A stretch of DNA of 44,475 nt from Prevotella sp. (GTDB lineage Bacteria > Bacteroidota > Bacteroidia > Bacteroidales > Bacteroidaceae), in contig JAGCZA010000117.1 in the NCBI GenBank assembly GCA_017960525.1, positions 1-44,475 of the forward strand. Reading direction: 5' to 3'. The notes beneath the pieces were generated by a model that did no database searches, was not told the origin of the DNA, and worked only from the letters and a program-made list of their open reading frames with translations. Within the stretch, counting starts at the first letter, position 1. The number at the start of each line of letters is the position of its first letter. Below are positions 1 to 44,475 of this stretch, in pieces. Position numbers and translations under genes: made by a program.

Positions 1-12
1 GCTGGCGGATTG

Positions 13-20
13 TAATTTTG
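13..20 (+). promoter_or_regulatory. Bacteroidota -7 box (TAATTTTG)
   Basis: The sequence TAATTTTG matches the TAnnTTTG -7 element used by the primary sigma factor of Bacteroidota. It lies 19 bases before the ATG at 40. The -33 region is outside the window. Confidence 0.6.
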
Positions 21-39
21 CGGCAAATTTCGAAACAAT

Positions 40-219
40 ATGGATACATCGTTTGTAATAGCAGTTGGCTTGGGCGTCGCCGTCGTGGTGGTGCTGCTGG
101 TCTTGGTGGCCGTCATCGTTTTTCAGCGGTGGCGCATCAGCGACAACAATGCACACCTGAAGTCGTTTCTCGACGAGAACATGGAAATGCGCGACAAGTT
201 GCGCCGGTATGAGAGATAA
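40..219 (+). CDS. Small single-pass membrane protein (59 aa)
   Basis: This is a 59-residue reading frame starting with ATG directly behind a -7 box. It has a hydrophobic stretch of about 24 residues (roughly 6-29, rich in V, L, A and G) that looks like one membrane helix. A short basic and polar tail follows (QRWR..., then a D/E/K/R-rich segment) that could form a coiled coil. There is no cleavable signal peptide pattern. It was overlooked by longer frames on the same strand because it is short. I do not recognise a family. The layout resembles small accessory membrane proteins, but the function is unknown. The promoter, composition and a clean stop at 217-219 support it as a real gene. Confidence 0.6.
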   Translation: MDTSFVIAVGLGVAVVVVLLVLVAVIVFQRWRISDNNAHLKSFLDENMEMRDKLRRYER

Positions 220-259
220 TATTTTTTTTAGTTTATAAACCCTTTAAATATTATTTATT

Positions 260-1150
260 ATGAGAAAGATTTTTGTAATGGCAGCATTTGTCTGCATCGC
301 TGCAACGGGCGTGAACGCCCAGACGGAAGAGACGGAAAGCAAGAACGAGGAGATGCTTCGCCTGACGAAGGCGGCGGACGAGAACCCTGCGGACTGGAAA
401 GCCCAGTATGAGGCGGGACACTTCCTGCTCAACAACCCGTCGCAGGCTGAGAAATACTACGAGCGTCTCTTTCACCTTGCCACGGACTATAACAAGGAGA
501 TACCCGACTCGGTGATTCGTGAGACGGGGTGGACGTTGGCGATGATGTCGATGGCTCCCGAGAAGCAGAACCTGGACCGCGCCTTGTTTTACATAGACGT
601 GATGAGGCATGCCGACAAGATGGGCGTGGACATGAGCGATGGCTACACATACATGTTCGACGTGATAGGCGTGATATACGGCATGATGAAAGAAGAGAGT
701 GAAAGGTCGTTGTATTACATGACGGAGCTTCGCCAGCATCTGGCCAAGGACAAGAAGCCGGGAATAGAGTACACGGACATGATGACGGCCATGCTGTACG
801 ACGAACTGATGTCGAAATACAGGGAAACGTTCGGCGACAAACTCCTGGAAGTGACCATCGACGGCAAGAAGTACATCGCGCTTTCCATGAACGACTGGAA
901 CATCGAGAAGCCCTTCATGGGATGGAAGAAGGACACGGACCAGGAGTCGCTGTACTACTGCTGTGACGACGGCTCGGTCACCGACGACCTGCACGGCGAG
1001 TGGGGGTTCAACTTCAACTACGACAAGGACGGCGTGAAGCCGCAGGAGGGGGCAAATGCGCGGCTGATTACCGTCACGCCCGAGCGCCGCCAGCAGTTGG
1101 TCGAGGCATACCGTAAATATATGAAGAAAACAAAGAAAAACAAGAAGTGA
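260..1150 (+). CDS. Secreted helical protein of unknown function (TPR-like)
   Basis: This encodes 296 residues with a clear N-terminal signal peptide (MRKIFVMAAFVCIAATGVNAQ, cleavage expected after the last Ala). The mature part is mostly helical, with repeated A/L/Y spacing in residues about 30-110 that resembles TPR-type helix pairs (for example AQYEAGHFLLNNP and LDRALFYIDVM). The C-terminus is strongly basic (KKTKKNKK). The protein is probably periplasmic. The stop codon overlaps the GTG start of the next gene, so the two are likely co-translated. No enzyme motif was recognised. The paralogous membrane proteins downstream suggest a shared envelope role, which is inference only. Confidence 0.7.
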   Translation: MRKIFVMAAFVCIAATGVNAQTEETESKNEEMLRLTKAADENPADWKAQYEAGHFLLNNPSQAEKYYERLFHLATDYNKEIPDSVIRETGWTLAMMSMAPEKQNLDRALFYIDVMRHADKMGVDMSDGYTYMFDVIGVIYGMMKEESERSLYYMTELRQHLAKDKKPGIEYTDMMTAMLYDELMSKYRETFGDKLLEVTIDGKKYIALSMNDWNIEKPFMGWKKDTDQESLYYCCDDGSVTDDLHGEWGFNFNYDKDGVKPQEGANARLITVTPERRQQLVEAYRKYMKKTKKNKK

Positions 1151-1689
1151 ATGTGAAATTCAGGATGCCCAAGTTCGGGCGTAAAACGACTGGCGGTGGC
1201 ATGGTGAAGGAACTGTTGCTGACCATTATTGCAACCACCATCTCTATCGTGCTCACTTTCGGCACGGCACACTATCTGGAACAGCGCCAGGCCGAGCAGA
1301 CACGGCGATTGATGGCTATGACAGTTATCAGCGATATTGACGAAAGCATCAAGGTGGTCAGGCAACTCATGGAAGCAGACGAAAAAGGTCGCAACGTCAC
1401 ATTTTACATGATGGAAAACATCGACCGTCTGGAGACTATATCCGAGGATACGCTCGTATTTTTCTTTGACACTGTTATCCCTTCTACGTTCGGTGGCGAT
1501 CCGGAGTTCAAGATGACCAATGAGAACATCTTCAACAGCAGCCAGGACACATGGCGCACGCTTGACGACAGAAAGTTCCTCAACAATGTGCAAGACTTCT
1601 ACAACGCCAGAACACTCTTAGACCACCAGCGCAAGGAGTCAATCATTTTCCAGAAGCCAGTCACCAAGGAAGAGTTGTATCAGATGTGA
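1147..1689 (+). CDS. Membrane-anchored protein, N-terminal part of a broken gene
   Basis: The start is GTG at 1147, overlapping the stop of the upstream gene. It was chosen because the first residues (MNVKF) match those of the intact paralogue at 2917-3660. Residues about 18-45 form one membrane helix (ELLLTIIATTISIVLTFGTA) after a short cytoplasmic stretch with the motif FGRK.TGG.MVKELL. A helical extracytoplasmic region follows. The frame stops at 1687-1689, but homology to the paralogue continues in another frame immediately downstream, so this 180-residue product is probably the front half of an originally single protein. An alternative is two translationally coupled genes, since the TGA overlaps an ATG. 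Confidence 0.6.
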   Translation: MNVKFRMPKFGRKTTGGGMVKELLLTIIATTISIVLTFGTAHYLEQRQAEQTRRLMAMTVISDIDESIKVVRQLMEADEKGRNVTFYMMENIDRLETISEDTLVFFFDTVIPSTFGGDPEFKMTNENIFNSSQDTWRTLDDRKFLNNVQDFYNARTLLDHQRKESIIFQKPVTKEELYQM

Positions 1690-2243
1690 TGAACTCCGAT
1701 GAATTGTTAAGCACCGAGATTGTTGTGAATATGTGTCGCAAATGGCTGAAATCAAACAGGGTGAAACACTATATAGAATTTCCCACCCAGCGCCAGGTGA
1801 TTTATCATGACTTCCTTACCACCTATATCAACCAGAACGAGGAGAACAAATTCTTGCTGAACATCACCGAGCAGGACATGGAAGACTTCTTGAACCAGAC
1901 TTATATGACGGCGCGTCCGGTAGATGAAAATGGACTTGTGGGAACTTGGGAAACCGTTTTGCCCAATGACAAAAGCAAACAATCCTTCAAGTATCTCAAA
2001 GACCATACATTCACCATATACCACGAAGGCGCGTGTTTTCACCCCGCCATGTCGGGCTATATGATCTTTCGGTATTCGTTGTCAGGTACATGGTCTATAG
2101 AAGACGATTCGCTGGTGCTGGATTTCGACCCAAAGAGTTACAATTTGGTCATCGATGAGAACGGTATTGACAATCAGCCTGAAAACGCCCATTATGTGGA
2201 AGAAATGAGGCAACTGATGTCCCAAAAGCCCCCCTCCTATTGA
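1689..2243 (+). CDS. Continuation of the broken membrane protein with lipocalin-like domain
   Basis: The frame begins at the ATG of a TGATG overlap (a GTG lies 3 bases earlier). Residues 1-75 align with the C-terminal helical part of the paralogue at 2917-3660, ending in similar motifs (ITEQDMEDFLNQ here, VSREELEEFMKK there). A second part, about residues 80-170, looks like a lipocalin-type beta-barrel domain (GTWETV...SGTWSIEDDSLVLDF). The frame stops at 2241-2243 just after a run of four A and six C. Sequence continuing the domain (SVEQNSRVVNTTNIDKSGTR, then LELTGVDKK) is read in the -1 frame up to a TAA at 2354-2356. A second indel is therefore likely. Confidence 0.5.
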   Translation: MNSDELLSTEIVVNMCRKWLKSNRVKHYIEFPTQRQVIYHDFLTTYINQNEENKFLLNITEQDMEDFLNQTYMTARPVDENGLVGTWETVLPNDKSKQSFKYLKDHTFTIYHEGACFHPAMSGYMIFRYSLSGTWSIEDDSLVLDFDPKSYNLVIDENGIDNQPENAHYVEEMRQLMSQKPPSY

Positions 2244-2369
2244 GTGTGGAGCAGAACAGCCGTGTAGTGAATACCACCAACATCGATAAATCGGGCACAC
2301 GACTGGAACTGACAGGAGTCGACAAAAAGACCTCACACTATCGACGGAAACAATAACATTAAACTGACA

Positions 2370-2747
2370 ATGACAATGAGAAAGACAATGATGATGCTGA
2401 CAGCCTTGGCGGCAATCTGCCTTGTTGTATCGGGAACCATACTTACCTCGTGCGACAAAATCGACGACCTGGAAGGCATGAACGACAATAGGTCCTTTTA
2501 CAGTTACAGGGCGTATAGCAACGACTTTGACTATTAGGAAGCCGCCGGTCCCTTCGATACGGCCATCCGCTTCTCCGTAGGCATGGAACCCATTATGGGC
2601 GGTAACGACGGCAAGGTCATCGAAGCCTGCGATGCCTGCTACGATACTGTTAAGGCACGGCTTGATGGTAGAGGAGGAACGGTGCTTATTTACAAGACCC
2701 GCCACCCGGATTGCAAGCAGAAGATACTGAGGGAATATAAATTCTGA
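2370..2747 (+). pseudogene. Small lipoprotein gene with internal amber codon
   Basis: From ATG 2370 (or 2376) the frame encodes a lipoprotein signal (MRKTMMMLTALAAICLVVSG, lipobox region ILTSC) and about 30 more residues. It meets TAG at 2535-2537 and then stays open for 69 further codons to TGA at 2745-2747. The part after the TAG has normal coding composition (AAGPFDTAIRFSVGMEP..., two Cys in ACDACYD). The original protein was probably 125 residues. The family is not recognised. A product ending at the TAG would be a 55-residue lipoprotein precursor. Confidence 0.5.
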
Positions 2748-2766
2748 ACATTAAAAACTGAATGTT

Positions 2767-2907
2767 ATGAAAAGAATCGCGACTATTGTGGTGCTGATAT
2801 GCGCCATGACGTTTCAGGTGAGTGCACAGACTTGTGATGGGAATGAACTTATCGGCAAGAAGTTGGTGCTTTCAAGACAGGGTCACATGATGGACGGCTG
2901 CGAATAA
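2767..2907 (+). CDS. Short secreted peptide (46 aa), possibly a remnant
   Basis: This is a 46-residue frame with a signal peptide (MKRIATIVVLICAMTFQVSA, then Q) and a 25-residue mature part containing two Cys (TCDGNELIGKKLVLSRQGHM, then MDGCE). It sits 9 bases before the next gene and 19 bases after the broken lipoprotein gene. It may be a genuine small exported peptide or the surviving 5' end of a longer gene. No homologue is recognised. Confidence 0.4.
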   Translation: MKRIATIVVLICAMTFQVSAQTCDGNELIGKKLVLSRQGHMMDGCE

Positions 2908-2916
2908 GTAATCATT

Positions 2917-3660
2917 ATGAACGTGAAATTCAAGATGCCCAACTTCGGGCGCAAACTGACAGGGGGCAGCATGGTGAAGGAACTGCTGATGACCACCCTT
3001 GCCACCACCATCTCCATCTTGCTCACCTTTGGCACGGCTGCTGTTCTCGAACACAAGCAGCAGGCGAAGAACCGACGTCAAATCACCCTAATGGTAATCA
3101 GTGACATCTACGACTTTGTCCGGGTAATGGAAAGAGCAGACACGGCCATGCTCATTCCGTGGAAGAAATCGCTTCTGGAAATGAAAACCATGCCCCGCGA
3201 CAGCATCATCATGCTTGATGATGAGGAAGTGCTCCAGAACTATTGGAACGCACTGGGGCAAGGTGCCATGCTGCCTCGCGACCATACGGCGCAGAACCTT
3301 TTCTCCAGCGACATCAGCATCTGGCGCGACGTTGACAACTACAATTTTGTCAAGTTCGTAGGCAAATGCTATTATCTCATTGAAGCCCTCAACAACAACT
3401 TCGATACAGAGATTCGGAGGAAAACTGACAACTATCAACTCTTCCTAAAGGACGTTGACCATATTCCTGACAGCCTACAACTGGTCTCCTTCTTAGAGAT
3501 GCCTGAGGTCAAGAGTTTCATAGAGGAATATACGCTGAACTTCATTCCATATTTTGAGGCAACAATCAAGGAACTTGGCGATGCTGTAGAACAGAGTTGC
3601 GAGTTGATGGGGGTCAGCCGGGAAGAACTGGAAGAATTTATGAAGAAGAATTCACAATAA
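2917..3660 (+). CDS. Membrane-anchored helical protein, intact paralogue
   Basis: This encodes 247 residues and is a paralogue of the product starting at 1147. The first 60 residues are very similar (MNVKF.MPNFGRK.TGG.MVKELL, then the membrane helix around residues 20-42). After the helix comes an acidic, mostly helical domain that ends in EELEEFMKKNSQ. Only the anchor and helical part is present, without the lipocalin-like extension. The orientation is probably N-in with the bulk outside, judged from the basic FGRK segment before the helix. Its function is unknown. Duplication in tandem with a secreted helical protein suggests an envelope complex or a surface-stress role, which is not demonstrable from sequence. 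Confidence 0.7.
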   Translation: MNVKFKMPNFGRKLTGGSMVKELLMTTLATTISILLTFGTAAVLEHKQQAKNRRQITLMVISDIYDFVRVMERADTAMLIPWKKSLLEMKTMPRDSIIMLDDEEVLQNYWNALGQGAMLPRDHTAQNLFSSDISIWRDVDNYNFVKFVGKCYYLIEALNNNFDTEIRRKTDNYQLFLKDVDHIPDSLQLVSFLEMPEVKSFIEEYTLNFIPYFEATIKELGDAVEQSCELMGVSREELEEFMKKNSQ

Positions 3661-3779
3661 GCAAAAAAATTGCATTGAAGACTCGCAAAATACGTTGATA
3701 AAAATGTATGGAGATTATGAACATCAACAGTAAAGAAGTGAATGAATTTATGACCAAAAGTTAATTAAGCAATAAAACA

Positions 3780-4238
3780 ATGAAAAGGTTTCTAATGGCG
3801 GCAGCGGCCTTATGCTGCATAACAATGACTATGATGGCGAAACCCGTTTCGCCGAGTGCAGCACGACAGACAGCAGAGAAATTCCTGCAAAGGAAGGGCT
3901 CCGTGCTGAAGGGTGAGGCCATGCGGGCACCACGACGCGTCATGGGACGTGCCACCGACAACAAAAAGCAGATGGAGACCAGCCCGTACTATGTGTTCAA
4001 CGCCTCGGACTCGAAGGGTTTTGTCATCGTGAGCGGAGATGACTGCGTGGGCGACGACTTCGTGTTAGGCTACTCACCACAGGGCAACTTCGAGGCCACC
4101 AACATCCCTGCCAATATGCAGTGGTGGCTCGACGAGACTGGCAATCAGATTGCCGAGATGAGCCGGCAGGGTATGATGGCTCGTACAGTGACCCTCCACA
4201 ACGACGTGGCACCCCTCGTTACTGCCCGTTGGAACTAG
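3780..4238 (+). CDS. Free propeptide/Spi-like N-terminal product of the C10 protease gene
   Basis: As the sequence stands, translation from 3780 ends at the amber codon and gives 152 residues: signal peptide plus the propeptide with motifs such as SPYYVFNASDSKGFVIVSGD (the usual Spi/C10-propeptide signature). In this peptidase family the propeptide inhibits the protease, and stand-alone Spi-like inhibitors are known next to C10 genes, so the truncated product could still be an inhibitor. That role is inference. Confidence 0.5.
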   Translation: MKRFLMAAAALCCITMTMMAKPVSPSAARQTAEKFLQRKGSVLKGEAMRAPRRVMGRATDNKKQMETSPYYVFNASDSKGFVIVSGDDCVGDDFVLGYSPQGNFEATNIPANMQWWLDETGNQIAEMSRQGMMARTVTLHNDVAPLVTARWN

Positions 4239-4244
4239 GGCGAT

Positions 4245-6230
4245 ATGTATTATAATCCGCAGAACCCCTATAATGCCTTCTGTCCTGAGACCGACGGTTT
4301 GTTGTGTGTCACGGGCTGTATGGCCACGGCGCTTAGCCAAGTGCTTTACTACTACCGCTGGCCACAAGGGCAGTTGGCAGGCGAACTTCCTGCCTACCCG
4401 ATGGTCAACGGGCGCGTCCTAGAGGCACTGCCACCTACGACCTTCGACTGGGACAACATGGTGGATGACTACAGGCAGACAACCACCGACGTGCAGCAGG
4501 CGGCCGTCGCTAAGTTGATGCGATACTGTGGACAACTGGTCCAGATGGATTACACCCCACAGTTGTCCTCTGGGTATTTTTACGATGTGGATATGCTTGT
4601 CCGTCTGTTTGGCTACGACCAAAGTGTCTATTGGGCTCAAGCTGATGGGTACACCGTCAGCGGGTGGGATGGGCTGCTCTACAATGAGTTGCGCGAAAGC
4701 CGTCCCCTGGTGTATCTGGGCATGTCAACTGGCGGAGGCCATGCCTTTGTCGTCGATGGTTATGAGGTGCAGGACGGTAGCGGCTACTTTCATGTGAACT
4801 GGGGCTGGGGTGGCGATTGCAATGGTTTCTACAAGATAAGCCTGCTCAATCCCGACATGTCTGGTACGGGTGGCAGCACCACCAAAGACGGCTACAATTA
4901 TATGCAGGCAGCACTTATCGGCCTGATGCCCGCACAGCAACCGGCGGAATCCTACGGTCGCTATCTCACCAGCGTTATGTGGAACGGCACCAAGGACGAG
5001 CAGCCCCACGTATTTGGTGTCAGCAACACGTCCTACATGCCAGGTGTCTTTGAAGTCGCATTGGCCGAGCGTCATGCCGACGGCACAACGGACATCCACA
5101 ACCTATTTGGCAGGCAGACCCAGGAAATAGTGGGCTACAGTTATGCGGGGCTAAACACTGACGAGCATACTGGAATCGAATATCTTACCCTACCCGAAAA
5201 CCTCACTGAAGGCCTTACTCCCGGTCACCACGAACTGGTATTCGTCAACAAAGAGGCAGACACAGATGCCCCTTGGCGGCCCATATATGGTCCCAATTGT
5301 TACATAGAACTCAACATCGGCGATGACGGTCTGGCGACAGATACGGTCTTCCATCCCCTGCCTCTGCTTACTGGCAGTTCACGTACCCTCAAGATTGAAG
5401 GCGTGAAGCAATGCGGTCTCTATCAGAGAATCACTGCCACCATCAAGAATAATAGCGACGACGACTACATCGGCGGCTTGGAATGTATGGCTTACTATCT
5501 GGAGAACAATAAACTGAAAATTGTTGCTTGGGCACGTACTGGCATTATGATCGAGGGCACCGGCACTGCCGACGCTACTTTCGGCTTGACCCTACCGAGG
5601 GCCGGCAACTATGTCATAGTCATCACAAGAGGTGGCGAGGATATATCAGACACTAAACTGGCCGACATCAAGAAAGCGAAAGGCTATATTGTCCACAAGA
5701 CTATCAGCATCGACGAGTTGGCATTCTACTGTACAGGGTTGCAATACAGCGAACGTCCCGACGGAAAGGGTAATCCGGCCTATTATCTTGACATCGCCGT
5801 GACCAACGGTACACCGATGGATTATAATGCCGCTCTGCTGGCTAATCTCTACATACCCAACAGCCAGGGTGGCTACGACCCCCTTGTTTTCCCCGGCGTC
5901 CAACACCTCGTTACTTTGCTTTCACTCATGAGCAACAACAGTTTTATCACAAACATTCGACTGCCCGAGGCCTTAGAGCCAGGTGAATATGCCATTGAGA
6001 TGCTCATTTCCAACGACTTCCAAAGTTTGATGCTTAACGATTACTTCGTCTTTGCCGCAGGCCCCTTCACCGTTACAAACACCACGGGTATCAGTACAGC
6101 CGACAATGAGGAATCGAATACCGCCGATGGCAATACTTCATGGTTCACCATTGACGGCCGCAAACTCGACAGCCGCCCAACCACGAAGGGCATATATATC
6201 AATAAAGGTAAAAAGCAAATCATCAAATAG
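4245..6230 (+). CDS. C10 protease catalytic part, no export signal when started alone
   Basis: An ATG at 4245, 7 bases after the amber codon, could start a 661-residue product holding the catalytic Cys and His and the C-terminal sorting tail. It would lack the signal peptide and the propeptide. No good ribosome binding site of its own is seen. Export and folding of such a product are doubtful, so this is most likely the 3' part of a pseudogene rather than an independent gene. Confidence 0.45.
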   Translation: MYYNPQNPYNAFCPETDGLLCVTGCMATALSQVLYYYRWPQGQLAGELPAYPMVNGRVLEALPPTTFDWDNMVDDYRQTTTDVQQAAVAKLMRYCGQLVQMDYTPQLSSGYFYDVDMLVRLFGYDQSVYWAQADGYTVSGWDGLLYNELRESRPLVYLGMSTGGGHAFVVDGYEVQDGSGYFHVNWGWGGDCNGFYKISLLNPDMSGTGGSTTKDGYNYMQAALIGLMPAQQPAESYGRYLTSVMWNGTKDEQPHVFGVSNTSYMPGVFEVALAERHADGTTDIHNLFGRQTQEIVGYSYAGLNTDEHTGIEYLTLPENLTEGLTPGHHELVFVNKEADTDAPWRPIYGPNCYIELNIGDDGLATDTVFHPLPLLTGSSRTLKIEGVKQCGLYQRITATIKNNSDDDYIGGLECMAYYLENNKLKIVAWARTGIMIEGTGTADATFGLTLPRAGNYVIVITRGGEDISDTKLADIKKAKGYIVHKTISIDELAFYCTGLQYSERPDGKGNPAYYLDIAVTNGTPMDYNAALLANLYIPNSQGGYDPLVFPGVQHLVTLLSLMSNNSFITNIRLPEALEPGEYAIEMLISNDFQSLMLNDYFVFAAGPFTVTNTTGISTADNEESNTADGNTSWFTIDGRKLDSRPTTKGIYINKGKKQIIK

Positions 6231-6260
6231 CAAAACAGAAGATGAGAATGTGCCATTTTT

Positions 6261-6306
6261 GAAGCGAACCCCAAAAGTTAGACAAAAAACTTTTGGGGTT
6301 CACTTC
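6261..6306 (+). terminator. Long hairpin between C10 and GH53 genes (terminator or small inverted-repeat element)
   Basis: Two 19-base arms (6261-6279 and 6288-6306) pair with one mismatch around an 8-base loop. The arms contain CCCCAAAAGTT and AACTTTTGGGG. The hairpin lies 30 bases after the C10 stop and is followed by ATTTTG. The length and near-perfect symmetry are greater than needed for a terminator, so a small inverted-repeat element or insertion-sequence end is an alternative. Confidence 0.5.
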
Positions 6307-6382
6307 ATTTTGACACACCCTCAGAATAAAGCATTTTAATAAAATTAAACAGACAAGAGAGAGGCGTTTCGCTTTTTTTGTG

Positions 6383-6390
6383 TAACTTTG
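6383..6390 (+). promoter_or_regulatory. -7 box (TAACTTTG) for the GH53 gene
   Basis: TAACTTTG matches the Bacteroidota -7 consensus and lies 30 bases before the ATG at 6421. A T-rich run lies upstream, but no correctly spaced TTTG was found. Confidence 0.6.
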
Positions 6391-6420
6391 CAAAAATTTT
6401 CGCATTACTAATCAGACAAG

Positions 6421-7671
6421 ATGAAGACGAGACACCTATTGCTTTCCGCCCTGTTTGCGCTGCTGGCCACCACGGCCTGTGGCGGCAGTGACGACGATTC
6501 GCCCAAGCAACCCACTCCTGAAACCCCGCAGGAGCAGAAGGACACCACGCAGAACGACCAGCAACCGGCTGACACCACCGTCACGCCCACGCCCGACCCG
6601 GAGCCTGATATTGCCCCACTCTTCGTGGGCGGCGATATGTCGTTGCTGACCAAGTATGAGGCGCAGGGAGCGCAGTATAAAGACAAGGACGGCAAGGCCA
6701 TCGGCAATCTGCTCACTTTTGTGAGGGAGCAGGGATGGACCGGCGTGCGCGTGAGGCTGATGGTAGACCCCACGAAGAGTGACGACCAGAAGCAGGTGGT
6801 GCAAGACCTTGCATACGTGAAAGCGTTGGGCCGCCGCGTGAAGGATGCCGGTCTGCAACTGATGCTCGACTTCCACTATAGCGACACGTGGGCCGATCCA
6901 GGCAAGCAGTGGACACCCGCCGCCTGGGCTTCGCTCAACGACACGCAACTCCAGCAGCAGATATACGACTATACCCGCGACTGCCTGCAGCAACTCGCAG
7001 ACGCCGGGGCTACTCCCGACCTGATTCAGACGGGCAATGAAATCAGTTATGGTATGCTCTGGGGCACCGAGGCCGCCGTGGGCAACAACCAGACCAACCG
7101 CTGCTACACCAACAGTCCGCAGCAGAACTGGGATCGCTTCTTTGCCCTGCTTCGCCAGGCCATCAAGGCTTGCCGCGAGGTGTGCCCGTATGCGAAAATC
7201 ATCATCCACAGCGAGCGCACGTCGAAGCCCGCCGTGCTCACCGACTTCTTCGACCGCATAAAGGCGGCGCAGATTGACTACGACGTCATCGGACTCTCCT
7301 ATTATCCCTACTTCCACGGCCCACTCAACACTTTGGAGGAGGCTCTCAAGCAGATTTGGTCCAAGCACTACGGAAAGCATGTGCTGATAGTGGAGACGGG
7401 CTATCCGTGGAAGTGGGAGGTGCAAGGCACGGAGTACGACTATACGGGCACCTATCCCTATACCAATGCCGGGCAGAAGGCTTTCACGTCAGCTCTCATC
7501 ACCATGCTCTTGCGCCATTCGGAGGTGTGCGGCCTGGCGTGGTGGTATGCCGAGGCCAACGCCAAGGGCACCACCGGCGACCTGGCGCAGGGTTGGTACA
7601 ATGCCGGCCTCTTCGACCAAGAGACGGGTCGCGCCCTCGACGCGCTGTACGAACTGAAGAATTTCAAATAA
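6421..7671 (+). CDS. Glycoside hydrolase family 53, endo-beta-1,4-galactanase lipoprotein
   Basis: This is a 416-residue lipoprotein. The signal ends at a lipobox-like ALLATTACGG (Cys 20), followed by a disordered linker rich in P, T, D and Q (about 21-60). The GH53 barrel spans about 62-415: FVGGDMSLL at its start, VRVRLMVDP, LMLDFHYSDTWADPGKQ, the acid/base Glu in QTGNEISYGMLWG (Glu 207) and the nucleophile Glu in VLIVETGYPWKW (Glu 325). GH53 enzymes cut beta-1,4-galactan side chains of pectin, so this protein probably acts at the cell surface on plant cell-wall galactan. No SusC/SusD pair is in the window. A dockerin-tailed secreted protein follows 34 bases later and may be co-expressed. 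Confidence 0.92.
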   Translation: MKTRHLLLSALFALLATTACGGSDDDSPKQPTPETPQEQKDTTQNDQQPADTTVTPTPDPEPDIAPLFVGGDMSLLTKYEAQGAQYKDKDGKAIGNLLTFVREQGWTGVRVRLMVDPTKSDDQKQVVQDLAYVKALGRRVKDAGLQLMLDFHYSDTWADPGKQWTPAAWASLNDTQLQQQIYDYTRDCLQQLADAGATPDLIQTGNEISYGMLWGTEAAVGNNQTNRCYTNSPQQNWDRFFALLRQAIKACREVCPYAKIIIHSERTSKPAVLTDFFDRIKAAQIDYDVIGLSYYPYFHGPLNTLEEALKQIWSKHYGKHVLIVETGYPWKWEVQGTEYDYTGTYPYTNAGQKAFTSALITMLLRHSEVCGLAWWYAEANAKGTTGDLAQGWYNAGLFDQETGRALDALYELKNFK

Positions 7672-7705
7672 ACATATTTACCCAATCCTAAAAACCTGTA
7701 ATGTT

Positions 7706-10441
7706 ATGAAGAAACTGTTTACTATGAGTTTGCTCGCACTCTTAGGCTTTGCCACGAGTGCCGACGCACAGGGCTACCGCCGCTGGGACTTCACCCACTG
7801 GAGCGCACAGACGATAGCCAATCTGGCAGCCGACGCTGCCGCCAGTTCCACCATTGGTTGGAGCGACATTGAGAAGAAGGCCGACGCAGGCGAGGGCAAG
7901 GTGGCCCCCGAGGCCACGGCAGGCAAGTGCTACTGGCTGCAGGAAGAGCAGTCGGGCGAGCTGACCGCCAACGGCGTGACCATCACCGAGACCCAGGGCC
8001 TGCTCTTCGGTTCCACCTACTGCAACAACCGCTCGCTGGCCATCGCCGTCGACTATCCCAGCACGTCGCTGGGCGAATATGCCGGTCCGCAATACCTCTG
8101 GCTGGGCGGCGGCGGCAAGAACATGGTGTGCTTCACCATCCCCAACGTGCGTGTAGGCCAGAAGATGACCTTCACCGTAGAAAGCCACAAACCCAGCGAC
8201 GCCCGTGGCGTTGAGCTGTATGTGGGTGCCATCAACGCCGCCAACAAGATTGGCGAGTCGTTCAAGCCCACCACGCTTGACACCTACACCTGGGAAGAGT
8301 GGGAGCTGCCCGAGGCCGGCACACTCAATGACGACGGTGAGACCGTCGACGTGATTGTCTACAACACCAGCGGCTGCCATATCTACAACATTGAGATTGG
8401 CACCGCCGACCAGAAGTCGAAGGCCGCCTTCCTCTACGAGGGAGACCTCGAAAGCAGTCTGGCTTATAGCTTCCTGAGTGCAGGCGAGAATTACGACCTC
8501 GAACCCATTGCCGTCACGGGTGCCCTCGACTTCGACCAGCTGACAGCCTACGATGCCATCGTCATCAGTTCGACGGTGGCCAACGCCGATGCCATCGCCT
8601 CGTTGCAGGCCATTCAGCCCTTCGTGCCCACGCTCTGCCTCAACCCCGCCGTCTATGCCGCTTGGGGTGTCGGCACTGTCACGGCCACCGACCAGCAGTT
8701 CCTCAACGTGAAGATGGCCAGCCATAACCTCTTCCGTGACCTGACGCTTATCGAAGACCCTGACAATCCAGAAGTGGTGGGCCTGCCGCTGACCAGCTCC
8801 ATGGGCTATCAGGCCCTGACCCTTGGCGGACGCTTTGCCGACGATGCCGTGCTGGCCACGGTGATGGGCAGCGACGAGCTGGTGGCCATCCACGGCCATA
8901 GCCTCAACCGCAACGCCTACATCTACATCCCCTATACCGACGAGAATCTGGCCGATGCCGCCACGCCGGAGATTCTGACCAACGCCATCAGCGTGCTGGC
9001 CAACACCAAGGTCAAGGTGGCACAGGCTCCCGCTCCCGGCATTTCACTGGAGTATAAGGACAGGCTGACCGTTGTCACCCTGAAGAGCACCGTTGCCGGA
9101 GCCGAGGTGTTCTACACCCTGGACGGCAGCGAGCCCACAGCCGAGAGCACCCTCTACACCGAACCATTCGAGATTACTTCCGAGGGCGTCACCGTGAAGG
9201 CCGTGGCACGTGGCGAGGGCTTCCTGATGAGTGATGTGGCCAGCCAGACCATCGTCCTCAAGAGTCAGGCGCCGACGCCTGTCATCAGCTCCGACAGCGA
9301 GGTCGACGGCAATACCGTCACCATCAGCTGCGACTTGGCCGACGCCACAATATATTATAATTACAGCGGCAGCAAAGAGGTGAAGCAGTCCAGCGTCTAT
9401 ACTGGGCCGATAGAGCTCAAGAAGAGCCGCACCGTCTACGCATTCGCAGTGGCCGAGGGCTATATCAACTCTGAGCTGGCCGAACTGAGAGTGGTCGTCG
9501 GCGATAGGGTCGAGCGCACCAACATCCTCGCTCACATGGATGCCAACAAGGACGAGTACTACGCTCTGGGCAACCAGCGAAACTCCTCCACCAGCTACTA
9601 TTTCTCATGGGCCAACGACAAGGCTGGCTACAGCTATTGGAACACCGAGGATGGGGTGAGCGAGGAGACGGTCACCGATCCCGAAACGGGCGAAGAGAGC
9701 ACCGTGACAACCTACAGCGTGCTCAATCCCGAAGAGGAAATCGACTTCCAGAACGGCTGGATGATTCGCTCACGCGGCCAGCTCGTCATCTGGGAAGGAC
9801 TGAACACCGGAAACGACATTGGCGACACCAGTATGCGCAACCCGGCTACTGTCGACGACATTGACCCCGACTTCCCCATCACCAACAACTTCGTCAACCT
9901 GGCCGACAAGAACACACAGCCTGATGGCGTGGCCTTCCCCTACAATGCCTACATCGTATCGACGCAGAAGTTCCAGGGTCCCTTCGACATCGTGGCCAAC
10001 ATCGGCAACGGTAACGGCAGCGACAACAGCATCTTCTACATCGTGCTGCAGACATCGAAGGACGGCAACCAGTGGGACAGCGAATGGCAGACGGCTGGCG
10101 ACACCATCGTCATTGAGAACGGCTACCGCCTCTACCACAACTTCAGCCGCAGTTACAATGGCTCCGACGAGGTTTACGTGCGTGCCTATCTGGCAGGCGG
10201 CAACTCGAAAGCCCAGTTCTACGACATCTACATTGCCAACAATCCCAACGAGGAAGGTGGTGAGGAGAATGGCGACGTGAATGGCGACGGAGATGTGGAC
10301 GTGGCCGACATCTCATCGATTCTGACCGTTATGTCTGGCGACTATTCCAAGTTCACCAAGGAACAGGCCGATGTGAACGGCGACGGAAATGTAGACGTGG
10401 CCGACATCTCAACGGTATTGACCATCATGGCCAATAATTAA
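7706..10441 (+). CDS. Large secreted protein with chitobiase C-terminal-like repeats and dockerin tail
   Basis: This encodes 911 residues with a signal peptide (cleavage near SADAQG, about residue 21). Residues 25-230 form a beta-rich module (WDFTHWS, VELYVGAI). Residues about 430-600 hold two domains resembling the chitobiase/beta-hexosaminidase C-terminal fold (FYTLDGSEPTAESTLY, and the repeat IYYNYSG...SSVYTGPIEL). The last 57 residues are a two-repeat dockerin-like module with Ca-binding loops (DVNGDGDVDVAD and DVNGDGNVDVAD). No catalytic motif was recognised, so a carbohydrate-binding or structural role beside the GH53 enzyme is inferred. The same tail ends the protein at 15381-17912. 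Confidence 0.8.
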   Translation: MKKLFTMSLLALLGFATSADAQGYRRWDFTHWSAQTIANLAADAAASSTIGWSDIEKKADAGEGKVAPEATAGKCYWLQEEQSGELTANGVTITETQGLLFGSTYCNNRSLAIAVDYPSTSLGEYAGPQYLWLGGGGKNMVCFTIPNVRVGQKMTFTVESHKPSDARGVELYVGAINAANKIGESFKPTTLDTYTWEEWELPEAGTLNDDGETVDVIVYNTSGCHIYNIEIGTADQKSKAAFLYEGDLESSLAYSFLSAGENYDLEPIAVTGALDFDQLTAYDAIVISSTVANADAIASLQAIQPFVPTLCLNPAVYAAWGVGTVTATDQQFLNVKMASHNLFRDLTLIEDPDNPEVVGLPLTSSMGYQALTLGGRFADDAVLATVMGSDELVAIHGHSLNRNAYIYIPYTDENLADAATPEILTNAISVLANTKVKVAQAPAPGISLEYKDRLTVVTLKSTVAGAEVFYTLDGSEPTAESTLYTEPFEITSEGVTVKAVARGEGFLMSDVASQTIVLKSQAPTPVISSDSEVDGNTVTISCDLADATIYYNYSGSKEVKQSSVYTGPIELKKSRTVYAFAVAEGYINSELAELRVVVGDRVERTNILAHMDANKDEYYALGNQRNSSTSYYFSWANDKAGYSYWNTEDGVSEETVTDPETGEESTVTTYSVLNPEEEIDFQNGWMIRSRGQLVIWEGLNTGNDIGDTSMRNPATVDDIDPDFPITNNFVNLADKNTQPDGVAFPYNAYIVSTQKFQGPFDIVANIGNGNGSDNSIFYIVLQTSKDGNQWDSEWQTAGDTIVIENGYRLYHNFSRSYNGSDEVYVRAYLAGGNSKAQFYDIYIANNPNEEGGEENGDVNGDGDVDVADISSILTVMSGDYSKFTKEQADVNGDGNVDVADISTVLTIMANN

Positions 10442-10454
10442 TCAATGATATGGA

Positions 10455-10491
10455 AGCGGCTCGTCTGCGACAACAACGCAGGCGAGCCGCT
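10455..10491 (+). terminator. Hairpin after dockerin-tailed gene
   Basis: A 15-base stem (AGCGGCTCGTCTGCG with its complement, one G-T pair) encloses a 7-base loop, 14 bases after the stop of the upstream gene. It is not followed by a long T run. It separates the polysaccharide genes from the DMP19/smpB cluster. Confidence 0.6.
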
Positions 10492-10507
10492 ATTGTAAAT
10501 AACGACA

Positions 10508-11017
10508 ATGACACAAATAACAGTAAGAGACCAAGACCTGGGCAATGCCGCCCTTCAGGGAATGGGGCAGTTCGTCCAGGTGTTTGTCGATGCCATCCGT
10601 CAGGCCATCGGCGGAGAACCGACGGCGGAGACCATCGCCCAGTTGAATGCCGACCAGATGACGCTGCTCTGTTGGGACACCCTGCGCCAGGAGGTGATGG
10701 AGGGGGGCTTCGTCCAACTCATACACAACGGCTACGGCACCTTCATCTTCAAGAACCCCTTCGCCAAGGCCCTCAACAAGATGTGGGGCATGCGCGACCT
10801 CTCGAAGATGCTCTACGAGGTGCACACACTCTGGTTGGAGAGCCGGGAGGCACTGGAGGCCGACTGCACCGACGAGGAGTTTATGGCCCTTTACGAGCAG
10901 CACCCACAGTTCGACGACTACGACGACCTCTTCATCGAGAACGAGGAGCAATGGACGGACCAGATTGCCCATTATGTGGACAATAACATAGAGAAATTTG
11001 CCACCATCATACCATGA
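10508..11017 (+). CDS. DMP19-like (DUF4375) protein
   Basis: This is a 169-residue acidic cytoplasmic protein without signal or membrane segments. The middle ([18 protein letters not shown], then [10 protein letters not shown]) and the end ([20 protein letters not shown]) match the pattern of the DMP19/DUF4375 family, named after a DNA-mimic protein. Many members have no tested function. The 3' end overlaps the smpB start by ATGA, so the two are probably translationally coupled. The overlap suggests steady co-expression with trans-translation components, although a functional link is not established. Confidence 0.7.
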
Positions 11018-11493
11018 ACAAGCAGCAAGAGGAACTTCGCAAGAAAAGTCCCATACAAATAAAGAACCGCAAGGCAGGCTTCGAGTATTTCTTCATCGAA
11101 GAACTGACTGCCGGCATTGTGCTCACAGGCACAGAAATCAAGTCGATAAGGGCGGGCAAGGCCAGCCTCGTCGACACCTATTGTACCATTATCCGTGGTG
11201 AGTTGTGGGTTAAGGGTATGTCGATCAGCCCCTACTTCTACGGCTCCTACAACAACCATGCACAGATGCGCGACCGCAAGTTGCTGCTTACGCGCCGCGA
11301 AATCAACCGTCTGGAGAGTGCCACCAAGCAGACGGGCTACACCATCGTGCCCACACTGGTGTGGATTGACGAGCACGGACGTGCCAAGGTGGACATCGCC
11401 CTCTGCAAGGGAAAGAAGGCCTTCGACAAGCGGCAGACGCTGAAGGAGAAGGAGGACCGCAGGGAGATGGATCGTGCGATGAAAGGATTCTGA
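11014..11493 (+). CDS. smpB: SsrA-binding protein SmpB
   Basis: This encodes 159 residues. The family pattern is complete: [12 protein letters not shown], the central [31 protein letters not shown] (the conserved Y.....N.H region) and the basic C-terminal tail [18 protein letters not shown] that enters the decoding channel. SmpB binds tmRNA and brings it to ribosomes stalled on broken messages. The ATG lies inside the end of the DMP19-like gene, and a HAD phosphatase gene follows 11 bases later. No tmRNA gene was seen nearby. Confidence 0.97.
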
Positions 11494-11504
11494 CAAGAAA
11501 AGAT

Positions 11505-12125
11505 ATGATTACAACCATAATATTCGACCTGGGAGGTGTGGTCATCACGCTCGACCAGCAGCAATCGGTCAGGCGCTTCGAGGAGTTGGGACTCAGCGAT
11601 GCCCAGCAGCGCCTCAACGCCTATACGCAGGAGGGCATCTTTGGCGACCTGGAGGGCGGAAATATTGATGCCGAGACCTTCCGCCAAAAGTTATCGCTGA
11701 TGGTAGGCCACGAGGTGACCACCGAACAATGCAACTACGCCTGGCAGGGCTATGCCAAGGAAGTGCCGCAACGCAACTTCGACGCTCTGCTCCGCTTGCG
11801 CAGCGAGGGTTACCGGTTGGTGTTGCTGTCGAACACCAACCCTTGTATGATGGCGTGGGTGGATTCGCCCGCCTTCGACGGTCGCGGCCACAGCGTGCGC
11901 CACTACTTCGACTCGGTCTATCTGAGTTACGAGATGAAGGTGATGAAGCCCGACCCCAATTTCTTCCACCGCGTGCTGCTGGCCGAACACGTCTCGCCTT
12001 TCGAGTGCCTTTTCATCGACGACGGCCCGCGCAACGTGGCCGCCGCCAGCCAAATGGGCATCCGCACCTACTGCCCTGAGAACGGTGCCGACTGGACCCA
12101 CACTATCTATGAATACCTGAAATAA
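11505..12125 (+). CDS. HAD-superfamily hydrolase (YihX/epoxide-hydrolase-like subfamily)
   Basis: This is a 206-residue soluble protein with HAD motifs: motif I variant IIFDLGGVVITL (the nucleophile is the Asp of FDLGGV), motif II LLSNTNPC, motif III Lys in YEMKVMKPDPNFF, and motif IV FIDDGPRNVAAA. The insertion between motifs I and II is helical, as in subfamily IA sugar-phosphate phosphatases such as YihX. The substrate cannot be told from sequence. It is the last gene of the DMP19-smpB-HAD run. Confidence 0.88.
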   Translation: MITTIIFDLGGVVITLDQQQSVRRFEELGLSDAQQRLNAYTQEGIFGDLEGGNIDAETFRQKLSLMVGHEVTTEQCNYAWQGYAKEVPQRNFDALLRLRSEGYRLVLLSNTNPCMMAWVDSPAFDGRGHSVRHYFDSVYLSYEMKVMKPDPNFFHRVLLAEHVSPFECLFIDDGPRNVAAASQMGIRTYCPENGADWTHTIYEYLK

Positions 12126-12149
12126 AGGGGCTTGGTTAGAAATCGGAAC

Positions 12150-12529
12150 ATGAACAAGAAAACGATTATGACTCTCCTCCTCGTTCTCGTTGCGGTAGCG
12201 GGACAGGCACAAAAGGCGGAGAGTACGCTGGCTGACACCTATTGGCTATAGTTACGCGCTATGGCGAACACTTGAACAGAATTTCCATACCCGCCACCAT
12301 CGACAGTTTGTGTGCCTATGCCATTAGCGCCTCGGTCGACAGTGTGTGTCTCTATGCCCCGACACCGCCCAAGGCCTTCTCCGGTATTTACGTGTCGGAG
12401 AATGCCAAGTTGTATGTCCCCCATGGCAGTGTGGAGGCATACGTCAAAGATGAAAATTGGGGAGGACAATTCGGTAGGGCGCGGACGCAAAAATTAATTT
12501 GCGCTAACGCGAATATACGTTTGGGCTAA
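12150..12529 (+). pseudogene. Remnant of a secreted BspA-like repeat protein
   Basis: From ATG 12150 the frame gives a signal peptide (MNKKTIMTLLLVLVAVAGQA) and stops at TAG 12249-12251. In another frame, from about 12239 to 12529, comes the typical end of a BspA-type leucine-rich-repeat protein (PPKAFSGIYVSENAKLYVPH, then GSVEAYVKDENW). The repeat body that should lie between them is missing, and the two parts are out of frame, so this is a deletion remnant. The last 17 codons run into the 22-bp repeat array. No functional product is expected. Confidence 0.65.
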
Positions 12530-12588
12530 CGCGGGCATACTTTTGGGCTAACGCGAACATACGTTTGCGCCTACGCAAACGAAAGCGG
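12479..12588 (+). repeat. Tandem array A, 22-bp period, about 5 units
   Basis: Units start at 12479, 12501, 12523, 12545 and 12567. The core form is GGGCTAACGCG...CATAC.TTT. Units 2-4 are closely alike, and the first and last are degenerate. The period of 22 is not a multiple of three, so the repetition is not driven by coding. It begins inside the BspA remnant and leads into array B. Confidence 0.85.
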
Positions 12589-12591
12589 GAA

Positions 12592-12657
12592 CGGAGGAAA
12601 CACCCGACAATAACGGAGGAAACACCCAACAACAACGTAGGAAACGCCTAATGGGAA
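12592..12657 (+). repeat. Tandem array B, 22-bp period, 3 units plus a partial
   Basis: Units start at 12592, 12614 and 12636, with a partial one at 12658. They have the form CGGAGGAAACACCC.ACAA.AA, the third more diverged. The sequence is unrelated to array A, but the period is identical. The partial unit merges into the terminator hairpin at 12662. Confidence 0.8.
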
Positions 12658-12661
12658 CGGA

Positions 12662-12699
12662 GGGCGCACAAGTGGAGAACATTTGTGCGCCCTTTTCTT
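12662..12699 (+). terminator. Rho-independent terminator
   Basis: A perfect 10-bp stem (GGGCGCACAA with TTGTGCGCCC) with an 11-base loop is followed directly by TTTTCTT. It would stop any transcript crossing the repeat arrays before the GHL10 gene. Confidence 0.8.
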
Positions 12700-12720
12700 G
12701 CACGTTTCGCGGAAAAGCAT

Positions 12721-12728
12721 TAATTTTG
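12721..12728 (+). promoter_or_regulatory. -7 box (TAATTTTG) for the GHL10 gene
   Basis: TAATTTTG lies 17 bases before the first ATG at 12745. A CTTG at 12697-12700 is 20 bases upstream, a weak match to the TTTG -33 box. Confidence 0.55.
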
Positions 12729-12744
12729 CAGCATAATTGAAAAT

Positions 12745-14271
12745 ATGCATATTATGGAAATGGTGAAAAAGGCAACTGAACGTAAACGGTTGGCATTTGT
12801 TGTTTGTCTGCTGGCTTTCCTGGCCGTCAGCATGGGGGCTGTCGCACAGCCGAAGCGCGAGTTCCGGGGTGCCTGGATTCAGTGCGTGAACGGGCAGTTC
12901 CTGGGCATGGGCACGGAGAAGATGCAGCAGACGCTCAGCTACCAGCTGGACGAACTGCAGAAGATGGGGGTGAACGCCATCATCTTTCAGGTGCGACCGG
13001 AGTGCGACGCCCTCTACCAGAGCAGCCTGGAGCCGTGGAGCCGCTTCCTCACCGGGCAGCAGGGCCGTGCACCGCAGCCCTACTGGGACCCCCTGCAGTG
13101 GATGGTGGAGCAGTGCCACCAGCGCGGCATGGAGCTGCACGCCTGGATAAACCCCTACCGGGCCAAGACGAAGACCACCACACAGCTGGCCGTCAACCAC
13201 GTCGGCGTGGCCAATCCTGAACGCTGCTTCAGCTACGACGACATGCTCATCCTGAACCCCGGCATCGCTGAGAACCGCGACTACATCTGCCGGGTGGCCA
13301 CCGACATCGTGACCCGCTACGACGTGGACGGCATCCACATGGACGACTATTTCTATCCCTATCCTGTGGCAGGGCAGACCATCCCCGACGACGCGCAGTA
13401 CAGGCAGAACCCCAACGGCATCAAGGACCGTGGCGACTGGCGACGCCACAACGTGAACCTCTTCGTCAAGCAGTTCTATGAGACCATCCACAAGGCCAAA
13501 CCGTGGGTCAAGGTGGGCATCTCGCCCTTCGGCATCTACCGCAACCAGAAGAGCGCGCCCAGCATTGGCAGCCAGACCAACGGCACACAGAACTACGACG
13601 ACCTCTATGCTGACATCCTCCTCTGGGTGAACAACGGCTGGATGGACTACTGCGTGCCGCAGCTCTACTGGGAGATAGGCCACAAGGCCGCTGACTACGA
13701 CACACTCATACGCTGGTGGAACAAGTACTGCGCCCAGCGCCCGCTCTTCATCGGTGAGGACATTGAGCGCACGGTGAAGCACGCCGACCCGCACAACCCC
13801 CAGCAGAACCAGCAGCCCGCCAAGCACCGCCTGCACCAGCAGATGCAGAACGTGAAGGGCACCGTGCTATGGTATGCCAAGGCCGCCGTGGACAACACCG
13901 GCAACTACGCCACTGCCCTGCGCCAGAACTATTGGCGCTATCCCGCCCTGCAGCCCCTGATGCCCTTCATCGACAAGAAGGCACCCAAGAAGCCCCGCAA
14001 GGTGATGCCCATCGACACGCCCGACGGCAAGGTGCTCTTCTGGACGGCGCCCAAGGGCAAGAAGTGGGGCGATGCCGTCACCCGCTACGTGGTCTATCGT
14101 TTTGAAAAGGGCGAAAAGGTCAATACCGCAGACGTCACGAAGATTGTGGCCGTCACGTCGAACACCTTCTGCCGCATCAACGATGGCGGCGCAAGTGGTG
14201 TCACCTACGCCGTCACGTCGCTCGACCGGCTGCAAAACGAGAGCAAGCCGGTGAAGAAAAAAGTAAAATAA
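12745..14271 (+). CDS. Family-10-like glycosyl hydrolase (GHL10, YngK-like), secreted
   Basis: This encodes 508 residues. ATG codons at 12745, 12754 and 12760 are all possible starts, and each gives a signal peptide (LAFVVCLLAFLAVSMGAVAQ). Residues about 35-370 match the GHL10/DUF187 barrel: KREFRGAWIQCV, AIIFQVRPECDALY, MELHAWINPYRAKT, DGIHMDDYFYPYP and the late VKVGISPFGIYRN. The C-terminal 100 residues form a fibronectin-III-like domain (VLFWTAPKGKKW, RYVVYRF). Relatives include YngK-type exported proteins of Gram-positive and Bacteroidota species, and the true substrate is not settled. It probably acts in the periplasm or outside the cell. It converges with rpoD 11 bases downstream. Confidence 0.88.
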   Translation: MHIMEMVKKATERKRLAFVVCLLAFLAVSMGAVAQPKREFRGAWIQCVNGQFLGMGTEKMQQTLSYQLDELQKMGVNAIIFQVRPECDALYQSSLEPWSRFLTGQQGRAPQPYWDPLQWMVEQCHQRGMELHAWINPYRAKTKTTTQLAVNHVGVANPERCFSYDDMLILNPGIAENRDYICRVATDIVTRYDVDGIHMDDYFYPYPVAGQTIPDDAQYRQNPNGIKDRGDWRRHNVNLFVKQFYETIHKAKPWVKVGISPFGIYRNQKSAPSIGSQTNGTQNYDDLYADILLWVNNGWMDYCVPQLYWEIGHKAADYDTLIRWWNKYCAQRPLFIGEDIERTVKHADPHNPQQNQQPAKHRLHQQMQNVKGTVLWYAKAAVDNTGNYATALRQNYWRYPALQPLMPFIDKKAPKKPRKVMPIDTPDGKVLFWTAPKGKKWGDAVTRYVVYRFEKGEKVNTADVTKIVAVTSNTFCRINDGGASGVTYAVTSLDRLQNESKPVKKKVK

Positions 14272-14282
14272 GGGGAAAAAAC

Positions 14283-15155
14283 TTAACCCAGATACTTCAT
14301 CAGAATCTTGGTGTTGCCGCTGTCGCGCAGTTTGGCAATGCTCTTCTCGCGAATCTGGCGGACGCGCTCACGGGTGAGGCCCAGTTCGTCGCCGATTTCC
14401 TCAAGTCCCTTCTCGTGGCACCCGATGCCGAAGCACTCGCGTATGATGATGATTTCGCGCTCCTTGAGCACCTTCGACAGCACGCTGCTCAGTTCCTGGG
14501 CCATCGACTCGTGGTCCACGTAGCGGTCGGTACGCGTCTCGTCGCCGCTGGCCATCACGTCGAGCATACAGTTGTCCTCGCCGTCCTGGAAGGGGGCGTC
14601 GATTGACACGTGATGGCTGTCGGCCTGCATCGACTGGCCGATTTTCTCCTCGTCCATCTCGGTCATTTCGGCCAGTTCGCTCACCGACGGGTGGCGCTGG
14701 AACTCCTGCTCAAATTTGTTGATTTCGTGGCTGATCTTGTTCAGCGAACCTACTTGGTTCAGGGGCAGGCGCACAATGCGGCTCTGCTCGGCGATGGCCT
14801 GCAGGATGCTCTGGCGAATCCACCAAACGGCGTAAGAAATGAACTTGAAACCACGGGTCTCGTCGAACTTCTGGGCTGCCTTGATGAGGCCGATGTTGCC
14901 CTCGTCGATGAGGTCAGTAAGGGTAAGGCCCTGGTGCTGATACTGCTTGGCTACAGATACCACAAAACGCAAATTGGCAGTCACCAGTTTCTCCTTGGCA
15001 CGCTCACCGGCGGGTCCGCCTTTACGAATTTGCTGTGCCAGTTCAATCTCCTCGTCGATGCTGATAAGGGGGGCACGGCCGATTTCCACCAAATATTTGT
15101 CGAGCGCCTCGCTCGAACGGTTTGTGATACTCTTCTGAATCTTTAGTTGTCTCAT
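14283..15155 (-). CDS. rpoD: RNA polymerase primary sigma factor
   Basis: This encodes 290 residues, the usual short form of the Bacteroidota housekeeping sigma factor, which lacks the long N-terminal region 1.1 of the E. coli protein. Region 1.2/2 begins at DKYLVEIGRAPLIS. Region 2 contains VVSVAKQYQHQGLTLTDLID and FKFISYAVWWIRQSI, which bind the -7 DNA and melt it. Region 3 follows (LPLNQVGSLNKISHEI). Region 4 ends with the HTH GLEEIGDELGLTRERVRQIR. It is expected to read the TAnnTTTG promoters noted throughout this window. It is transcribed leftward from its own promoter at 15232-15239. Confidence 0.97.
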   Translation of the reverse strand: MRQLKIQKSITNRSSEALDKYLVEIGRAPLISIDEEIELAQQIRKGGPAGERAKEKLVTANLRFVVSVAKQYQHQGLTLTDLIDEGNIGLIKAAQKFDETRGFKFISYAVWWIRQSILQAIAEQSRIVRLPLNQVGSLNKISHEINKFEQEFQRHPSVSELAEMTEMDEEKIGQSMQADSHHVSIDAPFQDGEDNCMLDVMASGDETRTDRYVDHESMAQELSSVLSKVLKEREIIIIRECFGIGCHEKGLEEIGDELGLTRERVRQIREKSIAKLRDSGNTKILMKYLG

Positions 15156-15231
15156 CTTCTTTCACCTTAAAACATTTACCCTAACTGCTTGACTTTTAGC
15201 CTTGTATGTACACATAGACCTTTTGCGGCTG

Positions 15232-15239
15232 CAAAGTTA
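15232..15239 (-). promoter_or_regulatory. -7 box (TAACTTTG) for rpoD
   Basis: On the minus strand TAACTTTG lies about 77 bases upstream of the rpoD ATG. It leaves a leader of about 70 nucleotides. Confidence 0.6.
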
Positions 15240-15308
15240 CGAAAAATACCAATAAGTCGTATGTTTTTTAATCCTTTTTAACTTCATACAATTTTCTTGC
15301 AGTTTTTC

Positions 15309-15339
15309 TTTGCTACGTAAAAATAAAATCGTAACTTTG
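15309..15339 (+). promoter_or_regulatory. Full promoter TTTG-N19-TAACTTTG
   Basis: TTTG at 15309-15312 and TAACTTTG at 15332-15339 are separated by 19 bases, matching the Bacteroidota -33/-7 arrangement. The start of the downstream secreted protein is 41 bases beyond. Confidence 0.75.
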
Positions 15340-15380
15340 CACGAAATTACACAATTTACCAATTTAAAAACTTTAATATT

Positions 15381-17912
15381 ATGAAGAAAACATTACGATT
15401 ATTGTTGATGAGCACAATGATGCTCTTCGCAGGACAGGCTTTTGCCGAAGACATTATCTGGTCGGAAGACTGGAGTGGTGTCACTGAGTTCAAGGTGGAC
15501 CCGAGTGGTTTTAATCCCAACTACACATTTGTGGGCACGGTGCTCAACGAAGATGGTAGTTTTAAGAGTGGAACCACTTTCTACAATGAGAAACTTGCTG
15601 GTGGTGAGGCTCCCGAACTGCTTATTGCCAAGAGCGGCGGCGCTTTCTCTGCAAAGGTGGCACTCAATGGCGCAAGTGGCGACATGATGCTGGCTTACAA
15701 GTGCAATAAGAAACTCACTATTACTGCAGATGGTGCCACCATTGGCGAGGCCACGAACACAGGCAATGACTATACTTATCCTGTAACTGTGGCTGCTGGA
15801 ACAGGTGAAATCACCATTACGTTCACCATGGAGCAGTCTTCCAATGCCCGTCTTGACGACATCAAACTCTATCAGGGCACAGCCAAGAAGCCGGCAGGAC
15901 TGTCTTGGGGCAAGGGCAGCACCACGTTAACCATCGGTCAGGAAGTGACACTCGTGCTTTCAAACGACAACAATCTGCCTGTTACTTTCTCCAGTTCTGA
16001 CGAGAGTGTGGCTACCATCGACCAAGAAGGTGTCATCACCCTTGTCGCTGCTGGCAAGACCACCCTTACCGCTGCGTTTGAAGGCAACGATGAGTATGAG
16101 GCTCAGACTGTCTCTATCGAGGTGACCGTGAAGGCAGAAGGTGGCGACACCCCTGTAGACCCGCAGCCGGGCGATGAGGTGAAGAGCGTCACTGTGGCCG
16201 AGGCACTCAGCATTATCAGCGAACTGGCCGATGGTGCAAAAACTTCTGTAGAGTACAAAGTGACTGGCTATGTGGTCGAGGTGACCGAAATCAACACCCA
16301 GTATGGCAACGCCACGTTCACTATGGCCGATGCCAAGGGTGGCTCGCCCGTGCTTACATTCTTCCGTGGCAAGGGCTTCAACGGTGCCGACATCACCGAT
16401 GCCAATCTGGTTGCTGTGGATGACGAGGTTGAAGTGCAGGGATTGCTCCAGAAGTACGTGAAGAACGGTGAAACGACTCCCGAGGTGGCACAGGGCGGAA
16501 AGATTGTTTCTATCAATGGCAAGACTGGCGATGACACACCCGTAGAGGTTGATAAGGTTGCCGACATTGCCGCTTTCAGGGCTTTGGCCGATGGTACTGT
16601 TGCCGAGCTAACACTCAACAACGCCGTTGTCATCTACAAGAACGTGAATGGCAATAATACTGAACTTTTCATCCGTGACAACAGCGGTGCTCTCGACCTT
16701 TACAATATGGGAATCACCGCCGAAATCGGCCAGGTGCTCAATGGTACCCTCATCGGTACTCGTGGAGTCAACAGCGGTTTCACATTTGCTATGAAGGCTG
16801 CCTCGAATACCAATGCCAATACCGTAAGCGTAGGTGGCGAACAGACCGTGACGCCAGTCGAAATCGGTCCTGACGAGGTGAACACCGACTACGTCTGCGA
16901 ACTGGTGAAGATTGCCAGTGCAACCATTTCTGAGGATGGAAAGAAGTGCACCGCCGACGGTGCCGAACTGGCTCTCTATGACCGCTTCAAGCTCAATCTG
17001 ATTAGTGGACTGGATGCCAGCAAGGAGTACGACATTACCGGACTGGTTTACGACGGCGGTGCCACCTACGGTATGGAACTCGTCGTCACGGCCATCACAT
17101 TGGCTGGCGGTGGTGAGATTATCTCCGACCCCGCAACGCCCGTGGCCAGCATCGAAGCTTTGATTGCTCTGGGTGACAAAAACAACGTCGAACTGACGCT
17201 CACCGACGCCAAGGTGCTCTTCAATGACGGTAATAGTATATATGTACGCGAGAACGGCAAGGCTCTCTGCTTCTACCAGATCAATGGCCTGAAGGATGCC
17301 GTGAAGAACAACTCGATTGTCAATGGTAAGATTGTCGGCGACTATGTGGTGTTCAACCTTATGCCTGAACTGAAGGCTAACAAGGACACCAACCTTAACG
17401 GTCTGACCATCGAGGACAGCGAGGAAGAGGCTGAGCCGGTGAAGACTACGCTGGCAGCCGTTGCCAATGGCGACAATGTCTGCGACCTGGTGACGCTTAC
17501 TGCCTCGCTGGTGCGTGAGGTGACCTACAAGGAGGACGGTGAGACCATCAACACCACCAAGTACTTCCTGGTGGACGGCGACGTGAAGTTGGTTGTGGTA
17601 AACAACAGCAAGAACCTGAAGACCTTGGCTGATGAGGGCGTGGAGACCATTGCCGTCACTGGTGTTGTGAACACCGCCAGCGGTGCTTACCAGATTAAGC
17701 TGACGAAGAACGCTGTAGATGTCAATGCTACTATCAAGGGCGACGTGAACGGCGACAAAGAAGTCGACGTGGCTGACATCTCGTCAATCCTGACCGTAAT
17801 GGCAGGTGACACTTCCACATTCACAAAGGAACAGGCTGATGTGAATGGTGACAGTGATGTCGACGTGGCCGACATCTCCACCGTGCTGACCATAATGGCT
17901 GGCGGGGAATAA
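15381..17912 (+). CDS. Secreted multidomain protein with Ig-like (BIG2), OB-fold-like and dockerin modules
   Basis: This encodes 843 residues. The signal peptide ends near GQAFAED (residue 22). Residues about 25-165 are a beta-sandwich module (WSEDWSGV, ARLDDIKLY). Residues about 170-252 resemble a bacterial Ig-like domain (LTIGQEVTLVLSNDNNLPVT, then VITLVAAGKTTLTAAF). Residues 265 to about 780 contain several OB-fold-like segments (YKVTGYVVEVTEI, VELTLTDAKVLF, ELFIRDNSGALDLY). The last 56 residues are a dockerin-like pair (DVNGDKEVDVAD, DVNGDSDVDVAD) nearly identical to that of the 7706-10441 protein. It is probably surface-exposed or secreted. No enzymatic motif was seen. The terminator at 17931 ends the unit. 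Confidence 0.8.
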   Translation: MKKTLRLLLMSTMMLFAGQAFAEDIIWSEDWSGVTEFKVDPSGFNPNYTFVGTVLNEDGSFKSGTTFYNEKLAGGEAPELLIAKSGGAFSAKVALNGASGDMMLAYKCNKKLTITADGATIGEATNTGNDYTYPVTVAAGTGEITITFTMEQSSNARLDDIKLYQGTAKKPAGLSWGKGSTTLTIGQEVTLVLSNDNNLPVTFSSSDESVATIDQEGVITLVAAGKTTLTAAFEGNDEYEAQTVSIEVTVKAEGGDTPVDPQPGDEVKSVTVAEALSIISELADGAKTSVEYKVTGYVVEVTEINTQYGNATFTMADAKGGSPVLTFFRGKGFNGADITDANLVAVDDEVEVQGLLQKYVKNGETTPEVAQGGKIVSINGKTGDDTPVEVDKVADIAAFRALADGTVAELTLNNAVVIYKNVNGNNTELFIRDNSGALDLYNMGITAEIGQVLNGTLIGTRGVNSGFTFAMKAASNTNANTVSVGGEQTVTPVEIGPDEVNTDYVCELVKIASATISEDGKKCTADGAELALYDRFKLNLISGLDASKEYDITGLVYDGGATYGMELVVTAITLAGGGEIISDPATPVASIEALIALGDKNNVELTLTDAKVLFNDGNSIYVRENGKALCFYQINGLKDAVKNNSIVNGKIVGDYVVFNLMPELKANKDTNLNGLTIEDSEEEAEPVKTTLAAVANGDNVCDLVTLTASLVREVTYKEDGETINTTKYFLVDGDVKLVVVNNSKNLKTLADEGVETIAVTGVVNTASGAYQIKLTKNAVDVNATIKGDVNGDKEVDVADISSILTVMAGDTSTFTKEQADVNGDSDVDVADISTVLTIMAGGE

Positions 17913-17930
17913 GCGCAAGTGAGTTTAACA

Positions 17931-17962
17931 CAAGGTGTCACGCTGCAAAGCGTGGCACCTTG
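17931..17962 (+). terminator. Terminator hairpin
   Basis: The arms CAAGGTGTCACGCT (17931-17944) and AGCGTGGCACCTTG (17949-17962) pair with one G-T around GCAA and are followed by TTTG. The right arm overlaps a possible TTG start at 17960, which is one reason to place the next gene's start at 17981. Confidence 0.75.
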
Positions 17963-17980
17963 TTTGAAATATATGGACTG

Positions 17981-18853
17981 ATGAACGACAAAGAACTGAA
18001 CGAGGTGCTGAACCTGTTGAGCCAAGCCGGCCTTCAGCCTATGGTCTGTGACACACAGGTGCCGTTGAGCAAAGTTCCGGTGAAGTGCGGCCAGCCAGTC
18101 ATTCCCGGTGACCGCGAGGCTGACGACTACGTTATGTTGCCGAAGGCCCTTGTGGGCACCCATCCGGAAATATTCGTACCAGCCGTGGGAGATTCCATGA
18201 CGGGTGCGAATTTTGAAGAGGGCGACCGTCTGCGCATACAGTTGGGCGCCGCCTGCCGTGACGGCGACAATGTGCTGGTTTGGATTGACGGTAGTTGCAC
18301 CGTGAAAACCTTTTTCCAGGACGAGGATGGAATGCAGTGGCTGGTGCCTCAGAACGAGGCTTACGATGCCATCCTGCTTACCGGCCAATACGACGTGCGC
18401 CTGCTGGGTCGTGTAGTGGGTGTCGAGAAGGCGTCGCCGCGCAGTTCCTTCTGCGACTGCCAGAAGTATGTGCGCCGCGCCAAGACCAAACTGAAGATGG
18501 CCCGCCAACTGACGACCGAACAGGTGGATGGCGTGCTGCGCGAGATGGGGGCTGAGGTGAAGCATGCCCGCCAGTGGTATGCTGTCTATCGCGCCTTGGC
18601 CGACCATCAGTTGGTCGACGAGGGCACTATGGCGTCATTCTGCGAGCGTGTGGCAAACCTGCTCCCTTCCCATGACCATCTGCCCACGGCCCGCGAACTG
18701 CAGCGTATGGCCGTGCAGAGTTTCTCAAAGCCAGTTTCGCTGTGGAGTCCTGTCAATGCGCCCGTCTCCGGCGTGCGCTTTAACGACTATCTGCGTATAG
18801 CCCGCCTTACGGCGGCCAAGCTGGCCGAACTCTCCGCCGAACTGCCTTTCTGA
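17981..18853 (+). CDS. UmuD-like S24 self-cleaving peptidase with extra C-terminal domain
   Basis: The ATG at 17981 gives 290 residues. A TTG at 17960 would lengthen it by 7 but lies in the terminator. Residues 30-140 match the UmuD fold: VKCGQPV with a Cys36-Gly37 cleavage pair, catalytic Ser72 in AVGDSM, and Lys109 in SCTVKTF. These spacings (36 and 37 residues) are the same as Cys24/Ser60/Lys97 in E. coli UmuD. No HTH domain precedes them. Residues about 145-290 are a basic then helical extension (CDCQKYVRRAKTKLKMAR, FNDYLRIARLTAAKLAEL) that UmuD lacks. No umuC polymerase gene is adjacent. A role in the DNA-damage response is plausible, and the extension's role is unknown. Confidence 0.8.
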   Translation: MNDKELNEVLNLLSQAGLQPMVCDTQVPLSKVPVKCGQPVIPGDREADDYVMLPKALVGTHPEIFVPAVGDSMTGANFEEGDRLRIQLGAACRDGDNVLVWIDGSCTVKTFFQDEDGMQWLVPQNEAYDAILLTGQYDVRLLGRVVGVEKASPRSSFCDCQKYVRRAKTKLKMARQLTTEQVDGVLREMGAEVKHARQWYAVYRALADHQLVDEGTMASFCERVANLLPSHDHLPTARELQRMAVQSFSKPVSLWSPVNAPVSGVRFNDYLRIARLTAAKLAELSAELPF

Positions 18854-18864
18854 TTGTTCCTTCC

Positions 18865-19641
18865 TTACTGAACAGCCTCGGTCAGTTCCGCCTCCAGTTC
18901 TTCAGCCGACAGGCGCAGGTGGAAGTGGCCGTTGTGTGCAATGGATATGCCGCCCGTCTCTTCCGACACGATGATGCATAGCGCGTCGCTCTCCTGACTC
19001 ATACCCAGGGCAGCGCGGTGGCGCAGTCCAAGTTCCTTAGGGATGTCCAGGTCGTGGCTTACGGGCAATATGCAGCCTGCCGCCTTGATGCGGTGGTCAG
19101 CAATCACCATCGCCCCGTCGTGCAGGGGCGAGTTCTTGAAGAAGATATTCTCTATCAGCCGCTGGTTCACGTTGGCGTCTATCACGTCGCCGGTAGCCAC
19201 AATGTCGTTCAGCCGCTGGTTTCTCTCCATCACAATGAGTGCGCCCACGCGCCCTTTCGACATCTGCATGCAGGCCATCACGATGGGCATAATGCTCTGT
19301 TTAAGTTTTGCCTTTTCGGGTTCTTGGGTGTGTTTCATGGCGAAGAGGCTCATCAGCGTGCGTATGCTCTGCCTGCCCCCCAGGTTGTAAAGGAACTTGC
19401 GAATATCTTCCTGGAAAATAACGATGATAGCGATGACACCCACCGACACCAGTTTGTCGAGGATGCTGCCCAGGAGTTTCATTTCCAGTATCTGCGACAC
19501 GAACACCCACAAGACCACGAAGATGATGATGCCGACGAAGACGTTGATGCTCTTCGACTCACGCATCAGCCGGTAACTGTAGTACAGAATTATAGCCACC
19601 AGCAGTATGTCGATAAAGTCTTTCAGTCCAAACTCAATCAT
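18865..19641 (-). CDS. cdaA: Diadenylate cyclase (CdaA type)
   Basis: This encodes 258 residues from the ATG at 19641, chosen because it overlaps the stop of folP (ATGA) and begins MIEFGLKDFIDILLVA as in the family. A longer frame reading into folP is not needed. Three membrane helices lie in residues about 10-75, followed by the DAC domain with the DGA motif (NSPLHDGAMVIAD) and the RHR motif (LGLRHRAALGMSQ). The enzyme joins two ATP into cyclic di-AMP at the membrane. It is the last gene of an operon with folP and a K+ channel. Cyclic di-AMP is a known regulator of potassium uptake in other bacteria, which makes the neighbourhood noteworthy. Confidence 0.95.
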   Translation of the reverse strand: MIEFGLKDFIDILLVAIILYYSYRLMRESKSINVFVGIIIFVVLWVFVSQILEMKLLGSILDKLVSVGVIAIIVIFQEDIRKFLYNLGGRQSIRTLMSLFAMKHTQEPEKAKLKQSIMPIVMACMQMSKGRVGALIVMERNQRLNDIVATGDVIDANVNQRLIENIFFKNSPLHDGAMVIADHRIKAAGCILPVSHDLDIPKELGLRHRAALGMSQESDALCIIVSEETGGISIAHNGHFHLRLSAEELEAELTEAVQ

Positions 19642-20441
19642 ATTTTCCTGTCTATAGTCTTCATTCTCTCCGTCAAGGCAATACACTCAGCGGCCTCCTT
19701 CACGTCGTGGACGCGCAGGATGGACGCTCCCTTCATCAGCGAAACGGCGTGCAGGGCCGTCGTGCCGTTCAGGGCCTCGGCGGGCGTGCAGCCCAGCGTC
19801 TTGTATATCATTGACTTGCGCGAAACGCCCACCAGCACGGGCAGTTCCATCACCAGCAGCCGCTCCAACTGTGAGAGCAGTTCGAAATTCTGCTCCACCG
19901 TCTTGCCGAAGCCGAAGCCGGGGTCGAGGATGATGTCCTTCTGTCCCAGTTCGCGCAGCCGTTGCACGCGGTCGGCCAGAAAGAGCAATGTGTCGCGCAG
20001 CGTCGGTTCCGATGCCATCAGCACGTAGGGCACGCCCAATTGTGCCACCGTCCGGAGCATATCGTCCTCGCCGCCACCCACGTCGTTGATGATGTCGGCA
20101 CCATATTCCTCCACCGCCATACGGGCCACGTTGGGCCGGAACGTGTCCACCGAGACGACGGCATCTGGCAGTTCACGGCGCACCACGCCGAGGGCCATAC
20201 GCAGCCGCTCCGTCTCCTCCGCCTGGGTGGCTGGCGTGCTGTCCGGACGGGTTGAGCAGGCCCCGATGTCGATGATGTCGCCGCCTTCATCTACTATCTG
20301 GCGGGCACGACGCATCACCTGCTCCTCCGTCTGCGAGCGGCTCTGGTCGTAGAACGAGTCAGGCGTGGCGTTCAGTATGCCCATCACCCTTGGTGCTGCC
20401 AGGTTCAGCAGCCGGCCCTGTATGTTCAGCGTGTAGTCCAT
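19638..20441 (-). CDS. folP: Dihydropteroate synthase
   Basis: This encodes 267 residues with the family signatures: RVMGILNATPDSFYDQSR near the N-terminus (usually NVTPDSFSDGG), DIIDIGACSTRPD, VSVDTFRPNVA, NDVGGGEDD, ILDPGFGFGKTVEQN and the closing RVHDVKEA (binding site for the pterin phosphate). It condenses a pterin pyrophosphate with p-aminobenzoate in folate synthesis and is the sulfonamide target. Its ATG overlaps the channel gene's TGA (TGATG), and its TGA overlaps the cdaA ATG, so all three are translationally coupled. Confidence 0.96.
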   Translation of the reverse strand: MDYTLNIQGRLLNLAAPRVMGILNATPDSFYDQSRSQTEEQVMRRARQIVDEGGDIIDIGACSTRPDSTPATQAEETERLRMALGVVRRELPDAVVSVDTFRPNVARMAVEEYGADIINDVGGGEDDMLRTVAQLGVPYVLMASEPTLRDTLLFLADRVQRLRELGQKDIILDPGFGFGKTVEQNFELLSQLERLLVMELPVLVGVSRKSMIYKTLGCTPAEALNGTTALHAVSLMKGASILRVHDVKEAAECIALTERMKTIDRKI

Positions 20442-21220
20442 CAGATGTCTTCGTCCCCTTCCTCCTCTTTCTGTTTCTTTTTGCTACGCCGGCTCTCCAG
20501 CTCCGACATATAGCCTGCCGTCACGATACCCGAAGGCAGCGCGATGATGGCAATGCCCACGATAGACGACATAATGCTGATGACGCGCCCGATATTGGAT
20601 ATGGGGTATAGGTCGCCGTAGCCCACCGTGGTGAGCGTGCAGGCCGCCCAGTAGAAGGCGTCAAAGAAGTTCTTGAACAGGAACTTGCCCGTCTCGGGGT
20701 TGATTTCCTCCTCGGCATTGAACATAATGAGGGCGGTGATGAAGATGTAGAAGATGGCCAGCGAGAACACCGTCCAGAGGATGCGTCCCTGGCGGCGTAT
20801 CACGGCCAGGATAATCTCCAGCGGCTCGTAGTAGCGTATGAACTTGATGATGCGCAGCAGCCTGAGCAGTCGCGACACACGCATCACCTTGAACGTCGGA
20901 GCTATGAGGTTGAGCGTGGGCAGGATAGACAGCAGGTCGACAATGGCCATCGGCGTGAAGGGGTAAGTGAGAAAGGCAATCAGGCGCCCATGGCTCGACC
21001 GCCGGTCGGCCACAGCCCACCGCATCAGGTAGTCGACTATGAAGCACAGACCCGAAAAAATGTCGAAATACCAAAACAGCTTGTTGTGCGAGCGGAACAT
21101 CAACGGAAAGATGCCAATGACGATGGCCATCAGCATCACCCAGTCGTAGACACGTGAGGCGCGGCTTTCGCTTCGGGTCGATAGCAGTTCGATGATTTTG
21201 TCTCTCCAATTCATATACAT
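20441..21220 (-). CDS. Voltage-gated-type potassium channel
   Basis: This encodes 259 residues (ATG 21220, or 21214 two codons later). Six membrane segments are visible: an S1-S3 region, an S4-like helix with regularly spaced Arg (FKVMRVSRLLRLLRIIKFIR), then S5, a pore loop with the selectivity filter TVGYGD, and S6 (IVGIAIIALPSGIVTAGYMS). The C-terminus is short and highly charged (RRSKKKQKEEEGDEDI) with no RCK/TrkA regulatory domain. It should conduct K+ across the inner membrane. It is the first gene of the operon with folP and cdaA. Confidence 0.92.
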   Translation of the reverse strand: MYMNWRDKIIELLSTRSESRASRVYDWVMLMAIVIGIFPLMFRSHNKLFWYFDIFSGLCFIVDYLMRWAVADRRSSHGRLIAFLTYPFTPMAIVDLLSILPTLNLIAPTFKVMRVSRLLRLLRIIKFIRYYEPLEIILAVIRRQGRILWTVFSLAIFYIFITALIMFNAEEEINPETGKFLFKNFFDAFYWAACTLTTVGYGDLYPISNIGRVISIMSSIVGIAIIALPSGIVTAGYMSELESRRSKKKQKEEEGDEDI

Positions 21221-21325
21221 ATATATAATATGGTGATTCTGTTTGCTGAATGATGGTTCTATATAACTTATATTAAGTTACGTTATTATCCATAATTGTT
21301 TTCGTCTTATTTGAAAAGTTGGCTG

Positions 21326-21357
21326 CAAAGGTACAATTATTATGTGAACTTGCCAAA
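21326..21357 (-). promoter_or_regulatory. Promoter TTTG-N20-TACCTTTG of the channel-folP-cdaA operon
   Basis: On the minus strand TTTG (complement of 21354-21357) precedes TACCTTTG (complement of 21326-21333) by 20 bases. The first ATG is about 105 bases downstream, so the mRNA has a leader of about 100 nucleotides. Repeat array C begins 3 bases upstream of the -33 box. Confidence 0.65.
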
Positions 21358-21359
21358 AA

Positions 21360-21447
21360 AATTTGGACTAATCTAACTCCGAGTTAGGACGAACCAAACT
21401 TCCAGTTAGGACGAACCAAACTACCAGTTTGGACGAACCAAATTTTT
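21360..21447 (+). repeat. Tandem array C, 22-bp period, 4 units
   Basis: Units start at 21360, 21382, 21404 and 21426. The middle two share AGTTAGGACGAACCAAACT.CC, the last has AGTTTGGACGAACCAAAT, and the first is diverged. They fill the space between the promoter of the leftward K+ channel operon and the end of the next leftward gene. Confidence 0.85.
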
Positions 21448-21476
21448 GACGACAATCCGCCTGCTGCCAAAAACGA

Positions 21477-22772
21477 CTAATCCACGTAATAGCCGTAGTT
21501 GGGGTGCAGCCACCAGTCGGTGGCTACATACTGGTTGCGCCCCCACTCGCCGAAAGAGTGCCGATAGAGGCTGTATGCCCCTGCCAACAGACCGTTGCGG
21601 TAGGTGCCCAAAGGCGTGCCCTCGATGGGATACTTGAAGCTGTCGTCCGGGATGAGCAGTGCCCAGGCCATGTGGTCATTGTAGGCATTGGGGTCGCCGC
21701 TGGTGTAGCCCCATATCACCTCTGCCAGTTTATAGCGGTGGATATGCACCTCGAACATTCCGCCGTTGTAGCCGTGCACCACAAAGGGATCCATGTCGGC
21801 CAGCTCCAGATTTGTAGCCTTGAAGCCGTCTTTAAAGACAATGTCGTAGGTGCGCATCTTGGCCGATGTCTTCGCGCTGTAACCCTGGCGGCTGCTGATT
21901 TCCGTGTTGTAGTAGCGGCGGCGCACACCGCCCATCTCCTCTGTCCGGGGGCTCATGCTCCAGTGGGCATCCTCAAACAAACGGATGACAGCCTCGTCTG
22001 AACGGCTGCTCATCAGCGTCTCTTCCGACGGTAGCATAGCGCGCTGGAAGGTGAAGCCATCGTCAAACTCGTTGCCCTCTTCGATGGTCACGCTCTTCAC
22101 TTGGTCAGACTTCACGCCAGGCAGTCTCACGGCGGCAGCCATCTGCTCCAGCGTGCCAACGGCCACAAGCGTCACCTTCAGCCGCAGCAGCGTGTCGCTG
22201 GGAGTCTCCATCGACAGGCGCAGCACCACGTCGTTGAAGTCGAAGTCGTCGGGCAGGGGGAACGATGTCTCGTAGATGTATGTGTACGTCTGGCTTTTGG
22301 GCTTGTGGAAGACACCCTGGCTGATGACGTTGCCCCTGTCGAAACTGACATCGCCATCGCCTGTCGTAAAGGCCTTCACGTAGTACTTTCCCGCCGATGT
22401 CACCACAGCGGCGTAGAGCTGGGGCTGCGACTTGCCAAATCTGTAGGCCACAGCCGTGCGCTCACCGGCTTTTGCCGTATGCAGCCCCATCACCTCTGCG
22501 CTGGCGCTGCCGTCGTAAGGGTTACCGTTCAGCACTTGCACCTGGGCCACATCGTCCAGGCCAGGCACGTTGGGAATCACAACAGCCACCTTGCTCTGCA
22601 ACAGGTTCCACTGGTGGCCGGCATCTAAAGAGTCAATTGGGTTAGCATTCTTCACCAGATTCTCGTAGGCATCTTCAGCGAACATATCTTTATTGCACGA
22701 GCTGGCCAGCGTCAGCACAGTCAAAACCACGCCAGTCAGCACCAACGGCAATTTCTTTCCAGTTTTCCACAT
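21477..22772 (-). CDS. LruC/DUF4842-domain lipoprotein
   Basis: The ATG at 22772 gives 431 residues starting MWKTGKKL. A longer frame starting in the upstream region would place the signal internally and is rejected. The lipobox is LTLASSCNK. The motif LPDDFDFNDVVLRLS marks the LruC/DUF4842 domain, followed by beta-rich sequence to the C-terminus ending WWLHPNYGYYVD. LruC-type proteins are exported outer-membrane or surface lipoproteins of unknown function, many with acidic DFNDVV metal-binding-like motifs. It is divergent from a second LruC lipoprotein. Confidence 0.78.
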   Translation of the reverse strand: MWKTGKKLPLVLTGVVLTVLTLASSCNKDMFAEDAYENLVKNANPIDSLDAGHQWNLLQSKVAVVIPNVPGLDDVAQVQVLNGNPYDGSASAEVMGLHTAKAGERTAVAYRFGKSQPQLYAAVVTSAGKYYVKAFTTGDGDVSFDRGNVISQGVFHKPKSQTYTYIYETSFPLPDDFDFNDVVLRLSMETPSDTLLRLKVTLVAVGTLEQMAAAVRLPGVKSDQVKSVTIEEGNEFDDGFTFQRAMLPSEETLMSSRSDEAVIRLFEDAHWSMSPRTEEMGGVRRRYYNTEISSRQGYSAKTSAKMRTYDIVFKDGFKATNLELADMDPFVVHGYNGGMFEVHIHRYKLAEVIWGYTSGDPNAYNDHMAWALLIPDDSFKYPIEGTPLGTYRNGLLAGAYSLYRHSFGEWGRNQYVATDWWLHPNYGYYVD

Positions 22773-22918
22773 AATACTGTCTATATGCTTGTTTTTACAG
22801 GCCGCTAAATTACAAAAAAACCATCTTTCCAACATTTCCCACGCATCCTTTTATCTAATAATTTAAAGAATTTTGTTTTTTTTAACGGAAATATGAGCAA
22901 AATTCTCTCATTTATTGC

Positions 22919-22926
22919 TAAATTTG
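22919..22926 (+). promoter_or_regulatory. -7 box (TAAATTTG) for the second LruC lipoprotein
   Basis: TAAATTTG lies 54 bases before the ATG at 22980 in the 207-base divergent region. No spaced TTTG was found. Confidence 0.55.
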
Positions 22927-22979
22927 CAACCGAAAACTGAAACCAAAAAAAAAATTAATGCATTAAACGTTTAACTATT

Positions 22980-25028
22980 ATGAAAAAGTATTTGATGATG
23001 GGAGCAGCCGCAATGACACTTTGCGCCACATTTACCAGCTGCTCTAAGGAGAAAGATGTGTACGATCCCGCTCTTGCAAAGCAACAGATTATCGAGAACT
23101 ACAATGAGGCTTTTGTAGAGACATTCGGACAGCCCGCACCCGACCAGAGTTGGGGCTTCGGCTCTTCATCCGCAGGCAGCCGTATGACACGTTCCATTAC
23201 TGTGAACGGTGATGTTTACGACAAGTTCCCCTCAACAGAGGAAGTTGCCGCCAATTTCCCAACGGCCATTCCTGAAGACGCAGTCGAAGTGGCTGATCTG
23301 GAGACAAAATATAAGGGAACCAAGGTACAGACAGAGTACGGTGAAGCAACGTTGTGGGATCTCTATGCCATCTATGACAAAGTGATTGTGGAAGGCTTCA
23401 ATTTGAAGATTACTCAGGCTGGCGTTACAGAGTTAGGAGGCAGTAAAAACAATGCCTCATACGACCAAGCTACAAATAGTACCATTGCCCATCCTTACAA
23501 TGTCTATGTAAATGTGGACGGCAACGTAACTATCAGACGAAATGGCTCTACTCATTTCAATCTTTACGTCTTACAGGGTAACGTAACTTTGGAGGAAAAC
23601 TACGGCGAGCAGGCTGGCCTCATTTCCGTTGCTTCTGGTGCTACGGTGACCGACCAGCGCAACAGCATTGCCGCCAACCAGGGTGTGAAGATTTTCAACC
23701 GTGGTACTTTCAACGCTACCAACCCCAGCAATTATGACATTGGCAACTTCTGTACTTTCTACAACGAGGGTAAGTTCACCGCTACTGGTGCCCTGACTTA
23801 TTCTCCTGGCATGGCCAACACGTCATATTTCATGAACTTAGGCGACGAGGCTGAGGTCACCGCTCCGCAAATGACCCTGAACAGTGCCGGTAATTTCTTC
23901 AACAGTGGTAAGGTAAACATCGCTGGTGAAACAAATGTTACACAAAAAGATATTTATTGGGTTAATGCAGGTCACTACACTACTGGTACTATAGAGTTCA
24001 GTGCCTGGAACTCAACGTTCTACAACTATTGCCAACTGATTGTCAAGGGCAAAGCCCACATGTTTGACGGCCAGTTCAACCTGATGGAGGACAGCTACAC
24101 CGAGGCTGGCTCTGCTGAGATGGACAACTTCATTGTGAATATGGGCTCGAACACGGGTATGTACATCAAGGGCAATCTCAGATTGTTGGGTCAGGGCGAT
24201 GCCACCTATCAGGGCTTCCGCACCGAGGGTACCAACGACTACCTGCTGATTGACGGCAAGGCCATTGTGGATTGTCACAGATATACATTCTCTATCTCCA
24301 GCGGCATCACCTATAGCATCAATGGTATTGATATTGTCAGAGGAGAAGAAGTCGTAACAGAGCAACAACTCCAGGAAGAACAGAGTGGTGATCTGCCTGT
24401 CCTCGACATCAAAGGAACTGAGTGCCCTTATGGCAAGCTGACCGTTACGCCTAACACCAACACCTGTGGTGCCACATGGACGATTGATGGTTTTGAACCC
24501 ACTCCCAAACTGCGCGTCATAGCTGAGGACCTGAGTGCTTCAGAGGCCAGCGACTTCGACTTCAACGATGTTGTGATGGATGTGGAGTATGTCAATGATT
24601 CTCAGGTGAAGATCACCCTGCAGGCTGCCGGTGGCACACTGCCTCTGCGCATCAATGGAGATAACAACTGGGAAGTGCACAAGCTGTTTGAAGTCAGCAC
24701 AGGTACCATCGTTAATACCTGCAAGGCCAGCTATTATCATGGAGCACCTTGCGCTTACGGCCTGGAGCCTGTGGAGCTGCTCCTCAATGGCACATTCAGC
24801 AACGACCAGGACACCTTCAACGGTCAGGTGAAAAACATCAAGCTTGAGGTCTACAAGACATACAATGACACTGAGCAATGGATTGAACTCACTGCCAGAA
24901 TTGGTGAACCCGCCAAGAAGGTTGGTGTTCCCACATCATTCCTCTGGGCTGAAGAAGGTAAGAATGTGAACACCGTGTTCAATATGACCGAATGGGTGAA
25001 GGGTGCTGAACTCAAACCGGCAAACTAA
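22980..25028 (+). CDS. Large LruC/DUF4842-domain lipoprotein
   Basis: This encodes 682 residues. The lipobox is CATFTSCSKEK (Cys 21). Residues 35-60 carry the motif NEAFVETFGQPAPDQSWGFG, common at the start of Prevotella surface proteins. A long beta-rich, repeat-like middle (about 110-480) is rich in N, G and T and resembles right-handed parallel repeats (NVTIRRNGSTHFNLYVLQGN). The LruC domain starts near residue 515 (ASDFDFNDVVMDVEYV). It is probably exposed on the cell surface as an adhesin or matrix component, which is inference. A strong terminator follows, then an ECF sigma gene. Confidence 0.78.
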   Translation: MKKYLMMGAAAMTLCATFTSCSKEKDVYDPALAKQQIIENYNEAFVETFGQPAPDQSWGFGSSSAGSRMTRSITVNGDVYDKFPSTEEVAANFPTAIPEDAVEVADLETKYKGTKVQTEYGEATLWDLYAIYDKVIVEGFNLKITQAGVTELGGSKNNASYDQATNSTIAHPYNVYVNVDGNVTIRRNGSTHFNLYVLQGNVTLEENYGEQAGLISVASGATVTDQRNSIAANQGVKIFNRGTFNATNPSNYDIGNFCTFYNEGKFTATGALTYSPGMANTSYFMNLGDEAEVTAPQMTLNSAGNFFNSGKVNIAGETNVTQKDIYWVNAGHYTTGTIEFSAWNSTFYNYCQLIVKGKAHMFDGQFNLMEDSYTEAGSAEMDNFIVNMGSNTGMYIKGNLRLLGQGDATYQGFRTEGTNDYLLIDGKAIVDCHRYTFSISSGITYSINGIDIVRGEEVVTEQQLQEEQSGDLPVLDIKGTECPYGKLTVTPNTNTCGATWTIDGFEPTPKLRVIAEDLSASEASDFDFNDVVMDVEYVNDSQVKITLQAAGGTLPLRINGDNNWEVHKLFEVSTGTIVNTCKASYYHGAPCAYGLEPVELLLNGTFSNDQDTFNGQVKNIKLEVYKTYNDTEQWIELTARIGEPAKKVGVPTSFLWAEEGKNVNTVFNMTEWVKGAELKPAN

Positions 25029-25064
25029 ACAGAAAACATCAAATACTCTACTGAATGTTATTTC

Positions 25065-25098
25065 AAGGGGGGGGTCCATGTGAATGGAGCCCCCCTTT
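25065..25098 (+). terminator. G/C-rich terminator
   Basis: A run of G (25067-25074) followed by TCCAT pairs with ATGGA and a run of C (25090-25095) around a 4-base loop, and is followed by TTT. It lies 37 bases after the LruC gene stop. Confidence 0.75.
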
Positions 25099-25174
25099 CC
25101 ACCAACACTCCACCTGTCAGACTATCATCGGGAAATTGCAGATAATCCCCTTAAAAAAATAATTGCACCAAACT

Positions 25175-25199
25175 GTAACATTTTAGGCCCTCAATCGTC
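25175..25199 (+). promoter_or_regulatory. ECF-type promoter GTAAC-N16-CGTC
   Basis: GTAAC at 25175-25179 and CGTC at 25196-25199 are spaced by 16 bases, the arrangement of ECF sigma-dependent promoters and unlike the TAnnTTTG boxes elsewhere in this window. It lies 17 bases before the ATG of an ECF sigma factor, suggesting autoregulation. Confidence 0.6.
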
Positions 25200-25216
25200 T
25201 TAATATAATAGAGAGG

Positions 25217-25759
25217 ATGAAACAAACCAGTTTTCGCACCGACGTGCTGCCCCTGAAGAACGAAATCTTCCGTGTGGCGCTACGCATCACTCTCAACAGG
25301 GCCGATGCCGAAGACGTGGTGCAGGAGACAATGTTGCGGGTGTGGAACCGGCGCGAGGAATGGCAGGCAATAGAGTCGATGGAGGCGTTCTGCCTCACAA
25401 TCTGCCGAAACTTGGCCCTCGACAAAATGAAACGGGCCGACAACCAAAACGCTTCGCTCGACGGGGACGAAGGGGAACACCACGGCCCGACACTGGCAGA
25501 GATTGCCGACCACTCCTATGCTGCCAACCCTGAAGAACAGGCCGTACAGCGCGACCGTGTGGCACTGGTCAGGAAGCTGATGGAGCAGCTGCCAGAAAAA
25601 CAGCGCACCTGTATGCAGCTGCGCGACGTGGAGGGCAAGCCGTACAAAGAGATTGCCGCCGTGATGGGCATCACCGAGGAACAGGTGAAAGTCAACATCT
25701 TCCGAGCCAGACAGGCCATCAAGAAAAAGTTTAACTTACACGAACAATATGGACTATAA
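25217..25759 (+). CDS. ECF-family RNA polymerase sigma factor
   Basis: This encodes 180 residues. Region 2 (about 15-85) contains ADAEDVVQETMLRVWNRREE and the core-binding LCRNLALDKMKR-type helix. Region 4 (about 120-172) contains LPEKQRTCMQLRDVEGKPYK and a recognition HTH with GITEEQVKVNIFRARQ. Region 3 is absent, as in all ECF factors. The start overlaps nothing upstream and lies behind an ECF-type promoter. The next gene begins 11 bases before its stop, so sigma and partner are translationally coupled. Confidence 0.92.
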   Translation: MKQTSFRTDVLPLKNEIFRVALRITLNRADAEDVVQETMLRVWNRREEWQAIESMEAFCLTICRNLALDKMKRADNQNASLDGDEGEHHGPTLAEIADHSYAANPEEQAVQRDRVALVRKLMEQLPEKQRTCMQLRDVEGKPYKEIAAVMGITEEQVKVNIFRARQAIKKKFNLHEQYGL

Positions 25760-26258
25760 GTACATCGAACAATTGCTGGAACGCTACTTCGAGGCCCAGA
25801 CGACCCTGAAGGAGGAGGAGATGCTGAAAACCTTCTTCAGCCAGCCCGAAGAAGAACTGCCGCAGGCCCTGCAGCAGTACAAGCCGCTGTTCGACGCTTT
25901 TGCCCCCGAGGAAACACTTGGCGACGATTTCGACGAGCGCCTGATGCAACTCACGGAAGATACCGTCCGCGTGAAAGCCCGCACTATCAGCATGGCTGAG
26001 CGCCTCAAGCCCCTGTTGCGCGCCGCTGCTACCGTGGCCATCATCCTCACCCTAAGCAACGCCCTCAACCAGTCGTTCAAGGACACAGGCACCTGGACCG
26101 ACGAGGAGCAGTTTGCCGACTACAAAGCCGCCTTGCGCAACGCAGCACTTGCTGCCGCCAAAGACTCGACGCTGCTCTACAGCGAAGAACTGGTGATGCG
26201 TGGCGACTCCCTGCCCACCGACTCCCTGCGCGGAGCACCCACGGGCTATCTGGAATAG
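25749..26258 (+). CDS. Putative membrane anti-sigma partner
   Basis: This encodes 169 residues and overlaps the sigma gene by 11 bases. The N-terminal cytoplasmic part (YIEQLLERYFEAQTTLKEEE, residues 4-23) resembles the helical start of short Bacteroidota proteins found next to ECF sigmas. One membrane helix lies at about 84-104 (LLRAAATVAIILTLSNAL), then a short outer part of about 65 residues. It has no zinc-binding HxxxCxxC motif, so a zinc anti-sigma is unlikely. The role as sigma inhibitor is inferred from position and topology. Confidence 0.6.
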   Translation: MDYKYIEQLLERYFEAQTTLKEEEMLKTFFSQPEEELPQALQQYKPLFDAFAPEETLGDDFDERLMQLTEDTVRVKARTISMAERLKPLLRAAATVAIILTLSNALNQSFKDTGTWTDEEQFADYKAALRNAALAAAKDSTLLYSEELVMRGDSLPTDSLRGAPTGYLE

Positions 26259-26351
26259 ATATTATTTCTATGCTTTCTCTATAATAACAAAATCATTAGG
26301 TTTAAAACACACGTCAGGCAGAAGCTGTGAAGCCGAGCCAAAGCAATTAAG

Positions 26352-26390
26352 GCGGCCACCACGTCAAGTCGACGGATGGCCGCTCCTTTT
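26352..26390 (+). terminator. Terminator after the sigma/anti-sigma pair
   Basis: GCGGCCA (26352-26358) and TGGCCGC (26377-26383) form a stem, extended inward by CGTC/GACG, followed by TCCTTTT. It closes the sigma operon before the AT-rich island. Confidence 0.65.
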
Positions 26391-26488
26391 GCACCATTCC
26401 CAATAGGGGAAGATTGATTTTCGTCAAGAACAAGGCATTTTTATGCACAAAGTGAACCAAAAGCGATTGGCAACACAGAAAAACGTCG

Positions 26489-26496
26489 TAACTTTG
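26489..26496 (+). promoter_or_regulatory. -7 box (TAACTTTG) of a putative small RNA
   Basis: TAACTTTG is a consensus -7 element with no coding frame downstream before the next terminator at 26740. Transcription would start near 26502. Confidence 0.55.
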
Positions 26497-26502
26497 CATC
26501 GT

Positions 26503-26775
26503 CAAAAGACAAAAGCAAGTACCGCAAGGGCGCGGGAAAGCACATATAGAATGATTGTTTTAGGTTAGTAGTAATATTTATAGTTTTAGGTTTTTAGTTA
26601 TTGGTAAAGGAAAGTTTTCAACTGTAGGGTAACAGGTGGCAGCTGTGAAGCTCCCATTTAAACTTTCAAATTTTTAGTCCTTATGTGGGCTGGAAATTTC
26701 TTTAAGAGAAAAGGATTTTTAGTTAAACATAGGCTTGTAAGTGCTGCGGCTCGTGAGGGTCGCAGTACTCTTTTT
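26503..26775 (+). ncRNA. Structured non-coding RNA candidate (6S-like?)
   Basis: About 270 bases run from a consensus promoter to a terminator (stem AGTGCTGCG/CGCAGTACT, 26740-26769, then CTTTTT). No coding frame is convincing. The 5' segment (AGTACCGC at 26518-26525, AGCAC at 26539-26543) can pair with the terminator region (GTGC at 26741-26744, GCAGTACT), giving long-range closure of the two ends. A second hairpin pairs GGAAAGTTT with AAACTTTC near 26611-26666. End-to-end pairing with a mostly unpaired middle recalls 6S RNA and the Bacteroidales-1 motif, though the length is on the long side. Family assignment is uncertain. Confidence 0.45.
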
Positions 26776-26853
26776 ATGATGCCAAAACATTAATGTTCCC
26801 TCCTGAGAAGCAAAAGGTGATGGTTTCTCCCCTGTCATTGCAGACAAGATTCA

Positions 26854-26929
26854 GAATGAAACCGTGGCACCAGCCCATCGTCCCCTTCCCGGAATGAAAC
26901 CGTGGCACCAGCCCATCGTCCCCTTCCCG
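26854..26929 (+). repeat. Perfect tandem duplication of 38 bp
   Basis: Two identical 38-base copies (26854-26891 and 26892-26929) begin GAATGAAACCGTGGCACCAG and end CCCCTTCCCG. Part of a third start (AATATC) diverges. They are GC-rich compared with the AT-rich surroundings. No coding frame or hairpin explains them. Confidence 0.8.
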
Positions 26930-27032
26930 AATATCGAGCTAAAACTTGCGGAAAAGTGAAGAAAAAGAAAATAAAGTGGACAATAAAGTTAAATCAAGCA
27001 TTATTTTATGTGTGTTTTCAAAATAAATAAGT

Positions 27033-27040
27033 AACTTTGT
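27033..27040 (+). promoter_or_regulatory. -7 box (TAACTTTG) upstream of the nuclease gene
   Basis: TAACTTTG lies 60 bases before the ATG at 27100 in AT-rich sequence. No spaced TTTG box was seen. Confidence 0.5.
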
Positions 27041-28197
27041 AAGCAAATTATAAATAATTTCCAAAAATGGAGAAAGATATTAAATAAGAAGATGAATAAA
27101 TGAAAGAGATTAAAAATAATAACAAGTTACTTGGTTTGCCTGACGGATATGACATTTGGTGCAAAGAGATGATATCATTGATTGAGACTGCAAAATATAA
27201 CGCAGCACTCAACGTCAATACAGAGTTGTTGGCTTTGTATTGGAAGATAGGTTCCGATATTATCAAGAAGCAGGAAGAACAAGGTTGGGGTACACAGGTT
27301 GTAGAACAGTTGTCAAAAGATCTTTCGGCTCGTTTTCCTGATGACAGGGGTTTTTCCTCTCGTAATTTGTGGAACATGAAAAGGTTTGCCAATGCCTATC
27401 CACTTTTTCCAATTCTGCAAGTCCCACTTGCAGAAATTCGAGAAAGGCCAATTTTGCAAGTGGCACTTGCAGAATTTATTGAGGAAAGCAAAGGCATTGT
27501 GCAAGTGCCACTTGCACAAATCACTTGGTATCACCATATATCTCTTTTACCTAAAGTAAAGAATATTGCTGAAAGGGCATTCTACATCATGGCAACAGCA
27601 CACGAAGGCTGGAGCCGCGATGTGATGCTCATGCAGATTGCCAATGGATATATCAATGCAAAAGGCCATTCCGTTAACAATTTTGACAGAACATTGCCAC
27701 CGATACAAAGTGACTTGGCACGATATACCTTCAAGGATCCATATAATTTCAGTTTTCTGGGGACAGTTGCTTTGCAGAATGAACTTGATATAGAAAAGAA
27801 ACTGGCAGAAAGGATTACGGATTTCCTGCTCGAAATGGGGCGTGGCTTTTCTTTTGTTGGCCGTCAATACCATCTTACCGTAGATGGCGATGACTATTAC
27901 ATAGACATTCTAATGTACCACTTGAAATTGCATTGTTATGTAGTGGTCGAGTTGAAAGCGGTTGAGTTCATCCCTGAGTTTGTCAGCAAACTGAATTTCT
28001 ATATATCAGCCGTTGATGAATATGTGAAATCACCAGAAGACAAGCCCACCATAGGACTTCTACTTTGTCGTACCAAGAGCAACACCAAGGCACGTTTCGC
28101 ACTGCGAGGCATTACTCAGTTCACCACGCTGGCCCCCACGAGCGAAACGGGAAATAACATTTTTCATCCCTGCGCTACAAATTCGCCTGAAAATAGT

Positions 28198-28205
28198 TAC
28201 CTTTG
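28198..28205 (+). promoter_or_regulatory. -7 box (TACCTTTG) inside the IS110 left end
   Basis: TACCTTTG is a host-type -7 element 78 bases into the element. Transcription would start near 28211 and cover the candidate bridge RNA and then the transposase. The same 16 bases TACCTTTGCATCGGCA occur on the minus strand at 43262-43277. Confidence 0.5.
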
Positions 28206-28210
28206 CATCG

Positions 28211-28363
28211 GCAAGTAAGTAGGCCATAGAATGCAATGGACTTCCGAGTCCAATACTCAGTTTGGTTCCGTCTGCTCGTAGAGTGATAATTGGTCGTTGG
28301 AGACCTTATAGGAGACTACACATTTTTAGGAGCATCGGACTTGCCGTTTCAAAATTATTCAAT
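28211..28363 (+). ncRNA. Candidate bridge RNA of the IS110 element
   Basis: The region between the internal promoter and the transposase has a perfect hairpin (TGGACT TCCG AGTCCA, 28237-28252). Directly after it comes ACTCAG (28255-28260), the same six bases that end the target-site left flank (28114-28119). TATAGGAG (28307-28314) is identical to the last eight bases of the element (29735-29742). CAATGG-A-CT (28234-28242) is complementary, with one extra base, to the target right flank AG-CCATTG. Matches to both target and donor ends in one short transcript are what a bridge RNA needs. The fold and loop boundaries are not established. Confidence 0.6.
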
Positions 28364-29725
28364 ATGGCACGTAAGGCAGAAAAAGAAAGGACGAAGGATG
28401 GCTTGAAACTGAAGATAGTCAATCCTAATGCTGCAGGCATAGACATCGCCTATGGTGAAATGCAGGTCTGCGTACCCGAGGACCGTGATGGTGAGAACAA
28501 CCGTTGTTTCGGCAGTTTCACATGCGACTATGAGGAGATTGCCTCCTGGCTCAAGGCCTGCGGCATCACCACCGTGGCGATGGAGTCAACCGGCTCCTAC
28601 TGGGTGGGGCTGTACTTCTTCCTTGAGGAGAAGGGGTTTGATGTTCTGCTTGCCAATGCGAAGGACGTGAAGAACGTTTCTGGCAAGAAGACGGACGAGG
28701 CGGATGCCGAGTGGATAATGCTTATGCACAGCTACGGCTTGCTGAAGCCGAGCTTCCATCCCGATGCCGCCGCCCGCAATATCCGTGAGCTTGCCCGCCA
28801 TCGTGACAACATGCTCCGCAGTGCAGGCAAGGAAGTTCAGCACATGCAGAAGTCGCTTGTGCTAATGAACATTAAGGTTGATACCGTTATCAGCGACATT
28901 CTCGGCAAGTCAGGGAAAGCCATCATTGAAGCCATACTGGAGGGTAACCATGACCCGAAGTCGCTTGCCCAGTTGGCAGACCGGCGCTGCAAGGCCAGCA
29001 AGGAAACAATAGAGAAGTCACTTGAAGGCACCTGGGATGCCGTACACCTGTTTGAACTGAAGCAGTCATACGACCTGTACAAGTACATCCATACGCAGAT
29101 TGCAGACTGTGAGGCAGAGATGGACAGAATGCTGAGCAACTATACGGACGGATGCGGCACGGACATGACAGGGTACAAGGCGACAGAGAAGCGTGTGGCA
29201 AAGAAGAACGCCATATCGTTTGATGCGGAAAAGCACGCTTTCTCCATGTGGGGCGTGAATGCGATGGAGATGCCTGGCATGAGCCTCGGAGGACTATCCG
29301 TCCTTATGGGTGAACTCGGGAGCGGCTTCATAGAGAAATTCCCGTCGGCAAAGAGTTTCTGTAGATGGTGCAACCTCGTTCCGAACAATAAAATATCCGG
29401 CGGCAAACTGCTGTCGAGCAAGGTGCCCAAGCTGAAAAACAGGGTTGGACAAGTGTTCAGGTCGTGTGCCAACTCGGTGAAGAGTGCCAAGACTGGCCTT
29501 GGCGTTTATTTCCGCAGGCAGAAGTCAAAAGGCGGGCATCTTCAGGCCATTGTCGCCACAGCGAACAAAATGGCGAGAATATTTTACACCATGGTTGTTA
29601 ACAAAAAGCCATTCGACGAGAGCAAGGTCGGACTTGATGAAAAGACCTTGTTGCAAAGAAAAATCACAATAGCCCAAAGAAGCCTTGAAAAGCTAAATCT
29701 CAGGCTCTCTGTAGCGCAGGGATGA
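28364..29725 (+). CDS. IS110-family transposase
   Basis: The ATG at 28364 gives 453 residues beginning MARKAEKER. Longer frames upstream run through the non-coding left end. The RuvC-like DEDD domain is at the N-terminus: Asp27 in NAAGIDIAYGE, Glu in TVAMESTGSYW, and the Asp pair in KKTDEADAEW. A coiled helical linker follows (about 160-290). The C-terminal transposase_20 domain has the IS110 motif EMPGMSLGGLSVLMGELGSG, LCRW-type FCRWCNLVPNN, and GGKLLSSKVPK with the likely catalytic Ser. These recombinases act with a bridge RNA to join element and target without long duplications. Confidence 0.93.
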   Translation: MARKAEKERTKDGLKLKIVNPNAAGIDIAYGEMQVCVPEDRDGENNRCFGSFTCDYEEIASWLKACGITTVAMESTGSYWVGLYFFLEEKGFDVLLANAKDVKNVSGKKTDEADAEWIMLMHSYGLLKPSFHPDAAARNIRELARHRDNMLRSAGKEVQHMQKSLVLMNIKVDTVISDILGKSGKAIIEAILEGNHDPKSLAQLADRRCKASKETIEKSLEGTWDAVHLFELKQSYDLYKYIHTQIADCEAEMDRMLSNYTDGCGTDMTGYKATEKRVAKKNAISFDAEKHAFSMWGVNAMEMPGMSLGGLSVLMGELGSGFIEKFPSAKSFCRWCNLVPNNKISGGKLLSSKVPKLKNRVGQVFRSCANSVKSAKTGLGVYFRRQKSKGGHLQAIVATANKMARIFYTMVVNKKPFDESKVGLDEKTLLQRKITIAQRSLEKLNLRLSVAQG

Positions 29726-29858
29726 TAAATGTTATATAGGAGCCATTGGGTATAGCACAATATGAGACAGAAAAACTATTTGCAGATGTGGCTTCTGCCT
29801 TACCACAAATCGAGAACCTAGAAAAAGCATTAGAAAAAGAAAACGAGAAAACAGAAAA

Positions 29859-30130
29859 ATGAACGCACGACACATATTAGGCATATCAGGAGGCAAGGAC
29901 AGTACAGCACTCGCCATCTATCTGAAGCAGAAATTCCCGACGTCTAAAATCGTGTACTATAACTCTGATACGAAATGCTAATTGGCCGAAACAGAGGAAC
30001 TGATAAAACGTTTGGAAGCCTATCTGGGAGAAATCAAACGGCTGTAGACTAACGAGCAATTCCTTTTGGAAAGCCAAAAAAAACAAACCAGAACAATAAT
30101 TAGAAATAAAAAAACTATTTTTAATAAATT
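29859..30130 (+). pseudogene. PAPS-reductase-family (DndC-like) gene remnant
   Basis: The ATG at 29859 overlaps the nuclease stop (ATGA). The frame gives MNARHILGISGGKDSTALAI with the SGGKDS PP-loop of the PAPS reductase/ATP-pyrophosphatase family. It hits TAA at 29979-29981 and TAG at 30045-30047, while the sequence between still resembles the family (LAETEELIKRLEAYLGEI). The remaining two thirds of the gene are absent, and the helicase begins at 30131. Family members include DNA phosphorothioation and other defence enzymes as well as sulfur-assimilation enzymes. The neighbours favour defence. Confidence 0.7.
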
Positions 30131-32008
30131 ATGGAAATTGGAAGACTGAAAGAATTCAATAAAACAGACAAAGGACTGAGACCATATCAAAGAGACAATA
30201 AAGATAAGGTGTATGATGTTTGGCAGACACATCAATCAGTTATGCTACAAATGCCGACAGGCACAGGAAAAACGCGTACTTTTGTTTCCATCATAAAAGA
30301 CATTCATTATTATAGTGAAGAGGCAAGACGTGCTTATAAGGTCCTTATTTTAGTCCATCGGAAAGAATTAGTAGATCAGATTGATGAAGAACTCGGCTAT
30401 CGTTATGCTTTGGCACATGGTATTATACAGTCAGGTGACAGAGAAAGAAAAAAGTATCCTATACAAATTGCATCTGTTCAAACATTGAACAGACGCTTGG
30501 ACAACTGGACAGACAAGGACTTTGACTTTATTATCATTGACGAAGCACACCACACTACAGCGGAAAGCTATCAAAAAATCATCAAATCCTTTCCAAATGC
30601 CAAACTTCTTGGTGTTACAGCAACTCCTTGTAGACTCAATGGAGAAGGTTTTACGGGAACATTTGATAAACTTATCGTATCTCCACATATAGGATGGTTT
30701 ATTGAAAAGGGTTATCTTTGTGATTGCGACTACTATTCTGTTCCAAAATATTCCTTTATACAAAGACAAATTGATGGAATAACAAGATTCTGCAATGGCG
30801 ACTATGCAGAACAAGAAATGGAGAGAATCTGCGATAATGATCGAATAAGAGCACAGGTAGTAGATACCTATCTACAATATGCAAAGGGTAAAAAGGGCGT
30901 GGTTTATACGATTAACAAAATTCACAACAAAAACCTATGCGATAAATTTATCTCACATGGTATTAATGCAGTAGCTTTAGACTGTGACACTCCAGGAGAA
31001 ATTAGAGATGAGTGTATTGATAAATTCAAAAGAGGTAAAATTCAGATTATATGTAATGTCAATCTTTTCACAGAAGGTTTTGACTGTCCTGATATTGAGT
31101 TTGTTCAGTTGGCCCGTCCTACAAAATCGCTGGCACTTTATCTTCAACAGGTAGGAAGAGGATTGAGAATTTCCGAAAATAAGGAAAAAGTGTTGATTCT
31201 TGACAATGTTGGTCTCTACAACAAATTTGGTCTACCTAAATCCCGTAGACAATGGAACAAATATTTTGAGGGGAAGTTCGATATAGATGAGGCAGATGTG
31301 CATAAAGACAAAAAAGTGCTAATTAGCAATAAGACTCCTGTTAATCGCACTCGACAGCAGAACTTTGAAGAAGGACACGAAGAGGTGTTTCTAATATTTT
31401 CATCTGACGAAAAATCATATATTGAGGCAAGAGCAGATGAATTTTGGTCGATATTAGAAGATTTCTACACATATATTGTAAACTCTATTGCAATGGAGTT
31501 CATAAAAGATTATGGTGGAACTGGATTGTCATTAACTATTGGGGCTGATGCTGGATATAAAATATATAATGTAGGCATCCAACATCATACCGATGCTTTA
31601 GAGGAAATACTTTATAAGACCCAATTCAAGTTTAAAGACTCACCAAGTGGAAAGTTGGTGATACGTACTGCAAAAGATTATGACGAATTGATAATGAAAA
31701 TAGAAGATGATATTTGGGAAAAAATTGATAGAAAGGATGCAAAATACTGGGAAAGACTTATTGTTGGAATGGAACTTTTAGAGGAAGAGGTGTCTCAAAT
31801 CATTCCTATCATAAATAAAAGAAATTTTTCTCATATTATCTGTGATGATTGTATTATTGAGAAAGATGTAAGTCCCAAGGCATTGCTGACGTGTTTTTGG
31901 AATTTGTTTCTTAAATCTAATATCTTTCGCTATTTTATAGATTTAGGCATTGTAGATTATCTTTCAGGAATGGATATAAAACAGATATTCAGTAATCTAA
32001 ATAAATGA
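30131..32008 (+). CDS. SF2 DEAD/DEAH-box helicase of an AT-rich accessory island
   Basis: This encodes 625 residues. The helicase core has motif I MPTGTGKT (about 41-48), motif II IIIDEAHH, motif III GVTATP, IV-V regions including CNVNLFTEGFDCPDIEFVQL, and motif VI QQVGRGLRI, as in type III restriction-like helicases. About 220 residues follow the core without a recognised domain. It lacks a methyltransferase or nuclease fusion. Codon use is AT-rich compared with the housekeeping genes on both sides, which suggests transfer. It follows the nuclease and PAPS-reductase remnants, so it may be the only intact gene of a former defence operon. Confidence 0.85.
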   Translation: MEIGRLKEFNKTDKGLRPYQRDNKDKVYDVWQTHQSVMLQMPTGTGKTRTFVSIIKDIHYYSEEARRAYKVLILVHRKELVDQIDEELGYRYALAHGIIQSGDRERKKYPIQIASVQTLNRRLDNWTDKDFDFIIIDEAHHTTAESYQKIIKSFPNAKLLGVTATPCRLNGEGFTGTFDKLIVSPHIGWFIEKGYLCDCDYYSVPKYSFIQRQIDGITRFCNGDYAEQEMERICDNDRIRAQVVDTYLQYAKGKKGVVYTINKIHNKNLCDKFISHGINAVALDCDTPGEIRDECIDKFKRGKIQIICNVNLFTEGFDCPDIEFVQLARPTKSLALYLQQVGRGLRISENKEKVLILDNVGLYNKFGLPKSRRQWNKYFEGKFDIDEADVHKDKKVLISNKTPVNRTRQQNFEEGHEEVFLIFSSDEKSYIEARADEFWSILEDFYTYIVNSIAMEFIKDYGGTGLSLTIGADAGYKIYNVGIQHHTDALEEILYKTQFKFKDSPSGKLVIRTAKDYDELIMKIEDDIWEKIDRKDAKYWERLIVGMELLEEEVSQIIPIINKRNFSHIICDDCIIEKDVSPKALLTCFWNLFLKSNIFRYFIDLGIVDYLSGMDIKQIFSNLNK

Positions 32009-32213
32009 AAGTATGTTTACAGATAATAATAAAGAGTTGTTTTCTCGTATATAGGTTATAAACATAAAGGGAGAATATTGTTTATGAATATAAAGATGCA
32101 AATTCCACAATCTGACATTAAAGGGCTGAAATGCTGTCTTGGTGGTACGATTGCGGATAATCATAAAAAATATGCAAAGTGTTCTACAGAAATTAGAAAT
32201 GTGTCAAAATTGC

Positions 32214-32244
32214 TTTGCCACGTCATCTATATTTCGTAAATTTG
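32214..32244 (+). promoter_or_regulatory. Promoter TTTG-N19-TAAATTTG
   Basis: TTTG at 32214-32217 and TAAATTTG at 32237-32244 are 19 bases apart, giving a full Bacteroidota promoter 24 bases before the DUF3737 gene. It marks the return to core genome sequence. Confidence 0.75.
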
Positions 32245-32267
32245 CAGCACCATAACACAAAAAAGAA

Positions 32268-33119
32268 ATGAAGACGATAAAGGATCAGCATTTCGAAGGT
32301 GAGCGCCCGCTCTTTGGCATACACGATGTGCGACTGGAGCACGTGACGATAGGGGAGGGCGAAAGCGCCATCAAGGAATGTTCAGACATTGAGGCTGTTG
32401 ACTGCCATCTGTGGGGCAAGTACCCCTTCTGGCACGTTCACGGCTTTAGCATCAACCGCTGCCAGTTCGATGTCGGGGCACGGTCGGCCTTGTGGTATAG
32501 CGACCACCTGACGATGAGCGACACCCGCATCGACGCGCCCAAGATGTTCCGCGAGATGCACCATCTGCGGCTGGAGAACGTGGTCATCAACGATGCTGAC
32601 GAAACTTTCTGGCGCTGCCACGACGTGGAGGCACGCAATCTGGAACTGCACGACGGCACCTATCCCTTCATGTTCTGCGACAACGTGAAGATTGACGGGC
32701 TGAAAAGCGACTCGCGCTACGTGTTCCAGTACTGCCACAATGTGGAACTGACCAATGCGCACATCGTGACCAAGGACTCCTTCTGGGAGTGCGAGAACAT
32801 TGTCATTCGCGACTCTGTGCTCGACGGAGAGTATCTGGCCTGGCACACCAAGAACGTGAGGCTGGTGAACTGCCATCTGGCCGGCGAACAACTGCTATGC
32901 TATGCCGAGGGGCTGGTGCTGGAAAACTGCACCTTCGATGCCCGGTGTGACCGCGTGTTTGAATACAGCGACGTGGAGGCCGACATTCGCGGCCACATCG
33001 AGAACATCAAGAACCCCAGGAGCGGCCATATCGTGGCCGACAGCATAGGCAGCGTGACCCTTGACGAGTTCATCAAAGGGCCTGCTAACTGCGAAATAAC
33101 CTTAAGAAACAATCTATAA
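32268..33119 (+). CDS. DUF3737 right-handed beta-helix protein
   Basis: This encodes 283 residues, with no signal peptide. The sequence is a ladder of short repeats (for example IEAVDCHLWGKYPFWHVHGF, NVELTNAHIVTKDSFWECEN, VRLVNCHLAGEQLLCYAEGL), the pattern of DUF3737 proteins predicted to fold as a pectate-lyase-like beta helix. It is cytoplasmic by prediction. Its biochemical role is unknown. The next gene (MalY/PatB type) starts immediately after its stop codon, and the two are commonly neighbours, so they are probably one operon. Confidence 0.85.
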   Translation: MKTIKDQHFEGERPLFGIHDVRLEHVTIGEGESAIKECSDIEAVDCHLWGKYPFWHVHGFSINRCQFDVGARSALWYSDHLTMSDTRIDAPKMFREMHHLRLENVVINDADETFWRCHDVEARNLELHDGTYPFMFCDNVKIDGLKSDSRYVFQYCHNVELTNAHIVTKDSFWECENIVIRDSVLDGEYLAWHTKNVRLVNCHLAGEQLLCYAEGLVLENCTFDARCDRVFEYSDVEADIRGHIENIKNPRSGHIVADSIGSVTLDEFIKGPANCEITLRNNL

Positions 33120-34334
33120 ATGAAAGTATTTGATTTTGATGAAGTAATTGAAAGACGCGGCAGTGGCTGCATCAAGTGGGACGAGGCTCCCGCTGCCGAC
33201 ATTATCCCCATGTGGGTGGCCGATATGGACTTTGCGGTGGCTCCTGCCATCCAGGAGGCCATCCGCCGCCGTGCCGCCCATCCGGTGTTCGGCTACACAC
33301 TTGTAGGCCCCGACTATTATGAGGCCATCATCAATTGGTTCCGTCAGCGCCACCAATGGGAAATCCATCGTGAGGAAATCCTCTACACCATTGGCGTTGT
33401 GCCGGCTATGGCCGTAGCCTTGCAGGCGCTTACCTTGCGGGGCGAGAAAGTGGTCATCCTTTCGCCTGACTACAACTGCTTCTTCTCCTCCGTCCACAAT
33501 TGCGGCTGCGAGGTGTCGGAGAGTCCGCTCAGGAGAATTGACAGCACTTCTCGTTTCGAGGTGGACTGGGAAGACTTCGAGCAGCGCTGTGCCGACGAGA
33601 AGACGACCGTCTTCCTGCTGTGCAACCCCCATAACCCAACAGGGCGCGTGTGGTCGGCAGAGGAACTTGAGCGGATGAACACCATCTGCCTGCGCTATGG
33701 CGTGAAGGTGGTGAGCGACGAGATCCATTGCGAACTGGTTATGCCTGGCCATCGCTTCCAACCTTTTGCCGCCGTCAGCGAGGCGTGCCGCCACAACTGC
33801 GTGGTGCTCAACTCAGCCTCCAAGTCGTTCAATATCGCTGGTCTGCAAACGGCCAACATCATCTGTTCGCAGCCCGAATGGCGGCGAAAGATGGATCGTG
33901 TCATCAATATCAATGAGGTGTGCGACCTCAATCCCTTCGGCCCTGTGGCTCTCATTGCCGCCTACAACGAGAGCGGCGACTGGATTGACGCACTGAACGA
34001 ATACATCTGGGGAAACTACAAGGCGCTCTGTGACTTCTTCGCCGAGGAACTGCCCCAATGCCGTGTGACCACGATGGAGGGCACCTATCTGCCGTGGGTC
34101 GACGTGTCGCCGCTTTTCCCCTTGCAGCGCAAAGACGGCAAGGGCACGGTGGAGACGGTAGAGCAGTTGTGTGACTGCCTGACGGCCAACGGGCGCGTGT
34201 GGATGAATCCTGGCACGATGTACGGGGCGCAGACGGGCAGGGACTACATACGCATCAACATTGCCTGCCCGCGTAGTGTGATGATGGAAGGCTTGCGGCG
34301 AATGGCCGCTACCGTCAAGACTGTTTTCCAGTAG
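33120..34334 (+). CDS. MalY/PatB-family PLP-dependent C-S lyase / aminotransferase
   Basis: This encodes 404 residues and belongs to PLP fold type I. N-terminal motifs are MWVADMDFAVAP and HPVFGYTLVG. The substrate-binding NPHNPTGRVWS and the cofactor Lys in SASKSFNIAGLQTAN mark the MalY/PatB subgroup, and YIRINIACPR carries the carboxylate-binding Arg. Such enzymes cleave cystathionine or related thioethers, giving homocysteine or a thiol, pyruvate and ammonia. The exact substrate is not predictable. It follows DUF3737 without a gap and overlaps the end of a small gene on the opposite strand. Confidence 0.9.
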   Translation: MKVFDFDEVIERRGSGCIKWDEAPAADIIPMWVADMDFAVAPAIQEAIRRRAAHPVFGYTLVGPDYYEAIINWFRQRHQWEIHREEILYTIGVVPAMAVALQALTLRGEKVVILSPDYNCFFSSVHNCGCEVSESPLRRIDSTSRFEVDWEDFEQRCADEKTTVFLLCNPHNPTGRVWSAEELERMNTICLRYGVKVVSDEIHCELVMPGHRFQPFAAVSEACRHNCVVLNSASKSFNIAGLQTANIICSQPEWRRKMDRVININEVCDLNPFGPVALIAAYNESGDWIDALNEYIWGNYKALCDFFAEELPQCRVTTMEGTYLPWVDVSPLFPLQRKDGKGTVETVEQLCDCLTANGRVWMNPGTMYGAQTGRDYIRINIACPRSVMMEGLRRMAATVKTVFQ

Positions 34335-34470
34335 AAGAAGACTGGTCTTCGGAAATATCTGACAGTCTCTGCCGCCTGAGGGCGACAGAGACTGATCTTT
34401 TCTTGCGCAGCCATGCTGCTTTGCGGGCTTCGTAGTCCTGCTGATGCTTCTCCAAATATCCGTCGGCCAT
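34315..34470 (-). CDS. Small basic protein (51 aa)
   Basis: The ATG at 34470 gives 51 residues (MADGYLEKHQQDYEARKAAW then LRKKRSVS...), 11 bases after the DUF4270 stop and in the same direction. Short proteins beginning MADxYLE are common in Bacteroidales. It overlaps the end of the convergent MalY/PatB gene by 20 bases. It has no membrane segment and is helix-rich and basic in the middle. Its function is unknown. Confidence 0.5.
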   Translation of the reverse strand: MADGYLEKHQQDYEARKAAWLRKKRSVSVALRRQRLSDISEDQSSSTGKQS

Positions 34471-34481
34471 AGCGTCAATGC

Positions 34482-35951
34482 TTACTTGAACTTGGCATAT
34501 ACCACGCTGATGGTGACGGGGTTGTAGGGGTTGTCCTTGCCTCCCACCAGGCGCGTGCTGGTGAGCGACATATCGTGCTCCACCCTCGACGAGTTGATGG
34601 TCACAGGCACGAGCACCACCTTGTTCCAGTTGGGGTGCTTGCTCTCCCAGGCCGGGTCTTCCTTCAGCCCCTTCTCCCGTTTGTTCCAAAGGTTGGTGAT
34701 GAGGTTGGAGATGTTCTCAAAGACGTAGACGTTCTGGTTGAGTTTTGTCGACTGGTTGTTTTTCCGCCCAATGTCGAAAGTGGTGGTAAATGTTGTCCTG
34801 TTGTCGATGGCCCTGGTGTTTTCAAAGAAAGTGTAAAGGCTGTCGCGCTCCACTATAAGCAGCGTTTGTGGGATGCCCAGTTTTCTGTTGTCTGTCGACT
34901 CGTTGTTAATGCGCTGGAAGACGATGCGTGAGCCGATGAGCGAGTCGTTAGTGTGGTTTTTCTTTATCTCATTTACGGGCAGGGTAACTTCTGTAAAGAG
35001 TCCAGCCGGACTTTTCAGATAGGTGTGTGTGGTCTCCTCCTTCAGTTGCATAAGTGTCTGTTTGTCATTTGTCACCAGCGTGGTCTGCAGCACCTCTTGT
35101 GTCCCAGCCAATGTTAGCGTGTGTTTAGAGGTGGAGTTGTCGTTTTGCACACGGTAGAAGATTCTCAGGCCCAAGTTCCACACTTGAGCGTGGAAGCCCA
35201 GTCCATCAGTGATTTCGAAGAACAGTCCGGGGCAGATATGGCGGGCAAATGCTTGCGAAGTCTTGAAGTACTCGGGGTGATTGTAGTACTGTTGCAGGAT
35301 GTAAGTTCCGTAGTTGTTGTAGGTGTTGCCGTCTTTGTCGGTGAAAGGGTCATTGAGCACCACACGGAAGTTGTTATAATAATTCGAGGTGGCACGGGCA
35401 CTGTCAGTATCGGCCAGATTCTCGAATGTGCACATTTTGTCTTTACAGATGCCTGTTCCGCTGAGCATCCCCAGGCTGGCAGGATTGTAGTTTGAGTAGT
35501 AGCGCTGGCCTTCTGCCATAGGCGTTTCGAGTTCGCTGATGCGCACCTTGATGGCTGAGAGGCTGTCCTTGGTGTTGAACGGCTGTGTGAGGTAGACGAT
35601 GATGTCGCACGAGTCGGCAGCAGCCCTGTCGTTGTATCTGCCTACGATATTCTCTTCCGGCGACACGTACATAGTCTCCAGGATGTGGAATTGCGTGGTG
35701 AACTCGCTTTTCACCTCCGCCCCTGTCTCTGGGTCGATGACTCTGCCGAAGTAGCAGCTGCTGCTCAGGGTGAATACTGAATCGGCCACGATGGTCCTGG
35801 TGTCTACGGCTATGGTGGTGTCGGCCACGTTGAGGCGGTCGGAGTCGTTGGTGAGCGACTGCCCGATGTTCATCGCATCGTTGTCGCAAGAAGAAATGGC
35901 TACTGCCGCAATCGCGACACCAGCCATAATTATGAATTTCCTTATTGTCAT
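34482..35951 (-). CDS. DUF4270 lipoprotein
   Basis: This encodes 489 residues. The signal peptide ends at the lipobox VAISSCDND. The pattern ADTTIAVDTRTIVADSVFTL, YFGRVIDPETGAEVKSEF and TSTRLVGGKDNPYNPVTISV (near the C-terminus) is typical of DUF4270, a beta-rich exported Bacteroidota family. Its function is unknown. The ATG overlaps the stop of the upstream GT5-like gene (ATGA), so both are translationally coupled. The operon is led by the promoter at 36778-36785. Confidence 0.88.
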   Translation of the reverse strand: MTIRKFIIMAGVAIAAVAISSCDNDAMNIGQSLTNDSDRLNVADTTIAVDTRTIVADSVFTLSSSCYFGRVIDPETGAEVKSEFTTQFHILETMYVSPEENIVGRYNDRAAADSCDIIVYLTQPFNTKDSLSAIKVRISELETPMAEGQRYYSNYNPASLGMLSGTGICKDKMCTFENLADTDSARATSNYYNNFRVVLNDPFTDKDGNTYNNYGTYILQQYYNHPEYFKTSQAFARHICPGLFFEITDGLGFHAQVWNLGLRIFYRVQNDNSTSKHTLTLAGTQEVLQTTLVTNDKQTLMQLKEETTHTYLKSPAGLFTEVTLPVNEIKKNHTNDSLIGSRIVFQRINNESTDNRKLGIPQTLLIVERDSLYTFFENTRAIDNRTTFTTTFDIGRKNNQSTKLNQNVYVFENISNLITNLWNKREKGLKEDPAWESKHPNWNKVVLVPVTINSSRVEHDMSLTSTRLVGGKDNPYNPVTISVVYAKFK

Positions 35952-36757
35952 TCGTCCGGGTAGATTTGGTCGTAGAAAGCCTCGTAGGCATCTGCGAAGG
36001 CTTCTGTGTATTCCTGCAAGGGGATGCCTTTCTTTTTGGCGTGCTTGAGCAGGTTTTCGTCAATGTTGTTTTCTGCTATGACAATGCCGTCGCTATAGTC
36101 GATGGCCAGTTTCTCCAGCTCATCGAAATCGAAGTTGTCGCTGTAGGAGGTGAGCAGTTTTGCTTTTGCGTCACGGTATTCCAGGCATTTCTTGAAATCG
36201 TCGCCCAATTCCTTGTTGAGGCTTTTGTTGAAGAGCGAGGTTATCACCCTTGTATTTCTGAACGACGGTTCGTCGTTGTAGGCCGTCTTGATGTAGAACG
36301 GCACCACAGCAGTCATCCAGCCTTGGCAGTGAATGATATCGGGCACCCAGCGCAGCTTCTTTACCGTCTCCAGTACGCCACGGGCGAAGAAAATGGCTCT
36401 TTCACCGTTGTCGGCATAGTCTACGCCAGCCTCGTCAGCCGTCATCTGCCGCTTCGAGAAATAGTCATCGTTGTCGATGAAATACACCTGTACACGGGCT
36501 GTGGGTATTGAGGCAACCTTGATGATGAGCGGATGGTCTGTGTCGTTGATGATAAGGTTCATACCAGAGAGGCGTATCACCTCGTGCAGTTGGCCCCTTC
36601 GCTCGTTGATGGTGCCCCATTTGGGCATGAAGGTGCGGATTTCGTGGCCCATATCCTGCATGGCGCGTGGCAGTTCACGCCCCATAACGGAAAGGTTGTT
36701 ATCTGGCACGTAGGGTGCTATCTCCTGATTGATGAAGAGAATCTTCTTTTTTGCCAT
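35948..36757 (-). CDS. Short glycogen/starch-synthase-like (GT5 N-domain) protein
   Basis: This encodes 269 residues. The sequence matches only the N-terminal Rossmann domain of GT5 glycogen synthases: KILFINQEIAPYVPDNNLSV, GHEIRTFMPKWGTIN, PDIIHCQGWMTAVVP and the helical FDFDELEKLAIDYSDGIVIA. Typical GlgA is about 475 residues and has a second C-terminal domain with the nucleotide-sugar site, which is missing here with no following fragment. It may be a naturally short family of Bacteroidota. Whether it is catalytic cannot be told. It is divergent from panC and coupled with DUF4270. Confidence 0.8.
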   Translation of the reverse strand: MAKKKILFINQEIAPYVPDNNLSVMGRELPRAMQDMGHEIRTFMPKWGTINERRGQLHEVIRLSGMNLIINDTDHPLIIKVASIPTARVQVYFIDNDDYFSKRQMTADEAGVDYADNGERAIFFARGVLETVKKLRWVPDIIHCQGWMTAVVPFYIKTAYNDEPSFRNTRVITSLFNKSLNKELGDDFKKCLEYRDAKAKLLTSYSDNFDFDELEKLAIDYSDGIVIAENNIDENLLKHAKKKGIPLQEYTEAFADAYEAFYDQIYPDE

Positions 36758-36777
36758 CTTGTTTGCTTTTGTGCTTG

Positions 36778-36785
36778 CAAAGGTA
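36778..36785 (-). promoter_or_regulatory. -7 box (TACCTTTG) for the GT5-DUF4270 operon
   Basis: On the minus strand TACCTTTG lies about 21 bases upstream of the ATG at 36757. It shares a 171-base divergent region with panC. Confidence 0.6.
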
Positions 36786-36928
36786 CGAAAAAAGGTGCAT
36801 AAAAACGAATAAAGTGTGCAAATTTAGGAATTTGTGACATTTTATAGGCTTATTTTTAGTCTTTTTTTTCCTTATTTGCGAAAAAAGTTGTTATTTTGCA
36901 CCCCGTTAGCGTAAAGTGATTTATCGAA

Positions 36929-37777
36929 ATGAAAGTATTTCAGAAGATTGCCGATATGCAGAACGCGCTCTTCGATGAGCGCAAGGCTGGTAAGAGCGTC
37001 GGACTGGTTCCCACGATGGGTGCGTTGCACGAAGGTCATGCCTCGTTGGTGCGTCGCTGTGTGAAAGAAAACGATGTAACTGTGGTCTCGGTGTTTGTCA
37101 ATCCGACGCAGTTCAACGACCCCAACGACTTGAAGAACTATCCCCGTGACCTGGAGGCTGACTGCCGCCTGTTGGAACAGTGTGGCGCTGACTACGTGCT
37201 GGCTCCTACGGTGGAGGAGATGTATCCCACGCCTGACCGCCGCCAGTTTGAGTATCCGCCCGTTTCTACGGTGATGGAAGGTGCCCATCGGCCCGGCCAT
37301 TTCAATGGCGTTTGCCAGGTGGTGAGCCGTCTGTTTTACATCGTGCGTCCCGACCGCTCCTATTTCGGCGAGAAGGACTGGCAGCAGATTGCTGTGGTGA
37401 AGGCTATGGTGGCTCACCTCGGACTGGACGTGGACATTGTGGAATGTCCTATTGTACGTGATACCGACGGACTGGCACGCAGCAGCCGCAACACGCTGTT
37501 GGCTCCCAACGAGCGGGCCATTGCCCCACGCATCTATCAGGCTTTGAAGGAAAGCCTCGCCTATGCGAAGACACACAGCGTGAAGGAGACACACGACAAG
37601 GTGGTGGGCGACATCGACGCCACCGACGGCCTGCGCACGGAATATTTTGCCATCGTCGACGGCAACACCCTGCAGGACATCACGTCTTGGGAGGACTCTG
37701 ACCACGTCGTGGGCTGCATCACAGTCTACTGTGGAGCCACGCCGATACGTCTCATTGACCACATTAAATACAAATAA
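36929..37777 (+). CDS. panC: Pantothenate synthetase
   Basis: This encodes 282 residues. Signature motifs are [17 protein letters not shown] (HIGH-like ATP site), [30 protein letters not shown]-type [22 protein letters not shown] and SSRNTLL. The enzyme joins pantoate and beta-alanine using ATP, the last step of vitamin B5 synthesis. The next gene panD supplies beta-alanine. The intergenic spacer of about 55 bases contains short TCGTAAAT repeats. Confidence 0.97.
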
Positions 37778-37832
37778 CGAGCGAATCTGTTAATCGTAAA
37801 TCGAAAATCCGTAAATCGTAAATTTCCAAAAG

Positions 37833-38177
37833 GTGTTGATAGAAGTATTGAAGTCGAAAATCCATTGCGTTCAGGTGACTGAGGCCAACCTGAATTATAT
37901 GGGGAGCATCACCATCGACGAGGACTTGATGGATGCAGCCAACATGATTGCCGGTGAAAAGGTTCAGGTTTTGGACAACAATAATGGTGAGCGCCTGGAG
38001 ACGTACATCATCAAGGGCGAGCGCGGCTCGGGCTGCATTTGCCTGAATGGAGCAGCCGCCCGAAAGGTGCAGGTGGGCGACACCATCATCATTATTTCAT
38101 ACGCTTTGATGGATTTCGAGGAAGCTAAGACGTTCAAGCCAACTGTGGTATTCCCTCTCAACAACCAGGTGGTGTAG
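37833..38177 (+). CDS. panD: Aspartate 1-decarboxylase proenzyme
   Basis: The start is GTG at 37833, giving M-L-I-E-V-L-K-S-K as in Bacteroidota PanD, with AAAAGG just upstream. It encodes 114 residues. The self-processing Gly-Ser pair is in [16 protein letters not shown], where cleavage produces the pyruvoyl cofactor. [17 protein letters not shown] is also conserved. The enzyme converts aspartate to beta-alanine for PanC. The gene ends 3 bases before the convergent PAP2 gene. Confidence 0.95.
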
Positions 38178-38180
38178 GCT

Positions 38181-39155
38181 CTATGTGGTATCGCCACGGT
38201 AGATGCCTCGCAGAGCAAAGTACAACAGGGTGCCCGCCAGTACGCCTGCAATCGCGTCGATGGCATAATGGGCCTGGATGTAGAAAGTAGCAAAGAACAT
38301 AAGTACAGCCAGCGGCAGCAGCGAGAAGAAAAGTTTGAGGCTGCGGGCTTCCCATGCCAGCCACATCAGCACTGTGGCTACGCCTACGTGACTGCTGGGG
38401 AAGGCTGCTGTGGGCCTTTCGCCAGCATCGTGGGCTTCGATGAGCAGTTTGTAGAAGAAGCCTTGCTTCCATCCCGGTATAGGCAGTGACAAATCGCGGT
38501 TGAGCACATCGAAGGCCAGACGGTCGAAATAGTCGCCCAGTTGTGGGAACACGCCCTGGGCAATCTGGTCAGTGCCAACAGCCTGATAGTAAAACTGCGG
38601 CCCTGCCACGGGCAGGCAGATGAAGATGGCGTAGAAGCAGAAGAACGAGGCAACGATGATGAAGGCTGTGCGCAGGAACTGCTCGTAGTGGCAGCAGAAA
38701 TAGAACAGCACTACGACGGCAATCATGGGATAGTAACTCACATAGCCAAGTGAGAGCAGTTCGCTGACTATTGCCGACGACCAATCCTGGCAGAAGGTGA
38801 GAGCGGGCTGGAAACCGAAGAGATTCTGCTCCCATGTGGCGAAGAGGTGGTCCAGATTGGGAAAGATGCGGTTCAACTCAAACGTGTCGGGGTACCACCA
38901 TCCCAGAAAGAACAATTGGCCGGCCACACGTGCCAGTATCATCAGCCGGCAGGGCAGCAATCTGTATGCGCCCCAAAGCGCCAGCGTCATCAGCAGCACT
39001 TGCGCCCGGCCCCACAGCATTTGGTTGGGCTGGTGCAAGCGGGTGTAGGTGAAGAGTATGAAGACAGTTGTGGCCAAAGCGTATGCCAGCACAGCCCACT
39101 CCAGCCACAACAGTCCCTTGATAGGTTTTTTCTCCAGTCTGAACAACTCCTTCAT
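38181..39155 (-). CDS. PAP2-family membrane phosphatase
   Basis: This encodes 324 residues with about six membrane helices. The PAP2 catalytic motifs are present: AGERPTAAFPSSHVGVATVL (PSGH-type, with Ser-Ser-His) and IQAHYAIDAIAGVLAGT (SxxxHxxxD-type His), with an upstream Lys region before residue 240. The sequence pattern PVAGPQFYYQAVG resembles inositol-phosphorylceramide or phosphatidylinositol-phosphate phosphatases described in Bacteroidota. The lipid substrate cannot be assigned. It is the last gene of the leftward operon from thiE-like to PAP2. Confidence 0.85.
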   Translation of the reverse strand: MKELFRLEKKPIKGLLWLEWAVLAYALATTVFILFTYTRLHQPNQMLWGRAQVLLMTLALWGAYRLLPCRLMILARVAGQLFFLGWWYPDTFELNRIFPNLDHLFATWEQNLFGFQPALTFCQDWSSAIVSELLSLGYVSYYPMIAVVVLFYFCCHYEQFLRTAFIIVASFFCFYAIFICLPVAGPQFYYQAVGTDQIAQGVFPQLGDYFDRLAFDVLNRDLSLPIPGWKQGFFYKLLIEAHDAGERPTAAFPSSHVGVATVLMWLAWEARSLKLFFSLLPLAVLMFFATFYIQAHYAIDAIAGVLAGTLLYFALRGIYRGDTT

Positions 39156-39171
39156 TTATGTGTCAGTATTA

Positions 39172-40176
39172 TTAGAGCCAGCCGTTCTCACGGTACCATT
39201 TGATGGTCAGCGGCACGCCTTGCTCCAGCGTGTAGTCAGGGTGGTAGCCCAGTTCCTCGATGGCGGGCTGGATGTCGCACCGCCAGTTACGCTGCTTCAG
39301 TATGTGGTACTTGTCGTTATTCAGGGCCGTAATCTTGCCTGTCAGATGGGCCACCTTGTCGCCCACCCAAGTGATGATGCGCAACAGCCACACGGGAGCG
39401 GTAATGCGAATCCACCACGGGTTGCCCAATTCGTGCCTGATGAGTTTCGAGAAGGTGGCTGACTGGTAGACCAGTCCGTCGCTGAGGAAATACTTGCGCC
39501 CCGTCTGTCCGTGTTCGCAGGCTAAGAATACCGCCTGCACCACATCCTTCACGTAGACGAAAGTGATGTCCTGCTGTTGGTAGCCTACGGCAAAGTCGGA
39601 GTGCTGCTTGATGCTCTTTGCCATCAGGAAATAGTCACGCTCGCGTGGCCCGTAAACGCCTGTCGGTCTGAGTACTACGTATGGCAGGTTAGTACCCTCC
39701 CCGTTCAGACTGTCCAGCCATCTCTCTGCCTCCAGTTTGCTGCGCCCGTAGTGGGTGTTGGGCTGTGGCGTGTCGGTTTCGCGGATTTCCTCGTAGGGTT
39801 GCTTCTCACGGATGGCTCCGAAGATACTCAACGAACTGATATAGACGAAGCGCTTGAGGGGCATCTTCAGTTTCAGCAAGACATTCACCAGATGCTTGGT
39901 ACCCTCGGTATTGATGCGGTAGAAGTCGTCCTTGTTCAAGCATTTGGTGACGCCAGCGGCGTGCACCACGTAGTCGAAATCGTGGCCACGCAACTGTTCT
40001 TGGAGTTGCTCCTCGTTGTCGAGGTTAAGTTCCAGAAAGTATATTCTTGGGTCTTTCAGGAAGTCTTTCTTGCTGCTTTTGCGTATGGCTGCCCATGTGT
40101 CGAAACCCCTTTCCAGCGCTTCCTCCACGATGAATGAGCCAATGAACCCGCTGGCTCCCGTCACGAGTATCTTCAT
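39172..40176 (-). CDS. NAD-dependent epimerase/dehydratase (extended SDR)
   Basis: This encodes 334 residues. The Rossmann start is MKILVTGASGFIGSFIVEEA (GxxGFIG). Further motifs are DYVVHAAGVTKC, FVYISSLSIFG, the catalytic pair THYGRSKLEAE (YxxxK) and VVLRPTGVYGPRE. It is similar to 3-beta-HSD-like and nucleotide-sugar epimerases of Bacteroidota. The substrate is unknown. Its start is 9 bases after the tlpA-like gene, so it belongs to the same transcription unit. Confidence 0.9.
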   Translation of the reverse strand: MKILVTGASGFIGSFIVEEALERGFDTWAAIRKSSKKDFLKDPRIYFLELNLDNEEQLQEQLRGHDFDYVVHAAGVTKCLNKDDFYRINTEGTKHLVNVLLKLKMPLKRFVYISSLSIFGAIREKQPYEEIRETDTPQPNTHYGRSKLEAERWLDSLNGEGTNLPYVVLRPTGVYGPRERDYFLMAKSIKQHSDFAVGYQQQDITFVYVKDVVQAVFLACEHGQTGRKYFLSDGLVYQSATFSKLIRHELGNPWWIRITAPVWLLRIITWVGDKVAHLTGKITALNNDKYHILKQRNWRCDIQPAIEELGYHPDYTLEQGVPLTIKWYRENGWL

Positions 40177-40185
40177 ACGTTTGCT

Positions 40186-41274
40186 CTACTTGAGCTGTTC
40201 GCTGATGAATGCTTCCAACTCTTCGCCACGTAAGCCCTTGTTGATGATAGTGCCTTTCTGGTCGAGCACAACCATATAAGGAATGCTGCGCACCTGGAAC
40301 TTCTCAGCGGCAGCCGACTGCCAGTATTTCAGATCGGAAATCTGGGGCCAAGTGATGCCCAGTTCCTCAATGCCCTTCACCCAGGCGTCGTGATCCTGGT
40401 CGAGGGAGATGCCCACGATGCCGAGGCCCTTGTCGTGGTATTTCTCGTAGAGGCTGATCATAAAGGGAGTCTCCTGACGGCAGGGACCGCACCAGGAAGC
40501 CCAGAAGTCGAGGATGGTGACGCGGTTTTTGGCCACCTCGCTCATCACGTTCAGTTCCTCGCCTGTGGGTGTGGGAAATGCGAAATCTTCAATTTGTTGG
40601 CCAATCTCGACGGCTTTGCTGGCCTCCAGCATGCGTTCCAATTCCTTGGTGGCCTCGCGCTGGCGGAACTGCTGAGGCATCTTTCCCAGCAGTTCAACAG
40701 CCTTTTCTGAGGACATAACGTCGTTATTGGCAATTTGAGTGAGCAGGAAGAAGCCCAGTACATTGTCGATGTTGTTTTCAGCAGTCTCCACAATCTTGTT
40801 CTGCATTTCCTTCTGCAATTCGCTGAACTGGTCGTAGATGGCCTGTTGCTGGGCAGAGTCAAGGTTTTCAGTATAAAGGGGCTTTACCAGTTCCTCCATC
40901 TTTTGGCTGAAAGCCTGCTGCTCTTCGTTGAGTTTCTGCCAAGCCTCATTGGCCTTTGTGCCCGACACCTTCGGTGAGCCATTGGTGTTGAGTGTAATCT
41001 CAATGGTGCCCGGCTCCCTGAAGAAGGCAGCGTCTACTGAGTGTTTGGGGGAGGAGATGATGCAGAGGTCGGCCGAATCGGCTACGCCCTCGAAGTGGAA
41101 TTTCCCGTCTTTGACGATGAGTGTGTCTCTCTGGCCTTCGTTGAAGTTGGTGCCCATCAGCAGGGTGTCACCGTCTTGGAAACCTTCGGCCACGCCGTTG
41201 ATCTTGTAACTGTTTGACTGGCAGGCTACTGCCAGAAGGGCTGCACAAGCAATCCCGAACATTGTCTTTTTCAT
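40186..41274 (-). CDS. TlpA-like thiol-disulfide oxidoreductase lipoprotein with DUF4369 domain
   Basis: This encodes 362 residues. The signal peptide ends at the lipobox LLAVACQSN. Residues about 25-120 match DUF4369 (NGVAEGFQDGDTLLMGTNFN). A helical linker follows (130-225), then a thioredoxin domain with the active site DFWASWCGPCRQE and the cis-Pro loop VRSIPYMVVLD. It is expected to reduce disulfides in the periplasm. It sits between prs and the epimerase gene with short gaps. Confidence 0.92.
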   Translation of the reverse strand: MKKTMFGIACAALLAVACQSNSYKINGVAEGFQDGDTLLMGTNFNEGQRDTLIVKDGKFHFEGVADSADLCIISSPKHSVDAAFFREPGTIEITLNTNGSPKVSGTKANEAWQKLNEEQQAFSQKMEELVKPLYTENLDSAQQQAIYDQFSELQKEMQNKIVETAENNIDNVLGFFLLTQIANNDVMSSEKAVELLGKMPQQFRQREATKELERMLEASKAVEIGQQIEDFAFPTPTGEELNVMSEVAKNRVTILDFWASWCGPCRQETPFMISLYEKYHDKGLGIVGISLDQDHDAWVKGIEELGITWPQISDLKYWQSAAAEKFQVRSIPYMVVLDQKGTIINKGLRGEELEAFISEQLK

Positions 41275-41303
41275 TGTCTCTTTTTTTAGTTTCTATGCTT
41301 TCT

Positions 41304-42236
41304 TTACACTATATACTGGTCGCTGATACTCTCATTGGCGACGACGCGGCGTATGGTCTCGGCAAACATGTCGGCCACGGAGAGTTGTTTCACTTTGGCA
41401 CAACGCTGTGTGTAGGGAATGCTGTCGGTGAAGACAATCTCGGTGAGCGCACTTGCCTGTACGCGCTCGCTGGCAGGGCCGCTCATCACGCAGTGGCTGG
41501 CGCAGGCTCTGACGCTCTTGGCACCCACCTCCATCATCAGGTCGGCAGCCTTGGTGATGGTGCCGGCGGTGTCCACCATATCGTCGATGATGACCACGTT
41601 CTTGCCCTCCACCTCGCCGATGATCTGCATGGTTGCCACCACGTTGGCTCGTGCGCGAGTCTTGTTGCAAAGCACCAGCGGGCATCCCAGGTATTTGGCG
41701 TAGGTGTTGGCACGCTTGGAGCCGCCTACGTCGGGCGAGGCAATCACCATATTGTCGAGTTTCAGACTCTGCAAGTATGGCAGGAGCACGCCAGAGGCAT
41801 ACAGATGGTCTACAGGCACATCGAAGAATCCCTGTATCTGGTCGGCGTGGAGGTCCATCGTGATGACGCGGTTCACGCCAGCCACACTCAGCAAGTCGGC
41901 CACCAGTTTGGCGCCAATGGAGACACGAGGCTTGTCCTTGCGGTCTTGGCGCGCCCATCCGAAGTAAGGGATGACGGCGTTGATGGTCCTTGCCGATGCG
42001 CGTTTGGCTGCGTCAATCATCAGCAGCAACTCCATCAGGTTGTCGCTGTTGGGGAACGTGCTCTGAACCAAGAAGATGTCGCGTCCGCGAATGGACTCCT
42101 CATAGGATACGGCGAACTCTCCGTCGGAGAACTTCGTCATCTGCATCTTGCCCAGCGGGCAACCCAGACTCAGGCATATCTTCTCTGCCAGATACCTGGT
42201 GGCTGTGCCTGAAAAAACCATGTAACTACTTTTCAT
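41304..42236 (-). CDS. prs: Ribose-phosphate pyrophosphokinase
   Basis: This encodes 310 residues. Motifs are KMQMTKFSDGEFAVSYEESI (N-terminal), RDIFLVQSTFPNSDN, YFGWARQDRKDKPR, HLYASGVLLPYLQSL and the PRPP loop NVVIIDDMVDTAGTITKAAD. The enzyme makes PRPP from ribose 5-phosphate and ATP for nucleotide, histidine and NAD synthesis. It is encoded 32 bases after the thiE-like gene and is presumably co-transcribed. Confidence 0.97.
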   Translation of the reverse strand: MKSSYMVFSGTATRYLAEKICLSLGCPLGKMQMTKFSDGEFAVSYEESIRGRDIFLVQSTFPNSDNLMELLLMIDAAKRASARTINAVIPYFGWARQDRKDKPRVSIGAKLVADLLSVAGVNRVITMDLHADQIQGFFDVPVDHLYASGVLLPYLQSLKLDNMVIASPDVGGSKRANTYAKYLGCPLVLCNKTRARANVVATMQIIGEVEGKNVVIIDDMVDTAGTITKAADLMMEVGAKSVRACASHCVMSGPASERVQASALTEIVFTDSIPYTQRCAKVKQLSVADMFAETIRRVVANESISDQYIV

Positions 42237-42268
42237 TATTATATTATGTATTATTTAGTTTTCACTAT

Positions 42269-42877
42269 TCATACTGCCGCCTTCTGCAGTTTCTGGAAGT
42301 GGGCGATAAGTTCCTTGAAGTCCTGTCCCTGGTGGATGTTGAAGCGGTTCCACAGGTCGCCGCACACCACTACGCCGCCAAAGCCCAGGTCGTGCATCTG
42401 GCGGATGTTGTCGGGGGTGATGCCTCCCATAGCGTAGACGTGGCGGTCGATGAGTCCCTTGCGGGCGGCCTCCTTCAGTTCCGCCAGCGTGTGCGTCTGC
42501 TTGTCGGCGGGGTTGCTCTGGCTGTCGAAGATGGTCTTCAGGAACACGTAACTGCACCGTTTCTTGGCATCTTTCAGTTCGTCAATATCGTGGCAAGTGC
42601 AGGACAGCGACCCTTTGTAGCCGTAGGGCAGTTCGGCGGTAGGGGTGTTCAGGTGTATGCTGTGCAGGCCGAACTCCTCGCGCAGATAGAAATGGTCGTG
42701 AACAGTAATCCGGCGGTAGTAGTCTTCTGGCAGCAGGGTGAGGAGCCTTTCAGAGTAGACAGGCTCTGCGCCGGGTTTGTACAAATGAAGGTGTTCCATC
42801 CCTTCCTCGAAGAGCGAGGTCAGAATTTTGTCTTCTTCCACGAAGAATGTTGCCTTTGTCATTATGATGAGTTTCAT
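42269..42877 (-). CDS. Thiamine-phosphate synthase/TenI-family protein
   Basis: This encodes 202 residues. The TIM-barrel pattern of ThiE/TenI is visible: LHLYKPGAEP, HSIHLNTPTAE, SLSCTCHDIDELKDAK, YVFLKTIFDSQSN and the phosphate-binding YAMGGITPDNIRQM followed by VVVCGDLW. The HLHLYKPG start replaces the usual Q-RxK motif for the pyrimidine substrate, so TenI-like or another role is possible. It is first in the leftward operon and preceded by a full promoter. No TPP riboswitch was seen in the short leader. Confidence 0.75.
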   Translation of the reverse strand: MKLIIMTKATFFVEEDKILTSLFEEGMEHLHLYKPGAEPVYSERLLTLLPEDYYRRITVHDHFYLREEFGLHSIHLNTPTAELPYGYKGSLSCTCHDIDELKDAKKRCSYVFLKTIFDSQSNPADKQTHTLAELKEAARKGLIDRHVYAMGGITPDNIRQMHDLGFGGVVVCGDLWNRFNIHQGQDFKELIAHFQKLQKAAV

Positions 42878-42901
42878 CTGTTCTCACATCGTAAGTCGCT
42901 G

Positions 42902-42932
42902 CAAAGGTACGCATTTCTTTTGAATTACCAAA
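42902..42932 (-). promoter_or_regulatory. Promoter TTTG-N19-TACCTTTG for the thiE-prs operon
   Basis: On the minus strand TTTG (complement of 42929-42932) and TACCTTTG (complement of 42902-42909) are 19 bases apart. The ATG lies about 25 bases downstream. Confidence 0.75.
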
Positions 42933-42951
42933 ATCTATCTTTGTATTTTCG

Positions 42952-42959
42952 TAACTTTG
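42952..42959 (+). promoter_or_regulatory. Orphan -7 box (TAACTTTG), rightward
   Basis: This consensus -7 element points rightward into a region without a coding gene. The nearest structure is the hairpin at 43078-43118. It could drive a small RNA or be relic sequence. Confidence 0.4.
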
Positions 42960-42960
42960 T

Positions 42961-43437
42961 AAGAATTCTCAGCTTTTCTTTGTATAAAGGCAGTCTGGGG
43001 GATTGAGGAAAAACTGGGTTACGAATTGGCAACCGTACTCAATTCCACATTCTGCTATGAATTGCTTTCAATGAACACCTGATGCTGAGCCAGCAACCAT
43101 TTATGACTCAGCATCGGGTGCAAAGATAATCATTTCTTTGGATACAACCAAATGTTATGCTACTTTTTTATGAGTTTTGTATTATTCATAGATGTATAAG
43201 GCATTCGATAGAGTGAAGCGAACAGATGGAACATAATACCCTTCCGTCCACTTCATTCCCCTGCCGATGCAAAGGTAGCACGGGCTTTATACGAAACGGA
43301 CGATACTTGCATGGAAAATCTTCCTCTCCACAGGCTCCGAGCGTATTTCCCACACAAGCCCCACCCGTTTCAAGCCCATGCTCTTTCAAAGCATCAGCAG
43401 AGGGGATGAGCGACGGACGGAATATCACATCATAAAA
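42961..43437. other. Gene-poor stretch with hairpin and leftward -7 boxes
   Basis: No convincing coding gene was found. The stretch holds a 12-bp hairpin (43078-43118, CCTGATGCTGAG with CTCAGCATCGGG), a leftward -7 box TATCTTTG (43121-43128), and a second leftward -7 box TACCTTTG (43270-43277) whose following bases are the same as those at the IS110 internal promoter. Short open frames around 43186-43435 on both strands lack family resemblance. Confidence 0.5.
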
Positions 43438-43488
43438 AAGCAGAAAGACGGAAACACTGATTGATTTCAGTTTTCCGTCTTTCTGCTT
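43438..43488 (-). terminator. Terminator of the HTH gene pair
   Basis: AAGCAGAAAGACGGAAA (43438-43454) and TTTTCCGTCTTTCTGCTT (43471-43488) form a nearly perfect 17-bp stem with a 16-base loop. It lies 40 bases downstream of the leftward HTH genes. A run of T on the minus strand (complement of AAAAAAG) follows. Confidence 0.75.
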
Positions 43489-43527
43489 CTACTCCCATTG
43501 AGAAGGGGAATCACTCTAGCTGGAATA

Positions 43528-43839
43528 TCACTTGTCCGTTATCCGATAGGCTGGATGATAGCATTTTTCCAATAGTTCTTCCAAATCCCGCTCACGATAG
43601 AGCACCTTGCCACCCAACAGGATATAAGGCAGAATGCCGTCGTTGCGGTACTCCTGTAGTGTCCGTCGGCTGACCTTCAGAATCTCCGACACCTCCCTGT
43701 CTGTGAGGTAACGCTCTCCGTCGAGCATCGGACGATAATTGCCTGTCACCTTTTTGTAAAGCGCAAGTACTTCTTTCATGCTATCCAGCACATTCTTCAC
43801 TCCGACATTATGTGGCATGATCAGTTCGTTCATAGGCAT
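43528..43839 (-). CDS. Excisionase-type helix-turn-helix protein
   Basis: This encodes 103 residues (ATG 43839, or 43833). The C-terminal half is an HTH_17/MerR-like winged helix: YLTDREVSEILKVSRRTLQE, then YRNDGILPYILLGGKVLYRE ending in DLEELLEK. This pattern occurs in pairs of small DNA-binding proteins of Bacteroidota conjugative and mobilisable elements, where some act as excision factors. It overlaps the upstream HTH gene by 32 bases. The presence of the pair suggests an integrated element extends to the right or ends here. Confidence 0.82.
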   Translation of the reverse strand: MPMNELIMPHNVGVKNVLDSMKEVLALYKKVTGNYRPMLDGERYLTDREVSEILKVSRRTLQEYRNDGILPYILLGGKVLYRERDLEELLEKCYHPAYRITDK

Positions 43840-44146
43840 CGCACTTTAAGTTCATACACTGAGATTTCTTTCTGTCCTCTACTACGGTAAGAATCTTCTT
43901 CACGTCCTCTGGCTTGTAGTAAACCTTGTGGCTGACTTGTGAGAAAGCCAACGTTCCGTTGTCACGGAGCGTCTGTAATGTTCTCGGGCTAATGTTCAGT
44001 ATCTGGCACACGTCCTGATTGTCGAGCCAATCGCCCAACTTTTTGTCGTTGCCTCTGCTGGCCATCGCCTTCATCTGTGCGACGAAGCTGTTGAAGCTCG
44101 TCAGCAGCTCCTCGTAGGTGCTGCGTTCAATTGATATAACTTCCAT
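43808..44146 (-). CDS. Excisionase-type helix-turn-helix protein
   Basis: This encodes 112 residues. After a helical N-terminus (residues 1-35) comes an HTH_17 domain (WLDNQDVCQILNISPRTLQT, then LRDNGTLAFSQVSHKVYYKP with DVKKIL). It is a distant paralogue of the protein encoded just downstream. The pair is the usual two-gene arrangement next to integrases of Bacteroidota mobile elements, but no integrase is in this window. The promoter at 44186-44193 precedes it. Confidence 0.82.
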   Translation of the reverse strand: MEVISIERSTYEELLTSFNSFVAQMKAMASRGNDKKLGDWLDNQDVCQILNISPRTLQTLRDNGTLAFSQVSHKVYYKPEDVKKILTVVEDRKKSQCMNLKCDAYERTDHAT

Positions 44147-44185
44147 TGTCTGTATAATTTTTGTGTTGATTTATTAATTTGGCGG

Positions 44186-44193
44186 CAAAGGTA
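44186..44193 (-). promoter_or_regulatory. -7 box (TACCTTTG) for the HTH pair
   Basis: On the minus strand TACCTTTG lies about 40 bases upstream of the ATG at 44146. The spacer before it shows no clear TTTG. Confidence 0.55.
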
Positions 44194-44247
44194 ACACATC
44201 TGGACGAGACTGGCCGTATGCGAAAATTTTATTTTAAAATTTAACGT

Positions 44248-44463
44248 TTGAGAAGCTCTGACAAGATTAAAGACTGCATCCTCAACCTGATGTCAGCAGA
44301 TGTCCTTATATATAATAATGTAGTTGGTACTATTTCATATATAGATTTTGATTTTGAAACAGGAAATGGTCAGATGACAACTATGATTGATGGTAATGGA
44401 AAGTGGATTCTCCGGCTGAAGACACCACAGCCAATACCTCACAAGTTCATCCTGTCCTCATAA
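44248..44463 (+). CDS. Small AT-rich reading frame of unknown function
   Basis: This frame of 71 residues has a TTG start at 44248, and the first ATG is at 44290. It is AT-rich and predicts beta strands (ILIYNN-like VLIYNNVVGTISYIDFDFET). No promoter, ribosome binding site or family is recognised. It may be a fragment of a gene belonging to the mobile element, or not coding at all. Confidence 0.25.
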   Translation: MRSSDKIKDCILNLMSADVLIYNNVVGTISYIDFDFETGNGQMTTMIDGNGKWILRLKTPQPIPHKFILSS

Positions 44464-44475
44464 CGTTTTAGATAA

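Follow-up and report, generated by a model that had tools for sequence, protein, structure and literature searches.

Predicted mirror-image arrangement of bridge RNA guides in a long-transposase IS110-family element of Prevotella sp.

The question raised by this locus is whether an IS110-family insertion sequence lodged in a nuclease gene of Prevotella sp. carries its own guide RNA and how the guides are arranged relative to those of IS621. The window, i.e., the whole stretch of DNA that was analyzed, comprises 44,475 nucleotides (contig JAGCZA010000117.1 of assembly GCA_017960525.1), and all features below lie on its plus strand. The reading frame of a YhcG/DUF1016 nuclease breaks off at 28119 and is picked up again at 29743, with the element in between. 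The 5′ part of the interrupted PDDEXK nuclease gene (27100–28119; Pfam PF17761 and PF06250) terminates in ATTACTC-AG, which forms the left target half, and the 3′ remainder (29743–29862) opens with CCATTGGG, the right target half. An intact YhcG/DUF1016 homologue, WP_218456569.1 (locus L078 on a Segatella hominis plasmid), which is the nearest homologue of the interrupted nuclease among those compared, aligns without a gap across the junction and represents the empty site. Therefore, the ends of the element are exact to the AG core (28118–28119 on the left and 29741–29742 on the right), the native target is ATTACTC-AG-CCATTGGG, and the element occupies 28120–29742, flanked by one AG core per side; the preliminary description had likewise considered the ends definable from the interrupted frame. 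In the empty-site alignment, which involves one homologue, insertion produced no duplication past the core, a feature of the IS110 family. A subterminal inverted repeat of 26 nt (left arm, 28154–28179; right arm, 29710–29735; 25/26 positions or 96% complementary) has its arms 34 nt from the left end and 7 nt from the right end of the element. The left-end extension outside the repeat (28120–28153) measures 30–36 nt in 17 of the 20 elements measured, and the repeat itself, scored by a crude ungapped rule, is 5–17 nt long in the other 13 of 14 elements. A left-end hairpin was often predicted, but in only 3 of 20 elements did it exceed shuffled sequences (5% or less). The element is the sole full copy in the window's assembly (94% complete, 146 contigs), another contig of which contains a 175-base remnant of its right end.

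The element encodes a transposase/recombinase of 453 aa (28364–29725, starting at ATG 28364), which contains both IS110 domains, namely an N-terminal DEDD (RuvC-like) domain (PF01548, 1.4e-21) and a C-terminal Transposase_20 domain (PF02371, 8.2e-6), and also matches NCBIfam NF033542 (5.2e-65); its alignments to IS621 and ISCro4 are weak. Upstream of this gene, an RNA of approximately 140 nt with two internal loops and an end-to-end closing stem is predicted at 28207–28350 (fold z = −2.35; 5 of 200 shuffles fold equally well). The closing stem, P1, joins the 5′ arm CGGCAAGT (28209–28216) to the 3′ arm ACTTGCCG (28339–28346) through eight pairs in the fold, seven of which are modelled in the alignment of relatives, all seven showing two-sided changes. 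The predicted donor loop (28278–28319) consists of an outer stem GTAG/CTAC and an inner hairpin GGTC/GACC that recur in the consensus and covary. The alignment has 23 rows including the window (L050, L054, L047 and L092 are outside it and belong to the assigned-segment guide test described below). In these relatives, 95.6% of the cells in the two-loop structure are paired versus 86.2% after shuffling, and two-sided changes occur at 18 of 28 pairs versus 9.6 in shuffles, each value being reached by 0/500 shuffles. Pairing falls to about 45% when the structure is slid by one column; the number of further pair types was not above shuffles (34 versus 33.4). This covariation supports the bridge-RNA-like left end that had been suggested from the window alone. 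A search of the window against Rfam at the gathering score returned 0 matches, and the score of the window against an RNA model built from the alignment (2.1e-28) is that of a training-set member. Directly 5′ of the RNA lies the box TACCTTTG (28198–28205), in agreement with the host-type promoter noticed earlier. It is identified as a promoter box by TAnnTTTG, the Bacteroidota −7 consensus. Of the 23 relatives, 19 have this motif in the interval from 25 nt upstream to 6 nt downstream of the RNA start; shuffled sequences would yield 0.26 such cases, so its presence there is not chance. A promoter located within the left end probably drives transcription of the bridge RNA.

Candidate guides were compared with the flanks and ends of the relatives using assigned RNA segments and a blind scan of all RNA columns. 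The putative left-target guide ATACTCAG (28253–28260), 7–8 nt long including AG, is located on the 3′ side of the target loop (loop 1). Its match to the left flank extends to 104 of 126 positions across the insertions versus a permuted mean of 49.6. The permutations used for all guides ignore relatedness, but on 15 unique guide-flank combinations the left-target match is still supported at p = 0.00005. The five bases nearest AG match the left flank completely in 18 of 21 insertions, the imperfect cases being L020 (3/5) and L047 and L092 (4/5 each). Across relatives, the left flank and the RNA segment vary jointly, for example as TTCCGAG, TTTGCAG, GTTTAG and TAGGAG, which upholds the earlier proposal of ACTCAG as a left-target guide. 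The putative left-donor guide TATAGGAG (28307–28314), on the 3′ side of the donor loop (loop 2), is identical, as had been pointed out previously, to the final eight bases of the element (29735–29742); these include the right AG core. The corresponding segment agrees with the right end of the element that carries it at 131 of 132 positions (permuted mean, 106.9). AG is invariant in both 3′-side guides of all 23 aligned RNAs, in agreement with the core placed by the empty-site alignment. The blind scan gave its best results at columns 53–59 for the left target, 28–31 (as complement) for the right target and 107–114 for the left donor. In these tests, L043 has no visible left flank, as its contig starts inside the element; the right end is missing from L008, L013, L016, L018 and L019; L042 offers only 8 bases of left flank, and L020 was given 11 in the assigned-segment test; and L052, with an odd right flank, was kept in the assigned-segment test and omitted from the right-target blind scan. 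From these matches, we infer that ATACTCAG and TATAGGAG act as left-target and left-donor guides.

Regarding the right target, the signal is modest and appears to reside in the variable 5′ side of loop 1, where the window carries the candidate segment AGAATG-C (28228–28234). When the reverse complement of this side is compared with the four right-flank bases next to the core, 37 of 84 positions agree (mean, 21.9; p = 0.0004, best of 6 registers), with p = 0.019 in a neighbouring register and no significance in the four other registers or in six same-strand controls. The window's own segment matches its right flank at 2 of 4 bases, and L049, L050 and L054, three copies of one element, have identical target-loop segments and differing right flanks. 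Insertion of the window copy may have relied on the left half-site alone, or the guide of this copy may have drifted afterwards. Together with the strong left-target signal on the 3′ side, this placement agrees with the earlier suspicion that the order of the target guides is swapped relative to IS621. A likeness in the same sense between GAATGC of the window and a repeat, CGAATGC, was seen by eye and dropped, the same-strand control registers not being significant. The preliminary description had instead assigned the right-target role to CAATGG (28234–28239), an exact six-base complement of the right flank CCATTG that adjoins the core in the window. This assignment is hardly tenable, as CAATGG is carried by 13 of 23 relatives, and among the nine of these carriers with known right flanks it fits only that of the window, the sole one with CCATTG. 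Moreover, the three TGG columns belong to the inner stem, being paired in 22 or 23 of 23 sequences, so that the alignment, its covariation and the flanks of relatives describe CAATGG as a loop end plus inner stem. CAATGG is kept at unrelated right flanks, the outcome that the preliminary description had itself named as refuting, and this counts against that one segment. The blind scan places the right-target guide immediately 5′ of CAATGG, columns 28–31 falling within 28228–28234. For the right donor, the blind scan scored many columns and resolved no single site, probably due to the ancestry shared by the RNA and the ends, and no consistent pairing was apparent by eye for a guide on the 5′ side of the donor loop; therefore, of the plural donor guides envisaged at the outset, the left one stands. 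Likewise, the expected covariation of guides with flanks and termini is clear for the left target and left donor, modest for the right target and missing for CAATGG.

The RNA model was run on held-out elements and matched a Cytophagales plasmid element (L154, E 1.4e-6) and L080 (0.00024), and more weakly a Nostoc plasmid element (L160, 0.0038) and L079 (0.018), with nothing detected in L155, L156 and L081 although they belong to the same transposase clade. An exact left-target 7-mer was found upstream in 5 of 8 held-out elements, including the Nostoc plasmid element, versus 1 of 54 swapped guides (Fisher 5e-5); the reading of these guides from the RNAs was not blind to the flanks, and shuffled guides do equally well in 10–33% of cases per element, reflecting simple-sequence guides. 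Three of the five exact cases have transposases 37–40% identical. The match of L079 sits in a simple repeat, and two broken copies, L023 and L031, gave no convincing left-guide match and were kept in the count of eight. L154, with a 41% identical transposase, matches its left target at 6 of 7 positions. Right ends were readable in five of the eight held-out elements, in which the chosen right-target register gave 10/20 matches (mean, 6.8; 3.3% of permutations) and the neighbouring register 10/20 (mean, 5.8; 5.0% of permutations); the best single case, again L154 (TTAG, 4/4), fits the neighbouring register. In searches for further relatives, viral contigs gave three pattern stretches and no relatives, a phage search with the RNA region (28180–28420) gave no match, a plasmid search with the element gave two short pieces in Rhizobiales plasmids, and a genus search repeated around another centre added no matching genomes. 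Distant multi-copy elements in genomes G257 and G261 differ in their ends, and the guide scheme could not be applied to them.

In the window's subclade, as represented in the assigned-segment set, five of six insertions have GTAACTAYTCAG as the left flank, the window being the sixth. This 12-mer occurs 25 times in Hallella mizrahii (0 for a reversed-pattern control), partly within interspersed repeats, and is absent from the window's genome; the window copy is therefore inserted at a site atypical of its subclade. TTTGCAG precedes the insertions of a second group (L049, L050, L054 and L056), in which all four left flanks contain a promoter-type TAnnTTTG box. Hallella mizrahii also harbors 11 end-only elements of 60–66 bp, nine of them exactly 61 bp, that consist only of the left and right ends of an L052-type element. 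As these were sought only in loci fetched for GTAACTAYTCAG, the search itself determines their left flank; among the 11 right flanks, eight begin with CGAAT or CGAT. The right end of these elements, TATAGAAG (TATAGAA in L134), is the same as the donor guide of a resident element, L009, and it is plausible that the end-only elements are moved in trans.

Several other readings of these data have to be considered. The flank matches could arise if the target is determined by the transposase protein or by a hot spot in a host repeat, with the RNA showing no more than a resemblance to it, as most of the closest relatives share the identical left-flank 12-mer GTAACTAYTCAG, which is longer than the guide and in one host belongs to interspersed repeats. 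This explanation is highly improbable, because in other relatives the flank and the RNA segment change together, and the left-guide rule also finds the flanks of held-out elements with diverged transposases. It would also be possible that the guide order is not mirrored at all, the RNA being read from the minus strand or an ordinary IS110 element being viewed from the wrong end, since the reverse complement of the RNA region could fold alike. We regard this as very unlikely: the −7 box precedes the RNA on the plus strand in most relatives, and G-U cells outnumber A-C cells (40 versus 9) in a structure that was itself predicted on the plus strand. Furthermore, on the plus strand the core forms the 3′ terminus of the target guides and of the left-donor guide, as in IS621 according to the part of PMC11208158 available, which would not be the case on the minus strand.

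A further reading, that the element is by descent a true IS1111-group member whose RNA moved upstream, would affect its filing only and is compatible with the mechanism proposed below. It draws on the long subterminal inverted repeat, on the IS1111-like guide order and on ISMtsp17, which the accessible portion of PMC11187229 names as an exception to the IS1111 RNA position. This descent is unlikely in view of the transposase, which has 453 aa versus 330–350 aa in IS1111 and is 20% identical to that of IS4321 over 372 columns (E 7e-4). In a 26-sequence tree, the clade falls among other IS110-family transposases of 444–495 aa (19 rows, support 89/96) and is separated from IS621 and IS4321; this placement is weak, since IS1111 is represented by IS4321 only, on a branch of length 5.16. 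The element is filed as a member of the IS110 family in a long-transposase subgroup, neither canonical IS110-group nor IS1111. A literature search surfaced no work on this long-transposase clade; as subscription journals and bioRxiv lay largely outside that search, the absence of such work is not proven. The portion of PMC13174815 available merely cites the bridge-RNA field and contains no work on this clade.

Taken together, the element is very probably an RNA-guided insertion sequence whose guides are placed mirror-wise relative to IS621, and sequence comparison supports its ends, the predicted fold and the left-target and left-donor matches on the 3′ sides. In the proposed mechanism, the element would be excised as a circle joining ...TATAGG-AG-TTCACC..., and the bridge RNA would pair with both the circle and the target. 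In the target loop, the right-target guide, with a modest signal, would lie on the 5′ side and the strongly supported left-target guide on the 3′ side; the donor loop would use the left-donor guide on its 3′ side, and strand exchange would take place at AG. The layout suggests an inversion of the cassette of RNA plus transposase with respect to the ends that recombine: the AG core is the CT of IS621 on the other strand and the guide order is swapped, both of which therefore fit an inverted cassette, the simplest reading of the core and the mirrored guides that we can infer. These features suggest that RNA-programmed DNA insertion of this kind exists in a mirror-image layout. On balance, we lean toward the broader proposal that a long-transposase IS110 clade spanning Prevotella-type bacteria, Cytophagales and cyanobacteria is guided by bridge RNAs of the mirror-image type, with an inverted cassette, an AG core and a dominant left half-site, as a third arrangement besides IS110 and IS1111, with 60–66-bp end-only derivatives in Hallella mizrahii at 11 or more sites that are presumably moved in trans. 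If so, separate evolution would apply to the polarity of the guides, the position of the RNA and the length of the repeat, and the CT or AG core would tell which end is which. The clade would also break the reported split in guide order between IS110 and IS1111, because an IS110-type upstream RNA and a long transposase go with the IS1111 order; that split is based, in the part of PMC11187229 available, on four members of IS1111 and a single one of IS110. Polarity would then have to be decided clade by clade, both in designing bridge-RNA tools and in predicting IS110 targets, and targeting dominated by the left half-site and the tiny natural donors would likewise become accessible to direct tests.

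The element shares features with both described groups and differs from each. With IS621, as described in the accessible parts of PMC11208160 and PMC11208158, it shares a DEDD recombinase, an upstream RNA with two internal loops, guides that end at a two-base core and the lack of duplication beyond the core. The target guides and the left-donor guide lie on the opposite loop sides to those of IS621, whose left-flank guide is placed 5′ in the text of PMC11208158 available; in an IS621 copy read by eye, a 9-nt guide, ATCGGGCCT, matches the left flank ATCAGGCCT at 8 of 9 positions. The core is AG instead of the CT of IS621, the transposase has 453 aa instead of 326, and the 26-nt subterminal repeat is a further difference. 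The promoter-like box lies inside the left end, whereas the IS621 promoter is formed at the junction of the right and left ends (PMC11208158, in part). The IS110 group is characterized, in the portions of PMC11208160, PMC11208158 and PMC11187229 available, by an upstream RNA, no or a very short subterminal repeat, a bottom-strand guide in the 5′ position with the top-strand guide 3′, and a CT core. The element has the long non-coding region with the RNA 5′ of the gene, and lacks the other features, including a CT core on the transposase strand. Of the features of the IS1111 group, it has subterminal inverted repeats and a top-strand guide 5′ of a bottom-strand guide (left-target strong, right-target modest), and lacks an RNA 3′ of the gene and a full-length-related transposase of 330–350 aa. 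ISEc11, ISPa11 and ISKpn4, the IS1111 seekRNA elements treated in the part of PMC11187229 available, likewise have subterminal inverted repeats and a top-strand match 5′ of the bottom-strand match; however, their RNA is usually downstream of the shorter transposase, and the window element differs further in having its left repeat 34 nt from the end. ISEc21, an IS110-family element in the same source, has an upstream non-coding region giving rise to an RNA, as here, in which the order of the guides is the opposite of that in the window element.

Elements most closely related to the one in the window insert after the 12-mer GTAACTAYTCAG. In the genome of Hallella mizrahii (G1082), interspersed repeats carry GTAACTAYTCAG as their outer part (e.g., loci L143 and L149), with inverted copies lying approximately 310 bp apart. 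Among the loci fetched for this 12-mer in the same genome, 11 end-only elements of 60–66 bp were found at GTAACTAYTCAG sites (L122, L127, L134, L137, L138, L140, L141, L142, L145, L146, and L148), each composed of the left end of an L052-type insertion sequence fused to its right end. The end-only elements are natural mini-donors, probably moved in trans.

A different left flank is shared by the elements at L049, L050, L054, and L056, where TTTGCAG directly precedes the insertion and all four flanks contain TAnnTTTG, a promoter −7-type box. The right flanks differ among the four loci.

In the L103/L052 element (genome G481), an inverted second left-end-like sequence terminating in CTGAATAGT is located to the right of the element, which appears as if it possessed two left ends. 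From the predicted RNA of L047, a relative in genome G690, two standard parts appear to be missing: the target loop's 5′ side and the closing stem. The window's own genome also retains 175 bases from the right end of a related element (L002, G000:C39:1453-1627; 85% identical); the terminal sequence of this remnant is TATAGGAC, not TATAGGAG.

Downstream of the broken nuclease gene, a short open stretch at 29859-29981 of the window (ISGGKDSTALAIYL) resembles the start of a PAPS-reductase-family gene and is interrupted by a stop. It lies between the nuclease and a ResIII-type helicase (at 30131; PF04851), perhaps as remains of a defence island. The stretch is partially matched by a Hymenobacter plasmid gene named as a member of the PAPS-reductase family.
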